Shown: one piece after another, positions 1 through 64,000 of the stretch | How the letters are laid out: every line of letters starts with the position of its first letter | Position numbering within the stretch: the stretch's first letter is position 1 | Notes under the pieces: generated by a model | Seen by the model: only the letters and a program-made list of their open reading frames with translations | What the model was told of the DNA's origin: nothing | Databases searched by the model: none | NCBI RefSeq assembly: GCF_001550095.1 | Contig: NZ_LRUC01000049.1 | Coordinates: 1-64,000 of the forward strand | Origin: Celeribacter ethanolicus | GTDB lineage: Bacteria > Pseudomonadota > Alphaproteobacteria > Rhodobacterales > Rhodobacteraceae | DNA length: 64,000 nucleotides | Direction of reading: 5' to 3' | Translations under genes and position numbers: made by a program

Positions 1-686
1 CGTGTGGTGCGCTGTTCAATACGCTTTTCATGCGTGCCCTGAACCAGACGATGCACATAAACCCCCGGCAGGTGGATGCAATCCGGATCGAGCGAGCCGG
101 TCGGGACGATCTCCTCGACCTCCATGATGCAGATCTTGCCGCACATCGCCGCCGGCGGGTTGAAATTGCGCGCGGTCTTGCGGAACACGGCATTGCCGGT
201 CTCGTCGGCTTTCCACGCCTTCACGATGGAAATATCGGCGAAAATGCCCTCTTCGAGGATATAGGTCTCGCCGCCAAAGTCCTTGTGCTCTTTGCCTTCG
301 GCGATCACCGTGCCCACACCCGTCTTGGTGTAAAACCCCGGGATGCCCGCCCCGCCGGCGCGCATGCGTTCGGCCAAAGTGCCCTGCGGATTGAACTCCA
401 ATTCCAGCTCGCCCGAGAGGTATTGGCGCATGAATTCAGCGTTTTCGCCCACGTAAGACGACATCATTTTCCGGATCTGGCGGGTCTCCAGCAGCTTGCC
501 GAGCCCGAACCCGTCGACGCCCGCATTGTTCGAAGCCACGGTCAGATCCTTGACGCCGCTCTCGACGATGGCGTCGATCAAAAGCTCGGGAATGCCACAC
601 AGCCCGAACCCGCCCGCAGCGATCAGCATGCCGTCCGTCAAAAGCCCGTCAAGGGCGTCGGGGGCACTTGCATATGTCTTGTTCAC
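1..686 (-). CDS. scoA: 3-oxoacid CoA-transferase subunit A (partial, 3' end outside window)
   Basis: This is subunit A of a succinyl-CoA:3-ketoacid (acetoacetate) CoA-transferase, which moves CoA from succinyl-CoA to a 3-oxoacid. About 228 residues are visible and the C-terminus runs off the left edge. The N-terminal glycine-rich loop (AAGGFGLCGIPE) and the stretch SNNAGVDGFGLGKLL are typical of the family, as is RAGGAGIPGFYT. I chose the GTG at 686 because GGGAGAGAAG lies just upstream and the protein then begins like its homologues; no in-frame ATG fits. It follows rpoN by 19 bases, so it is probably the third gene of a cobW-rpoN-scoA operon. Subunit B would be expected just beyond the edge. 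Next to a ketone carboxylase, its likely job is activating the 3-oxoacid product. That last step is inference. Confidence 0.88.
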   Translation of the reverse strand, partial: MNKTYASAPDALDGLLTDGMLIAAGGFGLCGIPELLIDAIVESGVKDLTVASNNAGVDGFGLGKLLETRQIRKMMSSYVGENAEFMRQYLSGELELEFNPQGTLAERMRAGGAGIPGFYTKTGVGTVIAEGKEHKDFGGETYILEEGIFADISIVKAWKADETGNAVFRKTARNFNPPAAMCGKICIMEVEEIVPTGSLDPDCIHLPGVYVHRLVQGTHEKRIEQRTT

Positions 687-705
687 TCTTCTCTCCCTTT
701 TGAAG

Positions 706-2013
706 TCAGTCTTTGTGCCGCCTTTGGGCCGCACCGGGGAACCCGGCCATGCGGCGCCGGTTCGACACCGTGCGGCGCGACACGCGCAGGCCCGCCTCCG
801 CCAGACGGGTGGCGAGTTCCTGATCGGTCAGCGGCTTGTCCGGGCGTTCCGCCGCGATCAACCCGGCGATGCGGGCCGAGATCGCTTCGGCGGGAACATG
901 CGAGCCGTCCCGGTGCCCTGCCCCGCCGCGGGCGAAAAAGGCGCGCAGAGGCATCATGCCCCGCGGCGTCTGGATCAAGAGCCCGTTGCGCACCCGGTTG
1001 ATCGTCGTTTCATGCACCCCGAGGTTTGCGGCCACATCCGCACAGTTCAGGGGTTTGAGATACGCGGGCCCCTGTTCGAGGGCCTCGTACTGGACGCCGA
1101 GCACATGGGCTGCGACATCCAGCACGAGGCTGTTGCGACGCGACACCGTCCGCTCCAGCCAGCGGGCCTCTTTCAGCGCCGCGCGATGTTCGGCTCCCGC
1201 AACCGGGGTCACTGCGATGCGCGGCGCGCTGGCGGCGTTCAGTTCGACATGCCATTGTCCCAACTCATCGCGTTCGGCGATCAGATCCGGCGCCCGGCGC
1301 AGCTCCGGCGCGTCGTCGAAATGCGCCCCCGGTTTGGGATCGAGCCGCCGCAACCGTGTCACCAGCGCAGCCAATTCTTCGGCATCAACCTCGCAGCGGG
1401 CGAGCAGCGCGGCGGTGTCGCCCTTGGCCAGAAGCGGCAGGGCGTCAAGCAGGCGCGCCATCGGCGGCGTCAGATCGCCCGCCTCTTCGAGTTGCAAGCG
1501 CAGGCAGTCCGAGAGAGAGCGGGCAAACAGGCCCGCGGGTTCGACCTCATGCAGACGGGTGAGCACCGCCTCGGCCTCTGCTGCCGGACACCCGGCCTGT
1601 CGCGCAATGTCTTCGAGCGGCGCACCGAGCCAGCCGCTGGGTTCCAGATGCTCCAGAAAGACCATCGCGATCTCCCGCGCCCGCGTCTCGCGAAAGATCA
1701 GGCCGATTTGCCGGGCTACATGCGCATGTAAGCCGTCGGCATGCGCCCGCAGCGTCTCGATCTCATCGCCGCTGCCGAGAAACGCCGGGCGCCACGGGCC
1801 GGGCACGCTCCGGCGCTCCGCCCCGGCAGGCTCGGGGGCGGCGCTGTCCGCATCGCCCTGTGGCAGGGTGAGCGTCAGACAGGGGTTCTCCGCCGCCTCT
1901 TCGATCAGCAGCCCGGCCAGTTCGGCATGATCCATCTGCAACAGCCCGATGGCGCGCTGCATCACCTGTGTCAGGCGCTGAGACGTGCTCTGGTGCAGAT
2001 GAAGCCCGGTCAT
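706..2013 (-). CDS. rpoN: RNA polymerase sigma-54 factor RpoN, diverged paralogue
   Basis: This is a sigma-54 factor of 435 aa, short for the family (about 430-500). The glutamine-rich activator-interacting region I is at residues 1-45 (QSTSQRLTQVMQRAIGLLQM, EEAAENP). A core-binding region follows. The DNA-binding HTH (ADVAANLGVHETTINRVRNG, then QTPRGMMPLRAFF) lies around residues 330-370. The RpoN box near residues 408-417 reads SRRTVSNRRR, whereas the canonical box is ARRTVAKYRE, so the recognition helix for the -24 element has changed. The gene lies between a CobW GTPase and a CoA-transferase subunit, 34 and 19 bases from its neighbours, in a locus that also has a sigma-54 activator. A dedicated paralogue for this cluster is the natural reading. 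A single all-purpose rpoN cannot be excluded from one window. Confidence 0.92.
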   Translation of the reverse strand: MTGLHLHQSTSQRLTQVMQRAIGLLQMDHAELAGLLIEEAAENPCLTLTLPQGDADSAAPEPAGAERRSVPGPWRPAFLGSGDEIETLRAHADGLHAHVARQIGLIFRETRAREIAMVFLEHLEPSGWLGAPLEDIARQAGCPAAEAEAVLTRLHEVEPAGLFARSLSDCLRLQLEEAGDLTPPMARLLDALPLLAKGDTAALLARCEVDAEELAALVTRLRRLDPKPGAHFDDAPELRRAPDLIAERDELGQWHVELNAASAPRIAVTPVAGAEHRAALKEARWLERTVSRRNSLVLDVAAHVLGVQYEALEQGPAYLKPLNCADVAANLGVHETTINRVRNGLLIQTPRGMMPLRAFFARGGAGHRDGSHVPAEAISARIAGLIAAERPDKPLTDQELATRLAEAGLRVSRRTVSNRRRMAGFPGAAQRRHKD

Positions 2014-2046
2014 TTTGCGGCTCCTTTGCGGTGGCCCGGCTGCGGC

Positions 2047-3348
2047 TCAGCCATGACGCCCGCCCTCGCGCAGGAAACGCGGCTGGATGAGGAAGGCCTC
2101 CGAGGTCAGGCCCTCCTGCGGGGTGAAGGGCGCGCGTTCCAACAGCCAGTTGCGGGTGGGCAGACCCGGCGTCGCAGCGGAGCGACGCAGCGCTTCGCGA
2201 TCTCCGGGCAGATGGGCCAGACGATCGCGAATGGTGGCTTCGTCCTGTTCGCTGAGGTTTTCACCGATGATCACCAAACGCCCGATGCCATCGGCCAGCG
2301 GACCGCTGGAGGGCCAGGCGCCGAGCTTGACCGGCGCAAAGGCGACATCCTCAACACATTGCAGCGCCATCGGCACATCGAGCCCCGGCAGCGCCACGAG
2401 ACCTTTCACCCGGAGCAGCTTTCCGGCGTATTTCGACAGGATTTCGCCCAGAACCACCGAAAGACCGCGCCATCTCGGTGCCGTGTCGAAGCGGACGACA
2501 AAACTGCGCACCTGACCGGAGTGCAACCCTGTCGGGGCATGCCCCTGCCCATGGCTCAGCCCGAAGCCCTGTGACGGCAGAGGCGCGTGCCCCCCGCCCG
2601 CCAGCGGGGCAGTCTTGTCGGGCGTCAACGCCGGTCCCAGCCAGTCATCGAGGCTCAGCGGCGCATCTTCCGCGGCATAGAGACCGCTGGAAAACAAATC
2701 CGCCGGGGCACAGGCCCCGTGGTCGAGGACCACATGCGGTGCCGTCGGGTTCAACGCGTTCAGCGTCCGGATCATGGCATCCTGTTCGACCCGTCCGGCC
2801 AAATCGCATTTCGACAGCAACAGACGGTCGGCCATGGCAATCTGCGCCGTGGCTTCGCGGTGCCGGACAATCTGATCGCGGATGCGGGTGGCATCGACCA
2901 CGGTCAGCACCCCGTCGCAGCGAAAACGGGCCGAGACCTGACGGTCCTCCATCAACGCCCGGACCACCGGGCTGGGATCGGCCAGTCCCGTGGTCTCGAT
3001 CACCACACGCTGCACGGGAGCGATCTCGCGCCGGGCCATTTGCCCGTGCAGGCGCATCAGAGCCGCGATCAGATCGCCCTGCACGGTACAGCACAGACAG
3101 CCGCTGTCGAGAATCACCAAGGCATCATCGATTCGCTCCACGAGGTGGTGATCTATGCCGATATCGCCCAATTCGTTGATGAACACCGCCACATCGGCCA
3201 TATCCGACCGGGTCACCAGCCGGTTCAGCATCGTGGTTTTTCCCGCGCCCAGAAACCCGGTCAGGATCGTGACCGGGATGCGCCCGCCCGCCCCCTGCGC
3301 GAGGGCGCGTGCGAGGGGATGTGTGACCGTTTCCGTCTTCGTTTTCAT
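2047..3348 (-). CDS. CobW/G3E-family metallochaperone GTPase
   Basis: This G3E-family GTPase has a Walker A motif (GFLGAGKTT) near residue 32. It has the CxCC metal-binding motif (SGCLCCTVQGDL) near residues 80-90, the switch region ETTGLADPSPV and the guanine-specificity motif SKCD. The C-terminal CobW_C domain is preceded by a histidine-rich linker (GHAPL, LSHGQGHAP, LHSG). Such proteins deliver Zn, Co or Mn to target enzymes. The start at 3348 is the second of two adjacent ATGs, and it has the better spacing (5 bases) to AGGGAGG. It heads a cobW-rpoN-scoA operon opposite a ketone-carboxylase cluster, so metal insertion into that carboxylase, whose small subunit has a zinc ribbon, is a reasonable inference. 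The metal itself cannot be read from the sequence. Confidence 0.88.
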   Translation of the reverse strand: MKTKTETVTHPLARALAQGAGGRIPVTILTGFLGAGKTTMLNRLVTRSDMADVAVFINELGDIGIDHHLVERIDDALVILDSGCLCCTVQGDLIAALMRLHGQMARREIAPVQRVVIETTGLADPSPVVRALMEDRQVSARFRCDGVLTVVDATRIRDQIVRHREATAQIAMADRLLLSKCDLAGRVEQDAMIRTLNALNPTAPHVVLDHGACAPADLFSSGLYAAEDAPLSLDDWLGPALTPDKTAPLAGGGHAPLPSQGFGLSHGQGHAPTGLHSGQVRSFVVRFDTAPRWRGLSVVLGEILSKYAGKLLRVKGLVALPGLDVPMALQCVEDVAFAPVKLGAWPSSGPLADGIGRLVIIGENLSEQDEATIRDRLAHLPGDREALRRSAATPGLPTRNWLLERAPFTPQEGLTSEAFLIQPRFLREGGRHG

Positions 3349-3351
3349 CAT

Positions 3352-3800
3352 GTCCTCCCTGTTCCTGCCCAAGGAGAAGCAGGTTTCTTACCGTGCCTTC
3401 CCTTGCCTCCTCACTCAAGGCGTTAGCGCAAGGCGGCGTGGCAGATCTTCCGCGTGCCCGACCGCCGGGCGTTCGAAATCCGGACACCCGGCGGTCGGGC
3501 ACGCGTCGCCCCGGCAGAGCGGGACAAGCCGCCACGCGGCCCCTCCGACCGGCGCTTTCCGCAACGGGATCTGCCCTTGCAGATCACACCGCAATCGCCC
3601 CGGCCGCCATGCCGTCACAGTTTCGAAACCGCCAGGTTTTTGGGCAAACTGTTTGGCCTGCCGGAAAATGATGCTAGGCTTCCGGCCTGATCATGTCGTG
3701 CCCACCAAACGGGCAGCGATCGCGGCCACGGTTCCGGGGAGGGAACCGCCGTGACGGTGCGGAGCAGAAACCGCCGACAGAATATGGGAGGAGATACCGA
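3352..3800. other. Divergent intergenic region between cobW and the sigma-54 activator
   Basis: This stretch of about 450 bases carries no convincing gene. It contains a 19-bp perfect inverted repeat (listed separately) and a 7-bp hairpin at 3729-3748 (CGGTTCC/GGAACCG). It should hold the promoters of both the cobW operon (minus) and the activator gene (plus). I found no sigma-54 element with correct GG-to-GC spacing that I would defend. Confidence 0.6.
3451..3505. repeat. 19-bp perfect inverted repeat with 17-base loop
   Basis: The left arm at 3451-3469 is CGCGTGCCCGACCGCCGGG. The right arm at 3487-3505 is its exact reverse complement. The loop (3470-3486) contains TTCGAA. It lies about 100 bases upstream of the cobW start and 300 bases upstream of the activator start. 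No T-run follows on either strand, so it is not a standard terminator. It may be an RNA hairpin in the cobW leader, a protein-binding site or the relic of an element. Confidence 0.9.
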
Positions 3801-5789
<1,989 letters not shown>

Positions 5790-5833
5790 CTGCGCCCCTC
5801 CCTGTCCCGCCCCAGCGGTCTCCAAAAACGCAA

Positions 5834-5863
5834 AACGGCCCCCCGGATTTCCGGGGGGCCGTT
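5834..5863. terminator. Bidirectional terminator between activator gene and carboxylase operon
   Basis: A 13-bp perfect stem (AACGGCCCCCCGG, four-base loop, complement) lies between the two converging stop codons. On the minus strand it is followed by TTTTGCGTTTTT, so it should end the five-gene carboxylase transcript efficiently. Confidence 0.85.
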
Positions 5864-5896
5864 GCCGTCAGGACGTGCCGTTACGATTCAGGGCGA

Positions 5897-6727
5897 TCAG
5901 ACCGACACCCCCTGCAGCCGTGCAACCGCGTCGAGCACGGCCTCCGGCGGATGGTCCACGGGCACCTGCGCATAGAGGAATTGCACAGATGTCGTCTTGG
6001 GCAGGTCCATCCCGCCGAACAGGGCCGCACTCACATCGCGGCCTTGCACCTTGTCGTCCGTTCCGATCACCGCATCGAACGGCGCGTCCTGACCGGCGGC
6101 AACGCCACGTCCGACCACGGCCCAACGGTAATGTCTGGCCGCATTGAACAATGGCGTATAAGCGGACACCTCTCCGGGTGCCTCGCCCTCTTCGAGCAAC
6201 AGCCCGCCCACCGGGCGTTGCGCAACGCAGCGCATGAAATCGGCGATATACATGGCCGCGTCTTCGGTCGTATCCGCATCCACCTCGGGCGCACGGCCCA
6301 CAAGTTCCTGCGCCTCGGCCAGCCAGGCCCCCGGCGCGGGCATGGCGAGCACCAGAGGGGTCTGGCCCTGAAGATGCGCGCCGACCGCCTCGACCACCTC
6401 GTCGAGCAGCGCGCGCGGCCCCGCCTCTTCGAGCATCCGGCGCAGCGGATAGGTCGCGCGTGTCTTCGATGCCATCTCGGCGACGAGGCCCGGGTGACGT
6501 GCCATCCACGACCGGAACAGATCGCCAACATTCACCACCGCCACATCCGAGCGCAACAATCCCCGAGCCTGAGTGAAGAAGGACAGGTATTTCGCCGCCC
6601 CTTCCGCCCAGGGATCGCCCTCCCGACCCAGCAGAAGTCGCCGGGCATAGCCCGACGACTCCAGCCAGACCCGCAGCGCCTTCGTGCCCGTTGCATCGGG
6701 CAGATCATCTGCGAGATATTGGCTCAT
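5897..6727 (-). CDS. 276-aa protein, candidate fifth (epsilon-type, Apc5-like) subunit of ATP-dependent ketone carboxylase
   Basis: I cannot assign a fold from motifs alone. The protein has 276 aa with no signal peptide or membrane segment, is acidic and alanine-rich, and includes PAPGAWLAEAQELVGR and a conserved-looking GGMDLPKTTSVQFLYAQVPV near the C-terminus. Its start overlaps the HyuB-type gene stop by four bases (ATGA), so translation is coupled. Last place in a HyuA-gamma-HyuA-HyuB-X operon and a mass near 30 kDa match the separately dissociating Apc5 subunit of acetophenone carboxylase. Assignment rests on position, size and coupling. Three-subunit acetone carboxylases lack such a gene. 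Confidence 0.7.
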   Translation of the reverse strand: MSQYLADDLPDATGTKALRVWLESSGYARRLLLGREGDPWAEGAAKYLSFFTQARGLLRSDVAVVNVGDLFRSWMARHPGLVAEMASKTRATYPLRRMLEEAGPRALLDEVVEAVGAHLQGQTPLVLAMPAPGAWLAEAQELVGRAPEVDADTTEDAAMYIADFMRCVAQRPVGGLLLEEGEAPGEVSAYTPLFNAARHYRWAVVGRGVAAGQDAPFDAVIGTDDKVQGRDVSAALFGGMDLPKTTSVQFLYAQVPVDHPPEAVLDAVARLQGVSV

Positions 6728-8994
6728 TGCAGTTCACCTCCGTCGATCCCCGCATTGGCCAGACGGGCTTCGAGCTCGGCGATACGCACGTCTTTCGGAT
6801 GCGGCATGTAATTGGGCTTCGGCGTATCGGCCCTGCGCGTCACATCCGGCGCGCCCATGTAGAGCGTGTCGATATCGTCCCCCCAGCAGCCGAAGTATTT
6901 CAGATGCGAAGGCGGTTTGGGTTGGGTCCAGTCTTTGACGAATTCGGCATAGGGCATCGAGCGGGCGATCCGCGCCTGACGTTCCTCTTCCCGGGCGGCC
7001 TCGGTGGCCTCGAAGTCGATCGCCAGCGTCGCCGGATCGAACACCACCTTGTAGAGCCGCGCCGCGACTTCCGCCGAGATCAGCCCCTCTTCGATGTCCT
7101 TCACGACACCGACCGGATCGCGTTCCAGCAGGTCGCCATAACCGGCGCCCGCGCCCTGGCTGATCATGAACAGCTCACCGCGCTTCGAGATTTCAAAGCC
7201 CATGCCCATATGGTGCGTGGTGTAGCTCGCCTCTTCGAAAGGCCGCTCATTCATGATTTCCTCGATCGAGTGACGGAATTTCTCCGGCTCGCTCTGAAGG
7301 ATCTCGTAGACATCGACATCCTTGACCTTGGACAGCGGATAGGTGCCACAGGCATAGCCGCCGAACAGGCCCTGGATCGGAGGGATCTTCGCCCCCTGAG
7401 CCGTGGTCATGAAGCCCCATTGCTCCGAGTCCTTGGTCGCCACCATCATGGTGTAGCCCTGACCGCCCCGGTACTTGCCCGGCGCGATGGCGTCCCGCGT
7501 CATCTTCTTGGACACCAGTTGCAGGAAGGGCACGTCTTCCTCGTTCACCTCCTGCTCGCCGATGTCGGCCATGGTGGCGAAGATCGGTGCCAGCGCATGT
7601 TCGCCGTCACGGTTCGAGGTCGCCCCCGCGCCCATGCCGTTCAGGTCGGCGCAGAGGTTGCCGAGCGTCTCGCCATGCTGGCTGACCCCGCCCCAGATGA
7701 AGGTGTTGATCATGTTGAAGGTGGGCGCATGCACCTTGGTGTATTTCTCCGGGCAGGAGTAAAGGAACTTCGCCACCGCATGCTGACCCGCGGTGAAGCC
7801 GGTGAAGATCGACATCAGCGATTGCGAGTTCGGCGCATCGTAGGAACAGTTCAGGATCGAATGCGGATCGGTGATCACCTCGATCGGTGCCATCGCCGCC
7901 TGACCGCGCGGCAGGTCGGGCCAGATGTAGCACAGGAAGAGCTGCGACAGCATCCCTTTGAGCCCGCCGAGAATAGTGTTGGTGGCACGGTTGGTGAATT
8001 CCGGGCTCGATCCCCGGAAATCGAAGATCAGCCGGTCGCCCTTCTTGGTCAGCTTGCAGTTCACCTTGACCACACAGTTCTCGCGCAGGGTCGAGTCCTG
8101 GATGATATAGGTCTGCACCGACATGTCCGGCCATTCCGTCAGACGACGTTTCACTTCGGTGCGCACATCCTCCATCGTCAGCCGCAGCATGGCGACCAGC
8201 GCCTCCGGGCCTTCGGTGTTCAGCGTTTCCTCGATACGCTGCTTGATGCGCAGACAGGCGAAGAGTTTGACCTTCATGTCCTCGAGTTGCAGCTTCGGCT
8301 CACGCACCGAGTTTTGCAGGAAGGTCAGCAGGTCGCGCTTGATCTGGTAGTTTTCGACCACCTTGAAGGGCGACATCTTCAGCCCCTCGTCAGACGGGCT
8401 TTCCGCCATCGACGGCATGCCGCCCGGCTCGATGGCGCCGTTTTCGCCCTCATGCACGGTCGAGGCGACCCAACACACCAGACGCCCTTCGTGGAAGATC
8501 GGCAGGATCATCGACTGGTCGGTGTTGTGCACATTGCCATAACGCGAGTCGTTGTGGATGAAACCGTCGCCGTCGCGCACGCCGACGGTCGGTTCGTTCA
8601 TCCAGTTCTTGACGATGAACTTGATCGGATGGTGCACCACAGACGAGAACAGCAGCACGCCGCCCGCAGAGGCCAGCGCCAGATCCCCGCTGGCGGTATA
8701 GATGCCGGTGATCACATCGCCCCATTTCGCGCCCGGGGCGGCGCCCATCTGTTCGACCATCTCATAGCCTTCGTCGCACCCCGATTGCAGCCGGTCGCGG
8801 ATACGGGCGATCATGTGATGATCGAAATTCTGACCGATGGCGAGCTCCTCGTCGGGGCTGCGCTCCATCAGGTCGTGGTTCTGCATGATCTCGGGATCGG
8901 GCCCGAGAAACAGCGTGGTGTCTTCGAGAAACTGCTTGATCAGTTTCATGTCCTCGGCCGAGGGGGCCGGGCCGGTGGTGTTCAGGTCTTTCAT
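6724..8994 (-). CDS. HyuB-type subunit of acetone/acetophenone-carboxylase-like enzyme
   Basis: This is a hydantoinase B/N-methylhydantoinase B family protein of 756 aa, about 85 kDa, the size of the large catalytic subunit of ketone carboxylases. Typical segments are EMVEQMGAAPGAKWGDV, GDGFIHNDSRYGNVHNTDQ, HEGENGAIEPGGMPSMAES and GGQGYTMM. In this family the subunit holds the carboxylation site and works with HyuA-type subunits that phosphorylate the ketone enolate and bicarbonate. The start at 8994 has AGGAGG eight bases upstream; the open frame continues 33 codons further without support. It is coupled to the next gene by a four-base overlap. Whether the substrate is an aryl or an alkyl ketone cannot be decided here. 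Confidence 0.85.
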   Translation of the reverse strand: MKDLNTTGPAPSAEDMKLIKQFLEDTTLFLGPDPEIMQNHDLMERSPDEELAIGQNFDHHMIARIRDRLQSGCDEGYEMVEQMGAAPGAKWGDVITGIYTASGDLALASAGGVLLFSSVVHHPIKFIVKNWMNEPTVGVRDGDGFIHNDSRYGNVHNTDQSMILPIFHEGRLVCWVASTVHEGENGAIEPGGMPSMAESPSDEGLKMSPFKVVENYQIKRDLLTFLQNSVREPKLQLEDMKVKLFACLRIKQRIEETLNTEGPEALVAMLRLTMEDVRTEVKRRLTEWPDMSVQTYIIQDSTLRENCVVKVNCKLTKKGDRLIFDFRGSSPEFTNRATNTILGGLKGMLSQLFLCYIWPDLPRGQAAMAPIEVITDPHSILNCSYDAPNSQSLMSIFTGFTAGQHAVAKFLYSCPEKYTKVHAPTFNMINTFIWGGVSQHGETLGNLCADLNGMGAGATSNRDGEHALAPIFATMADIGEQEVNEEDVPFLQLVSKKMTRDAIAPGKYRGGQGYTMMVATKDSEQWGFMTTAQGAKIPPIQGLFGGYACGTYPLSKVKDVDVYEILQSEPEKFRHSIEEIMNERPFEEASYTTHHMGMGFEISKRGELFMISQGAGAGYGDLLERDPVGVVKDIEEGLISAEVAARLYKVVFDPATLAIDFEATEAAREEERQARIARSMPYAEFVKDWTQPKPPSHLKYFGCWGDDIDTLYMGAPDVTRRADTPKPNYMPHPKDVRIAELEARLANAGIDGGELQ

Positions 8995-9053
8995 GGTTTT
9001 CTCCTCCTGTCGGATCATGGGCCCCGGCGCTCCACTCGCCGGGGCTGCCGTTT

Positions 9054-11210
9054 TCAGTGCCTGATGGCCGGGGTTTCGTTCCGCAGGAACCAAGAGGCCC
9101 CTTGTTTCGCGGTCACGAAGGTCCAGCCCGGGTTCACGAGATAGGTCGTAACCTCGGAGGCGACGATTGCCGGTCCTTCGATCTCGACCCCCGGAACCAG
9201 GTCCTTGCGCGCCCAGACCGGAGTGTCGATGGCCCCGTCCTGCCCCACGAAATGGCAGCTACGGGTGCTGGACGGGGACGGCGGCGTCTGGCGCGCGGCC
9301 TTGTCGACCGGCTTGATGTCCTCGAACTTGACCGTCTCGTGCCTGACATAGCTCGACACCCGGATGGTGTTGATCCGGATCCCGGCCTCGGGAGCCTGGC
9401 TGCCTTCGCCGAAGCGCTTGCCGTAATCGTTGGAGAACTGGGTGATCACCTGAAGCACATCGGCCGGGCTGTGAAGCTCATGGAACGGGATGACGGCGGT
9501 GGTCTGCACCAACTGGTTGCCATAGCGCATGTCCAGTTCCAGATCGAACAGGATCTGGTCATCGGGCACGCCCTGACGCCGCAGGTCCTGACGGCCGCGT
9601 TCCTTCAGCTCCGCCACGATGCCGTTGAAACGGTCGTAATCGCTGAACAGTTCGCGGGTATTGCTGTCATAGAGCACCATGTAGAGCGATTGCTCATGGA
9701 TATGAAGCTGATGCATGTTGCCCGCGCCGACCGCCGAGAACACCGAGCTGAGGGGCGGCGCCAGGATCTTGTCGATGGACAGGTTCTGGGCGATGCCACA
9801 GCAATGCAGCGGGCCGTTGCCTCCATAGGCCAGCATGGTGAAATCCTTGGGATCATAACCGCGGGCCCGCAGTTCGGTGAACAGCCCGTTGGCCATGCTG
9901 TCATCGACCTTTTCGCGGATCAGCTTGGCCGCTTCGATCACATCGCAATCAAGCTCATCGCAGATCGTGTCCTCGATGACCGCCCTGGCCCGGCGCGGGT
10001 TGAGCGGAATGGAACCGCCGGCATAGTTCTCGGCATCCAGATAACCCAGCAGAAGATCGGCATCGGTGACGGTGGCCTTCATGCCGCCACGGTCGTAACA
10101 GGCAGGTCCCGGGTCGGAGCCCGCGCTTTCGGGACCGCATTTCACGGTCTTGTACATCCGGTCATAGGACGCGACCGAGCCCCCGCCCGCGCCAAGCGTT
10201 ACCAGATGCACCATCGGCACCGACACCAGCCAGCGGTCGATGACCGGGTTGAAATCGTAGTGCTTGATGCCGCCCTCGACGACGATACCGATGTCATAGG
10301 AGGTGCCGCCCATGTCGGTCGCCACCACATTGCCAAGCTCGGCCTGCAGCGACAGGTGCTCCGAGGCGCCGATGCCGGAAACCGGGCCCGAGTGGATGGT
10401 CTGCAACGCGTCGGTCGAGTTGAGCTGCGCCATGCCACCGGAATTGTGGATCACCAGCATCGGCTTTTCATAGGTATGGGCGCGCAGGTTCTGTTCGAGC
10501 TGAGACAGCGCGTGATACATGGTCGAGTGCAGGTAGCCATCGACAATGGCCGAGGTGGAGCGGACATATTCGCCCTTCCGCCCGGCCACCTGATGCGACA
10601 GGATCACCGGGATCGCGCCCAGAAGATGCGAGGGGTATTCCTCAAGCAGGATCTCTTCGATGCGCTGTTCATGCACCGGGTTGACCACCGCATTCACCAG
10701 CGCGACGACGATGATCTGGGCACCACGGTCGACCAGCTCGCGCAATTGCCGACGCAGATCCGGCTCATCCAGCGCCATCACCTCCTTGCCCTGGAAATCC
10801 AGCCGCTCCCGCACGCCGCGGATCATATGGGCTTCGACCAGCGGATCGGGGCGCTGCGCATTCGGCAGATCCTGCTGTCCCAGATTGTCGAGCCCTTCGC
10901 CATAGCCCCGCGCACGGCTGAGCGGCACGGTGGCCTCATAGCCTGCGGTGACCAGCATGCCGATCTTCGGCCCCTTGTGTTCGATCAGCGCATTGGTGCC
11001 GAGCGTGGTGGCGTAGCGGACGCTGTCCACCTCGGTCAGGACCTGTTCGAGATCGACGTCCAGCTCACTACAGGCCTTGCCCAGCGCTTCGTTGAACCCC
11101 ATGGCGAGGTTGTGGTGCGTCGTGAGCGCCTTGGTCTCGATATACTGATCGCCCCAGACGACGAAACAGTCGGTGAAAGTCCCACCGATATCAACGGATA
11201 CACGTTTCAT
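9054..11210 (-). CDS. HyuA-type subunit (larger) of ketone carboxylase
   Basis: This is a hydantoinase A/oxoprolinase family ATPase of 718 aa. The N-terminal actin-like phosphate loop VSVDIGGTFTDCFVV is intact. The second motif VVATDMGGTSYDIGIV lies near residue 300, followed by a glycine-rich GAGGGSVAS and the family motif GPESAGSDPGPACYDRGG. LAYGGNGPLHCCGIA is near residue 460. This family phosphorylates a carbonyl oxygen with ATP. It has about the size of Apc3 and of the AcxA-type subunit. It starts at 11210 after GGGAGAGAG and ends 59 bases before the HyuB-type gene. Confidence 0.87.
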   Translation of the reverse strand: MKRVSVDIGGTFTDCFVVWGDQYIETKALTTHHNLAMGFNEALGKACSELDVDLEQVLTEVDSVRYATTLGTNALIEHKGPKIGMLVTAGYEATVPLSRARGYGEGLDNLGQQDLPNAQRPDPLVEAHMIRGVRERLDFQGKEVMALDEPDLRRQLRELVDRGAQIIVVALVNAVVNPVHEQRIEEILLEEYPSHLLGAIPVILSHQVAGRKGEYVRSTSAIVDGYLHSTMYHALSQLEQNLRAHTYEKPMLVIHNSGGMAQLNSTDALQTIHSGPVSGIGASEHLSLQAELGNVVATDMGGTSYDIGIVVEGGIKHYDFNPVIDRWLVSVPMVHLVTLGAGGGSVASYDRMYKTVKCGPESAGSDPGPACYDRGGMKATVTDADLLLGYLDAENYAGGSIPLNPRRARAVIEDTICDELDCDVIEAAKLIREKVDDSMANGLFTELRARGYDPKDFTMLAYGGNGPLHCCGIAQNLSIDKILAPPLSSVFSAVGAGNMHQLHIHEQSLYMVLYDSNTRELFSDYDRFNGIVAELKERGRQDLRRQGVPDDQILFDLELDMRYGNQLVQTTAVIPFHELHSPADVLQVITQFSNDYGKRFGEGSQAPEAGIRINTIRVSSYVRHETVKFEDIKPVDKAARQTPPSPSSTRSCHFVGQDGAIDTPVWARKDLVPGVEIEGPAIVASEVTTYLVNPGWTFVTAKQGASWFLRNETPAIRH

Positions 11211-11330
11211 TCTCTCTCCCTATCGTGCCCGGGATGCCGTCCTCCTCGACGGGCCGTCCCGGCACTGTTCTCTTGAAGATGTCGGATCGTCCGCCCGGGG
11301 CCGTGCCACGGGCCGACAGGATGATCTGGC

Positions 11331-11729
11331 TTAGTGGCTGTGCGCCCGGCCCGGGGCCACCACGGGCCCGGCGTCCGGCAGCATCTCCGGACCGCGCGCG
11401 GCCCATTGGGCTTTCAGCGCGGGCACATCGACCTGCATGTCCCACAGCGGCGGGTGACCCGGGATCGCGTATTCCGTCTCGACCTGCGTGCCGCATTTCG
11501 GACAGCAGAATTCGAGGATGCGCACCCAGTCCGGGTCCGGCGCGAAAGTGTAGCGATACATCTTCGGGTCGATCACCGGCGGGTGGATCTCCTGCGGGTT
11601 GCGATTGTGAACCAGCAGGCCTTCCTTGTAGTTGCCCTCCGCCGGCGCGATCACATGATCGCAGACACGGCACTCCCATTTTTCCGTTTCAAGGTCGATC
11701 CGCAGATACTCAGTCATAGGAATTTTCAT
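11331..11729 (-). CDS. Small (gamma-type) zinc-ribbon subunit of ketone carboxylase
   Basis: This is a protein of 132 aa in the acetone carboxylase gamma-subunit family. Two cysteine pairs, CRVC (residues 20-23) and CPKC (about residues 61-64), form a probable zinc ribbon. LVHNRNPQEIHP and VRILEFCCPKCGTQVE are family-like, and the C-terminus is histidine/proline rich. It is nearer the 15-kDa Apc small subunit than the 20-kDa AcxC. The start at 11729 lies five bases after the preceding stop and has GGAGG about ten bases upstream. About 120 bases separate it from the next gene, the only sizeable gap in the operon besides the 59-base one. Confidence 0.85.
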   Translation of the reverse strand: MKIPMTEYLRIDLETEKWECRVCDHVIAPAEGNYKEGLLVHNRNPQEIHPPVIDPKMYRYTFAPDPDWVRILEFCCPKCGTQVETEYAIPGHPPLWDMQVDVPALKAQWAARGPEMLPDAGPVVAPGRAHSH

Positions 11730-11734
11730 CGGCC

Positions 11735-13669
11735 TTACTCCTCCCGATCCAGAATGACATCACCGGCTTCGGAGACGGTGAAGGTCCAACCCGCAGGAAT
11801 GCGGGCAGTGAAATAATCCTCTTCGAGGATCGCGGGCCCGGCGGCGAAATCGCCCGGCTGCATCGTGTTCAGGCGATAGACCGGCAAGTCGATCCGGCCC
11901 TGTTCCGGCACCAACACATTGCGCGTGCCATCGGCCTTGGCCGCGGCCTTGCGCGACACGGCGACCTGTTTGGCCTCGCCCTTGCGCAGCGATTTGACGG
12001 CGGAGAGTTCCAGTTCGACCGCATCCGCCCCGGCCATCTCCGCCGGGAAGCTTTCCGATCCGTTCAGTTCATGAACCGTCTCCCTGTCGCCGGACTGGGC
12101 CACCAGCCGCGCCGAGACCGCGTAGCTGCCTTCTTCGAAGCCTTCGGCGAACATGTCGCGGGCGGCTTTCTGCCTGAGACTGTCGAGCGTCGATTTGAGG
12201 GCTTCGCTGGTGTGTTCGGCCAGATCGACCGCATAGTTCTGCGAGACGTTGCACGAGCCGATGCCATAGGCCGAGAAGACCGCCGCCATCGCCGGAATGG
12301 CGACCCGCCTGATCCCGGCCTTGTCGGCCACGCCACAGGCATTGAGCGGACCGGCACCGCCAAAGGCCATCAGTACGGTATCTGCGGAAATCGTCGTGAA
12401 CCGGTGCAATTCCGCCGCAATCTTGGTCTCGAACGCATCCGACATCGCCTGAACGGTCTGGTCGAGATCGAGCCCCAGAGGTGTGCCGACATTGGCCATC
12501 ACGGCGGCTTCCGCCCGCGCTGCATCGAGCCCCATGCCGCCGCCGAAATACGACCCCGGATCGAGCAGCCCCGAGAGCAGGCTGGCATCGGTGATCGTCG
12601 CCTCCTTGCCGCCACGGCCGAAACAGGCCGGTCCCGGCAGGGCGCCGACGCTTTCCGGACCGATCGCAATCGCACCGTCCTTCGCCTTGAACACAGAACT
12701 GCCCCCGGCCCCGGCACTGGAAATCTCGCACAGCGGGAAGGACACAGAGATGCCTTCGACATGGCCGCGCCGGATCTCGGCCACTTTGCCATCGGTGCAT
12801 TGACCAATGTCGGTGGTGGTGCCGCCGACATCAATTGAGACCGCATCGCGGAACCCGTACATGTTGGCAAAGCCACGCATCCCCTCCATGCCGCCGCGCG
12901 GACCAGAGGAATAGGTCTTGATCGCCACGGTCTTGGCCACCCGCGAGGCATCGCCATCGTTGCGGAAGATCAGCAGCGGATTCTTGGTGCGATAATCGCG
13001 CAGCCGGTTTTCCGCCTGAAACAGGAATGCCTCCATCGAGGTGTGCAGGAAGGCGTTGATCAGCGCCGACCAGGCCCGGCGCTCGGGCGCGCGGTCCACG
13101 GTCAGATCGGAGGCATAGAGCACCGGCACCGCACCCAGAAGGTGGCGCGGATATTTGCGCAGCACGACCTTCTTGACCTTGTCCTCATTGGCATGGAACC
13201 CGGTGCCGCCGAACGACACGACCAGACGATTGGCGCCTTTGGCGGTAAGTTCGTTGATTGTCTTGACGATTTCGACCTCGGCCTCCGGTGCATCGAGAAT
13301 GGCGGCGTCGATATAGGCCACCCGGTCCCCGACCAGAGCGTCATAAACATCCGGGTCATGGGCGCGCAGCGCCTCGGCCAGGTCCGTCGCCGCCTGGTCG
13401 AGAATGAGACCCAGTTTCGGCCCTTTGCGCTCGCAAATTGCATTGGTGCCCTGTGTCGTCGAATAGCGGATCAACTCCACCTCTTCGAGCAGACGTTTGA
13501 CATCTTCGGCCCCGTAAAGGGTCTCCGATGCCTTTTGCAGACCTTCGAAAAAACATTTCGACAGATCGTAGGGCGTGGTCAGAACCTTGGTCTTCTTCAC
13601 GCCCTCGTCGGACATGATGCAAACATCGGTCAGCGTCCCGCCGTTATCGATATTGATCTGAAATGCCAT
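11735..13669 (-). CDS. HyuA-type subunit (shorter) of ketone carboxylase, first gene of operon
   Basis: This is a second hydantoinase A family ATPase, 644 aa. The N-terminal motif is INIDNGGTLTDVCIM, in which asparagine replaces the usual first-motif glycine position (IDIGGTFTD in its paralogue). The second motif VSIDVGGTTTDIGQC is canonical, followed by GAGGSSVFK and GPESVGALPGPACFGRGG. MAFGGAGPLNACGVA matches the family. Two different HyuA subunits in one operon match Apc1 and Apc3, which phosphorylate ketone and bicarbonate respectively or in turn in the acetophenone carboxylase scheme. The start at 13669 has GGAG about nine bases upstream. The open frame runs another 62 codons upstream, but that part overlaps the candidate promoter and lacks a ribosome site. 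Confidence 0.86.
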   Translation of the reverse strand: MAFQINIDNGGTLTDVCIMSDEGVKKTKVLTTPYDLSKCFFEGLQKASETLYGAEDVKRLLEEVELIRYSTTQGTNAICERKGPKLGLILDQAATDLAEALRAHDPDVYDALVGDRVAYIDAAILDAPEAEVEIVKTINELTAKGANRLVVSFGGTGFHANEDKVKKVVLRKYPRHLLGAVPVLYASDLTVDRAPERRAWSALINAFLHTSMEAFLFQAENRLRDYRTKNPLLIFRNDGDASRVAKTVAIKTYSSGPRGGMEGMRGFANMYGFRDAVSIDVGGTTTDIGQCTDGKVAEIRRGHVEGISVSFPLCEISSAGAGGSSVFKAKDGAIAIGPESVGALPGPACFGRGGKEATITDASLLSGLLDPGSYFGGGMGLDAARAEAAVMANVGTPLGLDLDQTVQAMSDAFETKIAAELHRFTTISADTVLMAFGGAGPLNACGVADKAGIRRVAIPAMAAVFSAYGIGSCNVSQNYAVDLAEHTSEALKSTLDSLRQKAARDMFAEGFEEGSYAVSARLVAQSGDRETVHELNGSESFPAEMAGADAVELELSAVKSLRKGEAKQVAVSRKAAAKADGTRNVLVPEQGRIDLPVYRLNTMQPGDFAAGPAILEEDYFTARIPAGWTFTVSEAGDVILDREE

Positions 13670-13780
13670 CGTGCATTTCTCCTCCCGTTTTTGATGCCTG
13701 GGGCAAACCGGCCCCTGCGGGCGCAGAACCTGCACCCGGCGTATCGAGACGGATCGACGCTCTCCTCTGTGTCGATCCGT

Positions 13781-13796
13781 TGAAACACGCCTGCCA
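13781..13796 (-). promoter_or_regulatory. Candidate sigma-54 (-24/-12) promoter of the carboxylase operon
   Basis: Read on the minus strand the site is TGGCAGGCGTGTTTCA, against the consensus TGGCACG-N4-TTGCA. The -24 GG is present and the spacing to the -12 C is correct, but the -12 G is replaced by T. It lies about 112 bases upstream of the first operon gene and points towards it. The match is good but imperfect; the diverged RpoN box in this locus could go with an unusual promoter. Confidence 0.45.
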
Positions 13797-14244
13797 TTCG
13801 GTGAAGCAGAAACACTTCCGAACCCGGGAGACAGGTCGGAGAAACGGATCTTCACTCTGAAATATAAGGTTTTTTTATTTCACACAGTCGGACGGACACG
13901 CCTCAATGAGGAGACCCCCGTCCATAATTCGAACGTTCGCGTCCGCAGTAGGCATTCTGTCCGGATGAGTGTCCTGCGGGTCTAAGGCCGCTGCCGGGCG
14001 TAGCCACAGCCGCTCCCCCCAAAAATAATGTCGAGGAAACGGCCCTTGCTGGCCATCGAGATCCGCACGCCGGATCGGCAGCAAGTCATCCTCTCCGTGA
14101 TCCCGAAGCGTTTCCGCATGATCATGGATTCGGTGAAAGCGACCTCTGCAAATGTTCTGGACACGGTCATGCTGCCACTCCTCGCGAATCCGCATAGATG
14201 GGAGTGATCAAGGCGCCGGTAGAGATGGCCAAATACGTTTCACA

Positions 14245-14273
14245 ATTTGTAGCACAATTTTGTGCACACAAAT
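14245..14273. promoter_or_regulatory. AT-rich dyad, possible activator-binding site
   Basis: ATTTGT-AG-CACAA and its near-inverted copy TTGTG-CAC-ACAAAT form an imperfect dyad, with spacers of 2 and 3 bases. It stands about 450 bases upstream of the candidate sigma-54 promoter, in enhancer range, but equally close to the tRNA-Ser 3' end. The link to the AcoR-like activator is inference only. Confidence 0.3.
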
Positions 14274-14312
14274 CGCTCAAGTAGTTGATTTTACATGATC
14301 TGAAAAAGAGGG

Positions 14313-14402
14313 TGGCGGACAGGAAGGGATTCGAACCCTCGAGACGGTTCCCCGCCTACACACTTTCCAGGCGTGCGCCTTCGACCACTCGGCCACCTGT
14401 CC
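14313..14402 (-). tRNA. tRNA-Ser (anticodon GGA)
   Basis: This is a class II tRNA of 90 bases including an encoded CCA. The acceptor arms are GGACAGG and CCTGTCC with discriminator G. The anticodon loop reads CTGGAAA, giving GGA (serine, UCC/UCU codons). A long variable arm and the T-arm GGTTCGAATCC are present. It lies just downstream of the alaX gene on the same strand. Confidence 0.95.
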
Positions 14403-14548
14403 GAGGCCGTCTATAGTGGAGGTGCCAAGGGGGATGCAACCCCCGGAATGACAGAAAATGAATGTTTTTTGACGCGCGCGGCGGAAGGCCTTTTTTCCAT
14501 GGCTCCGGCGAAGATCAAACGCACCGATCGCATCGGGCCGGTCCCCGG

Positions 14549-15265
14549 TCAGTCGAGATGAATCGTCACGCGCCGGTTGTCGCGGCCCTTCTTCTCGACC
14601 TTGCCAAAGCGAATGCGGCCGATTTCCGAGGTCCGTGCCACATGGGTGCCACCACAGGGCTGCAAATCGACCTGATCCGCCGCCAGCCCGATCCGTACGA
14701 GCCGCACCCGGCCCTGCCCGGTCGGCGGCATGACCGACATGGTCTTGACGATCGCCGGATTGGCCAGCAATTCCTCATCGGTGATCCAGTCGTCCGAGAT
14801 CACCAGATCGCGCTCGATCAAGGCGTTGAGCGCATCCTCAAGCCCCTGCTTGTCGGCGGGCGGCGCGTCCATCTTGAAATCCAGACGTCCCTTCTCCGAC
14901 CCGATGGAGCCCCCGGTCACCGGCAGGGGGATCACCACGGACAGGAGATGCAGCGCCGTGTGCACCCGCATGTGGCGGTGGCGGCGCATCCAGTCGAGCC
15001 GCTGTGTGATCTCTGCACCAAGGGGCGGCAAGGCAGCAGGTTCGGCGGGCACGAGAACAATCGCATCGCCCTCCCCCTTGATCGCTGTCGCAATCGGCAG
15101 ACTGCCCCCCGACCAGTCGAGCCAACCGCTGTCCCCGGGCTGGCCGCCCCCCGTGGCATAGAAGATCGTCCGGTCGAGAATCACGCCGCCCTCGGGCGTG
15201 TGGCCCCTCACCGTGCCGTAAGTCTCCTGCAGATAGGCATCCTCACGGAACAAGGGCTCGGTCAT
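14549..15265 (-). CDS. AlaX-type alanyl-tRNA editing protein
   Basis: This is a free-standing editing domain related to the AlaRS C-terminal part; such proteins hydrolyse mischarged Ser- or Gly-tRNA(Ala). It has 238 aa. The metal-binding sites are HTALH (around residues 97-101) and the CGGTH motif near residues 200-204, both intact. The N-terminal ATGGGQPGDSG is the typical AlaX glycine motif. The start overlaps the upstream mechanosensitive-channel stop by four bases (ATGA) with GGGAGAAAG in front, so it is translated in one unit with it. It belongs to a cysK-mscS-alaX string. Confidence 0.9.
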   Translation of the reverse strand: MTEPLFREDAYLQETYGTVRGHTPEGGVILDRTIFYATGGGQPGDSGWLDWSGGSLPIATAIKGEGDAIVLVPAEPAALPPLGAEITQRLDWMRRHRHMRVHTALHLLSVVIPLPVTGGSIGSEKGRLDFKMDAPPADKQGLEDALNALIERDLVISDDWITDEELLANPAIVKTMSVMPPTGQGRVRLVRIGLAADQVDLQPCGGTHVARTSEIGRIRFGKVEKKGRDNRRVTIHLD

Positions 15266-17703
15266 GTGCTTTCTCCCTCGCCATCCTCGACGGCTTCCCC
15301 TGTGCCCTCCTCGAGATCCGACGGTTCGATCATCGCCCGCTCGGGCACTGCGGCTTCCGGAACCGCAGACTGCGCCGGTTTCTGTTGCAAGGCTTCCGGG
15401 TTGCGCAGCCAGATGTCGCGCTGCGCGAACGGGATCTCGATGCCCTCTTCGGCAAAGCGCTTGGCAATGGCATGGTTGATGTCGTTCTTCACCGCCAGAA
15501 CATAGGTCACATCGCGCAGAATCGCGCGGATCTCGAACTCAAGCGCATCGGCGCCGAAATTCAGGAACAGCACCTGCGGCTTGGGATTGACCGCCACCAT
15601 CGCATGATCCTCGGCGATCTCGCGCAGAATCGCCTCCACCTTGCGTGTGTCCGTGCCATAGGCGACGCCCACCGGAATGATCACCCGCCCGATCAGGTTC
15701 CCACGGGTGTAGTTGGTCACCTGATTGGAAATCAGATCGGCGTTGGGCACGATCAGGTCGGTCTTGTCAAAGGTCTCCACCCGCGTCGAGCGCACGGAAA
15801 TATCCTTGACGATGCCCATCGAACCATTGCCGAGGTCGATCCAGTCGCCTTCCGAAATCGGACGTTCGATCAGAAGGATGATGCCGGAGACAAAGTTCTG
15901 CACGATGTTCTGAAGACCGAACCCGATCCCGACCGACAAGGCGCCTGCGACAATCGCCAGAGCCGAAAGGTCGATCCCGGCGGCAACGATCGCCATGATG
16001 GCCGAGAGCACCACGCCGACATAGCCAGCCCCCGCGACAATCGCGTTCTGACCGCCCTTGTCGATCTTCGTCTTCGGCAACACGGTCGAGGTCAGCGCCG
16101 TCTTCAACAGCCGCGTCAACCCCATGCCGATCATGAAGACCACGACAAGCGTGATGAAACTGGTCGGCGAGATGGTCACGCCACCGAAACTGATCCCCTC
16201 GCGCAGCCGTGCCCAAAGCTCCCAGAGCTGATCCTCCCGCATCCCCCAGAGAAGTGCGAAGAACGGCAGCGAGGCGAGCACGATCACGAAGGACAGAAGC
16301 ACCGGCACCAGCGCGTCCTTCGCCCCGCCCGGCTGCCGGGTCACCAGCGCATAGAGGTCGTACCCCAACCGGGAGAGAATCGCGACGAAGCCCAGAAGGC
16401 CGATCGAGCGCAGCAGCGGAAAGACGATGCCCTTGCCCGCATTCATATAGCCCGCCGCAGCCAGCAAAAGTGCGGCAACCGAAGCTAGGAAGACCACGCG
16501 CGCGAGGGTGCGCAGGATGAGCTGGGCGAACCCGTGTTCCGTCTCCGGCTCATCCTTGTCCTCCTCGCCGCCCCGCGTCTCGCCCGGGGTCAGGATGCCC
16601 GCCAGCCGGATGAGCGCCAGACAGGCAATCGCCACCAGCGGAAAGGTCAGAACGGCAAGTGTCGCCTCGGAAAAATCGTCGATGTCCGCAAGCTGGATGA
16701 GCGCATCGTTGAGCACCGCCATGACGCCCGCGAGCGTCCCCATGGTCGTCGCCTCGGCGCGGCGCACCGCGCCCAGATCGAGGATCGGTTCCCCCGCCCC
16801 TGTCGGATAGAACAGCCGTCCGGCGATCCAGCGCCAGAAGAAATAGGCCAGACCGATTTGCGGAATGGAACCGAAGACGATGATCCCGCGCGGCCCCAGA
16901 AGCCCCGAGGCGCCGGCGGCCAATGTGATGGCGATAAGACCGGCGAGTGGCACCACGATCTGGCCAATCGAGGCAAGAAACCCGGTAACCCCCTTGCCCG
17001 CATCGCCCGAAACGCGTTTGCGCACCCAATCGGTCATCCGCTCCGACCACAAGCGCCCTCGCGCCACCAGCACCAGCGCGATCACGAGGTAGAAAACGAT
17101 GGAGGCGGTATTGCTGCGCAGAATCTTCTGTCCGCTCTCCGAGCGCGCCGCCTCCGACACCGTAGTCCAGGCCGCCCCCGCGGTTTGCCCCAGCGCCTTG
17201 ACCGCCGTCGGCCAGAGCGTCGGGTTGAGCGGGCTCGGCGCGCGCTGCATCAGCACATCGGCCTGCCGCTCCGTCAACACCTGATCAATCTCGGCAATAA
17301 GCCCGTTGGCCCGCGTATAGGCCTCTTCGGCGGTCTTCACAGGGGCCTGAGCCGCTTCGAGCTGCTTGTTCAGCTCCTTGCGCCGCTGCGCGATTTCCGC
17401 GCTTTCGGTCTCACCTTCGGCAGGCGCCGCCCCAAGAGCTTCGATCTGGGCCTTGAGCGTGTCGATCCGTGTGCCGTTGGAATTCTCGGCCGCCAGAAAG
17501 CTTTCGCGCCAGACCACGAGATCGTCGCGCAATTGCTCTAGATCGGCATTGCTCGTGTCACTGTCGCCAATCCGGGTCTCGGCCGCGCTCGCGGCCTTGT
17601 CCCATTGGGTGTAATCTGGCGACACCCCATCCTGCGCCCGGGCCGCAAGCGGCAGCGCAAGACAGAGGATCAGGAGAAGGCGGGTCAGAAACTGTGCGAT
17701 CAT
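15262..17703 (-). CDS. MscS-family mechanosensitive channel with DUF3772 N-terminus
   Basis: This is a large mechanosensitive channel protein of 813 aa. A signal peptide (LLILCLALPLAARAQ) leads into a periplasmic region (residues about 25-190, coiled-coil-like, DUF3772 type) rich in Glu and Ala. Roughly ten membrane segments follow. The pore-lining helix (ALSVGIGFGLQNIVQNFVSG) begins the conserved MscS core near residue 600, continued by LIERPISEGDWI and VPNADLISNQVTNYTR. Such channels release solutes on hypo-osmotic shock. The ATG at 17703 overlaps the cysK stop by four bases and uses AAGGAG inside the cysK end. The protein ends in an acidic tail overlapping alaX. Confidence 0.9.
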   Translation of the reverse strand: MIAQFLTRLLLILCLALPLAARAQDGVSPDYTQWDKAASAAETRIGDSDTSNADLEQLRDDLVVWRESFLAAENSNGTRIDTLKAQIEALGAAPAEGETESAEIAQRRKELNKQLEAAQAPVKTAEEAYTRANGLIAEIDQVLTERQADVLMQRAPSPLNPTLWPTAVKALGQTAGAAWTTVSEAARSESGQKILRSNTASIVFYLVIALVLVARGRLWSERMTDWVRKRVSGDAGKGVTGFLASIGQIVVPLAGLIAITLAAGASGLLGPRGIIVFGSIPQIGLAYFFWRWIAGRLFYPTGAGEPILDLGAVRRAEATTMGTLAGVMAVLNDALIQLADIDDFSEATLAVLTFPLVAIACLALIRLAGILTPGETRGGEEDKDEPETEHGFAQLILRTLARVVFLASVAALLLAAAGYMNAGKGIVFPLLRSIGLLGFVAILSRLGYDLYALVTRQPGGAKDALVPVLLSFVIVLASLPFFALLWGMREDQLWELWARLREGISFGGVTISPTSFITLVVVFMIGMGLTRLLKTALTSTVLPKTKIDKGGQNAIVAGAGYVGVVLSAIMAIVAAGIDLSALAIVAGALSVGIGFGLQNIVQNFVSGIILLIERPISEGDWIDLGNGSMGIVKDISVRSTRVETFDKTDLIVPNADLISNQVTNYTRGNLIGRVIIPVGVAYGTDTRKVEAILREIAEDHAMVAVNPKPQVLFLNFGADALEFEIRAILRDVTYVLAVKNDINHAIAKRFAEEGIEIPFAQRDIWLRNPEALQQKPAQSAVPEAAVPERAMIEPSDLEEGTGEAVEDGEGEST

Positions 17704-18746
17704 ACTCCTTCATATACGTCAGGCAGAACGCGCGGTCCACGGTCTAGCCATTCGGGCACAGGAAGTTGTTTTTCCTTGAGGAACTCGGGGTTGAAGAGCT
17801 TAGACTGGTAGCGCGTGCCATAGTCGCAGAGGATGGTGACGATGGTGTGCCCCGGCCCCATTTCCTTCGCCATGCGCATCGCGCCCGCGACATTGATGCC
17901 GGACGAGCCGCCGACGCAGAGGCCTTCGTGCTCCAGAAGATCGAACACCACCGGAAGCGCCTCCTCGTCGGGGATCTGATAGGCGAAATCCGGGGTGAAG
18001 CCTTCGAGGTTTGCGGTGATCCGCCCCTGCCCGATGCCTTCGGTGATCGAACCGCCCTCCGATTTCAGCTCGCCCGTGGTGTAATAGCTATAGAGCGCGG
18101 CCCCCATCGGATCGGCGAGGCCGATTTTCACACCCTTGGGCTGAAGCGCCATGCCGGTGCCTGCGAACGTCCCGCCCGAGCCGACCGAGCAGATGAACCC
18201 GTCGACCTTGCCGCCGGTCTGCTCCCAGATCTCCGGCCCCGTGGTCTCGATATGCGCCTGACGGTTCGCCGTATTGTCGAACTGATTGGCCCAGATCACG
18301 CCGTTCGGTTCGCTCTGTGCAAGTTTAGCAGCCAGACGTTCGGAATAGCGGACGTAATTGTTCGGATTGGAATAGGGAGCTGCGGGAACCTGAACCAGCT
18401 CCGCGCCCGCGAGACGGATCATGTCTTTCTTTTCCTGGCTCTGCGTCTCGGGAATCACGATCACGGTGCGAAAGCCCAGAGCCGAGCCCACGAGCGCCAG
18501 ACCGATGCCAGTGTTGCCGGCCGTGCCCTCGACAATCGTGCCGCCGGGTTTCAACGCACCGCTCTTCAACGCATCCTGAATGATGAACAGGGCCGCGCGG
18601 TCCTTGACCGACTGGCCGGGGTTCATGAACTCCGCCTTGCCATAAATCTCGCAGCCCGTGGCCTCTGACGGGCCTTTCAGCCGGATCAGGGGCGTGTTGC
18701 CGATGCTGTCGATCATATCGCGTTTCAGGGCAGAAGGAGCAGACAT
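17700..18746 (-). CDS. cysK: Cysteine synthase A
   Basis: This is a PLP-dependent O-acetylserine sulfhydrylase making cysteine from O-acetylserine and sulfide, 348 aa. The PLP lysine is in NPGQSVKDRAA (near residue 47), the substrate loop is EGTAGNTGIGLA and the phosphate-binding loop GSGGTFAGTG. It is slightly longer at the C-terminus than E. coli CysK and belongs to the longer form common in Rhodobacterales. The start at 18746 is preceded by AAAGGA; an upstream extension of the frame has no ribosome site. It is the first gene of the cysK-mscS-alaX overlapping string. A cystathionine beta-synthase-like role is a less likely alternative. Confidence 0.9.
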   Translation of the reverse strand: MSAPSALKRDMIDSIGNTPLIRLKGPSEATGCEIYGKAEFMNPGQSVKDRAALFIIQDALKSGALKPGGTIVEGTAGNTGIGLALVGSALGFRTVIVIPETQSQEKKDMIRLAGAELVQVPAAPYSNPNNYVRYSERLAAKLAQSEPNGVIWANQFDNTANRQAHIETTGPEIWEQTGGKVDGFICSVGSGGTFAGTGMALQPKGVKIGLADPMGAALYSYYTTGELKSEGGSITEGIGQGRITANLEGFTPDFAYQIPDEEALPVVFDLLEHEGLCVGGSSGINVAGAMRMAKEMGPGHTIVTILCDYGTRYQSKLFNPEFLKEKQLPVPEWLDRGPRVLPDVYEGV

Positions 18747-18917
18747 AGCTATATCCTTTAAATCTCGCAGTCCCTGAATGTGTAGGACGCACATCCCGCG
18801 AACTCAAGAGAGCGGCAAACAGAGAGGGAGGGCGTTCCGGTTTTTCGCTCCATCCCGGAACGGGTGTTTTATCTTCACCCGTGGCGCCATGAGTATTTCC
18901 ACCATCGGAAGGCCGCA

Positions 18918-20267
18918 TTAGCGCGGCGCAAGACGGAGCCAGATTCCATCTCGCGCGCGCACAGTGAGATGGGCGACGGGCACCGGGGTTTTATCGGGGA
19001 CAGTCTCAAGCCGGAAAGCGCGCAGGATCAGCGCGAGGAACAACGGGCCCTCGACCATGGCGAACCCGGCCCCGGTGCAAACACGCGGCCCAGAGGAAAA
19101 CGGGATGAAGGCGTCGCGCAGGCAGGCCTTGCCATTCTCGGTTTTGAACCGGTCCGGGTCAAACTCATCGGGCCGTTCCCAGAAAATTTCATGCCGCCCG
19201 AGATGCCAGGGCGAGAGCACAATCTGCGCGCCCTTCGGCACGTCGCGTTCGCGAAACCGCACCGGGCATTTCGCCTCGCGCACCATCATCGGCACCGGCG
19301 GATAGAGCCGCAGGGTCTCACGGAACACATCCTTGATGAAGCGGAGTTTCGACAGATCGGAGAAGGTCGGCGTGCCCGGCAGGCTCAGCGCCTCCTCGGC
19401 CGCGCGCTCCTGAATATCGGGATTGGCCGCCAAAAGCCAAAGCGCCCAGCCAAGCGCCGTGGCCGAGGTCTCGTGCCCGGCGAGGAAGAAGATCGCCACC
19501 TGATCGACCATCTCCTCGGTGTCGAACCGATCCCCGGTGACCGGGTCCGCTGTGGTCATGATCTTGGTCGCCAGATCGTCCGGGGCGGTACCCGCCGCGA
19601 TCTCCGCCATGCGTGCGCGCGTCAGATCGGTGATCAGCTTGCGGATCGCTTTCGCGCCGTCGCGGGTTTTCTTGCGGTGAAACCGCGGCAGCCAGTTCGG
19701 CAAAGGGATGAAGGCGGCGATGTTGAGAATGGGCTGCGCGCGTTGATAGCCTTGGAACTCGTCGAACACCTTCGCCGCCGCCTCATGGGTGATCGGGATC
19801 GAAAACAACGTGCGGAAAATCACATCCGCCGCGCCCTCCGAGGCGAAGGGTTCGATGTCGAAGGCGTTTTGCTGAGTTTTGAGCCTCGCCACCATCGCCT
19901 GCCCGGCCCCGAGCATCGCCGGAAACGTGTCCTTGAGCCGCCCGCCCTCAAAAGCCGGGTCGATGATGCGGCGTTGTTTCAACCATGTCTCGCCATTGGT
20001 GAGGAAGACCGAATTGCCCAGAAGCGGCCGAAGCCCCTCCGCCACGCGACCGGATTTCGGAAACTCCATCGGCTCTTCATTGAGCACGCGTTTTACGAGC
20101 GAGGGCTGATTGACCAGAAAACTGCGGAAAAACGGCGTTTTATATTCGGCCATCCAGGCGCGATAAAGCTTGGCCGGTTGCGCCGACAGGATGTCTTTGC
20201 GGAAAAGTTTGACGTAATTGCGCAGGCTGGTTTTCTCGGGGCGCGGCGTTGGTTTCGGCGGGATCAC
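18918..20267 (-). CDS. Cytochrome P450
   Basis: This is a P450 monooxygenase of 449 aa. The I-helix oxygen-binding motif is AGHETSA (near residue 262). The K-helix ExxR is ETLR, and the heme loop FSSGPRVCTGAGFA carries the cysteine ligand. There is no N-terminal membrane anchor, so it is a soluble bacterial enzyme that needs separate redox partners, none of which are nearby. It resembles the CYP groups that hydroxylate fatty acids or terpenoids, but the substrate cannot be told. Its start overlaps the stop of the upstream alpha/beta hydrolase by four bases, suggesting a shared pathway. Confidence 0.93.
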   Translation of the reverse strand: MIPPKPTPRPEKTSLRNYVKLFRKDILSAQPAKLYRAWMAEYKTPFFRSFLVNQPSLVKRVLNEEPMEFPKSGRVAEGLRPLLGNSVFLTNGETWLKQRRIIDPAFEGGRLKDTFPAMLGAGQAMVARLKTQQNAFDIEPFASEGAADVIFRTLFSIPITHEAAAKVFDEFQGYQRAQPILNIAAFIPLPNWLPRFHRKKTRDGAKAIRKLITDLTRARMAEIAAGTAPDDLATKIMTTADPVTGDRFDTEEMVDQVAIFFLAGHETSATALGWALWLLAANPDIQERAAEEALSLPGTPTFSDLSKLRFIKDVFRETLRLYPPVPMMVREAKCPVRFRERDVPKGAQIVLSPWHLGRHEIFWERPDEFDPDRFKTENGKACLRDAFIPFSSGPRVCTGAGFAMVEGPLFLALILRAFRLETVPDKTPVPVAHLTVRARDGIWLRLAPR

Positions 20268-21484
20268 AGTTTTCCCTCCTGTGCCATCTCCGTGAACCGA
20301 TTGGCCGGTGTGTCGATCCGCGAGGGGCTTGGCACGGCCCCTGCAAAGCGCGCTGCCAATGTCTCGCCGCCCGCTGTGATTTTGAAATAGTCATACTCTC
20401 CGGGGCGGTCGAAAGCGCAAAGATACTGAAAATGCAGGCGGAAGAAGCGGCGTTTCAGTCTGGCCTGTTTCTCCGGGCTGAGCGTCTGGGTGAAAGCCGC
20501 CGAGATCACGAGGGGCCATTTCTGATCTGCGGGCGCGACGCCCGACACCTTGATCGGATCGCAAAGCGCGAAAGAGCACGGATCGCCCGGTGCCGTCACA
20601 TCGAGCCAGAACAGCTCATCACGGGTCGACAGATAGGCCAGATCGCGGCGCAACACCTTGGCTTCCGGCAGGAAGGAGACCATCGGGACGACATGACCGA
20701 GGCTGAGGAAGGACAGCACCGGCCCACGCTCCGGCACCTCGCCCGCGCGGATCAGATCGGCCAGAATCTGAATGCCGAGATGCGCACCAGAACTGTGACC
20801 GACCACCAGAACCTCGTCCCAATCCTCTCGCAAAGCCTCCGCAATCTCGGCGCGGAATTCGTCCATCCGCGCACGCAGAGCGGGCGGATCGGCCCCGCGC
20901 CAACGCGCCGAAAACCCATAGTCATGCATCAGGTAATAGGCGAAAATCCTGTCATCTTTCGCTTTGAACCAGCGCAAGAGCAGAAAGGCCGCGAGGAGGC
21001 CCGGAACCAACCCGATCCATGCAGCCCCGAGGAGGCGTCCGCTCCAAGTGATCAGAGCGAGCAGCAAGACCGCGATCAGAAGCTGCGCCAGAAGCACGCC
21101 GATCGGGTAAAGCGCCGCAATCATCGGCCCGCGCCGGAGCTTCATCAGCCGAAACAGAGCGCCGGTGGAAACATAGGTCCATGCGGTGCGCGCAAGTATC
21201 AGATAGGTGCGGAAAATCCCCGCCGCCATGCTCTGCTGCACGATGTCGGACCAGACCAGCACGTCGATGTCGCTGCGGGTCTGCGCGCCCTCGATTTCAC
21301 CCGCCACGGACCAGCCGAAATTGCGACCTTTTTTCGGAGCGAGGCCGAGCGTATAGCCGGACATCTCGGCCTGCGCCGCGCCTTCTTTGCGGTAAAGCTC
21401 GCGGTAACGGCGCGGCGGAATCGGATCGTAGCCCGGGATGTAGAACACCCGGCGCCGCGTCACCTCTTTGCCCTGCTCGCTCAT
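20264..21484 (-). CDS. Alpha/beta hydrolase-like protein with internal membrane segments
   Basis: This is a 406-aa protein whose nucleophile elbow GHSSG (VVGHSSGAHLGIQ, around residue 240) marks an alpha/beta hydrolase (lipase/esterase-like). Two hydrophobic segments around residues 120-170 probably anchor it in the membrane. The N-terminus RRRVFYIPGYDPIPPRRYRELY has a beta-strand plus GYDP oxyanion-type start. The ATG at 21484 is preferred over an upstream TTG because GAAGG lies eight bases before it. It is coupled to the P450 gene by a four-base overlap, so the pair may act on one lipid substrate, which is inference. Confidence 0.8.
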   Translation of the reverse strand: MSEQGKEVTRRRVFYIPGYDPIPPRRYRELYRKEGAAQAEMSGYTLGLAPKKGRNFGWSVAGEIEGAQTRSDIDVLVWSDIVQQSMAAGIFRTYLILARTAWTYVSTGALFRLMKLRRGPMIAALYPIGVLLAQLLIAVLLLALITWSGRLLGAAWIGLVPGLLAAFLLLRWFKAKDDRIFAYYLMHDYGFSARWRGADPPALRARMDEFRAEIAEALREDWDEVLVVGHSSGAHLGIQILADLIRAGEVPERGPVLSFLSLGHVVPMVSFLPEAKVLRRDLAYLSTRDELFWLDVTAPGDPCSFALCDPIKVSGVAPADQKWPLVISAAFTQTLSPEKQARLKRRFFRLHFQYLCAFDRPGEYDYFKITAGGETLAARFAGAVPSPSRIDTPANRFTEMAQEGKL

Positions 21485-21544
21485 ACCGAAAACCTTCAAT
21501 GTTTCCGATAACCTAGCGCGGGTTTCGGGCGAAATTAAGCCCTA

Positions 21545-22297
21545 TTAGCCCAATTGGCTGAGCGCTGGGAAGGTTTCCAAAAGCCAATAGGACAGGCGCG
21601 AGAAAGCGCCCGTGACCATCATCAAACCCACGAGCAACAAAAGCCCCCCCATGATCTTCTCGATCAGCCCCATGTGGCGCTTGAGACGGTTCATCACACC
21701 GACAGCGCGGGTGATGAAAATCGCCGACAGAAGGAACGGCAGACCGAGCCCCACGGCATAGGTCGCCAACAACGTCGTGCCACGCGACACGGAGCCTTCA
21801 GACGCCGCCATAGAGATGATCGCCCCCAGTTGCGGCCCGATGCAGGGCGTCCAGCCAAAGGCGAAGGCAAGCCCGAGAACATAAGCGCCGAAAGCCGTGC
21901 CGCCCTTGTCGCCCGCATCCAGCCGTGCTTCGCGGTCAAGAATGGAAATGCGGAACACCGAGAGGAAGTGCAGGCCCAGAATGATGATCACGACGCCGGA
22001 GATGCGTGAGAAAAGCACCTGATTTTTCAGGAAAAACATCCCAAACGCCGAGGCCGTGAAGCCCATGAACAGGAACACGGTCGAGAGGCCCAGAACGAAC
22101 ATCAGTGCGGGCAGGATCGCCTTGCGCGAGCCTTTGCCGCCGCCCGTGAGCTCATTCATGGAAATCCCGGACATATAGGCGAGATAGGGCGGCACGATAG
22201 GCAGAACGCAGGGGCTCAGAAACGACACCATGCCCGCGGCGAGGGCCACGAGCATCGAAGGCAGGAGCGTTGCGTCAAAAAGATCAATTCCGAACAT
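21545..22297 (-). CDS. ccdA: Cytochrome c biogenesis protein CcdA
   Basis: This is the inner-membrane thiol-disulfide transporter that carries reducing power across the membrane for cytochrome c maturation and related periplasmic reduction. It has 250 aa with six predicted membrane segments. The two redox cysteines are in FLSPCVLPIVPPY (near residue 30) and GWTPCIGPQLG (near residue 155), as in CcdA. GAGG lies upstream of the ATG at 22297. No other ccm gene is adjacent, which is common. Confidence 0.95.
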   Translation of the reverse strand: MFGIDLFDATLLPSMLVALAAGMVSFLSPCVLPIVPPYLAYMSGISMNELTGGGKGSRKAILPALMFVLGLSTVFLFMGFTASAFGMFFLKNQVLFSRISGVVIIILGLHFLSVFRISILDREARLDAGDKGGTAFGAYVLGLAFAFGWTPCIGPQLGAIISMAASEGSVSRGTTLLATYAVGLGLPFLLSAIFITRAVGVMNRLKRHMGLIEKIMGGLLLLVGLMMVTGAFSRLSYWLLETFPALSQLG

Positions 22298-22410
22298 GTG
22301 AGCCTCATGCCAGAAAACCGCCGCCCCGCCTAGCGCCTCCTGTGTCGCGGCACCTCACATTCCCGTTGGGGGATGTTTCAGAGCGGCACAGGGCCCCAAA
22401 GAGACGGCCA

Positions 22411-22440
22411 AACGAAAAACGGCCGGGACTGACCCGGCCG
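22411..22440 (-). terminator. Terminator of rne
   Basis: The stem CGGCCGGG/CCCGGCCG (22420-22427 and 22433-22440) has a five-base loop. On the minus strand it is followed by TTTTTCGTTT, about 40 bases after the RNase E stop codon. Confidence 0.8.
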
Positions 22441-22477
22441 CTTTCTTAACTCTCTGCCTTAACTCTCTGAGCGGTGC

Positions 22478-25375
22478 TCAGCGGCTCCACCAGCCGCGGC
22501 GCTTCGGTTTGTCATCGTCCTCCGCGGCCTCCGGTTCGCCCGCCTCCGCAAGCTCCGGCTCGGGCGTCGCGTCCTCGGCAACCACTTCGATCACCGGCGC
22601 GGCCACGACCGCCTCCACGACAGGCTCAGCTCTCACCGCCTCGGCCACAGGCTCGGCAGGCGCTTCGCTGACCGGCTTGGCTTCCGCGACAGGCTCAGAA
22701 ACCGGTGCCTCCGTCTCAGACGCGGCCTCGACGGGCGCTTCCGCCTGCGGCTCGACCGGTGCTTCTGCCGCAGCCTCAGCCTCGGCGGCGGCTTTCGCGG
22801 CCTTCTCGGCCTCGATCTCCGCCTTGGTGCGACGTTTGCGACGCGGCTTCGGTTTCTCCTCGGCAACGGCATCCGCGGCCTCACCCGTCTCCGCCGACGC
22901 CTCTCCCTCGGCAGCTTTCGCAGCCTTCTCGGCCTCGATCTCCGCTTTGGTGCGACGTTTGCGACGCGGCTTCGGTTTCTCCTCGGCCTCGACCGGCGCG
23001 ACTTCTTCGCTCACCGTCCCGGGGGCCTCTGCCCCCTCTTCGGAGGCCTCACCCTCGGCGCTGTCCTCCTCGTCGGAGGCATCCTCGGCCCCGTTGTCCT
23101 GAGCCTCGTCCTGCCCGTCCACCGTATCGGTTTTCTTGCGACGACGACGACGGCGGCGGCGTTTCTTCGGCTTCTGGTCGTCGCCATTGGTCTCTTCCGA
23201 AACCTCTTCGGACACGGCTTCCGTGGCTTCTGCCTCGTCTTCCGTCAGATCCTCGTCCTCGATCTCCTCGTCGTAATCCGCCATCAGATCGGCAGAGGCG
23301 GAAATCACGGGAGCGACCACTTCGGGCACCACGCGGGTTGCCGTCTTGAACCGTTCCATGGAGAAGTCCGGCGAGATCAGGAACGGATCGGCCTCGATCC
23401 GCACTGCCATGCCATAGCGCGTCTCGATCTGTGCGATCTTTTCGCGCTTCATGTTCATCAGGTAGTTGACGATGGCGACCGGCGCCTTGAGCAGCACCTC
23501 ACGGGAGCGTTTGCGCGTGCCCTCTTCCTCGAGCTGACGCAGGATCGTGAGCGCCATGTTGTCGTCGGAGCGGATCAGCCCGGTGCCGTGACAATGCGGG
23601 CACGGCTGTGTCGTCGCCTCGAGCATGCCGGGACGCAGACGCTGACGCGACATCTCCAACAGGCCAAAGCCCGAGATACGGCCCACCTGAATGCGCGCAC
23701 GGTCGGTTTTCAGCTTGTCTTTCAGACGCTTCTCGACCGCCGTATTGTTACGGCGCTCTTCCATGTCGATGAAGTCGATGACGATCAGACCGGCTAGGTC
23801 GCGCAGACGCGCCTGACGCGCCACCTCTTCGGCGGCCTCAAGGTTGGTCTTGAGCGCGGTTTCCTCGATCGAGCCCTCTTTCGTGGCCCGGCCCGAGTTG
23901 ACGTCGACGGCGACCAGCGCCTCGGTCACGTCGATCACGATGTAACCGCCGGATTTGAGCTGCACCACCGGGTTGAACATCCCGGCGAGGTAGCTTTCCA
24001 CCTGATAACGCGCAAACAGCGGCAGGCTCTCGGCATAGGGTTTCACGTTCTTGGCGTGGGACGGCATGATCATTTTCATGAAGTCCTTGGCCTCGCGATA
24101 GCCGCCATCGCCCTCGACGATCACCTCGTCGATGTCTTTCGAGTAGAGATCGCGGATCGACCGTTTGATCAGGTCGCCCTCTTCGTAGATCTTCGCGGGC
24201 GCCACCGATTTCAGCGTCAGCTCGCGGATCTGTTCCCACATCCGCTTGAGATAGTCGTAGTCGCGTTTGATCTCCGTCTTGGTGCGCTGTGCGCCCGCCG
24301 TGCGGATGATCAGACCGGCGCCCTGCGGCACTTCAAGTTCGCCTGCGATCTCTTTGAGTTTCTTACGGTCTGCGGCATTGGTGATCTTGCGGGAGATGCC
24401 ACCACCACGCGCGGTGTTCGGCATCAACACACAATAGCGACCGGCCAGCGACAGGTAGGTGGTGAGCGCCGCGCCCTTGTTGCCGCGCTCTTCCTTGACG
24501 ACCTGCACCAGCATGATCTGGCGCACTTTGATGACTTCCTGGATCTTGTACTTGCGCGGACGCGGTTTGCGACGCGGGCGGATTTCCTCGGTGGTGTCAT
24601 CGTCGGCGACGCTTTCAATGCCGTCGTCGGCCTCGGCGGCGTCCACCTCGTCCTCGTCATCGCCCTCATCAGCCTCTTCATCGTCACCCTCGGAGGTCTC
24701 GTCTTCAGACGTTTCCTCTTCGGAAACAGACTCTTCCGCGACGGTGTCCGACTCAGCCTCGCCCGCAACTTCGTCCGGCTCTTCGACCGGCGTATCCTGC
24801 ACGGTGAACGCAGGCGACGTGCCCTCTTCGACAGAGCCATTCTCATCCGCATTCGCGTCGTCCGCGATCATCGCATCGGCCTCGGAGGCCTCCGGTTCGA
24901 TCACATCCATCCCGGCGACAGAGGCGCCATCCTGTTCGTCGCCCTGTTCCGCCTCGTCGAGCGTGACCTCACGGGTCTCGACCGCATCCGCAGATTTGAC
25001 CTCTTCGGCACGGGTTTTGGAACGCGAACGCGACCGCGAGCGGCGGGACCGCTTGGGCTTTTCCTCTTCCTCTTCCTGAGCCTTGGCATATTCCATTTCC
25101 TCTGCCAGCAGGGCTTCACGGTCGGCCAGCGGGATCTGGTAATAATCCGGATGAATCTCGGAGAAGGCGAGGAACCCATGACGGTTTCCGCCGTAATCCA
25201 CGAACGCCGCCTGCAGGGACGGTTCGACGCGGGTCACCTTTGCGAGATAGATGTTGCCAGCGAGCTGGCGTTTGTTTTCCGATTCAAAGTCGAATTCCTC
25301 GACCTTGTTTCCGTCGACCACCACAACGCGGGTTTCCTCCGCGTGGGTGGCGTCGATGAGCATTTTCTTTGCCAT
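22478..25375 (-). CDS. rne: Ribonuclease E (Rne/Rng family)
   Basis: This is the endoribonuclease central to mRNA turnover and rRNA/tRNA processing, 965 aa. The S1 RNA-binding domain starts near residue 37 and is split by an acidic and Arg/Ser-rich insertion (about residues 105-280), as in other alphaproteobacteria. The catalytic aspartates are in VIDVTEALVAVDVNSG and LAGLIVIDFIDM, and the zinc-link motif is CPHCHGTG. The C-terminal half (from about residue 690) is a low-complexity scaffold alternating acidic and KPRRKRR blocks and ending in KPKRRGWWSR. One 41-residue block is duplicated in tandem. The degradosome-assembly role of this half is known in relatives and assumed here. Confidence 0.95.
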   Translation of the reverse strand: MAKKMLIDATHAEETRVVVVDGNKVEEFDFESENKRQLAGNIYLAKVTRVEPSLQAAFVDYGGNRHGFLAFSEIHPDYYQIPLADREALLAEEMEYAKAQEEEEEKPKRSRRSRSRSRSKTRAEEVKSADAVETREVTLDEAEQGDEQDGASVAGMDVIEPEASEADAMIADDANADENGSVEEGTSPAFTVQDTPVEEPDEVAGEAESDTVAEESVSEEETSEDETSEGDDEEADEGDDEDEVDAAEADDGIESVADDDTTEEIRPRRKPRPRKYKIQEVIKVRQIMLVQVVKEERGNKGAALTTYLSLAGRYCVLMPNTARGGGISRKITNAADRKKLKEIAGELEVPQGAGLIIRTAGAQRTKTEIKRDYDYLKRMWEQIRELTLKSVAPAKIYEEGDLIKRSIRDLYSKDIDEVIVEGDGGYREAKDFMKMIMPSHAKNVKPYAESLPLFARYQVESYLAGMFNPVVQLKSGGYIVIDVTEALVAVDVNSGRATKEGSIEETALKTNLEAAEEVARQARLRDLAGLIVIDFIDMEERRNNTAVEKRLKDKLKTDRARIQVGRISGFGLLEMSRQRLRPGMLEATTQPCPHCHGTGLIRSDDNMALTILRQLEEEGTRKRSREVLLKAPVAIVNYLMNMKREKIAQIETRYGMAVRIEADPFLISPDFSMERFKTATRVVPEVVAPVISASADLMADYDEEIEDEDLTEDEAEATEAVSEEVSEETNGDDQKPKKRRRRRRRRKKTDTVDGQDEAQDNGAEDASDEEDSAEGEASEEGAEAPGTVSEEVAPVEAEEKPKPRRKRRTKAEIEAEKAAKAAEGEASAETGEAADAVAEEKPKPRRKRRTKAEIEAEKAAKAAAEAEAAAEAPVEPQAEAPVEAASETEAPVSEPVAEAKPVSEAPAEPVAEAVRAEPVVEAVVAAPVIEVVAEDATPEPELAEAGEPEAAEDDDKPKRRGWWSR
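22791..22987 (-). repeat. Tandem 123-bp repeat inside rne (41-residue block)
   Basis: A 74-base segment at 22791-22864 recurs at 22914-22987 with only a few changes, an offset of 123 bases. Both encode EEKPKPRRKRRTKAEIEAEK followed by AAKAA. The unit keeps frame, so it duplicates one basic-helical module of the RNase E scaffold. Confidence 0.9.
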
Positions 25376-26099
25376 TGAATTTGTCTTCCGGCACCCGAAG
25401 CGGGCGCACCTCCGTATCCGAAGGTGACGCGTTGATCCGGGTGATATTTTGGGGCGAGCAGTGCGGGCAAGACGGCGGGGGCGCTGGCGCCCGCTCTGTG
25501 CTCTGATCTTGCCTCTGCGCGTTGCATCGCGGTTCTTCTCCGGCGCTTAGCGAGGCATCTGCCCCTCGGCGCCCGTTCAAATCCCTCTGACCTATGGATA
25601 AGGCTTCGGGCGGTTCGTGCCGGAGGTTTTGTCATGCCGCCCGGCGGTATCGGTCTGCTCTGCGGGGAAGCCTCGGGAATGGCCCTGAGTTCCAACACAC
25701 GCATGCAGCGAATCTGTCTCACGCGGTTTCCGGGACGGCCAAGCGCCCGACGGACCTGCGTTTCTATATCAGTAGTGATGCCTGTGCCTTTAGACAACAC
25801 GCAAATTCATCGAAACGCCATTTTCGCACCTTTGTCGGCCCTATCCGGCGGATTCGCCTCAAATTAACGGCATAATGGTTAACACTCCCTTGCGCATCCC
25901 CGGCGCACCGTCTGCGTCCCTCGCCGCAGCTCCCCGCCCCGTCCCCGGCCTCTCATATCCCGTCCTGTGCAGCAAAACAGAGACAGGGTGCCACGTCGCA
26001 CACAAGTCGCTCTGTTCATTTTCGATCAAAAGTAATATTTTGATTTATGAAATAAGCAAAAACGCGCATATCCAGATGCGCCCCCCGAAAGGACATATC
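25376..26099. other. Divergent intergenic region and long rne leader
   Basis: This stretch of 724 bases lies between rne (minus) and the flavoprotein gene (plus). Short open frames here look non-coding (skewed, Arg/Ser-rich, mutually overlapping). A GC-rich hairpin (GGGCG/CGCCC) is at about 25481-25494. Long leaders of rne genes mediate autoregulation in several bacteria; whether this one does is unknown. Confidence 0.5.
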
Positions 26100-26648
26100 A
26101 TGACCCGTATCGCTCTTCTGGTCGGCTCGCTCCGCAAGGACTCCCAGACCCTGAAACTCGCCAAAGCCCTCACCAAACTCGCCCCCGAAGGCATGGAATT
26201 CGATTTCGTTGAGATCGGCGATCTGCCGTTCTTCAACGAGGATCTGGACACCGACACCCCGCCCGCAAGCTGGACCCGGTTTCGCAACGAGATCAAAGCC
26301 GCCGACGGCGTGCTTTTCGTAACGCCGGAATACAACCGCTCCCTGCCCGCCGCGATCAAGAACGCCCTCGACGTCGGCTCGCGCCCCTATGGCGCCAGCG
26401 TCTGGGGCGGCAAACCGGCGGGCATCGTGACCGCAAGCCCGTCCGGCATCGGCGGGTTCGGCGCCAACCACCACCTGCGTCAGCCGCTGGTGTTCCTCGA
26501 CATGCCCGCCATGCAACAGCCCGAAGCCTATATCGGCAACCTGTGGAACCTGTTCGACGAGGAGGGCAAAATCGTCACCGAAGGCACCGAGGATTTCCTC
26601 AAATCCTGGATGGAAGCCTATGCGGCCTGGGTCAAAGCCCACATCTAA
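26100..26648 (+). CDS. NADPH-dependent FMN reductase (flavodoxin-like)
   Basis: This is a flavodoxin-fold NAD(P)H:FMN/quinone reductase of the ChrR/YieF type, 182 aa. The FMN phosphate loop is GSLRKDSQTLKLA near residue 9. VTPEYNRSLPAAIKNALD is the signature of the family, and SPSGIGGFGAN forms the second flavin-contact loop. Such proteins reduce quinones, chromate or azo compounds without semiquinone release. The start at 26100 follows AAAGGA by six bases; the frame is open for 75 further codons upstream without support. It stands alone and is followed by its own terminator. Confidence 0.93.
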   Translation: MTRIALLVGSLRKDSQTLKLAKALTKLAPEGMEFDFVEIGDLPFFNEDLDTDTPPASWTRFRNEIKAADGVLFVTPEYNRSLPAAIKNALDVGSRPYGASVWGGKPAGIVTASPSGIGGFGANHHLRQPLVFLDMPAMQQPEAYIGNLWNLFDEEGKIVTEGTEDFLKSWMEAYAAWVKAHI

Positions 26649-26671
26649 AGACTTTCCCGCCCCTAAAGCAG

Positions 26672-26699
26672 AAAGGCGCCCATGACCGGGCGCCTTTTT
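26672..26699 (+). terminator. Terminator of the FMN reductase gene
   Basis: AAAGGCGCCC/GGGCGCCTTT hairpin with a six-base loop and a T-run, 23 bases after the stop codon. It also ends just before the converging 258-aa gene. Confidence 0.88.
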
Positions 26700-26703
26700 C
26701 CAT

Positions 26704-27480
26704 TCAATATCCCGAGCAGTATGGATTGGCATCATCCCCGCAGATGAAACGATTGCGCCTCAGATTCATTTCATCGCCATCGGGAAAATAAACATAGTCT
26801 CCGAACATCCATACGATGCCATAGTTCAACTGTGCCTGCCCGTCTGCAAACTGTGCCACGGGACCCGCTTTTTGCGTTTTATCGAACACTTGAACAAACC
26901 GGACATGAAGATTTCGCGGCATGCGCTCTTTACGCTCCGCTTTTCGGTGCGGCCAAAATTCCCGGATCACAACGTCGAACTGTTCCGGCTTTACCTTCAG
27001 CTCTATCGGCGTCTGAACGACATTCGTAATCTCATGTTCATAGAACATTTTCGTCACAACAGTCAGACGTTCAACCCTCTGATACGTGGTTTCCAAGTCG
27101 CCTGTATCATCGACGTCATCGGAAACCTGAACATGAATCATCTCGGAGGGCGCACGGTATTCGAGGAGATTTTTACAGACCGATGGCACGCCTTCACTCT
27201 CAGAAATACAAAGAACACTGCGCCCTTCCACGGTGAGTGGCGTCTCAGGCACCGCCCACTGCGACAAAGTGTAGGAGCGCATCGTCAGATACTGTACGCC
27301 AGCAATAACATTTGGGATGAGATAATACCCAATCGGAAGAACGACAAAGGCATAACCGATGCCCTTCTGACCACGCCGGATCAACCTAATCCCCCATAGG
27401 AAAAGAGCAACCGGCCCCAGAAAAACCAGCACGCCCATCAATAAAACAACAATCACGTCCCAAGTGCTAAAATTTATCAT
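26704..27480 (-). CDS. Unknown membrane-anchored protein, paralogue of the next gene upstream
   Basis: I do not recognise a named family. The 258-aa protein has two N-terminal membrane segments (VIVVLLMGVLVFLGPVALFL and about residues 40-62) and a C-terminal soluble domain. It shares with the 246-aa protein encoded just upstream a two-cysteine motif (GRSVLCIS, then PSVCKNLLEYRAPSEMI) and a C-terminal GPVAQFADGQ, then WMFGDYVYFPDG. Overall similarity elsewhere is low, so the duplication is old or fast-evolving. Base composition is visibly less GC-rich than the surroundings, which may indicate transfer. Fifty-five bases separate the two genes, so they are probably co-transcribed. Confidence 0.72.
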   Translation of the reverse strand: MINFSTWDVIVVLLMGVLVFLGPVALFLWGIRLIRRGQKGIGYAFVVLPIGYYLIPNVIAGVQYLTMRSYTLSQWAVPETPLTVEGRSVLCISESEGVPSVCKNLLEYRAPSEMIHVQVSDDVDDTGDLETTYQRVERLTVVTKMFYEHEITNVVQTPIELKVKPEQFDVVIREFWPHRKAERKERMPRNLHVRFVQVFDKTQKAGPVAQFADGQAQLNYGIVWMFGDYVYFPDGDEMNLRRNRFICGDDANPYCSGY

Positions 27481-27535
27481 TTACGACCTTTCTGACTCTT
27501 GAGGCTTTGACACTGCCCCCTCCAAGACTGCAAAA

Positions 27536-28276
27536 TCACAGGAGAAACGCCCAGACATTGGCAGACATCTGCCCGGAGCGCGGGATTTTCTCGACATCCC
27601 CGATGAACCAGAACCAACCTTTATGAACCTTCACATCACCTGTGACAAAACGAGCGACAGGCAGGTCTTTCACAGACAGATCATAGGCCTCGATTTTTTG
27701 GGAGGATGTCAGATGCAGCCTGTCGTTCTCCTCGGGTGCCAATGTCGACAGCCGCAGGATCACCTCGAACTCCCTCCCCATACCCTGTCCGATCTCCGGA
27801 TCGGACACGATCTCCTGATAAACCCGCCCATCAGGCAACTGCCGCGCCTCAGTACGCAGCCTCTCCACCTGCACCCCGTTCAGATCGAGCGTCCCCGGCG
27901 TCATGGCTAGGTTGCTCTCAAAATCGCTCACAACGATCATGTCGGAGGGGGCATGGGCCTCAAACATACGTTCACAAAAAGAGGGAATTCTTCCCTGACC
28001 ATCATCACCATGCGACATCAGACAAAGAACACGTCGCCCTTGCACGCCAAGATGTTCCACCTCTTGAAACGTCATGTCCGACAACGCATGCTCGGAGGCA
28101 CGAAGCTGGAAAAAAGAGTGGATTTGCGGCACGGTATAAAACGCGACGAAAGCGCTTAAAAGGATCCCACCCGCATCGAAACGCCTGCGCGAAAGCATCC
28201 AGCCCCCCACACCAACGACGGCCAAGTTGCTAAGGCAGAACAAAGCGAAAAGACCCACGAAAAATAAATCAGACAA
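27536..28276 (-). CDS. Unknown membrane-anchored protein, paralogue of the next gene downstream
   Basis: This 246-aa protein has the same plan as its downstream neighbour: two N-terminal membrane segments (LFFVGLFALFCLSNLAVVGV and about residues 33-55), then a soluble domain. Shared features are GRRVLCLMS, then PSFCERMFEAHAPSDMI, then the late LPVARFVTGD and WFIGDVEKIP. The two conserved cysteines could form a disulfide if the domain is periplasmic. No enzymatic motif is visible. It is unrelated to dctD, which lies behind a terminator further along. Confidence 0.7.
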   Translation of the reverse strand: MSDLFFVGLFALFCLSNLAVVGVGGWMLSRRRFDAGGILLSAFVAFYTVPQIHSFFQLRASEHALSDMTFQEVEHLGVQGRRVLCLMSHGDDGQGRIPSFCERMFEAHAPSDMIVVSDFESNLAMTPGTLDLNGVQVERLRTEARQLPDGRVYQEIVSDPEIGQGMGREFEVILRLSTLAPEENDRLHLTSSQKIEAYDLSVKDLPVARFVTGDVKVHKGWFWFIGDVEKIPRSGQMSANVWAFLL

Positions 28277-28330
28277 ATGGAAAATGCCCCGTAGCTAACC
28301 CGCTTGAAATTCGTTTTTCAAATTCTCAGA

Positions 28331-28359
28331 CGAAAAAGCGGGCGCTTTCACACCCGCTT
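28331..28359 (-). terminator. Terminator of dctB-dctD
   Basis: AAGCGGG/CCCGCTT stem (28336-28342 and 28353-28359) followed on the minus strand by TTTTT, directly after the dctD stop codon. Confidence 0.75.
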
Positions 28360-28366
28360 CGGCATG

Positions 28367-29701
28367 TTACAAATAATCCGAGCGCTGCAAGCCGTATTTG
28401 GCCATCTTCTCGTTGAGCGTCCGGCGCGGCAGGCACAGTTCGTCCATCACCGCCACGATCGAGCCTTTGTGACGGCGCATCGTGTTGTCGATCAGCATCC
28501 GCTCGAAGGCCTCGACATATTCCTTCAGGGGCTTGCCCTCGGTGGTCATGGTCTGCTGTTCCGGCGCGTCGCTTTCAGACAGGAGAAGCGAGGTGATCGA
28601 GCCAGAGCCGCGACGGCTTTGCAGCACGGAACGTTCGGCGACGTTGATCAACTGGCGGATATTGCCCGGCCAGGGTGCTTGCAACAATTGCGCCGCCTCC
28701 TGCGCCGACACTTCCGGCGCGTCGCAGCCGTATTCCTCGGCGAATTGCTGACTGAGCTGGGTGAAGAGCAAAAGAATATCCTCGCCCCGCTGTCTGAGCG
28801 GCGGCGTGGTGATCTTCATCGCCGCGAGGCGGTAATAGAGGTCCGGCCGCATGGCGCTTTCACAGGTCCGGCCCTGTTCTTGCAGATTGCAGATCGCGAT
28901 CACCCGCGTCTCCGGCGGCGTGCCCTGTTCGTCGATCCATTTGAGCAACCGCGCCTGAAGCACCATCGGCATGGCCTCGATGTCCTCAAGCACAAGCGTG
29001 CCGCCGCGCGCCTCCTCGATCAGCGGCTGAATCTGCCCGTCCGGGTCCGGCCCGAACAGCCGTTTCGTCAGGTCCGCCTCATCGCGCCCCGCGCAGGCGA
29101 AGGTGATGAATTTCTTCGAGGCCCGCGTGCCCACGGCATGCAGCGCGTGCGCAACCAAGGTCTTGCCGGTGCCGGTCTCGCCGTCGATCAACACATGCCC
29201 GTCGGCTTGGCCCAGATCGAGAATATCCTCGCGGAGCCGCTCCATCACCGGGGACGCCCCGATCAGCTTGTTCATGATGCCGGTGCCGTCCGACAGCTCG
29301 CGGCGCAGCATCCGGTTGTCGAGCGTCAGGCGGCGCGCATTGGTGGCTTTCTTCGCCAGTTCGGTCATCCGGTCCGGGTTGAACGGTTTTTCAAGGAAAT
29401 CGAACGCACCGATCCGCATCGCCTCCACCGCCATCGGCACATCGCCGTGGCCGGTGATCATGATCACCGGAAGACCGCTGTCGACACTCATCAGCTTCTT
29501 GAGAAACTGCATCCCGTCCATCCCCGGCATCTTGATGTCGGTGATCACCACGCCCGGGTAATCCGCGCCCAGCGATTTGACCGCGTCCTCGGCACTCGCA
29601 AAGGTTTCGGTGTCGAACCCCGAGAGCGCCAGCCATTGGCTGATCGACTGCCGCATGTCCTGTTCGTCATCGACAATCGCGATTTTCATTGCCGTCGCCA
29701 T
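28367..29701 (-). CDS. dctD: DctD-like response regulator without GAFTGA loop
   Basis: This is the response regulator of a C4-dicarboxylate two-component system, 444 aa from the chosen start. The receiver domain has DDEQD and the phospho-acceptor in VITDIKMPGMDG (near residue 56). The AAA+ domain has Walker A GETGTGKT and the arginine-bearing RPDLYYRLA. Where sigma-54 activators carry GAFTGA this protein reads RLFGPDPDGQIQPLIEEARG, so the loop is gone, and Walker B is LVLEDIEAM with Asp-Glu changed to Glu-Asp. A C-terminal Fis-type HTH is present (RRHKGSIVAVMDELCLPRRTLNEKM). The start at 29701 has AAGGGAAG upstream. Without GAFTGA it should not drive sigma-54 promoters and may act with a sigma-70 type factor, as R. 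capsulatus NtrC does. Confidence 0.87.
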   Translation of the reverse strand: MATAMKIAIVDDEQDMRQSISQWLALSGFDTETFASAEDAVKSLGADYPGVVITDIKMPGMDGMQFLKKLMSVDSGLPVIMITGHGDVPMAVEAMRIGAFDFLEKPFNPDRMTELAKKATNARRLTLDNRMLRRELSDGTGIMNKLIGASPVMERLREDILDLGQADGHVLIDGETGTGKTLVAHALHAVGTRASKKFITFACAGRDEADLTKRLFGPDPDGQIQPLIEEARGGTLVLEDIEAMPMVLQARLLKWIDEQGTPPETRVIAICNLQEQGRTCESAMRPDLYYRLAAMKITTPPLRQRGEDILLLFTQLSQQFAEEYGCDAPEVSAQEAAQLLQAPWPGNIRQLINVAERSVLQSRRGSGSITSLLLSESDAPEQQTMTTEGKPLKEYVEAFERMLIDNTMRRHKGSIVAVMDELCLPRRTLNEKMAKYGLQRSDYL

Positions 29702-29755
29702 GGTCTCTTCCCTTCTTCTTCCGGCCCGCATCGGACCTTAAACGTCTGGACGGGA

Positions 29756-31549
29756 TCATTCCGCCGCGTGTTTAGCCTCTTCCGACAGAGGCAGCACCAT
29801 TTCAAAAGCCGCACCGCCCCCCGGACGGTTGCGCGCCATCAGCCGCCCGCCCAGTTCGGTGACGATCCCAGAGGAGATCGCAAGCCCGAGCCCCACCCCG
29901 TCGCCCGGAGCCTTGGTGGTGTAGAAAGGCTCGAACAAAGTGTCGAGGTTCTCGATCCCGGTGCCGTTGTCACGCACGGTCACGCTTGCTTGAGTGCCGC
30001 CCGTCACGAGGATCTCGATCTGCGGCTCGTCCGAATGCTTCGAGGCGTCAAAGGCGTTGCGCAACAAGTTCACCAGCACCTGCTCCAACCGCACCCGGTC
30101 GCCATCGACCACCACCGGTTCCGGCGGCAGGCTGCGGATGATCTCCACCGCGCCCTGTTTGAACTGCGGCTCCATCATCGACAGCGCCGAGGACACGCAG
30201 TCGCGCAGATCTATGGGATGCAACTGATCGGAGCCTTTGCGGGCATAAGATTTCAACTGTTTTGTGATCGCGCCCATGCGTTCGATCAGATCGTCGATCC
30301 GCCCGAAAGACGCCAGAGCCTCCTCCGACCGTTTGCGCTTGATCAGCAGACGCGCGCCCGCAAGATAGGTTTTCATCGCCGCCAGAGGTTGGTTCAACTC
30401 ATGGCTGACCGCCGCCGACATCTCGCCCAGAACCGCAAGTTTCGAACTTTGCGCCAGCGTCTGCTCGGCGACCTCAAGACTTTTTTCCGCCCGTTTGCGT
30501 TCGGCGATCTCGCGTTGCAGCGCGGCGTTCAACTGCCGCAGTTCGGCGCTTTCACGCTGAAACAGCCCGGCACGCGACACGGCGCGGCGCGAGGTCAGAT
30601 AGAACGCCCCGGCCAGGAGGATGGCAAAGCCCATGATTTCGAGTGCCAGAACCCCGTTCACCCGTTCGCGCACCGAAGCATAGGTGGTAAAAGACGTCAT
30701 CCGCCAGCCGCGAAACGGAATACGGCTTTCCAGACGCATCACCGCTTCACCGCCGAGATAGGTCTCGTTCGGGTCCGCCGACCAATCGGTGGTGATCTGG
30801 AACGCCCGCTCGATGGCGGTCGGCGCATCGCGGGTGGCGAGCGCTTCCCCCTCCGATTTCGACCGCCAGCGCGGCTCCGTCGACAGGATGATATTGCCCT
30901 CGGAGTTCACCACGATGACGGCGTCGGAAATCCCCGCCCAGCTCTTTTCGAACTTGGCAAGATCGACCTTGACCACGATCACCCCGGCCAGCGCGCCATT
31001 GACGTCGATCCGGCGCGAATAGCTGAATTCGTAGGCATTGTTGTCCAGCGCCGTGCTTTTGAAAATCGTATCGTTGGAGCGCAGCGCGTCGATGAAGGAG
31101 GGCGTCTGGCGGTTGTTGGCGCCCAGAAGCGAGCGATCCGTGGCAGCCACCACCCGTCCGCTTTCATCCAGAAGCGTGATCCCCGCGGCCCCGATCTCGT
31201 CGACATAGGCGATCAGATGTTGCGAGGTCTGGGAAAAGTCCCGCGAGGTCAGCGCGCCCACAAGGATCGGGTCGCGCGACAGCAGGATCGGCACGATGGA
31301 ATTGCGTTGCAGCTCGCTCATCAGGTTGCCGGCGTAAAGCGCCTGACGCACCTCGGCGCGGTTGCGCGTCTGTGTCGTGAAACGCTCGGTGAGCAACAGA
31401 TTGCTGACCCAGATCACTCCGATCGCCACAGCGACAAACCCCACAAGCGCCAGCCGTCCGGCCCAGCCCATGGTGCGGGCCCGCCCGGACCGCCGTCCGG
31501 CGCCCCCTTCGGCCCGTGGTTTTCCCCCGATGATGTCGCGATCGCTCAT
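29756..31549 (-). CDS. dctB: DctB-like C4-dicarboxylate sensor histidine kinase
   Basis: This membrane sensor kinase has 597 aa. Membrane segment 1 is near residues 32-52. A periplasmic double-PAS-type sensor region follows (about 55-300), with DESGRVVAATDR and the YSRRIDVNG dimer typical of DctB. Membrane segment 2 is near residues 305-325. A coiled-coil linker leads to the H-box AAVSHELNQPLAAMKTYL, and the ATP-binding N, G1 and G2 boxes include NLLRNAFDAS, DNGTGI and GDGVGLGLAIS. It phosphorylates the neighbouring DctD, 54 bases downstream. No dicarboxylate transporter gene lies in the window. Confidence 0.9.
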   Translation of the reverse strand: MSDRDIIGGKPRAEGGAGRRSGRARTMGWAGRLALVGFVAVAIGVIWVSNLLLTERFTTQTRNRAEVRQALYAGNLMSELQRNSIVPILLSRDPILVGALTSRDFSQTSQHLIAYVDEIGAAGITLLDESGRVVAATDRSLLGANNRQTPSFIDALRSNDTIFKSTALDNNAYEFSYSRRIDVNGALAGVIVVKVDLAKFEKSWAGISDAVIVVNSEGNIILSTEPRWRSKSEGEALATRDAPTAIERAFQITTDWSADPNETYLGGEAVMRLESRIPFRGWRMTSFTTYASVRERVNGVLALEIMGFAILLAGAFYLTSRRAVSRAGLFQRESAELRQLNAALQREIAERKRAEKSLEVAEQTLAQSSKLAVLGEMSAAVSHELNQPLAAMKTYLAGARLLIKRKRSEEALASFGRIDDLIERMGAITKQLKSYARKGSDQLHPIDLRDCVSSALSMMEPQFKQGAVEIIRSLPPEPVVVDGDRVRLEQVLVNLLRNAFDASKHSDEPQIEILVTGGTQASVTVRDNGTGIENLDTLFEPFYTTKAPGDGVGLGLAISSGIVTELGGRLMARNRPGGGAAFEMVLPLSEEAKHAAE

Positions 31550-31696
31550 GCCGTCCAGATTACCCGCGCCCGAAGGCGAGCCGCAAGGGGCCGCCGCAGG
31601 GCGATGGTCCCCGCAGCACAGGCAGGGGCCTCCATTTGAGCAAATTCCCGCCTGTGCGACAGGGGTTTGGGCGGAAACCGGTCAGCCCAAAGCCGA

Positions 31697-32365
31697 TCAG
31701 GCGGATACCAGTGCGTCCGTCAGCGAAGTGAAAAACAGCTTGCCGTCCTGATTGCCATGGGCGGCCTCGGCGGCGCGTTCCGGGTGGGGCATCATGCCGA
31801 GCACCCGGCGGTTCTCCGAGAGAATGCCCGCGATGTCGCGTTTCGAGCCGTTCGGGTTGTCGAGATACCGGAACGCCACACGGCCCTCGCCTTCAAGCAT
31901 ATCGAGCGTCTCTTCGTCGGCGGTGAAATTGCCGTCATGATGCGCAATCGGAATGCCGATGTGCTGACCTTGGGCGAAAGCAGAGGTATAGGGGCTGTCG
32001 GTGGTCTCGACGGCCAGCGGCACGGTCTTGCAGATGTATTTCAGCCCGGCATTGCGCAAAAGCGCCCCCGGCAGAAGCCGCGCTTCGGTCAGAACCTGAA
32101 AGCCGTTGCAGATGCCGAACGCATAGCCGCCGCGCTCGACGTGTTTCTTGAGCGAGGCCACCACCGGCGAGTTGGCCGCAATCGCGCCGCAGCGCAGATA
32201 GTCGCCATAGGAAAACCCGCCCGGGACACCGACCACATCGACGCCCGCCGGCAGTTCGGCGTCCTTGTGCCAGACCATGGTGACATCGGCGCCAGCGGCC
32301 TTCAGCGCCATATACATGTCGCGGTCGCAGTTGGACCCGGGGAATTGCAGAACGGCGGCTTTCAT
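31697..32365 (-). CDS. purQ: Phosphoribosylformylglycinamidine synthase subunit PurQ
   Basis: This is the glutaminase subunit of FGAM synthase (purine biosynthesis), supplying ammonia to PurL with PurS, 222 aa. It is a class I amidotransferase: the nucleophile cysteine is in [10 protein letters not shown] (near residue 86), and the catalytic His/Glu pair in [10 protein letters not shown]. The N-terminus [16 protein letters not shown] is standard and fixes the start at 32365. It lies on the same strand as purS but about 3.4 kb away, separated by four unrelated genes. Confidence 0.96.
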
Positions 32366-32629
32366 CGGGCGGGACTCCTGTGAGGGCGGTTTACGCGCCT
32401 GATACGCCGGGGCGGAGTTCGGATCAAGTGGGTTGTGTCCCGCGGGGCAGGCCGCGCCTGCCGATTGCGCCCGAAGACCGGGACGAGGCGGCGACATGTG
32501 CAACGCCGCAGCGGGATCAATGCCCTTCACAAGTTGTCCCGGATGCAGACCGATCCATACGCTGGCCTCGCGCGCTACAATCACCGCCCTGCCCGGTCAG
32601 ATCAGCACTCCACCCGGATTTTCCGTGTC

Positions 32630-33094
32630 TCAATCCGATCGCATCACCCGCACCTGCCAGCACGTATTGTGCGCAGAACGGATGTCGGCGAAAGCGATCT
32701 CGTCGCGGGCCAGAAGCTCCGCGCAATAGCACTCGATCTCCGCCTGCGGCACGATCCGCCCGGTGCCGTAGACAATGCGCTCGTCGATGTCATAGCCCTT
32801 GACCAGATACTCGGGCGAGCTGGTCAGAACCTCCGGCAGCCCCTCCCCCCGGTAGGGCGCACAATGCGCGGCACAAAGAAAGATCGGCCCGGTTTCGACG
32901 TAGGGATTGCGCGTCTCGAACGGTCGGTGCGCGCAGATCAGCATGCCGTGCCCCTTGGGAATGTTGCGCAGGCAATGACGACAAGGGGCGGCGTCATAGG
33001 GGTTCAGAACGAACTCCGGCTCCTGACCGTTGGCATCCGGCTTGCCCAGTCTGAGCGCATGGGCGGTGAGCGTCGGCATTCCTTGAAAGATCAT
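32630..33094 (-). CDS. DUF1203 family protein
   Basis: This 154-aa cytoplasmic protein belongs to a family of unknown function recognised by CRHCLRNIPKGHGMLICAHRPF and VETGPIFLCAAHC. Several cysteines and histidines (CRHC, CAAHC, CYC) suggest metal binding, but no function is established. GGAG precedes the ATG at 33094. It is transcribed divergently from the luciferase-like gene. Confidence 0.82.
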   Translation of the reverse strand: MIFQGMPTLTAHALRLGKPDANGQEPEFVLNPYDAAPCRHCLRNIPKGHGMLICAHRPFETRNPYVETGPIFLCAAHCAPYRGEGLPEVLTSSPEYLVKGYDIDERIVYGTGRIVPQAEIECYCAELLARDEIAFADIRSAHNTCWQVRVMRSD

Positions 33095-33287
33095 GGTAAC
33101 ATCTCCTTTTTTCTATCTTTTCAGATAGAAAACTACCGTCCCTCAAGCGACCCGGAACTTGTGCAAAACGCCCGCGCACCGATCCTGTGCCTGAGCAAAC
33201 AGAGCGCGCCCTTGCCCCAAGCCCCTCCGGCTTCCTAGGTAGAGGGCAACACGCCGCCCCTTCCCGGCGGCGATGAAAGGATATGTC

Positions 33288-34307
33288 ATGAAAAACCTCG
33301 GCTTCCTCTCCTTCGGCCATTGGGCCCCCGAACGCGGCTCTGCGGTGCAAACCGCCTCCGATGCTTTGCTGCAATCCATCGACCTCGCGGTCGCCGCCGA
33401 AGAGCTTGGCCTCGACGGCGCCTATTTCCGCGTGCACCACTTTGCCCGGCAACTGGCCTCCCCCTTCCCGCTTCTGGCCGCCATCGGGGCGAAGACCTCG
33501 AAGATCGAGATCGGCACCGGCGTGATCGACATGCGCTATGAAAACCCGCTTTATATGGCCGAGGACGCAGGGGCCGCCGACCTCATTGCGGGCGGGCGGT
33601 TGCAGCTTGGCCTGAGCCGTGGCTCGCCCGAGCAGGTAATCGACGGCTGGCGGCATTTCGGCTATCAACCCGCCGAGGGCGAAGACGGCTCAGACATGGC
33701 GCGGCATCATGCCCAGGTGTTCCTGCAACAGCTCGAAGGCCGGGGCTTTGCCCAGCCGAACCCGCGCCCGATGTTCCCGAACCCGCCGGGATTGTTGCGT
33801 CTCGAACCGCATTCCGAAGGGTTGATCGACCGCATCTGGTGGGGCTCCGGCTCGAACGCCACCGCCGAATGGGCGGCCATGATGGGGATGAACCTGCAAA
33901 GTTCGACCTTGAAGGACGACGAGACCGGCGAGCCCTTCCATGTGCAGCAGGCCAAGCAGATCCGCGCCTATCGCGCCGCCTGGAAAGCCGCCGGACACAC
34001 ACGCGAACCGCGTGTCTCCGTGAGCCGCTCGATCTTTGCGCTCGTGAACGATATGGACCGGATGTATTTCGGCCAGGGCGGCAAGGACAGCGACCAGATC
34101 GGCATGATCGACCAGACCCGCTCGATCTTCGGGCGCGGCTATGCCGACACGCCGGACCGGCTCATCGACCAGCTCAAGAAGGACGAGGCGATTGCCGAAG
34201 CCGATACGCTCCTTTTGACCGTCCCGAACATGCTGGGCGTCGAGTACAACGTGCATGTGTTGGACACGATCCTGAACGAGGTCGCGCCTGCGCTCGGCTG
34301 GCGCTGA
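33288..34307 (+). CDS. Luciferase-like flavin-dependent monooxygenase (LLM class)
   Basis: This bacterial-luciferase-like TIM-barrel protein has 339 aa. The N-terminus LGFLSFGHW, the AEELGLDGAYFRVHHF segment and the EIGTGVIDMRYENP strand are typical. LIAGGRLQLGLSRGSPEQ matches the flavin-phosphate region. It would use reduced flavin from a separate reductase. The substrate is unknown. The start at 33288 follows AAAGG; an ATG five codons upstream is possible. Confidence 0.88.
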   Translation: MKNLGFLSFGHWAPERGSAVQTASDALLQSIDLAVAAEELGLDGAYFRVHHFARQLASPFPLLAAIGAKTSKIEIGTGVIDMRYENPLYMAEDAGAADLIAGGRLQLGLSRGSPEQVIDGWRHFGYQPAEGEDGSDMARHHAQVFLQQLEGRGFAQPNPRPMFPNPPGLLRLEPHSEGLIDRIWWGSGSNATAEWAAMMGMNLQSSTLKDDETGEPFHVQQAKQIRAYRAAWKAAGHTREPRVSVSRSIFALVNDMDRMYFGQGGKDSDQIGMIDQTRSIFGRGYADTPDRLIDQLKKDEAIAEADTLLLTVPNMLGVEYNVHVLDTILNEVAPALGWR

Positions 34308-34368
34308 ACCGCATCGCGGCGTGGAAATCACGACGGACGGCCCCACCCCCGAGGTGGGTCCGACGCCG

Positions 34369-35262
34369 CTATTCCGGCCAGGTGATCATGGGAATGATCT
34401 TCTCGTCGCAAGCGTCATCGACGATCCGCCGCTCCAGCCGGTAGGCAAACCCGTCGAACCGCCAGGTCTCATGGGTGAAGCAATCGCCCAGACCGCGCCC
34501 CTTGTAGAAACTGTCGAGCACCCGCGTGTCGCCCTCGATCCCCCAAAGCGCCAACTCCGGCTCCGCCGCACCTTCCGGATCGACCGCCGCCAACCGCACC
34601 GGCGCCACACCATCCAGCTCCGGCCCCAGCAGATAGACCTGCGAACCGACATTATAGGCCGCCGTCCAGCATAGCTGCGACAGCACACGAACCTCCGGAC
34701 GGCCCTCGATCTCCTGCGGCCCCGCCTCATTGTCCAGCACTCCGGGCAAGGGCCCGTCGCACATCTCTTCGGTGATCTTGCGCGCCTCAGCCTGCAAGGC
34801 CTCCCAGTCGGGCTGATGCAGCATGAGCCTGCGCGTGCCCATGCGCCCCTGCTGCTCCTCCGCCCAAAGCATCGCTGCCTTGATCCCGGCCAGAGACACG
34901 CCCTCGCTGAATCCCTCCGACTCATAGGCGATCTCAAGGGTATTGCCGTCGAGCAGCGGTGTCGGGAAGGCCATTGCCCTGTCTTGCTGCCAGCCCATGG
35001 CGACCCCGTCGATCAGTATGGCGCCCTCGTCCACCATCGCCCGATCGCGAAAGCTCAGCACCCAGTCGCCACTCTCATGGCCCCGCATCAGAGACAGGAC
35101 CGGATAGGCCCGTGGGGTGAGTGTGCAATACTCCGGCCCGCAATGCGCCTGCCATTGCTTGTGGTGGAACACCGCCGTCTCGGCCCGCAGCGCCCCGGGC
35201 AGGAGCATCGCGGCACTCAGAAGCATGCGCAGAGAGGTGAAAAATCTGACACCGGAAACCAT
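34369..35262 (-). CDS. DUF1176 family secreted protein
   Basis: This 297-aa protein has an N-terminal signal peptide (about residues 1-27, ending GALRAE). It belongs to DUF1176, of unknown function, recognised by WQAHCGPEYCTLTP at the front and SFYKGRGLGDCFTHETWRFDG at the end. Conserved cysteines (CGPEYC; C in GLGDC; C in DDACD) suggest disulfides in the periplasm. The ATG at 35262 is chosen because AAAGGG lies six bases upstream. It lies between purS and purQ. Confidence 0.82.
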   Translation of the reverse strand: MVSGVRFFTSLRMLLSAAMLLPGALRAETAVFHHKQWQAHCGPEYCTLTPRAYPVLSLMRGHESGDWVLSFRDRAMVDEGAILIDGVAMGWQQDRAMAFPTPLLDGNTLEIAYESEGFSEGVSLAGIKAAMLWAEEQQGRMGTRRLMLHQPDWEALQAEARKITEEMCDGPLPGVLDNEAGPQEIEGRPEVRVLSQLCWTAAYNVGSQVYLLGPELDGVAPVRLAAVDPEGAAEPELALWGIEGDTRVLDSFYKGRGLGDCFTHETWRFDGFAYRLERRIVDDACDEKIIPMITWPE

Positions 35263-35362
35263 CGTTAACCCTTTTTGCAACACAGACAAAGGAAAGCCGC
35301 CAGAGATGTCCCCGCGCTTTCACTGTCACTTTTGCCAGACCGGGCGACGCGCGCCAAGGGCC

Positions 35363-35668
35363 TCACGCGCCCCGCGTCGAAAGCTTGCGACTGATCTCCG
35401 CCAGAACGCCGAGGCAAGAGGCGGATACCCAGCTTCCTCCAAGCATCACGAACCCCATGAATATCTCGTATTCTGTATCATATCCCCCTTGCGCCGCCGA
35501 AACGATCAGAGCAACCGCCGCCAGACTCCCCAGAAGCCCCACCGACCAGGCGGTCACATAGGCAATATCGGTGAACAGGCCATGTTTGACTTCCGCCTCG
35601 CCATTCTCTGCCTGCGATTGCCGGGGTTTGGGCAGGTATTTATAAGCGGGATCGTTCTGTTTGCTCAT
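35363..35668 (-). CDS. Small two-helix membrane protein, unknown
   Basis: This is a 101-aa protein with a polar N-terminus (about 28 residues), two hydrophobic segments (about 38-58 and 68-88) and a basic C-terminus. I do not recognise a family. The ribosome site is weak. It is a possible co-transcript with the DUF1176 gene, 100 bases further along. Confidence 0.6.
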   Translation of the reverse strand: MSKQNDPAYKYLPKPRQSQAENGEAEVKHGLFTDIAYVTAWSVGLLGSLAAVALIVSAAQGGYDTEYEIFMGFVMLGGSWVSASCLGVLAEISRKLSTRGA

Positions 35669-35753
35669 GGTTCAACTCACATTTCAAAATAACATCTGCG
35701 ACTTCAATGTCTGTGCGCCGCATCAATCTACAGGTCTACACTCAAAAAGATAC

Positions 35754-35794
35754 GAAAAAGCCGCCCACGGGGATCATCCCCGGGGCGGCTTTCT
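35754..35794 (-). terminator. Terminator of purC-purS
   Basis: The strong stem AAAGCCGCCC/GGGCGGCTTT with an inner hairpin is followed by TTTTTCG on the minus strand, about 35 bases after the purS stop. Confidence 0.85.
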
Positions 35795-35828
35795 CATTCC
35801 AATCCTCTGATCTCCCAGAGAACTTCGA

Positions 35829-36059
35829 TCAGAGCAATTCGATCTTGTAGCTCTCGATCACCGTGTTCGCCAAAAGCTTTTCGCACATCTCGGTGATGGT
35901 CGCTTCCGTCGTGCCCTCGGCCAGATCCAGCTCGATCACCTTGCCCTGACGGACCTCGTTGACGCCCTCGAACCCAAGCGCGCCAAGCGCGTGTTGCACG
36001 GCGGCACCCTGCGGGTCCAGAACACCGTTTTTCAGCATGACAAAGACGCGGGCTTTCAT
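35829..36059 (-). CDS. purS: Phosphoribosylformylglycinamidine synthase subunit PurS
   Basis: This is the small structural subunit that bridges PurL and PurQ in the three-part FGAM synthase, 76 aa. The sequence MKARVFVMLKNGVLDPQG and the end ANTVIESYKIEL are diagnostic. It follows purC by 46 bases on the same strand and is closed by a terminator. Confidence 0.96.
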   Translation of the reverse strand: MKARVFVMLKNGVLDPQGAAVQHALGALGFEGVNEVRQGKVIELDLAEGTTEATITEMCEKLLANTVIESYKIELL

Positions 36060-36105
36060 GAAGTCGTTCCTCTCACTGGTCCATTCACCGGACTATTCGT
36101 GGCTT

Positions 36106-36873
36106 TCAATTGATGATCTTGGGCGTGTCGGCGTCTTCGATCGGACCGTTCGTCGGCAGAACGCCGAGACGACGCGCCACTTCGGTGTAGGCATCGGTCA
36201 GCGAGCCGAGATCGCGACGGAACACATCCTTGTCGAGCTTCTGGTTGGTCTCGATGTCCCACAGGCGGCACGAGTCCGGCGAAATCTCGTCGGCCACGAT
36301 CAGGCGCATGTAATCGCCATCCCAGACCCGACCGATCTCGATCTTGAAATCCACCAGACGGATGCCGACGCCATACATGACGCCCGACAGGTAATCGTTG
36401 ACACGCAGCGCCAGCGCCACGATGTCGTCGAGATCCTGTTGGCTCGCCCAGCCGAAGGCGATGATATATTCTTCCGGCACGAGCGGGTCGCCCAGAGCGT
36501 CGTCCTTGTAGGAGAATTCGATGATCGGACGCGGCAGGCGGATGCCCTCCTCAAGCCCGAGGCGCTTCGCCATCGAACCCGCGGCATAGTTGCGCACGAT
36601 CACTTCCAGCGGCACGATCTCGCACTGGCGGATGAGCTGCTCGCGCATGTTGAGACGCTTGATGAAGTGGTTCGGAATGCCCAGAGCGGTCAGACCGTTC
36701 ATGAAGAACTCGGAGAGACGGTTGTTCAACACGCCCTTGCCCTCGATGGTCGCGTGTTTCTGCGCGTTGAACGCGGTCGCGTCATCCTTGAAATACTGCA
36801 CCAGAGTGCCCGGTTCCGGACCTTCGTAGAGCGTTTTCGCTTTGCCTTCGTAGATTTTCTTGCGGCGCGCCAT
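36106..36873 (-). CDS. purC: SAICAR synthetase PurC
   Basis: This is phosphoribosylaminoimidazole-succinocarboxamide synthase, ligating aspartate to CAIR with ATP, 255 aa. Motifs are [13 protein letters not shown] near the N-terminus, the family segment [18 protein letters not shown], and [12 protein letters not shown] near the C-terminus. GGAGG five bases before the ATG at 36873 fixes the start over an in-frame upstream ATG. It heads the purC-purS operon, divergent from the ATP synthase zeta gene. Confidence 0.96.
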
Positions 36874-37107
36874 GGGGCCTCCAAAGCTGGTGGGGCCGGG
36901 AATCATTACGACCGGCCACTTCAAATGCGCTCTTTAGGGCAAGGCAACGCCGGGGGCAAGGTGGGCGCGACCCTCTGCAACAGGAGTTCTGCGTCACGGG
37001 CGCCCCGGATCGCCCAAAGTTTAAACAGAATATTGATCTACATCCTTGTCCGGCCCCGCCCGCGACGGCATAATCCTAAACAAGAGGTTAAAGAGGAGGA
37101 GCCTGCC

Positions 37108-37419
37108 ATGACCACCTTCGACGAACGCGAAGCGGCCTTCGAGAGCAAATATGCACATGACACCGAGCTTCAGTTCCGCCTGGAGGCCCGTGCTGATCGC
37201 AAACTTGCGCAATGGGCGGCCGAGAAACTCGGGAAATCCGCCAGCGAGATCGACAGCTACACCGCAGAGGTGATCCGTGCCGATCTCAAAGAATCCGGCC
37301 CGGAGGACGTGATCGCTAAGGTCACCGCCGATCTCGGCGCCAGTGCCACCGCCATGGACGTGCGCGAGAAATATGCCGATTTCCTGGCCGAAGCCAAAGC
37401 CGAACTGACCGCCAGCTAA
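37108..37419 (+). CDS. F1Fo ATP synthase zeta (inhibitor) subunit, DUF1476
   Basis: This small alpha-helical protein of 103 aa inhibits ATP hydrolysis by F1 in Paracoccus and relatives. The opening FDEREAAFESKYAHD, the RRADRK-like EARADRKLAQWAAEKLG and the two late helices match the family. GAGGAGG lies upstream of the ATG at 37108. The adjacent purC is the usual neighbour in Rhodobacterales. A terminator follows. Confidence 0.93.
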   Translation: MTTFDEREAAFESKYAHDTELQFRLEARADRKLAQWAAEKLGKSASEIDSYTAEVIRADLKESGPEDVIAKVTADLGASATAMDVREKYADFLAEAKAELTAS

Positions 37420-37843
37420 GCCCCGGCGACACCGGTAATATCACCAAAGCCTCACCTCAAAGTGACAGGCGCAAGGGTCCGTGTCCCCATACGGACCCTT
37501 GTTTTTCTCCGCACATCTCCGACATGTTCAAGACACCCGCCTCCGGCTCCGGCCCAACGTCCCCCAAGGACAAAGGCCCCGGCAGAGCACTGGCAACTGT
37601 GCCGAGATTCTCGCCCGACCACGTCACAGTTCAAGCGGCCGCCAAGAAACGGAGACACAGCTTTTGACGGACCGCAGGACAAGATATGAGCGCGGCATGC
37701 CCCTCGCCTTTCTCTGATCCTTCAGTGTAAAGGCGTGACGCTTTAATCGAATCTTGGGAAAGCGCGCTTATGCCTGCAAGGACCGCACACGGGGGACATC
37801 CGCCTGCGGCTCCGAAACGGCCCAGAAGAGGAGCACGGGTCCG
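37420..37843. other. Intergenic region after the zeta subunit gene
   Basis: Beyond the terminator at 37473-37506 this 424-base stretch shows no gene or structured element I can support. It presumably includes the promoter of the MprF-like gene. Confidence 0.55.
37473..37506 (+). terminator. Terminator of the ATP synthase zeta gene
   Basis: Perfect 10-bp stem AAGGGTCCGT/ACGGACCCTT with an eight-base loop, followed by GTTTTT. Confidence 0.92.
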
Positions 37844-39868
37844 ATGCAACACAGTCCGATCGAGATCGAGAAAACCCTCGACCTGCCGCAAGCTCCGGAC
37901 GCGCCGCCCCCTCAGGCGCAGCCCGCAGATCCTGCGGGCCTGCGCAAACTCATCGGCAAACAGGCCCTGCCGCTGGCCGTCATGCTGTTTTTCGGCTGGC
38001 TTCTGTGGGAAAAGGTGGCGCATCTCGACATTCACGCCGTGCTCGCCACAATCGCCGGTATCGCCCCCCTGCAATGGGGCATGGCCGCCCTCGCCACATT
38101 GGGCAGTTTCTGGGCCGTCGGCCAATATGACCGTGTGCTGCACGCCCAGCTCGGCACCGGCATTTCCGACCGCGCCGCGCGCAAAAGCGGCATCGTCGCC
38201 ATCGGGCTTGCGCAATTTCTCGGCTTCGGCGCGCTCACCGGCACGCTGATCCGCTGGCGCATGCTGCCCGAACTGACGCTCTGGCAGGCCGCGCGCCTCT
38301 CCGCCGCCGTGGCGCTCTCCTTCCTTGCGGGCTGGGCCGTGGTCGCCGCCGCCGCCTTGATGTTCTTCCAACCGGAACTGCCCTGGATCAAGACCCTCGC
38401 CACAGGCGCGATCCTGTTGGCCGCCACCATGGCGATCCTGTCGATCTACCCGCCCCGCCCGCTCGTGCGCGTCCCCTGGCCGTCGCTGCGCACCATGGCC
38501 ACCGTGATCGGGCTGGCCGCCATCGACACGATCTTTGCCGGTCTCGCACTCTATGCGCTGCTGCCCGAACATCTCCACCTGCCTCTGGGCCACACAATCT
38601 CCGCCTATCTGTTCTCGCTCGGTGCCGGTCTCATCGCCTCCACCCCCGGCGGTCTCGGGCCGTTCGAGGCGACGCTCACCTCGCTTCTGCCCGATGTGCC
38701 GCTGGAGCCGCTTCTGGGCGCGGTGGTGGCCTTCCGTCTGGTCTATTACGTCATTCCGGCGTCGATCTCCGCGCTCGTCATCCTGCGCGGGCCGCACAAA
38801 AGCAATCTGGCGCAGGAGCCGAAACTGGTCAAAACCGACCCCAAGCCCTTCCTCTCCCCCCAGCTCGAAGTCCAGATCTTTGCCGCGCCCCGCGCCGAGG
38901 CCGGGTTGCTCAGAACCCGCGACTTCTCGCTTCTGACCGCCAGCGATGGCACCGGCCTCGGCCTTGCCGCGCCCATCGGTCAGTCGCTCGTCATGCTCTC
39001 CGACCCGCTCGCCGCCCGCGCCTGTCCCTCCGCCACGCGCGAGGCGCTGGCCCGCGCCGCCGCCCGTCGCTACCGCATGCCCGCGATCTACAAATGCGGT
39101 GCGCGCATGGCCGCCTCCGCCCGCGCCGCCGGCTGGCGGGTCCTGCCGACCGCGGAAGAGGCCTGGCTGCGCCCCTCTGAATTCTCCCTCGACGGCTCGA
39201 AATACCGCCAGCTCCGTCGCATTCTGCGCAAAGCCGAAGAGGAGGGCATCCGCACCACAGAGGCCAGCCATCACGATCTGCCGCTCGATCAGATGGACCG
39301 CGTCGCCGCCGAATGGCTCCAGTTGCGCGGTCGTGAGCGCGGCTTTTCCATGGGCACATACGATCGCGATTACATCTCGTGCCAGCGCGTCTTCCTCGCC
39401 TGGCAGGGCAGCAACCTCGTGGCCTTCGTCAGCTTTCACGAAAGCCGCAACGAGATGACCCTCGATCTCATGCGGTTCGGCCCCGCCGCCCCCGACGGCA
39501 CGATCCAACTCCTGATCGCCGCCGCCATTGAGAGCGCCCGGGAGCAGGGCGTGCCGCGCCTGTCTCTGGCTGCCGTGCCGTGGCAGGGCGAGGACAGCGA
39601 TCCGCTCATCCGGCGTCTGCGCGCAAAATTCCTCGCCCGCTCCGGCGCCGCCGGTCTGCGCCGCTTCAAAGCCGCCTTCGCGCCGCATTGGGAAACCCTC
39701 TATCTCGTCGCGCCTTCCCGTATTGCGCTGGCGGTCTCGGCCATGGATGTGCTGCGCCGGGTCACTGCGCCGCCGCCGAAGCCCACCGGCAACCCGATGA
39801 AGGCCGCCCGTTTCGCCACCCACAGCACCCTGCGCCTCTCGCGTCTGTTCACCGGGCGTCATGGCTGA
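37844..39868 (+). CDS. MprF-like membrane protein with C-terminal phosphatidylglycerol lysyltransferase (DUF2156) domain
   Basis: This is a bifunctional MprF-type protein of 674 aa. The N-terminal half (about residues 35-330) carries around eight membrane segments forming the flippase-like part, including LGAGLIASTPGGLGPFEATL. The C-terminal half (about 340-640) is a soluble GNAT-like aminoacyltransferase domain with FSLDGSKYRQLRRILRKAEE and LMRFGPAAPDGTIQLL. Relatives transfer lysine or alanine from tRNA to phosphatidylglycerol, which changes surface charge and resistance to cationic peptides. The amino acid used is not readable. The start at 37844 has GAGGAG ten bases upstream; an in-frame ATG 30 codons earlier is possible. 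Confidence 0.85.
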   Translation: MQHSPIEIEKTLDLPQAPDAPPPQAQPADPAGLRKLIGKQALPLAVMLFFGWLLWEKVAHLDIHAVLATIAGIAPLQWGMAALATLGSFWAVGQYDRVLHAQLGTGISDRAARKSGIVAIGLAQFLGFGALTGTLIRWRMLPELTLWQAARLSAAVALSFLAGWAVVAAAALMFFQPELPWIKTLATGAILLAATMAILSIYPPRPLVRVPWPSLRTMATVIGLAAIDTIFAGLALYALLPEHLHLPLGHTISAYLFSLGAGLIASTPGGLGPFEATLTSLLPDVPLEPLLGAVVAFRLVYYVIPASISALVILRGPHKSNLAQEPKLVKTDPKPFLSPQLEVQIFAAPRAEAGLLRTRDFSLLTASDGTGLGLAAPIGQSLVMLSDPLAARACPSATREALARAAARRYRMPAIYKCGARMAASARAAGWRVLPTAEEAWLRPSEFSLDGSKYRQLRRILRKAEEEGIRTTEASHHDLPLDQMDRVAAEWLQLRGRERGFSMGTYDRDYISCQRVFLAWQGSNLVAFVSFHESRNEMTLDLMRFGPAAPDGTIQLLIAAAIESAREQGVPRLSLAAVPWQGEDSDPLIRRLRAKFLARSGAAGLRRFKAAFAPHWETLYLVAPSRIALAVSAMDVLRRVTAPPPKPTGNPMKAARFATHSTLRLSRLFTGRHG

Positions 39869-39914
39869 GCCCAGCTCCCAAACGCCAATGTGGTCTGTGG
39901 CTCATGATCTTTAT

Positions 39915-39942
39915 GACCTGATTGAATTTGATAAATCGGGTC
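39915..39942 (+). promoter_or_regulatory. Leader hairpin/AT-rich dyad upstream of bmt
   Basis: GACCTGATT and AATCGGGTC form a nine-base-pair stem (one G-U pair as RNA) around the loop GAATTTGATA, 100 bases before the bmt start. A second weaker dyad, TCAT-N7-ATGA, lies just upstream (about 39902-39916). It may be an operator or a leader RNA. It does not match the SAM-II or SAH riboswitch consensus as I know them. Confidence 0.35.
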
Positions 39943-40041
39943 AGACGTGGCACATCAGCCCAAACGCCCGGCGGTCTCCCGTCAGGGCGATCCCCTTTTG
40001 ACCCCGCGCGCACCCTCGTGCCGCAAACCTCCGGAGGCCTC

Positions 40042-41055
40042 ATGACCGACGCCCTGACCAAACTTCTCGAGACCCGCGACTGGCTGATGGCCGATGGCGC
40101 GACGGGCACGACGCTGTTCAACATGGGCCTGTCCTCGGGCGACGCGCCGGAACTCTGGAACGTCGACAAGCCGGAGAACATCGAAAAGCTTTACCAAGGT
40201 GCCGTCGATGCGGGCTCCGACATCTTTCTCACCAACTCCTTCGGCGGCACCGCCTCGCGCCTGAAACTCCATGGTGCAGAAGACCGTGTGTTCGAGCTGA
40301 ACAAAGCCGCCGCCGAGATCGGCCGCAAGGTCGCCGATGCCGCGGGCCGCCCGGTGATCGTCGCGGGGTCCATGGGCCCGACCGGCGAGATCATGGAGCC
40401 GATGGGACCGCTCTCCTACGAGCGCGCCGTCGAGATGTTCTATGAGCAGGCCAAGGGTCTCAAGGCGGGCGGCGCCGACATCGCCTGGATCGAAACCATT
40501 TCCTCGCCCGACGAATACAGGGCCGCCGCCGAAGGTGCCGCCAAGGCGGAGCTGCCGTGGATCGGCACCATGAGTTTCGACACGGCGGGCCGCACCATGA
40601 TGGGTGTCACCTCGACCGAACTGTCGAACATGGTCGAGAAGCTGCCGACCCCGCCGATTGCTTACGGCGCGAACTGCGGCGTCGGCTCGTCGGACCTGCT
40701 GCGCACCGTTCTGGGCTTTTCCGCACAGGGCCATGACCGCCCGATCATCGCCAAGGGCAACGCCGGCATTCCCCGTTATGTCGACGGCCACATTCATTAC
40801 GACGGCACGCCCGAGCTGATGGCCGAATATGCCGTCATGGCGCGCGACGCCGGAGCCCGCATCATCGGCGGCTGCTGCGGCACCACGCCGGAGCATCTCA
40901 AGGCCATGAAAGAAGCGCTGGAAACCCGCCCGCGCGGGCCGCGCCCGACACTCGAAGAGATCGCCGAAAAACTCGGCGGCTTCTCCTCCGCCTCGGACGG
41001 CACCGACGACAAGGGCCCGGCCAAACGCGAACGCTCCGGGCGTCGCCGTCGCTGA
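40042..41055 (+). CDS. bmt: Betaine/homocysteine S-methyltransferase-type protein, homocysteine domain of split methionine synthase
   Basis: This is a zinc-dependent homocysteine methyltransferase of 337 aa, equivalent to the N-terminal domain of MetH. The DGATGTTLFNMG start is typical. The zinc cysteines are in GANCGVGSSDLL and the pair in GGCCGTTPEHL. The C-terminus is a basic tail (KRERSGRRRR). Relatives are annotated as betaine-homocysteine methyltransferase, but together with the corrinoid protein gene 1.2 kb downstream it more likely forms a B12-dependent split methionine synthase, as shown for Roseobacter-group bacteria. GGAGG precedes the ATG at 40042. Confidence 0.85.
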   Translation: MTDALTKLLETRDWLMADGATGTTLFNMGLSSGDAPELWNVDKPENIEKLYQGAVDAGSDIFLTNSFGGTASRLKLHGAEDRVFELNKAAAEIGRKVADAAGRPVIVAGSMGPTGEIMEPMGPLSYERAVEMFYEQAKGLKAGGADIAWIETISSPDEYRAAAEGAAKAELPWIGTMSFDTAGRTMMGVTSTELSNMVEKLPTPPIAYGANCGVGSSDLLRTVLGFSAQGHDRPIIAKGNAGIPRYVDGHIHYDGTPELMAEYAVMARDAGARIIGGCCGTTPEHLKAMKEALETRPRGPRPTLEEIAEKLGGFSSASDGTDDKGPAKRERSGRRRR

Positions 41056-41074
41056 GATCATGTCGCACCTTCGG

Positions 41075-42178
41075 TCAAAACAGAGAGAGCTGGTCGCCCG
41101 GTTTCGGCGGCACGGCAAAGAGGTCGGTCCTAAGCCCCGGCCCCTTTCGCGCAAGCCCGGTGCGGGCGAGCGCGATCTCAAAGCGTTTGGCCATCAGCTC
41201 CGCCCATTCGCCCTCCCCCTTCATCCGCTTGCCGAACCGCGGATCGTTGAGCTTGCCGCCGCGCAGCTCGCGCACCCGGTTCATCACCCGTTTGGCGCGA
41301 TCCGGCACATGGGTTTCAAGCCACTCTTCAAACAGGGGCGCGACCTCCAAAGGCAGGCGCAGCATGATAAAGGCCGCCGAACGCGCACCATGTGCCGCCG
41401 CCGCCGTCAGGATCGCCTCCAGCTCGTGATCGGTCAGCGCCGGGATCATCGGGGCGGCCATGACATGGGTCGGAATACCCGCATCGCTCAACGCCCGGAT
41501 GGTTTTGAGGCGTCGCGCGGGCACCGGCGCACGCGGCTCCATCTGCCGCGACAGGCGCGAGCCCAGCGTGGTGATCGAAACCCCCACCTGCACCAACCCC
41601 TTGCGGGCCATGGGGGCCAGAATGTCGATGTCGCGCTCTATGAGCGTGCCCTTGGTGGTGATCGTCAGCGGGTGATTGTGATCGCGCAGCACCTCAAGAA
41701 TGCCGCGCATGATCCGGTCGCGCGCCTCAATGGGCTGATAGGGATCGGTGTTCGTGCCCATCGCGATGGGCGCAACATCATATCCCTTGGCCGAGAGTTC
41801 CCGCGCCAGAACCTCCGCCGCGCCGACCTTCCGCGTCAGCCGGGTTTCGAAATCGAGACCGGCGGACAGGCCAAGATAGGCATGCGTGGGCCGGGCGAAA
41901 CAATAGGAACAGCCATGCTCACAGCCCCGATACGGGTTGATCGAGCGGTCGAACGGAATGTCGGGACTGTCGTTGCGGGTGATGATCTTCTTCGGGCGCT
42001 CGTCCACCGTGGTGGTGCCCAAAGTCTTCGCCTCGACCTCCGCGTCCCAGCCGTCGAGAAAGGTCTCGCGCGCCAGCCGTTCGAACCGGCCGGAGGCATT
42101 CGACCCCGCCCCCCGCGCTTTCGGCACAAGGCCGAGCGGGAGCGTGTCGGAAAAGAAAAACGTGGATTCGTGGCTCAT
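41075..42178 (-). CDS. PA0069-family radical SAM protein
   Basis: This radical SAM protein has 367 aa with the cluster motif CEHGCSYC (NPYRGCEHGCSYCFARP, near residue 85), placing it with the SplB-like/PA0069 family. MGTNTDPYQPIE, TITTKGTLIERDID and the end GDQLSLF are typical. The biochemical role is not established. It lies on the opposite strand between the two methionine synthase genes, 20 bases from the bmt stop and convergent with it. Confidence 0.9.
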   Translation of the reverse strand: MSHESTFFFSDTLPLGLVPKARGAGSNASGRFERLARETFLDGWDAEVEAKTLGTTTVDERPKKIITRNDSPDIPFDRSINPYRGCEHGCSYCFARPTHAYLGLSAGLDFETRLTRKVGAAEVLARELSAKGYDVAPIAMGTNTDPYQPIEARDRIMRGILEVLRDHNHPLTITTKGTLIERDIDILAPMARKGLVQVGVSITTLGSRLSRQMEPRAPVPARRLKTIRALSDAGIPTHVMAAPMIPALTDHELEAILTAAAAHGARSAAFIMLRLPLEVAPLFEEWLETHVPDRAKRVMNRVRELRGGKLNDPRFGKRMKGEGEWAELMAKRFEIALARTGLARKGPGLRTDLFAVPPKPGDQLSLF

Positions 42179-42263
42179 GCTGCGACACTAGAACAAAATG
42201 AGAACATTTGCCAAGAGCGCCTGAACGCGACCGGCACGATTTGCCTGATGAAAGGAAACGCCC

Positions 42264-42956
42264 ATGTCTGATGAAGACGATCTGATCCTCTCCGAACTCG
42301 ATGACGGCGAGCTGACCGAACAGATGATGGACGACCTCTACGACGGTCTCAAGGAAGAGATCGAGGAAGGCGTCACCATCCTCTTGGATCGCAAATGGAC
42401 GCCTTATGACATTCTGACCAAGGCTTTGGTGCCGGGCATGGCCATCGTCGGCGACGATTTCCGCGATGGTATCCTCTTTGTCCCCGAAGTTTTGCGCGCC
42501 GCTCAGGCGATGAAGGGCGGCATGGCGATCCTGAAACCGCTTCTCGTCGAAACCGGCGCGCCGAAAATGGGCAAGATGGTCATCGGCACCGTCAAAGGCG
42601 ACATCCACGACATCGGCAAGAACCTTGTGGCGATGATGATGGAGGGCGCGGGTTTCGAAATCATCGACCTCGGCATCAACACCGAGGCTGAAAACTACAT
42701 CGGCACCGCGGAGCGCGAAGGCGCGGACATCATCGGCATGTCGGCGCTTTTGACCACGACCATGCCCTATATGAAAACCGTCATCGAAAGCTTGAGCGAA
42801 AAGGGCCTGCGCGACAAATATATCGTGCTCTGCGGCGGCGCGCCTCTGAACGAGGAATTCGGCCGGGCCATCGGCGCGGATGCCTATTGCGACGACGCGG
42901 CGATTGCCGTCGAGACCGCGAAAAAGCTCGTGCACGCGCGGCACAACCAGTTGTGA
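42264..42956 (+). CDS. Corrinoid (B12-binding) protein of split methionine synthase
   Basis: This is a 230-aa methyltransferase-type cobalamin protein equivalent to the middle of MetH. A helical cap domain (about residues 15-100, ILTKALVPGMAIVGDDF) precedes the Rossmann-like B12 domain. The cobalt-ligand motif DxHxxG is present in GTVKGDIHDIGKNLV (near residue 113). It should carry methyl groups between a methyl donor module and the homocysteine-methylating protein. Its stop overlaps the next gene's GTG start by four bases, indicating translational coupling. Confidence 0.9.
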   Translation: MSDEDDLILSELDDGELTEQMMDDLYDGLKEEIEEGVTILLDRKWTPYDILTKALVPGMAIVGDDFRDGILFVPEVLRAAQAMKGGMAILKPLLVETGAPKMGKMVIGTVKGDIHDIGKNLVAMMMEGAGFEIIDLGINTEAENYIGTAEREGADIIGMSALLTTTMPYMKTVIESLSEKGLRDKYIVLCGGAPLNEEFGRAIGADAYCDDAAIAVETAKKLVHARHNQL

Positions 42957-43603
42957 GCGACATCTCCCGGATAAGCGGCGAGGCCCTGACCGATGCAAAC
43001 CTGCGCGATCGGGGCCTCGCACAGACCGGCACAGGCAAGACCCTCGTCATCGCCTGTGGTGCGCTGGCGCGTGAGGTCTTGGCGATCATCCGGCTCAACG
43101 GTCTGGATCACCTGACGCTCACCTGCCTGCCCGCCATCCTGCACAACGACCCGGCCAAAATTCCCGCCGCCGTCGAGCGCGCGATTGACGAACATCGTGC
43201 GGATTACGATCACATTCTGATCGCATATGGCGATTGCGGCACCGGCGGGTTGTTGCAGGCGTTGTGCGACAAAAAGGGCGTCACCATGATCGACGCCCCG
43301 CATTGCTATGCGTTTTTCGACGGGATGGACCAATTTCCTGACCGCGACGAGCCCACGACCTATTACCTCACCGATTTCCTCGCGCGCCAGTTCGACGCTT
43401 TCGTCTGGAAACCCTTGGGCCTCGACCGCTACCCGGACCTGCTTCACGCCTATTTCGGCAATTACGAGAAACTCGTCTATCTGGCGCAAACCGACGATCC
43501 GGCCCTCACCGAAATCGCCAAAACCTGCGCCGCGCGGCTTGAACTGCCGCTTGAGCGCCGTTTCACCGGCTATGGCGATCTGGACCGCTTCCTGCGCACC
43601 TGA
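42953..43603 (+). CDS. DUF1638 protein coupled to the corrinoid protein
   Basis: This is a 216-aa protein of the DUF1638 family, of unknown biochemical function. Recognisable stretches are LVIACGALAREVLAII, LPAILHNDPAKIP, IAYGDCGTGGLL and APHCYAFFDG, with conserved cysteines and histidine that could bind metal. The GTG at 42953 overlaps the corrinoid protein stop (GTGA), and the longer frame upstream has no start support. Its constant place after the corrinoid gene suggests a part in cobalamin-dependent methyl transfer or cofactor upkeep, which is inference. Confidence 0.83.
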   Translation: MSDISRISGEALTDANLRDRGLAQTGTGKTLVIACGALAREVLAIIRLNGLDHLTLTCLPAILHNDPAKIPAAVERAIDEHRADYDHILIAYGDCGTGGLLQALCDKKGVTMIDAPHCYAFFDGMDQFPDRDEPTTYYLTDFLARQFDAFVWKPLGLDRYPDLLHAYFGNYEKLVYLAQTDDPALTEIAKTCAARLELPLERRFTGYGDLDRFLRT

Positions 43604-43678
43604 CGACGTCCCGAACCCAGCGTTTCCTTTGCTGCAAAATACTCGAAAACGGCGTCAGGGTCGCTCTCCGCCTTCGGC

Positions 43679-44089
43679 TCAGACCGCTCGCTCCGCCGTC
43701 TCCATGATGCGTTGCACCATCGCCCGCAAGCCGTTCGAGCGCTGCGAAGACAGGTGCTCGTCAAGCCCGAGCCGCGCCAGTTCCGCATGGGCGTCCGTCG
43801 CCAGAACCTCCTTGACCGTCAGCCCAGCGAACAACTCATGCAGGATCGCGATCAGCCCCTGCACGATCATCGCATCCGACGCGCCCCGAAACTCGAACTT
43901 GCCATCCTCGATGGTCGGCACCAGCCACACCTGCGAGGCACAGCCCTCGACCTTGGTCGCAGGCACTTTGAAGGCGTCGTCCAGCGGCGGAAAGGCCTTG
44001 CCCATCTCGATCACATGGCGATAGCGGTCTTCCCAATCGTCGAGAAACTCGAAGGTTTCGACAATCTCTTCAAACTCTTCGCGCGCCAT
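43679..44089 (-). CDS. sufE: Cysteine desulfuration protein SufE
   Basis: SufE accepts sulfane sulfur from SufS for Fe-S cluster assembly; this one has 136 aa. The active cysteine is in VEGCASQVWLV (residue about 50). FLDDWEDRYRHVIEMGKAFPPL and GLIAILHELFAGLT are typical. AAGGAGT precedes the ATG at 44089. No other suf gene is adjacent. Confidence 0.95.
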   Translation of the reverse strand: MAREEFEEIVETFEFLDDWEDRYRHVIEMGKAFPPLDDAFKVPATKVEGCASQVWLVPTIEDGKFEFRGASDAMIVQGLIAILHELFAGLTVKEVLATDAHAELARLGLDEHLSSQRSNGLRAMVQRIMETAERAV

Positions 44090-44229
44090 GATCCACTCCT
44101 TGAACCGCTCCTGTCGTCCCGCAAATCCTTACGCGTTCGCCTGGAAAAGGTCCAGCACAGCAACCTGCCCTTTTCAACCTGCCGCTTTTCGGGTAGCCCT
44201 TTGGACGTGGACGTGAAAGGGAGAGGCCG

Positions 44230-44730
44230 ATGCGGCGTCAGGTGATCATTTCAGGGCTGGTTCTGTCGCTTCTGGCGGGCTGCGCCTCAGTGAAAGAGTC
44301 GCGGTTCAACCCGCTCAACTGGTTCGGAAAATCCGAACCCGTCGCGGTCGACGCCAATGGCCAGCAGGTCGTGACGATCAAATCCCTCGCGCCGCGCAAA
44401 GGCTATCCGGTCTTCGTCGACACCCGACCGCTTGCCCCCACAATCAGCGATGTACAGGTCGTGCAATCGGCCTCCGGCGCCATCGTGACCGCCACCGCCG
44501 CCCTGCCCTCCACCGGCTATTTCGATGCCGAACTGGTGCCCGTGGCCTCGGAGCGCGCCGACACGCTGGTGCTCGAATTCCGCCTGCGCACCCCAGAAGG
44601 TGCCGCCCCCGCCGGCACAAGCGCCCAGCGCAGGATCACCGCCGCGCGTTCGCTGTCTTTTGACGCCATCGCAGGCATTCGCACCATCATCGTCAAGGGT
44701 GCGGACGGCGCACGTCAGGTGCGCCGCTGA
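44230..44730 (+). CDS. Small lipoprotein, unknown function
   Basis: This 166-aa protein has a lipoprotein signal peptide (MRRQVIISGLVLSLLAGC, lipobox LAGC with Cys18). The mature part is a beta-rich domain without a known motif; SFDAIAGIRTIIVKGADGARQVRR closes it. GGGAGAG precedes the ATG. It is probably attached to the inner leaflet of the outer membrane. Confidence 0.78.
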   Translation: MRRQVIISGLVLSLLAGCASVKESRFNPLNWFGKSEPVAVDANGQQVVTIKSLAPRKGYPVFVDTRPLAPTISDVQVVQSASGAIVTATAALPSTGYFDAELVPVASERADTLVLEFRLRTPEGAAPAGTSAQRRITAARSLSFDAIAGIRTIIVKGADGARQVRR

Positions 44731-44803
44731 ACGGCCCCGAACCGCTTTGACAAAAGCAGAAACCCGGACCATCTTGGCCTCAAATCAAAAGTGAGGCGCG
44801 CAT

Positions 44804-45754
44804 ATGTCCGGATTTCCCCGCAAGATCATCATCGACACCGACCCCGGCCAGGACGACGCCATGGCGATCCTTCTGGCGCTCGGCTCGCCCGAGGAGATCG
44901 ACCTTCTGGGCATCACCGCCGTCGCCGGAAACGTGCCGATTGCCCGCACTTCGGAAAATGCCCGCAAGATCTGCGAAGTTGCCGGACGGCCCGACGTCAA
45001 GGTCTTCGCGGGCTGTGACCGCCCTCTCGCACATACGCTCGTGACCGCCGAACATGTTCATGGCAAGACCGGGCTCGATGGCATCGAACTGCCCACCCCC
45101 GCCATGACGTTGCAGGCGCAGCACGGCGTCGATTTCATCATCGAAACGCTGCGCTCGGAGCCCTCCGGCACGGTGACCCTCTGCCCCATGGGCCCGCTGA
45201 CCAACATCGCGACCGCGTTTGAGAAAGCCCCCGACATCGTCGCGCGTGTGCAGGAAGTGGTGCTCATGGGCGGGGCCTATTTCGAAGTGGGCAACATCAC
45301 CCCCGCCGCCGAGTTCAACATCTATGTCGACCCGGAAGCCGCCGAGATCGTGTTCCGTTCCGGCGCCAAACTCACCGTCATGCCCCTGGACGTGACGCAT
45401 AAGGTTCTGGTCACTGCACCGCGTTTGCAGGTCTTCAAGGACTTCGGCAACCATCTCGGCGATGTCGTCGCGGGCTGGCTCGATTTCTTCGAGCGCTTCG
45501 ACATCGAGAAATACGGCTCCGAAGGCGGTCCGCTGCACGATCCGACCGTGATCGCCTGGCTGATCCGGCCCGAGCTGTTCTCCGGTCGCCTGATCAATGT
45601 CGAGATCGAGACCAAATCCGATCTGACGCGCGGCATGACCGTTGCGGATTGGTGGGGCGTGACCGACCGGCCGAAGAACGCGATGTTCATGGGAGAGGCG
45701 GATGCCGAAGGCTTCTTTGCGCTTCTGACCGAGAGGGTGCGACGTTTGGCCTGA
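44804..45754 (+). CDS. Inosine-uridine preferring nucleoside hydrolase family protein
   Basis: This is an N-ribohydrolase of 316 aa cleaving nucleosides to base and ribose. The calcium/substrate motif DTDPGQDDA (near residue 12) is intact, and MGGAYFEVGNITPAAEFNIYVDPEAA is the second conserved block. The C-terminal His/Asp site is in GPLHDPTVIAWL. Nucleoside preference is unclear. It stands alone, 73 bases after the lipoprotein gene. Confidence 0.92.
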   Translation: MSGFPRKIIIDTDPGQDDAMAILLALGSPEEIDLLGITAVAGNVPIARTSENARKICEVAGRPDVKVFAGCDRPLAHTLVTAEHVHGKTGLDGIELPTPAMTLQAQHGVDFIIETLRSEPSGTVTLCPMGPLTNIATAFEKAPDIVARVQEVVLMGGAYFEVGNITPAAEFNIYVDPEAAEIVFRSGAKLTVMPLDVTHKVLVTAPRLQVFKDFGNHLGDVVAGWLDFFERFDIEKYGSEGGPLHDPTVIAWLIRPELFSGRLINVEIETKSDLTRGMTVADWWGVTDRPKNAMFMGEADAEGFFALLTERVRRLA

Positions 45755-45800
45755 CCTGCCGAGTATTTGGACAGCAAAGGAAACGGACTAGATAAGCCCC

Positions 45801-47201
45801 ATGACCCAATTCGACAATTCCTATGCCCGCCTGCCCGACCGTTTCTTCACCCGCATCGCGCCGGAACGCGCGCCGGCCCCCGAAATGGTGCTTTGGAACG
45901 CGCCTCTGGCCGCTGAGCTGGGCGTCGCCGATTGGGATGCGGAGATTTGCGCGGGCAATGTCATTCCCGACGGTGCCGATCCGATTGCGCAGGTTTACGG
46001 CGGGCATCAGTTCGGCAACTGGTCGCCGCAGCTTGGCGACGGCCGCGCGGTGATGCTGGGCGAGGTGGTCACGGACAAGGGGCGGTTCGACATTCATCTC
46101 AAAGGCGCGGGGCGCACACCCTATTCGCGCAATGGCGACGGCCGGGCGTGGATCGGGCCGGTGCTGCGCGAGTATATCGTCAGCGAATTCATGCATGCCG
46201 TGGGCGTTCCCACGACCCGCGCCTTGGCCGCCGTCAGAACCGGCGGGCGGGTTCAGCGCGAGCGCGCCTATCCCGGCGGCCTTCTGGTGCGCGTTGCGGC
46301 CTCGCATATCCGCGTCGGCACGTTTCAGTATTTCACCGCCCGCGAGGATTATGAGGCGGTCCGCCTCCTGACCGATCACGCTCGCGCCCGGCATTTCCCG
46401 CAGGCCACGAATACGATTGAGTTCTATCAGGAGGTGGTGCACGCACAGGCACGGCTCATCGCCACATGGATGGGCCTCGGCTTTGTCCACGGCGTGATGA
46501 ACACCGACAATATGGCCGTCTCCGGCGAAACCATCGACTTCGGTCCCTGCGCCTTCATCGACGGTTACAGTCCAAAAGCGGTCTACAGTTCCATCGACAC
46601 CCATGGGCGCTATGCCTATGAGCAACAGCCGAGCATGGCGCATTGGAACCTCGCCCAGCTCGGCTCCTGTTTCGTGCCGCAGCTCGAAGACGAGCTTGGC
46701 GGACAGCAACAGGCGATTGATGCGCTGACCGAGGTGCTGAATTCCTTCCCCGGTCTCTATCAGGCGGAATGGCGTAAGGTCTTCGGAGCCAAGCTCGGCA
46801 TTGCGGATGCCCGCGAAGACGATTTGCCCCTGATCCAGGATCTGCTCGGGATGATGGCCAAGGACGGCGCGGATTTCACCAATACCTTCCGCGGCTTGCT
46901 CGACGGTTCCGCGCGCGACTGGATGCTGGACCGGGAGATATTCGACGACTGGTCCGCACGCTGGCAGGCGCGCCGCAGCCCCGACTGGCAGGACATCGCC
47001 GCCAAGGCCACCCCCGCCGTCATCCCGCGCAATCATCGCATCGAAGAGGCGATTCAGGCGTCTCTTGCGGGCGATGACAGCAAGGCGAAACGTCTCGCCG
47101 AGGTGCTGTCGCACCCGTTCGATCTTGCGGAGGCGGATCGCGATCTGGGACTGCCACCGCGCGAGGATCAGATGGTGCACATGACCTTCTGCGGCACCTG
47201 A
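45801..47201 (+). CDS. selO: Protein adenylyltransferase SelO
   Basis: This is a pseudokinase-fold enzyme that transfers AMP to protein hydroxyls (SelO/YdiU/UPF0061), 466 aa. YGGHQFGNWSPQLGDGRAVMLGEV near residue 70 is the hallmark glycine-rich region, the active-site segment is LKGAGRTPYSRNGDGRA, and GVMNTDNMAVSGETIDFGPC holds the metal-binding Asn/Asp. The C-terminus has no selenocysteine and ends MVHMTFCGT; the CxxU-like ending is replaced by a single Cys. The stop lies three bases from a convergent gene. Confidence 0.93.
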   Translation: MTQFDNSYARLPDRFFTRIAPERAPAPEMVLWNAPLAAELGVADWDAEICAGNVIPDGADPIAQVYGGHQFGNWSPQLGDGRAVMLGEVVTDKGRFDIHLKGAGRTPYSRNGDGRAWIGPVLREYIVSEFMHAVGVPTTRALAAVRTGGRVQRERAYPGGLLVRVAASHIRVGTFQYFTAREDYEAVRLLTDHARARHFPQATNTIEFYQEVVHAQARLIATWMGLGFVHGVMNTDNMAVSGETIDFGPCAFIDGYSPKAVYSSIDTHGRYAYEQQPSMAHWNLAQLGSCFVPQLEDELGGQQQAIDALTEVLNSFPGLYQAEWRKVFGAKLGIADAREDDLPLIQDLLGMMAKDGADFTNTFRGLLDGSARDWMLDREIFDDWSARWQARRSPDWQDIAAKATPAVIPRNHRIEEAIQASLAGDDSKAKRLAEVLSHPFDLAEADRDLGLPPREDQMVHMTFCGT

Positions 47202-47204
47202 GCG

Positions 47205-47768
47205 TCACGCCCGGCGAAACACGCCGGGATAGTCGCGCACCAGCCCGTGCTCATCGACCTCGATCTCGGCGGCAAACCCGCTGGAGAGTCCTTCATAGAG
47301 ATACCGCTCCGGACCGAGGCAGGTGTAGCGCTGCGCCACCTTACGCGGCAGGAAGCGCCCGACGCCCTCTCCCGGCGGCGGCACATAGGCCACCTCAATC
47401 TCCCGGCTCTCTCCCTCGGCCAGTCCGAGACGCCGGATCGGCAGCATGTTCGTCGCGGGGGTCACGGCGATGTCGACATCGAGACAGCCCGCAAGCGCCG
47501 GCAGCGCCTCGTCCCGCGTCGTGTCACGCCAATGGCCCTCTCCGTCACTCGTCACATGAAGCTCAGGCCCGCCGACGTATCTGACCCAGACTTCACGGGT
47601 GTGAAACGCCGCATCGGCCGCGACCATGTATTGCGCCGCATAGGCCGGAGACTGCCCGCCGCTCAGCGCCGCAGTGAGCACCGCGCCCTGAGCATCGACC
47701 AGAAGATGGCAATGCTCCATTCCCTCCGCCTCCCAGGCGTTCCAGCGAACCGCAATACGTACTGACAT
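47205..47768 (-). CDS. Putative glycolipid-binding domain protein
   Basis: This 187-aa cytoplasmic protein belongs to the PA1994-like putative glycolipid-binding family. The pattern VRWNAWEAEGMEHCHL at the start and CLDVDIAVTPATNMLPIRRL in the middle are characteristic. QRYTCLGPERYLYEGL and the C-terminal VDEHGLVRDYPGVFRR complete the fold. The ligand is unproven. It runs convergent to selO. Confidence 0.82.
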   Translation of the reverse strand: MSVRIAVRWNAWEAEGMEHCHLLVDAQGAVLTAALSGGQSPAYAAQYMVAADAAFHTREVWVRYVGGPELHVTSDGEGHWRDTTRDEALPALAGCLDVDIAVTPATNMLPIRRLGLAEGESREIEVAYVPPPGEGVGRFLPRKVAQRYTCLGPERYLYEGLSSGFAAEIEVDEHGLVRDYPGVFRRA

Positions 47769-47785
47769 GAGGGCCTCCCTGGGGC

Positions 47786-48442
47786 TTATTTGTCCCGATA
47801 TTTCGTGAAAAATTTTCCATTGCGCTGGATAAAATCACGGATCAGCCCGGCGAAAGGCGCGCGCCGGTCGCGTTTGAGATAGATCACCCCGGACAGTGCT
47901 CCGATCAGCCCGCCGCCCGCATCGACGATCAGGTCCCACATCGTATCCTGAAGCCCGGATTTCTGCATGTTGGTGCCGAACATCTGGTCCATGGAATATT
48001 CGAAAATCTCCCAGAGCGCACCGATCGACATGGCAAAGCTGAAGGCAAACAATCCCATCGCCCAGGGCGGTGCGGCATAGCGGTCGCCCTGAAACAGCAT
48101 GAAGATCGCCACGAACCCGACAAGACCGAAGCCCAGCGCCGAGCCGCCGTGCAGCACCACATCCCACCACCAGTAGCGATAGTAGAAATCGTCCACCTCG
48201 CCGAGAAACAGCGTGGCGAAGAGAAACAGCACGATCCCGGCCATGAAGCTGCGCGGGATGTAGATCCGGAACCGCCGCGCGAAGGCCATGGGCAAAAGCG
48301 TCAGCCCGAAAGTGCCCAGCGCGATGAAGGCCGTCGAATAGGGGCCCGTCACCAATGAGACGACGAATTCCGAAAGCAGCGCCAGCCACACCAGCCGCAT
48401 AACGATCGGCTCTTGACGAAATGTGCGGAAAAACTGACGCAT
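47786..48442 (-). CDS. Membrane protein of the DUF2238/YjdF-like superfamily
   Basis: This 218-aa protein has about five to six membrane segments. Conserved charged motifs within membrane regions are WDVVLHGGSALGFG and GALWEIFEYSMDQ, with DTMWDLIVDAGGGLIG near the end, as in YjdF/DUF2238 proteins. Function is unknown. The start at 48442 follows AGAGG; the frame extends much further 5' into the divergent gene without support. A distant relative lies at 57336-57953. Confidence 0.78.
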   Translation of the reverse strand: MRQFFRTFRQEPIVMRLVWLALLSEFVVSLVTGPYSTAFIALGTFGLTLLPMAFARRFRIYIPRSFMAGIVLFLFATLFLGEVDDFYYRYWWWDVVLHGGSALGFGLVGFVAIFMLFQGDRYAAPPWAMGLFAFSFAMSIGALWEIFEYSMDQMFGTNMQKSGLQDTMWDLIVDAGGGLIGALSGVIYLKRDRRAPFAGLIRDFIQRNGKFFTKYRDK

Positions 48443-48463
48443 CTGGCCTCTACCGGGGGTGAA

Positions 48464-49201
48464 ATGCCGACATTGTGCACCTATCTTAACCGCATGCAAC
48501 CCAAAGTGGAAACAGGCGCTCTGAGGCTGGCCTCCTATAACCTGCGCAAATGTCGCGGCACGGACGGTCGGCGCGCGCCCGGTCGCATCCTCGACGTGAT
48601 CAACGGCATCGGCGCCGATGTGGTGGCCCTGCAAGAGGCCGACCTGCGCCTTGGCCCCCGCCCCGCCGCCCTGCCCGCGCGGATGATCGAGAGCCACACC
48701 GATTTCATCGCCCTGCCCGTCAACACCTCACCCGTCTCCGTCGGCTGGCACGGCAACGCCATTCTCGTGCGCAAAACCGCCACCGTCGAGGCCGTGCATC
48801 GTCTCGACCTGCCGGGTCTCGAGCCGCGCGGGGCGGTGGCCGTCGATCTGCCGGATCTGCGCGTCGTCGGCGTGCATCTGGGGCTCCTGCGCAGTTCCAG
48901 GCAAAAGCAACTCCACGCCATCCGCGCCCATCTCGCGACACTCGATGCCCGACCGACCGTTATCCTCGGCGATTTCAACGAATGGTCGCAGACGCAGGGC
49001 CTCGATCCGCTGAAAGACGCCTTCGAGATTTCCACCCCCGGTCGCTCTTTCCATGCCAACCGCCCGATGGCCGCGCTCGACCGCATTGCCTTTTCCGACC
49101 GGATCGAGATGCGTGACGCGGGCGTCGTACAGACCGTGCTGTCGCAGCGCGCCTCCGATCACCTGCCGGTCTGGGCCGATCTGCGCCTGCCTGCGCCCTG
49201 A
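48464..49201 (+). CDS. Endonuclease/exonuclease/phosphatase family protein
   Basis: This EEP-family phosphodiesterase has 245 aa. ASYNLRKC near residue 25 and LQEADLRLG supply the metal-binding Asn and Glu, GDFNEW the second metal site and SDHLPVWADL the catalytic histidine. The substrate (nucleic acid, phospholipid or sphingomyelin-like) is not clear. No signal peptide is evident, so it is probably cytoplasmic. GGGGG lies four bases before the ATG at 48464; ATGs further up- or downstream are possible. Confidence 0.85.
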   Translation: MPTLCTYLNRMQPKVETGALRLASYNLRKCRGTDGRRAPGRILDVINGIGADVVALQEADLRLGPRPAALPARMIESHTDFIALPVNTSPVSVGWHGNAILVRKTATVEAVHRLDLPGLEPRGAVAVDLPDLRVVGVHLGLLRSSRQKQLHAIRAHLATLDARPTVILGDFNEWSQTQGLDPLKDAFEISTPGRSFHANRPMAALDRIAFSDRIEMRDAGVVQTVLSQRASDHLPVWADLRLPAP

Positions 49202-49278
49202 GCCGTCGCAGTCTCCCCTTTTCCTGACGCGTCAGAGTGCTACACAGGGCGGGATTATCCTTCCCGTGAGCCTTTGCC

Positions 49279-50550
49279 ATGACCGTTTTGCAACTCGCCT
49301 CCCTGCTGATCGTCCTCGCCGGCGCCTTCGGTGCGATCAACTACCTGTTCCTGCGTCTGCCCAGCACCATCGGCATTCTCGTTGTCTCCCTCGTCACCTC
49401 TCTGGCGATCATCGGCGTCGATTTCCTGTTTCCCAACACCGTGTTCGAAGAGGAAATCCGCGCCACGGTGCAGGAGTTCGATTTCACCGACACGTTGCTG
49501 GAAGGCATGCTCGGCCTCTTGCTCTTCGCGGGCGCGCTGCATGTCAAACTCGAAGACCTCAAGGACCAGTGGCTCCCCGTCATCCTCATGGCGACTCTCG
49601 GTGTGGCGCTGTCCACAGCCGTCGTCGGCATTGGGTTTTCCTGGCTCACCGGCATGCCTCTTTTGATCGCGCTGACCTTCGGCGCGCTGATCTCGCCAAC
49701 CGATCCGGTGGCGGTTCTGGGTGTGCTCAAGGACGCGAACCTGCCGAAAAGCCTCGAGACCAAAATCGCGGGCGAAAGCCTGTTCAACGACGGTGTCGGT
49801 TACGTGGTCTATCTGATCCTCGTCGGCCTTGCCTTCGGTGCTACGTCCTCGGGGCACGGCAGCACGGGCGAAGAGGAAAACATGGCGCTCATGGTCGGCA
49901 AGCTGTTCTTCCGCGAAGCCGTGGGCGGCGCCGTTCTGGGTCTCGTCCTCGGTTGGCTCACCTTCCGCGTCATGCGCATGATCGACGATTATTCGCTCGA
50001 AGTGCTGATCACTTTGGGCCTTGCATTTGGTGGCTACGAACTTGCCGTGGCCTTGGGCGTCTCCGCCCCGATCATGGCGGTCTGCGCCGGGCTTCTGATC
50101 GGCGATGTCGGCACGAAATACGGCATGTCGGAAGAGACCCGCAAATATGTCGCCGCCTTCTGGACCATGGTCGACGAGATCCTCAACGCCGTCCTGTTCC
50201 TGATGATCGGGTTCGAGGTCTTCGCCGTGGTCTTCGACATGGTCACCATCAAGGCCGCCGCTTTCGCCATCGTGTTGGCGCTCGTCGCCCGGCTGATCTC
50301 CGTCGTCGTCCCCGCAATGCTGTTGCACAATGTCTCGCCGTTTTCGCGCGGCGCGGTGCCGATCATGACATGGGGCGGGCTCAAGGGCGGCATCTCGGTG
50401 GCCCTCGCCCTCTCCCTGCCGGACAGCGACTGGAAACCCGTGATCCTTGCCGCCACCTATGTCATCGTCGTCTTCTCGATCATCGTGCAGGGCCTGACCG
50501 TCGCGCCGCTGGCGAAACGTGTGGGCCGTGAACCGGAGCTTAAGATTTGA
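49279..50550 (+). CDS. CPA1-family Na+/H+ antiporter (NhaP type)
   Basis: This is a cation/proton antiporter of 423 aa with about twelve membrane segments. The ion-binding motif is ISPTDPVAVLGVL (near residue 138). GESLFNDGVGYVVY (near residue 165) is the second CPA1 signature, and TWGGLKGGISVALALSLPDS lies near the C-terminus. It exports Na+ or K+ for protons, supporting salt and pH tolerance. Its TGA overlaps the TTG start of phzF. Confidence 0.93.
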   Translation: MTVLQLASLLIVLAGAFGAINYLFLRLPSTIGILVVSLVTSLAIIGVDFLFPNTVFEEEIRATVQEFDFTDTLLEGMLGLLLFAGALHVKLEDLKDQWLPVILMATLGVALSTAVVGIGFSWLTGMPLLIALTFGALISPTDPVAVLGVLKDANLPKSLETKIAGESLFNDGVGYVVYLILVGLAFGATSSGHGSTGEEENMALMVGKLFFREAVGGAVLGLVLGWLTFRVMRMIDDYSLEVLITLGLAFGGYELAVALGVSAPIMAVCAGLLIGDVGTKYGMSEETRKYVAAFWTMVDEILNAVLFLMIGFEVFAVVFDMVTIKAAAFAIVLALVARLISVVVPAMLLHNVSPFSRGAVPIMTWGGLKGGISVALALSLPDSDWKPVILAATYVIVVFSIIVQGLTVAPLAKRVGREPELKI

Positions 50551-51380
50551 CCCGCTATCTGACCTATGACGTCTTTACCGACCGGCCGTTTGGCGGCAAT
50601 CCTCTGGCCGTGGTGCCGGAGGCCACCTCTCTCCCGGAAGATCAGCTTCAAAAGATCGCCCGCGAATTCAACTATTCCGAAACGGTCTTCCTTTATCCGC
50701 CGGAAGATTCGGCCAACACCGCCCGTCTGCGGATTTTCACGCCGACGATGGAAGTGCCCTTTGCCGGTCATCCCACCATCGGCGCCGCTGTGGCGCTCTC
50801 CGAGATGGGCCATGGACCCGATCTCCGCCTCGAACTCAAGGTCGGGCTGATCACGGCGCAGGCCGAAAACGGCAACGCACGGTTCACCGCCCGCCAGCCG
50901 CTCGAAACTCTCGCGCATCCGGATGCGGCGCTGGTCGCCAGTGCGCTCGGGCTCGAGATGGCGGATTTCAAGAGCGCTCCGATCATGGCCGGCATGGGGC
51001 TGGCGTTCACCTTCACCGAACTGACAACGCGGGAAGCCCTGTCGCGCATCGCCACCGATCTCGCGCATTTCCGTGCGGGCCATGCACGCTATCCGATGGG
51101 GCTCGATTTCGCGCAGGCCCCTTACTGGCGTGACGGAGACACCGTGCATCTGCGCATGTTCTCACCGCTCGACGACATTCCCGAGGACCCCGCCACCGGA
51201 TCGGCGGCGGCGGCACTTGGGCGGTTGCTGTTTGAGGCGACGAGAGAGGATTTGTCCTTTGAGATCCATCAGGGCGACGACATGGGCCGCCCCTCGCGCA
51301 TCACCGTTTCCGTGGATGCCGGGAGCGTCACCATCGGTGGGCAGGCCATTCGGATGATGGAAGGGGCACTGGTGTTCTGA
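50547..51380 (+). CDS. PhzF-family isomerase
   Basis: This is a PhzF/diaminopimelate epimerase-fold protein of 277 aa. The catalytic glutamate lies in EFNYSETVFLYPP (near residue 46), followed by RIFTPTMEVPFAGHPTIGA. DIPEDPATGSAAAALG and QGDDMGRPSRI are family motifs. Most such proteins are not in phenazine pathways, and no phenazine gene is here. The start is a TTG overlapping the antiporter stop (TTGA) with GGAG seven bases upstream. Confidence 0.9.
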   Translation: MTRYLTYDVFTDRPFGGNPLAVVPEATSLPEDQLQKIAREFNYSETVFLYPPEDSANTARLRIFTPTMEVPFAGHPTIGAAVALSEMGHGPDLRLELKVGLITAQAENGNARFTARQPLETLAHPDAALVASALGLEMADFKSAPIMAGMGLAFTFTELTTREALSRIATDLAHFRAGHARYPMGLDFAQAPYWRDGDTVHLRMFSPLDDIPEDPATGSAAAALGRLLFEATREDLSFEIHQGDDMGRPSRITVSVDAGSVTIGGQAIRMMEGALVF

Positions 51381-51596
51381 GGTGATCTTTCGGTTCGTAT
51401 AGCCGACCTCTTCCCGCATCCTTCTTATGTCGGCGGGCCTCCCAGCACGCTCTCAGTCTTCTGATCATCGCGCCACTCTTCCACGTCCGCGCGGCTCTGT
51501 TTCGGCTCCCTCTGCGCCACGCGCTTCCGTTTCAGAAAGTCCTGTGTCTCGTCCCCCTTTCCACGCCTTCCACGTCCTAAGCGTCTCAAAAGGGGT

Positions 51597-51634
51597 CCGA
51601 CAAAAGTCCGACGCAAAGCCGACGCTTTGCCGAC
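51597..51634. repeat. Four CCGAC repeats at exact 11-bp spacing
   Basis: CCGAC occurs at 51597, 51608, 51619 and 51630, each separated by six bases. The last two copies lie in the hairpin GCAAAGC-CGAC-GCTTTGC (51613-51630). The array sits between converging phzF and tetR, 27 bases past the tetR stop. The phasing puts all copies on one face of the helix. Confidence 0.85.
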
Positions 51635-51660
51635 AGGTGGTTTACGCCCTCAGCCCCCCC

Positions 51661-52296
51661 TCACTGCGCCCCTTTGAGGATCAGTCGCGCGGTGGTGGTA
51701 AAAGCCACCTCCGCATTGGATTGCTCGTAGATCCCGCGGACATCTTCGGGCAGATCGTCGAAAAATGCCGGGCGCGGCACCGCCAGTTGCGCCGCACCCT
51801 GAAGCGCGACGACCAGCGCATGGACGAGCTCGAACGCCTCCGTGCTGCCCATCGCCCGCGCCACGGCCATCTCGGTCGCAAGCCGCATCCCCTCGCCGCC
51901 CACCGCACGTTTGGTGGCGATCAATGCCTCCTCGCTCAGGTTCGCCTCGATGATCGTGGTCAGCCGCGCCATCAGCGGCAGGAACAGCGGCACCGCCTGT
52001 GCTTCCCGCATCATCGCGTCGATCAGCGCCGCGTCGTCCTCGAGATAGGGGATCACCGCCGAGACATACTCGGTCAACGCCTCGACAAAGAGCTGCGCGA
52101 ACAGCTCTTCCTTGGTTTTCACGTAGAGATAGAGCGTCCCCTTGGCCAGCCCCGCACGTTTTGCAAGCCCCGCCATGGTCACGCCATCGAACCCCGATTC
52201 GTCGATCATCTCTCGTGCTTCCGACAATATAAATGACCGGCGGTCAGTTTTTTCCACCTTTGTGCGCGCTCTTTTCTTTTTTTCGACCAAAGACAT
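51661..52296 (-). CDS. TetR-family transcriptional repressor
   Basis: This TetR-type regulator has 211 aa. The N-terminal HTH (about residues 20-65) reads ILSEAREMIDESGFDGVTMAGLAKRAGLAKGTLYLYVKTKE in outline, with the recognition helix around KGTLYLYVKT. The C-terminal ligand domain has no motif that reveals the inducer. It is divergent from an SDR gene across 121 bases that contain two palindromic operator-like sites; a third lies inside its own codons 17-21. Autorepression and control of the SDR gene are likely. Confidence 0.92.
   Translation of the reverse strand: MSLVEKKKRARTKVEKTDRRSFILSEAREMIDESGFDGVTMAGLAKRAGLAKGTLYLYVKTKEELFAQLFVEALTEYVSAVIPYLEDDAALIDAMMREAQAVPLFLPLMARLTTIIEANLSEEALIATKRAVGGEGMRLATEMAVARAMGSTEAFELVHALVVALQGAAQLAVPRPAFFDDLPEDVRGIYEQSNAEVAFTTTARLILKGAQ
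52234..52246. promoter_or_regulatory. Intragenic TetR operator-like palindrome
   Basis: TGACCGGCGGTCA is a 13-bp palindrome inside the tetR coding region, encoding Thr-Asp-Arg-Arg. It has the same half-site (TGACCG) as the site at 52339, 105 bases away. Confidence 0.5.
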
Positions 52297-52338
52297 AGGC
52301 CTTTACCTCTCTTTCGCTCGATCTTTGCGCTTTACAAA

Positions 52339-52373
52339 TGACCGACGGTCATTAATTAAATGACCAATGGTCA
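52339..52373. promoter_or_regulatory. Tandem TetR operators in the tetR-SDR intergenic region
   Basis: TGACCGACGGTCA (52339-52351, extending to a 17-bp palindrome with flanking AA/TT) and TGACCAATGGTCA (52361-52373) are perfect odd palindromes. Their centres are 22 bp apart, two helical turns, between divergent genes, which is the expected place for TetR control of both promoters. Confidence 0.75.
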
Positions 52374-52417
52374 CTTATTGCACACCTCCCCTTCACAAGT
52401 CAAAGAAAGCCCATCCG

Positions 52418-53254
52418 ATGTCCAGCCCGTCCCCCGTTGCGAGATCCACCGACCCGAAAGTCATTCTCGTCACCGGCGCGTCCTCCGGCATCGGGCTTCA
52501 AACTGCTCTCGATCTCCTGAAACAGGGCCATATCGTGTACGGCTGCGCGCGGCGCATCGAGAGGATGGAGCCGATCCGGGCGGCAGGAGGACATGTGCTC
52601 GCGCTCGATGTGAGCGATGACGACTCGATGTGCGACGCGGTGGACGAGCTGCTCTACAGCGAAGGCCGCATCGACGTTCTGATCAACAACGCGGGCTTTG
52701 CCACCTATGGCGCGGTCGAGGATATTTCCATGGACACGGCCCGCCATCAGATCGAGGTCAACATCCTCGGACCCGCCCGCATGACCCAACTGGTTTTGCC
52801 GCAGATGCGCAAACAGAAATCCGGACGGATCATCAACATCTCCTCGATCGGCGGCACAATCCACACCCCCTTGGGTGCCTGGTATCATGGCACGAAATTC
52901 TTTGTCGAAGGCTTCACCAACGCGATGCGCCTCGAGGTCGAGGACAAGGGCATCTTCATGGTGCTGATCGCGCCCGGGTTCATCGACACGGGGTTTTCCG
53001 GCGTACTCGCCAAGGAATTGGATCGGAACGAAAAAGCCCCGGCCTACAAGCCGCTCTATGATGCGCTGCGCCATACAAATGCGACGCCCGGCTCGCCGCC
53101 TTCCGTGATCTCGGAGGTCATTTCCCGTGCCATTTCAGACGTGAAACCAAAGACCGTCTACCGCGCCGGGAAGTATTCGAAACTGCTTTATCTCCTGCGC
53201 CGGACCCTGCCGCACCGCATGTTCGACGGGATGATGTTGTCGATGCTCAAATGA
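52418..53254 (+). CDS. Short-chain dehydrogenase/reductase
   Basis: This is a classical SDR of 278 aa. The cofactor loop GASSGIG lies near residue 20, NNAG near residue 95, the catalytic Ser in NISSIGG and the YxxxK pair in WYHGTKFFVEG. CARRIERM after beta-2 suggests NADP preference. The C-terminal segment (TVYRAGKYSKLLYLLRRTLPHRMFDGM) resembles lipid-directed SDRs. The start at 52418 is chosen by similarity; the ribosome site is weak. Palindromic operators lie just upstream. Confidence 0.9.
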   Translation: MSSPSPVARSTDPKVILVTGASSGIGLQTALDLLKQGHIVYGCARRIERMEPIRAAGGHVLALDVSDDDSMCDAVDELLYSEGRIDVLINNAGFATYGAVEDISMDTARHQIEVNILGPARMTQLVLPQMRKQKSGRIINISSIGGTIHTPLGAWYHGTKFFVEGFTNAMRLEVEDKGIFMVLIAPGFIDTGFSGVLAKELDRNEKAPAYKPLYDALRHTNATPGSPPSVISEVISRAISDVKPKTVYRAGKYSKLLYLLRRTLPHRMFDGMMLSMLK

Positions 53255-53518
53255 ATCGCCCCCGGGGCCGTTGCGACAGGGTGCACATGCAGTCTGGAGC
53301 AAACCGGTCTGCATTCATCTTTGAAGCCCGGCAGCGGAGCCTTCATGCCTGAGACACTCTTTGTCCGCTGCACCACCAAGGATCTGCGACGGAGCGAACC
53401 GCGTCGGTTCATCGCGACCGGCTGAGCGCTTTCCCGCATCCCCCGTCTGCGGCTCTGCGCAATTGCCAGAACGCCGCGCACAGGGCATGGCGGAAGGAGG
53501 CATTTCAAGGACAGCCCC

Positions 53519-54427
53519 ATGCACAATCTGCGCGCCATCCTCATGATCGTCGCTTCCATGGCGTTTTTCACCGTGGAAGACATGTTCATCAAACATCTCT
53601 CCGGCTTCATGCCGGTGGGGCAGGTGCTTTTGGCCATCTCCGTGGTGAGTGCCGGGATTTTCCTGACATGGGCACTCTTGCGCGGCGATCCGGTCTTCGT
53701 GCCGCGCAACTGGCGGCCAGTGATCCTGATCCGCGCCTTGACCGAGGCCGTCGCCTCCGTCGCCTTTGTCACCGCACTCTCGCGGGTCGAGATCTCCACC
53801 GTCGCCGCAGTGTTTCAGTCGATGCCTCTGGCCGTCACGTTGGGCGCTGCACTGTTTCTCGGTGAACGCGTCGGCTGGCGACGCTGGAGCGCCATCACGC
53901 TTGGCTTTGTCGGGGTGCTGATGATCATCCGCCCCGGCATGTCCGGGTTCGAACCGCAGGCACTCTGGGTGCTCATCGCCGTGGTGGCGATCACCACGCG
54001 TGACCTGATGACCCGGGTGATGGATGCTGCCGTGCCCTCCACGGTCGTCTCCTTTCAGGCCTTCCTTGCCGTCATCCCCGCCGCCCTGCTGAACCTCTGG
54101 CTTTCCGGCGCCGCCCCTGTCGCCCCCGACCTGTCGCTGGCTTTTCAGACCCTGATCGCGATCCTTGCCGGGGCTGCGGGCTATACCCTGATCGTCGCGG
54201 GCATGCGACTTGGCGATGCCTCCGCAGTGACGCCATTCCGCTATTCGCGTCTGGTGTTCACCATGATCGGCGGTGTGCTTGTGTTCCATGAGCGGCCTGA
54301 TCTGATGACGCTCGCGGGGTCTGCCCTGATCATCGCCTCGGGGCTGTACACCTTCCTGCGCGAGCGCAAGCGGGCGCGCCTGGATCGCGAGGCTCTGGCC
54401 GCCGATCTCGAGGCCCCCCGGCTCTGA
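53519..54427 (+). CDS. EamA/DMT-family transporter
   Basis: This is a drug/metabolite transporter of 302 aa with ten predicted membrane segments arranged as two EamA repeats. Examples are VAFVTALSRVEISTVAAVFQSMPLAV in the first half and GYTLIVAGMRLGDASAVTPFRYSRLV in the second. The substrate is unknown. A basic tail RERKRARLDREA is cytoplasmic. The 264 bases before it show no gene. Confidence 0.9.
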   Translation: MHNLRAILMIVASMAFFTVEDMFIKHLSGFMPVGQVLLAISVVSAGIFLTWALLRGDPVFVPRNWRPVILIRALTEAVASVAFVTALSRVEISTVAAVFQSMPLAVTLGAALFLGERVGWRRWSAITLGFVGVLMIIRPGMSGFEPQALWVLIAVVAITTRDLMTRVMDAAVPSTVVSFQAFLAVIPAALLNLWLSGAAPVAPDLSLAFQTLIAILAGAAGYTLIVAGMRLGDASAVTPFRYSRLVFTMIGGVLVFHERPDLMTLAGSALIIASGLYTFLRERKRARLDREALAADLEAPRL

Positions 54428-54617
54428 CAACGCTTTTGCGTGGCGCTTTTCGTGGCGCTTTCCGGAGCAAACGTCACAAAACCGTTGCATGACGCGGCTT
54501 TACGCAGGCTTGCGAACAAAGAGACGCGTCATGTTAGCGCATGCATTGTTGACCTGCCCGTTCCGGCTGATATTCAGACATCCGACTGGCCCGCCAACCA
54601 AATTGCAAAGGGACTAA

Positions 54618-55898
<1,281 letters not shown>

Positions 55899-55921
55899 GC
55901 GCAAGCGCTTGACGACATAGA

Positions 55922-55952
55922 GAAAGCCCCGCCAGATTGGTGGGGCTTTTTA
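55922..55952 (+). terminator. Terminator of eno
   Basis: AAAGCCCC(GCC)-AGATT-(GGT)GGGGCTTT hairpin with a T-rich tail, 24 bases after the enolase stop. Confidence 0.9.
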
Positions 55953-55972
55953 TTAATCACTTTGGACGTATC

Positions 55973-56617
55973 ATGCCCCGAACCGCCCTTTTGCTCTACA
56001 TCTTGGCATTGCCGGTTCTCTACGACAGTGTCGAGCGGCTTTTCTATGTCTGGGGCATTCTGACCGAAGAGGTGGGCTGGCTCCAACAAAGATACCTCGA
56101 TGCTCCTTGGCTCAGCACGGCTCACCTACTGCCCGGCATCCTGTTTTTCCTCACCGGGCCTCTGCAAACCATCCCCGCCCTGCGATCCCGCCCACTGCGG
56201 TTTTGGCACCGGCTTTCCGGCTACATCTATAGTCTCAGCGCCATATTTTCCTGCTTCGCCATCATGGTCATGGTCTTCACCTTCCCAGCGGTTGGTGGCG
56301 GGCTGACCATTTTCGGCACCTATGCGATCTGTCTGGCTCTGCTCCTGTCCCTGACCCTCGCGCTGTGGGCCATCCGTCGTGGGGACGTCAAAACGCACCG
56401 GCTGTTCATGATGGCCAGCCTGACCCTCGGGCTGACCGTGGCCACGGCACGCTGGATCATCTATGGCGTCAACCTTGTGATCCCCGTCGAGTTCACGGTC
56501 GCCTTCGCCCCGGCGTCCATCGCCGCTCTGGCCATCAACGGCGCAATTTATAGTTGGGTTTTCCGCAATGACCTCAAGAGCTTCTTGGCGCAAACCCGGC
56601 TTGCATTGCGCAGGTGA
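55973..56617 (+). CDS. DUF2306 family membrane protein
   Basis: This 214-aa protein has about six membrane segments. The family is recognised by HLLPGILFFLTGPLQTIP, RFWHRLSGYIYSL and GDVKTHRLFMMASLTLGLTVA, with membrane-embedded histidines that recall heme- or metal-binding membrane proteins. Function is unknown. The start at 55973 is taken after the enolase terminator; an upstream in-frame ATG would lie inside that hairpin. Confidence 0.83.
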   Translation: MPRTALLLYILALPVLYDSVERLFYVWGILTEEVGWLQQRYLDAPWLSTAHLLPGILFFLTGPLQTIPALRSRPLRFWHRLSGYIYSLSAIFSCFAIMVMVFTFPAVGGGLTIFGTYAICLALLLSLTLALWAIRRGDVKTHRLFMMASLTLGLTVATARWIIYGVNLVIPVEFTVAFAPASIAALAINGAIYSWVFRNDLKSFLAQTRLALRR

Positions 56618-56658
56618 TCCCACTTGCACCTCCTCGCAGCATCCGTCACTCTTCCCCC

Positions 56659-57279
56659 ATGACCAACACCCAAAGCCCCCTCCCCAGCCCGCTCGAAGAC
56701 GGTATCCACGAGCTGCCCTCCGGCAAGCTCGCCACCATTGTCACCTATCTTGAGATGTTCGCGCGGCCCACGCCGCGCCCTGTGCCGGAGCAGCCGGGGT
56801 TGGAACTGATCCGCCATAAGGCGCCCGATCTCGATTGGTATCGCGTGCTTTATCGGCGTGTGGGTGAGGATTGGCTTTGGTTTTCACGGATGTATATGCA
56901 GGACGCCAAGCTCTCCGCGATCCTGACCGACCCGGATGTTGAGGTCTATTCCGCGCGCAAGGATGGTGTTGACCTCGGCCTTCTGGAGCTTGATTTCCGC
57001 GACCCGGACAACACCGAACTGGCGTTTTTCGGCCTCGACACCAGTCTCATTGGCGGCGGCACCGGGCGGTGGCTCATGGAGCACGCTTTGGACAAGGCCT
57101 TCACCCGCCCGATCAAACGGTTCTTCGTCCACACCTGCACCCTCGACAGCCCGCAGGCCGTGGGGTTCTACATCCGCTCGGGTTTTGTCCCCTATGGTCG
57201 CGCCATTGAGGTGATGGACGATCCGCGCATGAATGGGCCGCTGTCCGAAACCGCCGCGCCGCAGATTCCGCGCATTTAA
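56659..57279 (+). CDS. GNAT-family N-acetyltransferase
   Basis: This GCN5-related acetyltransferase has 206 aa. The acetyl-CoA loop lies in LDTSLIGGGTGRWLMEHAL (near residue 135, with G-G-G-T-G standing for the RxxGxG/A pattern) and the C-terminal SPQAVGFYIRSGFVPYG is typical. The N-terminus GIHELPSGKLATIVTYLEM is conserved in Rhodobacteraceae homologues and supports the ATG at 56659. A GTG at 56614 that overlaps the preceding stop is an alternative. The substrate is unknown. Confidence 0.85.
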   Translation: MTNTQSPLPSPLEDGIHELPSGKLATIVTYLEMFARPTPRPVPEQPGLELIRHKAPDLDWYRVLYRRVGEDWLWFSRMYMQDAKLSAILTDPDVEVYSARKDGVDLGLLELDFRDPDNTELAFFGLDTSLIGGGTGRWLMEHALDKAFTRPIKRFFVHTCTLDSPQAVGFYIRSGFVPYGRAIEVMDDPRMNGPLSETAAPQIPRI

Positions 57280-57335
57280 TTCCCCTTTTCTTTCCGCCAC
57301 ATCGCAGGGATGATCGGCAAAAAGAGGAGATTGCC

Positions 57336-57953
57336 ATGGGCCCCGTCACCCGTGCGGAAAAACAGGTCGGCCTGTTCACCGCCCTTTATGTCATCGGCTT
57401 CACGCTCTGGTTCTTTGCCATCGGGAATTTCGAATTCGTCATCTATGTCGTGACCATGCTGATCCTCATCGGCCTCGTCGCAACCAGCTTGCGCAAGGTC
57501 GAGTATCCGCCAAAGCTGCTCTGGGCACTCACACTCTGGGGGCTTTTGCATATGGCGGGCGGTGGCGTGCCGGTGAACGGATCGGTGCTCTATACGCTCG
57601 AACTCATTCCCTTCGTCAGCGATGGAGAGATGACCATCCTGAAATACGACCAAGTGGTGCATTTCTACGGCTTCGGCGTGACCGCCTGGCTGTTGTGGCA
57701 GATCATGACCCACACATTCCCGGTGCTCAAGGGCACGAAAACCGCCTTCGCCCTGCCCGCGCTTGGCGCGATGGGGCTTGGCGCGGTCAATGAGATCATC
57801 GAGTTCAGCGCCGTGCTGATGGTGCCCGACACCAATGTCGGCGGCTATATCAACACCGCGCTCGATCTGGTGTTCAACGCGGCGGGCGCGCTTTTTGCCA
57901 TGGGTCTCGTGACGCGATTCAACGGTGCGGATGACGGAAAAAAGGCCCCATAA
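57336..57953 (+). CDS. DUF2238-like membrane protein
   Basis: This is a 205-aa protein with about six membrane segments. WGLLHMAGGGVP, YDQVVHFYGFGVTAWLLWQ and GAVNEIIEFSAVLMVPDTNVGGYINTALDLVFNAAGA place it with DUF2238/YjdF-like proteins and with the gene at 47786-48442. GAGGAG precedes the ATG. Its stop codon lies in the loop of its own terminator. Confidence 0.8.
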   Translation: MGPVTRAEKQVGLFTALYVIGFTLWFFAIGNFEFVIYVVTMLILIGLVATSLRKVEYPPKLLWALTLWGLLHMAGGGVPVNGSVLYTLELIPFVSDGEMTILKYDQVVHFYGFGVTAWLLWQIMTHTFPVLKGTKTAFALPALGAMGLGAVNEIIEFSAVLMVPDTNVGGYINTALDLVFNAAGALFAMGLVTRFNGADDGKKAP

Positions 57954-57964
57954 GGGGCCTTTTT
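57941..57964 (+). terminator. Terminator overlapping a stop codon
   Basis: The stem AAAGGCCCC (57941-57949) and GGGGCCTTT (57954-57962) has the loop ATAA, in which TAA is the stop of the preceding gene. A T-run follows; A's on the other side make it usable for the converging gene as well. Confidence 0.88.
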
Positions 57965-57999
57965 CGTACCGGTTCACTTGTGAAAAACCCTCGCAGACC

Positions 58000-58278
58000 T
58001 TACGGGCAAGGCGCCGTGTAATAGGTACCGTCGCCATTGGAATAGGCACAGGTCGCGGAATTGGTGTTCTTGGCGACCATCGACCCGGCAGCGGCACCAC
58101 CCAGCGTGGCCAGCACTTTCCACTCATCATTCGACCCGAGCGCATCCGCGGTCAGATAGCCGAGCCCGGCCCCGGCGGCCGCACCGAAGGCGGTGCTGGT
58201 GTCGGTGGTGCTCATGGTGGTACAGGCGGCAAGCGTCGGCGCGGCGAAGGCCAGCGCCAGAAGAATTTTCTTGGACAT
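58000..58278 (-). CDS. Small glycine-zipper lipoprotein
   Basis: This 92-aa protein has a lipoprotein signal (MSKKILLALAFAAPTLAAC, Cys19). A glycine-zipper segment (FGAAAGAGLGYLTADALG and TLGGAAAGSMVAKN) resembles SlyB/OsmB-type outer-membrane lipoproteins. It ends with two cysteines (CAYSNGDGTYYTAPCP) that may form a disulfide. Confidence 0.8.
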   Translation of the reverse strand: MSKKILLALAFAAPTLAACTTMSTTDTSTAFGAAAGAGLGYLTADALGSNDEWKVLATLGGAAAGSMVAKNTNSATCAYSNGDGTYYTAPCP

Positions 58279-58374
58279 GGAGGTCTCCCGTTGTCTTTAT
58301 CTCTGAGGGGACAACGCCTCGGGCGGCATTCGGTTCCCGTTTTTCTTCTGCGACACGGGAAAGCCTCCAAGATC

Positions 58375-58800
58375 ATGCAAGCCGACGAGATCATCGCACA
58401 TCTGAACCTCGCCCCGCATCCCGAGGGCGGGCATTACCGCCAGACATGGATCGCCAACGCCGATGCGGGAAACCGCCCCACGGGCACCTGCATCTATTTC
58501 CTGCTCAAGGCCGGAGAGCACAGCCATTGGCATCGGGTCGATGCCACCGAGATCTGGCATTATTACGCGGGCGCGCCCCTGATCCTGTCCCTAGCTGAGA
58601 CAGAGGCCGGTCCGGCACGGGACCTGATGCTCGGCGCGGAGCTTGGGGCCGGAGAGACGCCACAACTCATCGTGCCTGAAGCGCATTGGCAGGCCGCGCG
58701 CACGACCGGCGCCTGGACTCTCGTCGGCTGCACCGTCTCACCGGGATTTCGATTTGAGGGTTTCGAACTGGCCGCCCCGGGCTTTGACATTGCGCGCTGA
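58375..58800 (+). CDS. Cupin family protein (DUF985/cupin_5)
   Basis: This is a 141-aa cupin. LNLAPHPEGGHYRQTW at the front, TCIYFLLKAGEHSHWHRVDATEIWHYYAG with the metal-binding histidines, and TLVGCTVSPGFRFEGFELA at the end define the DUF985 type. Ligand and reaction are unknown. The ATG at 58375 is chosen by homology; the frame is open far upstream. Its TGA directly abuts the stop of the converging gene. Confidence 0.87.
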   Translation: MQADEIIAHLNLAPHPEGGHYRQTWIANADAGNRPTGTCIYFLLKAGEHSHWHRVDATEIWHYYAGAPLILSLAETEAGPARDLMLGAELGAGETPQLIVPEAHWQAARTTGAWTLVGCTVSPGFRFEGFELAAPGFDIAR

Positions 58801-59067
58801 TCAGCTGCGATACACCCGCCCGACCAGTTGCGCGGACAGGAAAAAGGCCAAAGGCCCCACCCCCATCGACAGTAAAAAAGCGATCGGCCATGCCGTGATG
58901 TAATGACCCAGCCAGTCGCGCACCCAGCCGGGGCGAAACCCCTCGCGCAGTCCGGGGATCAACTCGCTCATGATCAGGGTCATCAGAAATGCCATGAAAC
59001 AGGAAATAAACCCCTGCGCCAAGAGAATGGTCATCTTGTCTTTCTTGCGTTGCCGGTCGTCCAGCAT
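58801..59067 (-). CDS. DUF2798 small membrane protein
   Basis: This is an 88-aa protein with two membrane helices (LLAQGFISCFMAFLMTLIMS and AWPIAFLLSMGVGPLAFFLSAQLV), the DUF2798 plan. The second of two adjacent ATGs (59067) has the better spacing to GAGGGG. No function is known for the family. Confidence 0.78.
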   Translation of the reverse strand: MLDDRQRKKDKMTILLAQGFISCFMAFLMTLIMSELIPGLREGFRPGWVRDWLGHYITAWPIAFLLSMGVGPLAFFLSAQLVGRVYRS

Positions 59068-59374
59068 CATGCACCCCTCATCGGTTATGAGGCGGGAGGC
59101 GTGCATGAAAAAGGCACCCGTCTCCCGCAGGATATGGATGCCGTGGGATCTTGCGACAAACTCTCGGGGTCTCCGAGGGGCGGGATAACCAACCGCCCTG
59201 ACATTTTCCGGCAAGCCCGGAGATAGCTGCAACACAACAACCGGTCAAGAGAGGTCATGTCAGCCGGCTTTATGCGCTTGCGGGGAAAACCCACGCATAT
59301 TTCCCCGCGGATTTCCGCGAATGGTAAGGTTTTCCGCACTCGCAAAAAGATGACGTTACGTTAACCTAAGCACG
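59068..59374. other. Intergenic region before the DUF2798 gene
   Basis: About 300 bases with no gene seen. Near its right end the octamer ACGTTAAC starts at 59358 and again at 59372 (14 bp apart), the second copy running into the stop of the small open frame. Confidence 0.5.
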
Positions 59375-59542
59375 TTAACAAGTGTCGGGTGGAACCTGTG
59401 ACCGCTCGTTTTCCCAGTGTTCCGAGTATTTGAGGCACTGGCAGGCCAAGAATCGGGCTTGTCCCGTTCGAACCTGCCAGTCGCCCGTTTCCATCCATTT
59501 GACGAAGGCGCCGTATCGCGCGCAATGCTCAGACCGGCTCAT
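59375..59542 (-). CDS. Possible small Cys-containing protein overlapping the 3' end of anmK
   Basis: This is a 55-codon frame starting with ATG 14 bases inside anmK and ending TAA. The product has a natural-looking composition ([19 protein letters not shown], then [14 protein letters not shown], ending in Cys) with four cysteines, two of them as CxC. Codon third positions are GC-rich as in real genes here. There is no clear ribosome site; coupling to anmK translation would be needed. I do not recognise the protein. Confidence 0.4.
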
Positions 59543-60635
59543 TCGGACGCGACACGCGTCCACCGCCGATGGCCGCACGCACGCCGGTGGTCGAGGGCGC
59601 AGAGGTCGGCAGGCCACGCAGCACGCGCACCGCGAGATAGGCAAAGGCCTGCGCCTCCAGCATATCGCCATCGAGCCCGACCTCTTCGACCGGCAGGACC
59701 GGACAATCCACCCCTGCCGCGATCATCCGCATGAGCGTCGTGTTGTGCCGCCCGCCACCGGTGACGTAGAGCGCCGCAGGGGGCGTCGGGCAATGCTCCA
59801 TCGCGCGGGCGACCGAGGCAGCGGCAAAAGCGGTAAGCGTGGCGGCGGCATCGGCATCGGACAGGAGGGATACCGCGTCGAGCACGCCATGAAAATCGTT
59901 CCGGTCCAGAGATTTGGGCGGCATCTTGTAGAAATAGGGATGCTCAAGGCCTTGGGCGACGACCTCCATATCCGGCTGACCGGCTGCGGCCAGCGCACCG
60001 CCCGCATCATGGGTTTCTCCCCGTCTCGTCCGCATCAGGTCGTTGACGGGGGCGTTCGCCGGGCCGGTGTCGAAGGCCAGAAGCGCCCCCGGAGCGGACG
60101 GGTCTGCCACGGTCGGGTCGATCCACGTCAGGTTGCCGACACCGCCAAGATTGAGGAATGCCACCGGTTCGGTCGCGCCGATGTAGCGCGCCAGAGCGTG
60201 GTGATAAAAGGGGGCAAGCGGCGCGCCCTGCCCGCCCATCTCCACATCCGCGGTGCGGAAATCCCATATGACGGGCGCGCCTGTGACTTCTGCCAAAATG
60301 GCCCCGTCGCCCGCCTGATAGGTGCGGCCTTCGTCCGGGGCGTGATTGAGGGTTTGGCCGTGAAAGCCGATGAGATCGAAGCCTTCGAGTTGAGAAAGCG
60401 CTTCGGCATGGGCGGTTTCGATCAATTCGGTCAGGGCCTCGGAGGCCTGCCATGTGCCAAGTTCGGCGCGGAACATCTCCTGCTCCGCCGGGTCATAGGG
60501 CCGGAAGACCGTCCCGCCAAACTCGAAGATCGTCACCCCGTCGGTCTTCAACAGCGCCACATCGACCCCGTCGAGCGACGTTCCCGACATACAGCCTGCG
60601 CCCCACAGAGGCACCGCTTTGCTCTTACCGCTCAT
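59529..60635 (-). CDS. anmK: Anhydro-N-acetylmuramic acid kinase
   Basis: AnmK phosphorylates and opens 1,6-anhydro-MurNAc in cell-wall recycling; this one has 368 aa. The ATP loop is [14 protein letters not shown] near residue 16. [22 protein letters not shown], the catalytic region [33 protein letters not shown] and [13 protein letters not shown] are all intact. The ATG at 60635 follows GGGAAAGAG and is divergent from tyrS. Confidence 0.95.
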
Positions 60636-60707
60636 CACACTCTTTCCCTTTGGTGCGTGCCCCGATATATCAGGCCGCGACCGACCATTGAATGGAAAAT
60701 GTGAGAG

Positions 60708-61973
60708 ATGACCTACCATCCCAAATCGGAATTCCTGCGCGTGATCATCGAGCGCGGATTTCTTGCCGATTGCACCAATTTGCAAGAGCTGGACGAAGCC
60801 CTGAGCAACGGGATGGTGACCGCCTATATCGGTTATGACGCGACCGCCGCGTCGCTGCATGTCGGGCATCTGTTGAACATCATGTTGCTGCGCTGGTTCC
60901 AGAAGACCGGCAACAAACCGATCACGCTCATGGGCGGCGGCACGACGAAGGTGGGCGACCCGTCCTTCCGCTCCGACGAACGCCCGCTGCTGTCTCCCGC
61001 GCAGATCGACGCCAATATCGACGGCATGCAAAAGGTCTTTGCCCGTTACCTCGATTATGCCGAGGACGAAACCCAGCCCGGCAACGGCGCGCTGATGCGC
61101 AACAATGCCGAATGGCTGGATGACCTCAACTACCTCGATTTCCTGCGCGACATCGGGCGGCATTTCTCCGTCAACCGAATGCTGTCCTTCGAAAGCGTGA
61201 AATCACGGCTGGATCGCGAGCAATCGCTGTCCTTCCTCGAATTCAACTACATGATTTTGCAGGCCTATGACTTTTTGGAGCTGAACCGCCGCTATGGCTG
61301 TCTGTTGCAGATGGGCGGCTCGGATCAGTGGGGCAATATCGTCAACGGCATCGACCTGACCCGCCGGGTGCTGGACAATGAGATTTACGGCCTCACCACC
61401 CCGCTTCTGACCACCTCCGACGGGCGCAAAATGGGCAAATCGCAAGGCGGTGCCGTCTGGCTCAACGCCGAGATGCTCTCGCCCTACGAATTCTGGCAGT
61501 TCTGGCGCAACACCACGGACGCGGACACGGGCCGGTTCCTCAAGCTCTACACCGATCTGCCGGTTGAAGAGTGCGAGCGCTTGGGCGCGCTCGAAGGCTC
61601 TGAGATCAACGCAGCCAAGATCATCCTCGCCAATGAGGTCACGACGCTCCTGCACGGCGCCGAGGCGGCGCAGGCTGCCGAGGCCACCGCGCGCGAGGTC
61701 TTCGAGAAAGGCGGCGTGGGCGATGACCTTCCCACCGTGGAACTGAGCGCGAGCGAGATCGGCAACGGCATTTCCATCGTCCAGCTCTTCGTCAAAACCG
61801 GCCTCGCCGACAGCGGCAAGGCGGCCAAACGCCTGTTCTCCGAGAATGGCGCCAAGGTGAATGACATCGACCATAAGGACGCGGGCCTGATGGTTACGAC
61901 GGACATGCTCAAGGAGCCGATGAAGCTTTCGGCGGGTAAGAAACGCCACGCGCTGGTGGTGCTCAAGGGCTGA
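60708..61973 (+). CDS. tyrS: Tyrosyl-tRNA synthetase
   Basis: This class I synthetase has 421 aa. The HIGH motif appears as HVGH ([13 protein letters not shown]), the KMSKS motif as KMGKS ([11 protein letters not shown]), and tyrosine-binding residues are in YIGYDAT and [16 protein letters not shown]-terminal S4 RNA-binding domain spans about residues 355-421 ([23 protein letters not shown]). This is the TyrRS type usual in alphaproteobacteria. Confidence 0.97.
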
Positions 61974-62088
61974 AACCACGGTCAGATCTGTTGCAAACCG
62001 CGCACGGAGCGATCCGCGCGCAGTTTTGTGATGTAATGACCTTTGATCTTCATGGATTTTTTTCCATTTTCAGGTACAGAATGACCGC

Positions 62089-62937
62089 ATGAAAACACTC
62101 ACCGCCCTCCCTCTGATCCTCACCTGCCTCACGGGCACCGCGCAGGCTCAATCTTGGCTGACCGGCGACGGCTGGATCGGGCTTGGCGCCTCGACCGTCG
62201 AGGATCAGGATCTCTGGCTCGGCGGCGATGGCACATGGACGACCACATGGGACGGGCTAGGCCTCAGTTTTGGGGCCTTCGGCACGGTCGGGCGCACCCA
62301 TGAAACCTATGGCGCGCTGAGCTATAGTTTCGGCTCCGCGCGCATCGAGGCTGGCAATCCCCGCCCCGCCTACGACAGTTTTGCGCGTCCTCTGATCTCC
62401 GATGTAATGCTGCCGGAGGCGCTCGCGCGCACCGATACCGGGTTCAGCCGGTTGACCGATGGCGCAATCACCGAGGACAAGTTCCTGCCTTACGGGCTGC
62501 GCTATGCGAACACCGATATGGCCGTTTCGCTGCATTACGTCGACGATCATGACACCACCGTTCTGGGCCTCGGCGGCGGCTGGAATGCGGGGGCGTGGCG
62601 GATCGAGACAGCGCTGGAATATGTCGATGGCGACGACAGCGACGCCAATGCCAAATTGCAGGGCAGCCGGGCGCTGGGTCCGGGCGCCTTCACCGGCACA
62701 CTGTCCTATAACGAGGCGAACGATGCCCCAACCGCGATGGAACTGGCCTATCGGCACAGCTTGAACGATCGTGTTGCCCTGACCGAATTGGTCTCCGTTC
62801 CTTTTGAAGCCCCGGAGAACGGTGTCGCGCTTCTGGGCGCGAATATCTACCTGCGGGGCGCCACCTCGCTCGATCTCTCCGGCGGCTATGGCGATGGCGA
62901 CGGGCTGGCCAATGCGGCGATCCGCTTCGAGTTTTAA
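62089..62937 (+). CDS. Porin-like outer-membrane beta-barrel protein
   Basis: This 282-aa protein has a signal peptide (ending AQAQS, about residue 20). Alternating short amphipathic strands follow, Gly/Asp/Thr-rich and ending in the C-terminal aromatic residue typical of outer-membrane barrels (AIRFEF). It resembles Rhodobacterales porin-family proteins. Expected strands and the terminal Phe support the call, but the pore and its substrate are not shown. A terminator overlaps its end. Confidence 0.75.
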   Translation: MKTLTALPLILTCLTGTAQAQSWLTGDGWIGLGASTVEDQDLWLGGDGTWTTTWDGLGLSFGAFGTVGRTHETYGALSYSFGSARIEAGNPRPAYDSFARPLISDVMLPEALARTDTGFSRLTDGAITEDKFLPYGLRYANTDMAVSLHYVDDHDTTVLGLGGGWNAGAWRIETALEYVDGDDSDANAKLQGSRALGPGAFTGTLSYNEANDAPTAMELAYRHSLNDRVALTELVSVPFEAPENGVALLGANIYLRGATSLDLSGGYGDGDGLANAAIRFEF

Positions 62938-62938
62938 A

Positions 62939-62962
62939 AAAGGGCGCTCGGTGGCGCCCTTT
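62939..62962 (+). terminator. Terminator between porin-like and cyclophilin genes
   Basis: AAAGGGCGC/GCGCCCTTT hairpin with a six-base loop, immediately after the porin-like gene stop. Flanking A and T runs make it usable from both sides. Confidence 0.85.
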
Positions 62963-62988
62963 CTCATCTCTCAGCTCAGCTTTCGCCG

Positions 62989-63546
62989 TCAGTCCGTGAC
63001 CTTCACCGAGGTCATCACATCCGGCTGACCGATCACGGCACCGTTCGGACCGCTGCCCTTCTTGATCGCGTGAACGATTTCCATGCCGGAGGTCACCTTG
63101 CCCACCACCGTGTATTGACCGTTCAGATGCGGTGCGGGCGCGAACATGATGAAGAACTGCGCATTGGCGGAGTTCGGGTTCTGGCTGCGCGCCATGCCGA
63201 CGACACCCTCGTCAAAGGACAGATCGGAAAACTCGGCTTTGAGGTCCGGATATTTCGACCCGCCGCGTCCGGCCATCTGCATGGAGAACTCCGGCGCGCC
63301 CATCTTGCCGTATTGCACATCGCCGGTCTGCGCCATGAAGCCGTCGATCACGCGATGAAACACGACATTGTCATAGGCACCTTCGGCGGCGAGCTTGGTG
63401 ATCTGCTCGACATGATCCGGGGCCACATCCTCGAACAGGTCGATGTGAACCACGCCATTGGCCTCGCCCGCGACGGTGATGTCGAGCCCGGTGGCAAAGG
63501 CCGGACCCGCCGCCAGAGCGGCAATCAGGGTGAGAGATTTAAGCAT
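62989..63546 (-). CDS. Periplasmic cyclophilin-type peptidyl-prolyl isomerase
   Basis: This cyclophilin has 185 aa with a signal peptide (MLKSLTLIAALAAGPAFA), so it is periplasmic. The catalytic core VVFHRVIDGFMAQTGD carries the active Arg and Phe, and MARSQNPNSANAQFFIMFAPAPHLNGQYTVVGKV is the binding-site block. It catalyses cis-trans isomerisation of proline bonds. Its ATG overlaps the upstream cyclophilin stop by eight bases. Confidence 0.95.
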   Translation of the reverse strand: MLKSLTLIAALAAGPAFATGLDITVAGEANGVVHIDLFEDVAPDHVEQITKLAAEGAYDNVVFHRVIDGFMAQTGDVQYGKMGAPEFSMQMAGRGGSKYPDLKAEFSDLSFDEGVVGMARSQNPNSANAQFFIMFAPAPHLNGQYTVVGKVTSGMEIVHAIKKGSGPNGAVIGQPDVMTSVKVTD

Positions 63547-64000
63547 CGGCGGCCACCTTCACGGAGATCATTGCATCCGGAACCATCGGCGGCTCGCCAC
63601 GGGTGATCTTGTCGACAGCCTCCATGCCGGAGATCACGCGGCCATAGACCGTGTACTGGCGGTTGAGGAAGTGGTTGTCGTTGAAGTTGATGAAGAATTG
63701 CGAGTTGGCGGAGTTCGGGTTCTGCGCCCGCGCCGCCCCGATGGTGCCGCGATCGTGCGGAATACCGGAGAACTCGGCCGGAAGGTCCGGCAGGTCGGAG
63801 CCGCCCGTGCCTGCGCGGCGCAGTTCGAACTTTTTGGTCTGGTTGCCGAATTTCACGTCACCGGTCTGCGCCATGAAACCGTCGATCACGCGGTGGAACA
63901 CCACGCCGTCATAGGCACCGGCGCGCGCGAGTTCCTTCATCCGCTCGCAATGCTTGGGCGCGATATCGGGCAGCAGCTCGATGACCACCTCGCCGCCGTC
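63539..64000 (-). CDS. Cytoplasmic cyclophilin-type peptidyl-prolyl isomerase (partial, 5' end outside window)
   Basis: This second cyclophilin is truncated at its N-terminus by the window edge. The visible 153 residues carry VVFHRVIDGFMAQTGDVKFGN, ARAQNPNSANSQFFINFND and RQYTVYGRVISGMEAVD. The frame is still open at 64000 (DGGEVVIELL), which fits a cytoplasmic form without signal peptide. It is co-transcribed with the periplasmic copy. Confidence 0.93.
   Translation of the reverse strand, partial: DGGEVVIELLPDIAPKHCERMKELARAGAYDGVVFHRVIDGFMAQTGDVKFGNQTKKFELRRAGTGGSDLPDLPAEFSGIPHDRGTIGAARAQNPNSANSQFFINFNDNHFLNRQYTVYGRVISGMEAVDKITRGEPPMVPDAMISVKVAADA

Follow-up and report, generated by a model that had tools for sequence, protein, structure and literature searches.

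A genomic island of Celeribacter ethanolicus that probably unites an Apc-type ketone carboxylase with a sigma-54 of its own

We found that a 64,000-nt stretch of the Celeribacter ethanolicus genome (the window) carries, at its left end, an island that we read with a probability of roughly three in four as a self-contained catabolic module, comprising an Apc-type ketone carboxylase with a short-ketone substrate and a dedicated, drifted sigma-54 with its own promoters.

The island spans positions 3 to 13934. Five apcABCDE-like genes lie on the minus strand, a sigma-54 activator gene is convergent with them, and cobW-rpoN-scoA is divergent from the activator. All the genes listed in the preliminary description (five minus-strand genes of 644, 132, 718, 756, and 276 aa, the convergent activator, and the divergent cobW-rpoN-scoA) were found in place, and their families were confirmed. 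The operon encodes an alpha' subunit (apcA-like, 11735 to 13669, ASKHA/HyuA, proposed bicarbonate kinase), a zinc-ribbon gamma subunit (apcB-like, 11331 to 11729), an alpha subunit (apcC-like, 9054 to 11210, proposed ketone kinase), a beta/HyuB subunit (apcD-like, 6724 to 8994), and an epsilon subunit predicted to fold as a URO-D-type barrel (apcE-like, 5897 to 6727). By domain profiles, the activator (plus strand, 3693 to 5789, 698 aa) has a GAF domain, an AAA domain with a GAFTGA loop, and a Fis HTH, with an AcxR-like sensor. On the minus strand, cobW (2047 to 3351) encodes a G3E GTPase (PF02492, PF07683) of 434 aa; its ATG start, preceded by the ribosome-binding-site-like AGGGAGGA, replaced the 441-aa TTG start of the ORF list. 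The rpoN gene (minus strand, 706 to 2013) was assigned by profiles and alignment, and scoA (minus strand, 3 to 734, TIGR02429) encodes subunit A of a 3-oxoacid CoA-transferase. The window starts at base 1 of the contig, so scoA is truncated and scoB was not seen in place. Near-identical copies of scoA are present at other places in the genome.

Among solved structures, the top match of all four core subunits was acetophenone carboxylase (PDB 5l9w), not Acx and not a hydantoinase. The alpha' subunit matched 5l9w_b, an Apc alpha chain (E 3.7e-90), gamma matched 5l9w_C (E 2.5e-31; Acetone_carb_G, PF08882), alpha matched 5l9w_B (E 3.7e-157), and beta matched 5l9w_A (E 1.9e-83; PF02538). The gene order is also the one published for Apc, where apcABCD(E) encodes alpha', gamma, alpha, beta, and epsilon (PMC5214803). 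The alpha fingerprint R/KERiDsxG ([RK]ERxDxxG) occurs as RERLDFQG in the 718-aa subunit (residue 134) and was not found in the aligned 644-aa alpha' subunit, as expected for Apc. Gamma has four conserved Cys aligned with those of Apc, and its length fits the Apc type, in which gamma is shorter than that of Acx by about 50 residues; the beta subunit is closer in length to that of Acx (776, 5m45_A) than to that of Apc (684, 5l9w_A). The island differs both from Acx, with three subunits, no alpha', and a gamma of about 168 aa, and from the two-gene hydantoinase/5-oxoprolinase clusters of alpha and beta only. With the best solved relative of every core subunit, the gene order, and the motifs all pointing to Apc, the earlier proposal of a five-subunit Apc-type enzyme holds. 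Identity to the Aromatoleum-type Apc locus was 38% for alpha, 29% for beta, and 33% for alpha', and the NCBIfam Apc equivalog cut-offs were missed (score/cut-off 353/1250, 130/250, 559/1500, and 326/1500 for ApcA to ApcD). Because these scores fall far below the cut-offs, the core enzyme is, as judged from sequence, a separate clade within the Apc branch. No biochemistry for this clade of five-subunit ketone carboxylases was found in the literature searched.

An ATP-dependent hydrolase of the hydantoinase, oxoprolinase, or lactamase type that acquired extra subunits would also show HyuA/HyuB domains, and secondary matches to caprolactamase CapA/CapB and N-methylhydantoinase were indeed obtained. 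We consider this very improbable, as for every HyuA/HyuB subunit the Apc score exceeded those of oxoprolinase and hydantoinase, and the island has zinc-ribbon gamma, alpha', and epsilon subunits, which hydrolase gene clusters lack (PMC5214803). The HyuA tree, in which a grouping among 5-oxoprolinases or hydantoinases had been named in advance as the contrary outcome, adds little. It placed Acx on a branch separate from the island enzyme, but represented the hydantoinase type by one row, whose branch is very long (5.16), so the PDB scores, which favor Apc, carry the argument against 5-oxoprolinases. Partial L258 and the near-duplicates L031, L037, L045, and L261_A were left out of this tree, one alpha' row (L249) was renamed, and the tree program warns of long-branch joins.

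The 276-aa protein had no match to a sequence family or a PDB sequence, and a sequence search of PDB and NCBIfam for ApcE relatives returned none for it. Its AlphaFold model (pLDDT 91.8), however, had ApcE (9fou) as the best Foldseek match (E 2.8e-8). In a second structural comparison, URO-D chains scored as high as ApcE, so this comparison alone cannot separate them and the operon position decides. The subunit is therefore ApcE-like by predicted fold, not by sequence.

The substrate is most likely a short aliphatic methyl ketone of the acetone or butanone class rather than acetophenone, to judge from the genes around the enzyme. We lean this way because of ScoA(B), the acetoacetate-CoA ligase of relatives, and the AcxR-like sensor. 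The activator sensor is 38% identical over 245 aa (E 2.7e-53) to the regulator beside an acetone-carboxylase locus (L253); the regulator beside acxABC is presumably the one named AcxR. The L253 locus also has an adjacent scoA, and in two wider relatives an acetoacetate-CoA ligase scoring over its cut-off follows apcE. That the enzyme is instead a genuine acetophenone (aryl ketone) carboxylase, with the remainder of the scheme unchanged, seems unlikely. The five-gene order, the ApcE fold, and the best solved relative of the four core subunits agree with it, but the low identities and missed cut-offs given above, the resemblance of the sensor to an acetone-carboxylase regulator, and the adjacent ScoA in place of a PaaK/Bal-like ligase (the Aromatoleum-type locus carries a PaaK-like one) argue against it. 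AcxC-type genes, judged by score, occur alongside the island in 3 of the 14 island genomes (G395, G396, and G397), which argues against simple acetone redundancy; an AcxC-type gene with a neighboring HyuB/HyuA match was seen in G395, G396, G407, G410, and G412.

We surveyed co-occurrence, and the activator, cobW, and rpoN accompanied the five genes in all 13 close loci (L028 to L040), with rpoN inside the examined stretch in nine and elsewhere on the same contig in four. The same gene set is present on a Neorhizobium plasmid, and co-conservation extends across three gene arrangements. An association kept in 13/13 loci and on the plasmid is not chance. The scoA gene adjoins rpoN on the plasmid and in four of the 13 stretches, and two further loci show part of it when a longer stretch is taken; most of the others stop short of its position, and it was not seen in L029. 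Six relatives have no private rpoN, namely L041 (a Phyllobacteriaceae MAG) and L246, L247, L248, L251, and L252 (family of Azoarcus). They belong to the same enzyme clade (alpha 84 to 86% identical), with the activator seen in 4/6 and cobW in 3/6, but there was no rpoN in the stretch; each genome has one rpoN, with canonical box and HTH in 6/6. The description of the island as a Rhodobacteraceae version thus stands only in part, since it is present in that family but also in Rhizobiales hosts, with close rpoN-less relatives in the family of Azoarcus. From its presence in distant hosts and the one plasmid copy, the island appears portable. The "metallochaperone" role given earlier to the cobW product is a putative one, suggested by CobW homology and this co-conservation.

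As a rule, many activators work with one common sigma-54. In the present genome, the island rpoN is the sole sigma-54 gene. Further rpoN genes exist in 9 of the 14 island genomes, so "sole sigma-54" holds for 5/14. The island RpoN scored over cut-off for PF00309, PF04963, and PF04552 (AID, core-binding, and DNA-binding domains) and just under it for TIGR02395 (271.1 against 277.35). Its RpoN box is SRRTVSNRR, not the canonical ARRTVAKYR, a variant found clade-wide, and its HTH reads HETTINRVRNG. The box N[RWH] and the HTH Arg were each present in 15/15 island RpoNs and in 0/84 sampled others (15 native ones of the surveyed genomes, 30 best family matches, and 39 hand-picked weaker ones). In a tree that includes the box and HTH columns and leaves out L069 (same as the window) and partial L028, L029, and L038, the 15 sequences from islands fell into a single clade across orders (SH-aLRT 100). 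All RpoN and promoter differences trace to this clade, so the covariation is essentially one event. The sigma-54s of the family are often divergent, and several boxes are partly changed. No paper linking rpoN to a ketone carboxylase was found within the literature searched.

Among nine Sigma54_activat proteins examined in the same genome (from 14 matches, with three weak AAA matches of 23 to 27 bits left out), GAFTGA occurs only in the island activator. Four more genomes gave the same pairing of a sole GAFTGA activator with the island rpoN, within 30 of 52 matches examined; the remainder consisted of additional fragments of proteins already covered, weakly scoring AAA matches, or matches to a segment adjacent to the GAFTGA stretch (G395:C19, G404:C1, and G394:C9 are proteins matched only in this way), and an overlooked GAFTGA among them is unlikely. 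Three non-island activators of other genomes have near-GAFTGA loops (GAFVGA, GAFPGA, and GAYPGA) and may still contact sigma-54 to some degree.

The apc and cobW-rpoN promoters are predicted to share a variant -24/-12 element, CGGAAGTGTTTCTGCTTC (13803 to 13820, minus strand) for the apc operon and, by locus comparison, GGTAAGAAACCTGCTTC (3376 to 3392, minus strand) for cobW-rpoN-scoA. The predicted activator sites are GTTCGAATTATGGAC (13920 to 13934, minus strand), which lies 114 bp upstream of the apc promoter and matches 8/10 of the consensus GTCCG-N5-CGGAC, and GTCCGGATTTCGAAC (3471 to 3485, minus strand), placed upstream of the cobW promoter by locus comparison. The private promoter was found before apcA in 15/15 private-rpoN loci and before cobW in 15/15, and canonical promoters (TGGCAY-N5-TTGC) in 6/6 relatives without private rpoN. 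An activator-site match of at least 8/10 at a spacing of 111 to 114 bp was present in 13/15 loci, with single 8/10 matches also elsewhere within the same 600 bases. After the -24 GG, 13/15 apcA promoters have A, but cobW promoters vary (A, T, or C), and TTGC is kept in two apcA promoters. The idea that C at -24 had merely become A was dropped, since the cobW promoters read GG[ACT]A and no one letter has taken its place. Scanning the window with a generic sigma-54 consensus was uninformative (25 matches, with 29 expected by chance), the promoter being found only through locus comparison; a candidate at 13796 to 13781 (2 mismatches) was rejected for having no GC at the required spacing. Scanning the five sole-rpoN genomes with the private pattern gave nine matches, six in islands and only three others, and none in the backward control. 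The pattern was built from these promoters, so the apcA sites were recovered by construction; being strict, it is blind to sites that are looser or read GGT/GGC, among them the cobW promoter of the window itself.

With a sole rpoN, a sole GAFTGA activator found, and a shared private promoter, the private regulatory kit of the preliminary description is supported, and in a more literal sense than first proposed. Could this rpoN be the host's general sigma-54, sitting here by chance and divergent through lineage drift rather than dedication? The divergence common in the family, with its partly changed boxes, and the three near-GAFTGA activators would allow it. We nevertheless regard this as improbable, because no other true GAFTGA activator was found among the proteins examined in five genomes, and in four Rhizobiales genomes the island rpoN coexists with a canonical one. 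Island rpoN genes are also monophyletic irrespective of host order and stay with the operon, and cobW-rpoN is preceded by a promoter and an activator site of the type found at apc.

Further, we slightly favor an orthogonal sigma-54 whose HTH, RpoN box, activator, and promoters co-evolved; the sigma-54 regulon of some Rhodobacteraceae would then consist of the two island promoters, and in Rhizobiales the module would run beside the housekeeping sigma-54 without cross-talk. It is possible, though distinctly less probable, that insulation is lacking, and that island and canonical RpoN cross-recognize both promoter types, the extra rpoN serving dosage or portability. The GG and GC cores and the spacing between them are unchanged in the private promoters, and only 141 of 394 family genomes have any sigma-54 DBD match (130 over cut-off); with none in the other 253, portability alone would favor carrying rpoN. 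Against this, Rhizobiales hosts with a canonical rpoN of their own have retained the island copy, and both reading motifs have clade-specific residues.

Taken together, we propose a biotin-independent, ATP-dependent ketone carboxylase of the Apc type, applying to its subunits the Apc roles proposed in PMC5214803. Alpha would convert the ketone to an enol phosphate, alpha' would make carboxyphosphate, beta would be the scaffold, the zinc-ribbon subunit would be structural, and epsilon would close or bridge the complex. ScoAB would turn the 3-oxoacid product into a CoA ester for thiolysis. The GAF activator would sense the ketone or a related compound, bind GTCCG-N5-CGGAC about 90 to 115 bp upstream, and fire the island sigma-54 at the two private promoters, of apcABCDE and of cobW-rpoN-scoA. 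Since the latter promoter drives rpoN itself, we infer positive autoregulation. The island sigma-54 would be dedicated to the island, having diverged along with its promoters in both the HTH and the RpoN box.

The island resembles ApcABCDE of Aromatoleum aromaticum (5l9w core, 9fou ApcE) in having the same order of five genes, an alpha/alpha' pair, a gamma with four Cys, and an ApcE-type barrel, but has ScoA where that system has a PaaK-like ligase. Aromatoleum Apc is regulated by predicted two-component systems (PMC4729919), whereas the island has an AcxR-like activator with its own rpoN. With AcxABC, it shares the regulator family, an adjacent CoA-transferase gene (at L253), and a probable 3-oxoacid product; AcxABC differs in its three subunits, longer gamma, lack of alpha' and epsilon, and separate tree branch. 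Cereibacter (Rhodobacter) sphaeroides has the dedicated pairs RpoN1-NifA, RpoN2-FleQ, and RpoN3-AprX (PMC11999139), likewise specialized sigma-54 paralogues with one cognate activator and promoter discrimination. That genome has four rpoN genes, whereas the island has one with a catabolic operon, predicted from sequence to be autoregulated and the only sigma-54 in five genomes.

These results suggest that distant bacteria share a block probably encoding a five-part enzyme that fixes CO2 onto a small ketone, and that its sigma-54 and activator apparently have few other tasks in the cell. The island would add a clade to the five-subunit ketone carboxylases that fix CO2, and is apparently a natural one-sigma, one-activator, one-pathway circuit in two bacterial orders. 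Because private-sigma islands and close relatives with a canonical promoter both exist, two questions become directly testable, namely which HTH and RpoN-box residues set promoter choice, and by which route a paralogous sigma-54 becomes insulated. The island might also be used, as it stands, for orthogonal transcription.

The island (window 3 to 13934) contains the gene arrangement proposed in the preliminary description, and domain scans concur with the gene assignments. On the minus strand lie, in this order, genes for a HyuA protein of 644 aa (alpha'), a zinc-ribbon protein of 132 aa (gamma), a second HyuA of 718 aa (alpha), a HyuB of 756 aa (beta) and a 276-aa protein (epsilon), the last two genes overlapping by four bases. 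The gene for a 698-aa sigma-54 activator is convergent with this operon, and cobW, rpoN and scoA are directed away from the activator. A tRNA-Ser(GGA) gene at 14313 to 14402 adjoins the island, its 3' end facing the apc operon, and is a possible integration point.

The window is the first 64,000 bases of a 107,762-bp contig (genome, 52 contigs, 4.2 Mb), and scoA extends past the contig end. Window 3 to 656 (654 bases) recurs unchanged within C14, a contig of small size, and contig C43 begins with a stretch identical to the first ~650 bases; we therefore attribute the break inside scoA to a collapsed repeat. Two other island contigs likewise end within scoA or just beyond its start. The near-identical scoA copies (window 3 to 734; C14; C43) suggest that the gene was recently duplicated or has undergone gene conversion with a scoA on the chromosome. 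On C14, two genes with products of 351 aa (by eye, GSCFA-like) and 261 aa stand between scoA and what looks by eye like the start of a scoB, which leaves this pair split.

To identify the enzyme, the four core subunits were compared with all PDB sequences. The best match was acetophenone carboxylase (Apc) 5l9w in every case, for alpha' (E 3.7e-90), gamma (2.5e-31), alpha (3.7e-157) and beta (1.9e-83), with acetone carboxylase (Acx) and hydantoinases ranking behind. The features described for the Apc branch in PMC5214803, namely gene order, a fingerprint (R/KERiDsxG) that alpha has and alpha' lacks, and a short gamma with four Cys, are all present, which together with the PDB matches upholds the claim of a five-subunit enzyme of this type. 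The length of beta departs from the Apc type, and the four core subunits score far under the curated acetophenone carboxylase cut-offs. Identity to an Aromatoleum-type Apc control locus, genuine by score (ApcD and ApcE over their cut-offs), was 38% for alpha, 51% for gamma, 33% for alpha' and 29% for beta.

A gamma-subunit scan of genome contigs returned 19 loci, 18 of them with all five subunits and one cut by a contig end. In a HyuA tree of 74 rows, the window and the other island loci formed one clade (13 rows each for alpha and alpha', SH-aLRT 99), alpha and alpha' giving a matching picture. Next to it stood six relatives lacking rpoN (a Phyllobacteriaceae MAG and five from the Azoarcus family). 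Beyond these came a wider group from Denitromonas, Azoarcus, Cupriavidus, Rhodococcus, Microbacterium and a haloarchaeon, and both Apc and Acx fell outside it; this was a quick tree with reported long-branch joins, so its deep order is uncertain. Three further loci (L249, L259, L260) carry Apc-like genes of a third type, which has its own branch, with alpha 39-43% identical to that of the window; this type also occurs in two island genomes (G397, G404).

Of 394 genomes sampled from the window's family, 3 were found to encode the fifth subunit, our own counted. The label of a Rhodobacteraceae version holds for Celeribacter, Pseudodonghicola, Sinirhodobacter, Gemmobacter, Antarcticimicrobium and one Rhodobacteraceae MAG, but is too narrow, as the island also occurs in Allorhizobium, Ciceribacter and Ochrobactrum, which are Rhizobiales, and in Neorhizobium petrolearium on a plasmid of 917 kb, on which rpoN is followed by scoA and scoB. 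Three gene arrangements were seen among island loci, and plasmids of Rhodococcus, Cupriavidus and Halorientalis carry wider relatives.

Neighboring genes and the sensor bear indirectly on the substrate. The sensor half of the activator is 38% identical to that of the regulator beside an acetone-carboxylase locus, which scoA also adjoins. In two wider relatives apcE is followed by an acetoacetate-CoA ligase gene that scores over its cut-off, and an SDR gene (named by eye in L052) adjoins. In one Microbacterium relative a gene resembling zinc alcohol dehydrogenases, under all cut-offs, stands beside apcE. L028, the nearest relative, carries a thiolase that passes the BktB subfamily cut-off, plus an acyl-CoA synthetase upstream. 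These neighbors and the sensor fit a route from a secondary alcohol via a methyl ketone and a 3-oxoacid to a CoA ester. The Aromatoleum-type locus has a PaaK-like ligase and no acetoacetate-CoA ligase match. A point against plain acetone is the coexistence of AcxC-type genes (by score) in the same genomes (G395, G396, G397, G407, G410 and G412, the first three being island genomes). From sequence, we put acetone at about 0.4 and consider butanone or a longer aliphatic ketone just as probable; an aryl ketone appears unlikely, and any other substrate somewhat more so. Ahead of the Gemmobacter island, at L033 4798-7704, stand a gene resembling zinc alcohol dehydrogenases and another regulator, the second, of DhaR-like type. 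The Antarcticimicrobium island is adjoined, at L038 5114-6827, by a 3-keto-5-aminohexanoate cleavage enzyme-like protein and an SDR, possibly another route for a 3-oxoacid.

The 15 island RpoNs formed one clade (SH-aLRT 100) in a tree of 99. The -12 and -24 elements are described as read by the helix-turn-helix and the RpoN box (PMC6028918, PMC7057263), the canonical box being ARRTVAKYR (PMC6755734). At positions 7-8 of the box, 15/15 island proteins have N and then R, W or H, versus 0/84 others (KY in 71, NY in 2), and the last position of the helix-turn-helix, typically HESTVSRVT, is Arg in 15/15 versus 0/84. All 15 loci have a predicted promoter GG[AC]A-N6-[CT]TGC[AT]TC upstream of apcA, with canonical GG-to-GC spacing (GGAA in 13, CTGC in 13). 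In 13 loci a candidate activator site, GTCCG-N5-CGGAC (at least 8/10 matching), stands another 111-114 bp upstream; in the two from Celeribacter baekdonensis the site is matched only weakly. The same kind of predicted promoter, GG[ACT]A-N6-CTGC, precedes cobW-rpoN in 15/15 loci; for 12 of them it was seen in an alignment, where repeats resembling the activator site are visible as well. The six relatives lacking linked rpoN have TGGCA[CT]-N5-TTGC in place of the variant, and one rpoN per genome, always canonical (box ARRT[VI]AKYR, helix-turn-helix HEST[VI]SRVT). These differences represent a single evolutionary event shared by many descendants and do not count as so many separate tests.

The window rpoN is the only sigma-54 gene found in its genome; across the family, 141 of 394 genomes had any match to the sigma-54 DNA-binding domain, 130 over the cut-off. 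The island rpoN is the sole one in 5 of 14 island genomes, and four Rhizobiales genomes (G398, G400, G405, G406) have it together with a canonical rpoN. Scanning the five sole-rpoN genomes for GGAANNNWWYYTGCWTC gave nine sites, six within islands, and a backward control gave none. Among nine Sigma54_activat proteins examined in our genome, only the island activator has GAFTGA; the motif is lost or altered in the other eight (one at window 28811-29266), a widespread decay among the sigma-54 activators of this lineage. For NtrC of Rhodobacterales, GAFTGA loss is described, and for R. capsulatus the use of sigma-70 is reported (PMC10274813). The island activator was the only GAFTGA protein found in all five sole-rpoN genomes (30 of 52 matches fetched for the other four), and three other activators there keep near-GAFTGA loops (GAFVGA, G401; GAFPGA, G395; GAYPGA, G394). 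Taken together, the sole rpoN, the single GAFTGA activator among the nine and the predicted promoters common to apc and cobW-rpoN bear out the private regulatory kit of the preliminary description. AcxR-like regulators beside acx in Pseudodonghicola (L254) and Sinirhodobacter (L255) have poorly conserved AAA domains, 29-33% identical to the window activator, and the Pseudodonghicola one (L164) lacks GAFTGA; such degenerate regulators are perhaps a second solution to the loss of housekeeping sigma-54.

Neither five-subunit carboxylases nor dedicated RpoN-activator pairs are new. The pairs of C. sphaeroides are described as deriving specificity from promoter position -11 and an activator contact (PMC11999139), whereas the island pair is tied to a catabolic operon. 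Within the literature searched, what would be new is a sigma-54 tied to a catabolic operon and, as its predicted promoter implies, autoregulated, which differs from others in both DNA-reading motifs, as its putative promoters do, and for which relatives that lack a private rpoN serve as natural controls.
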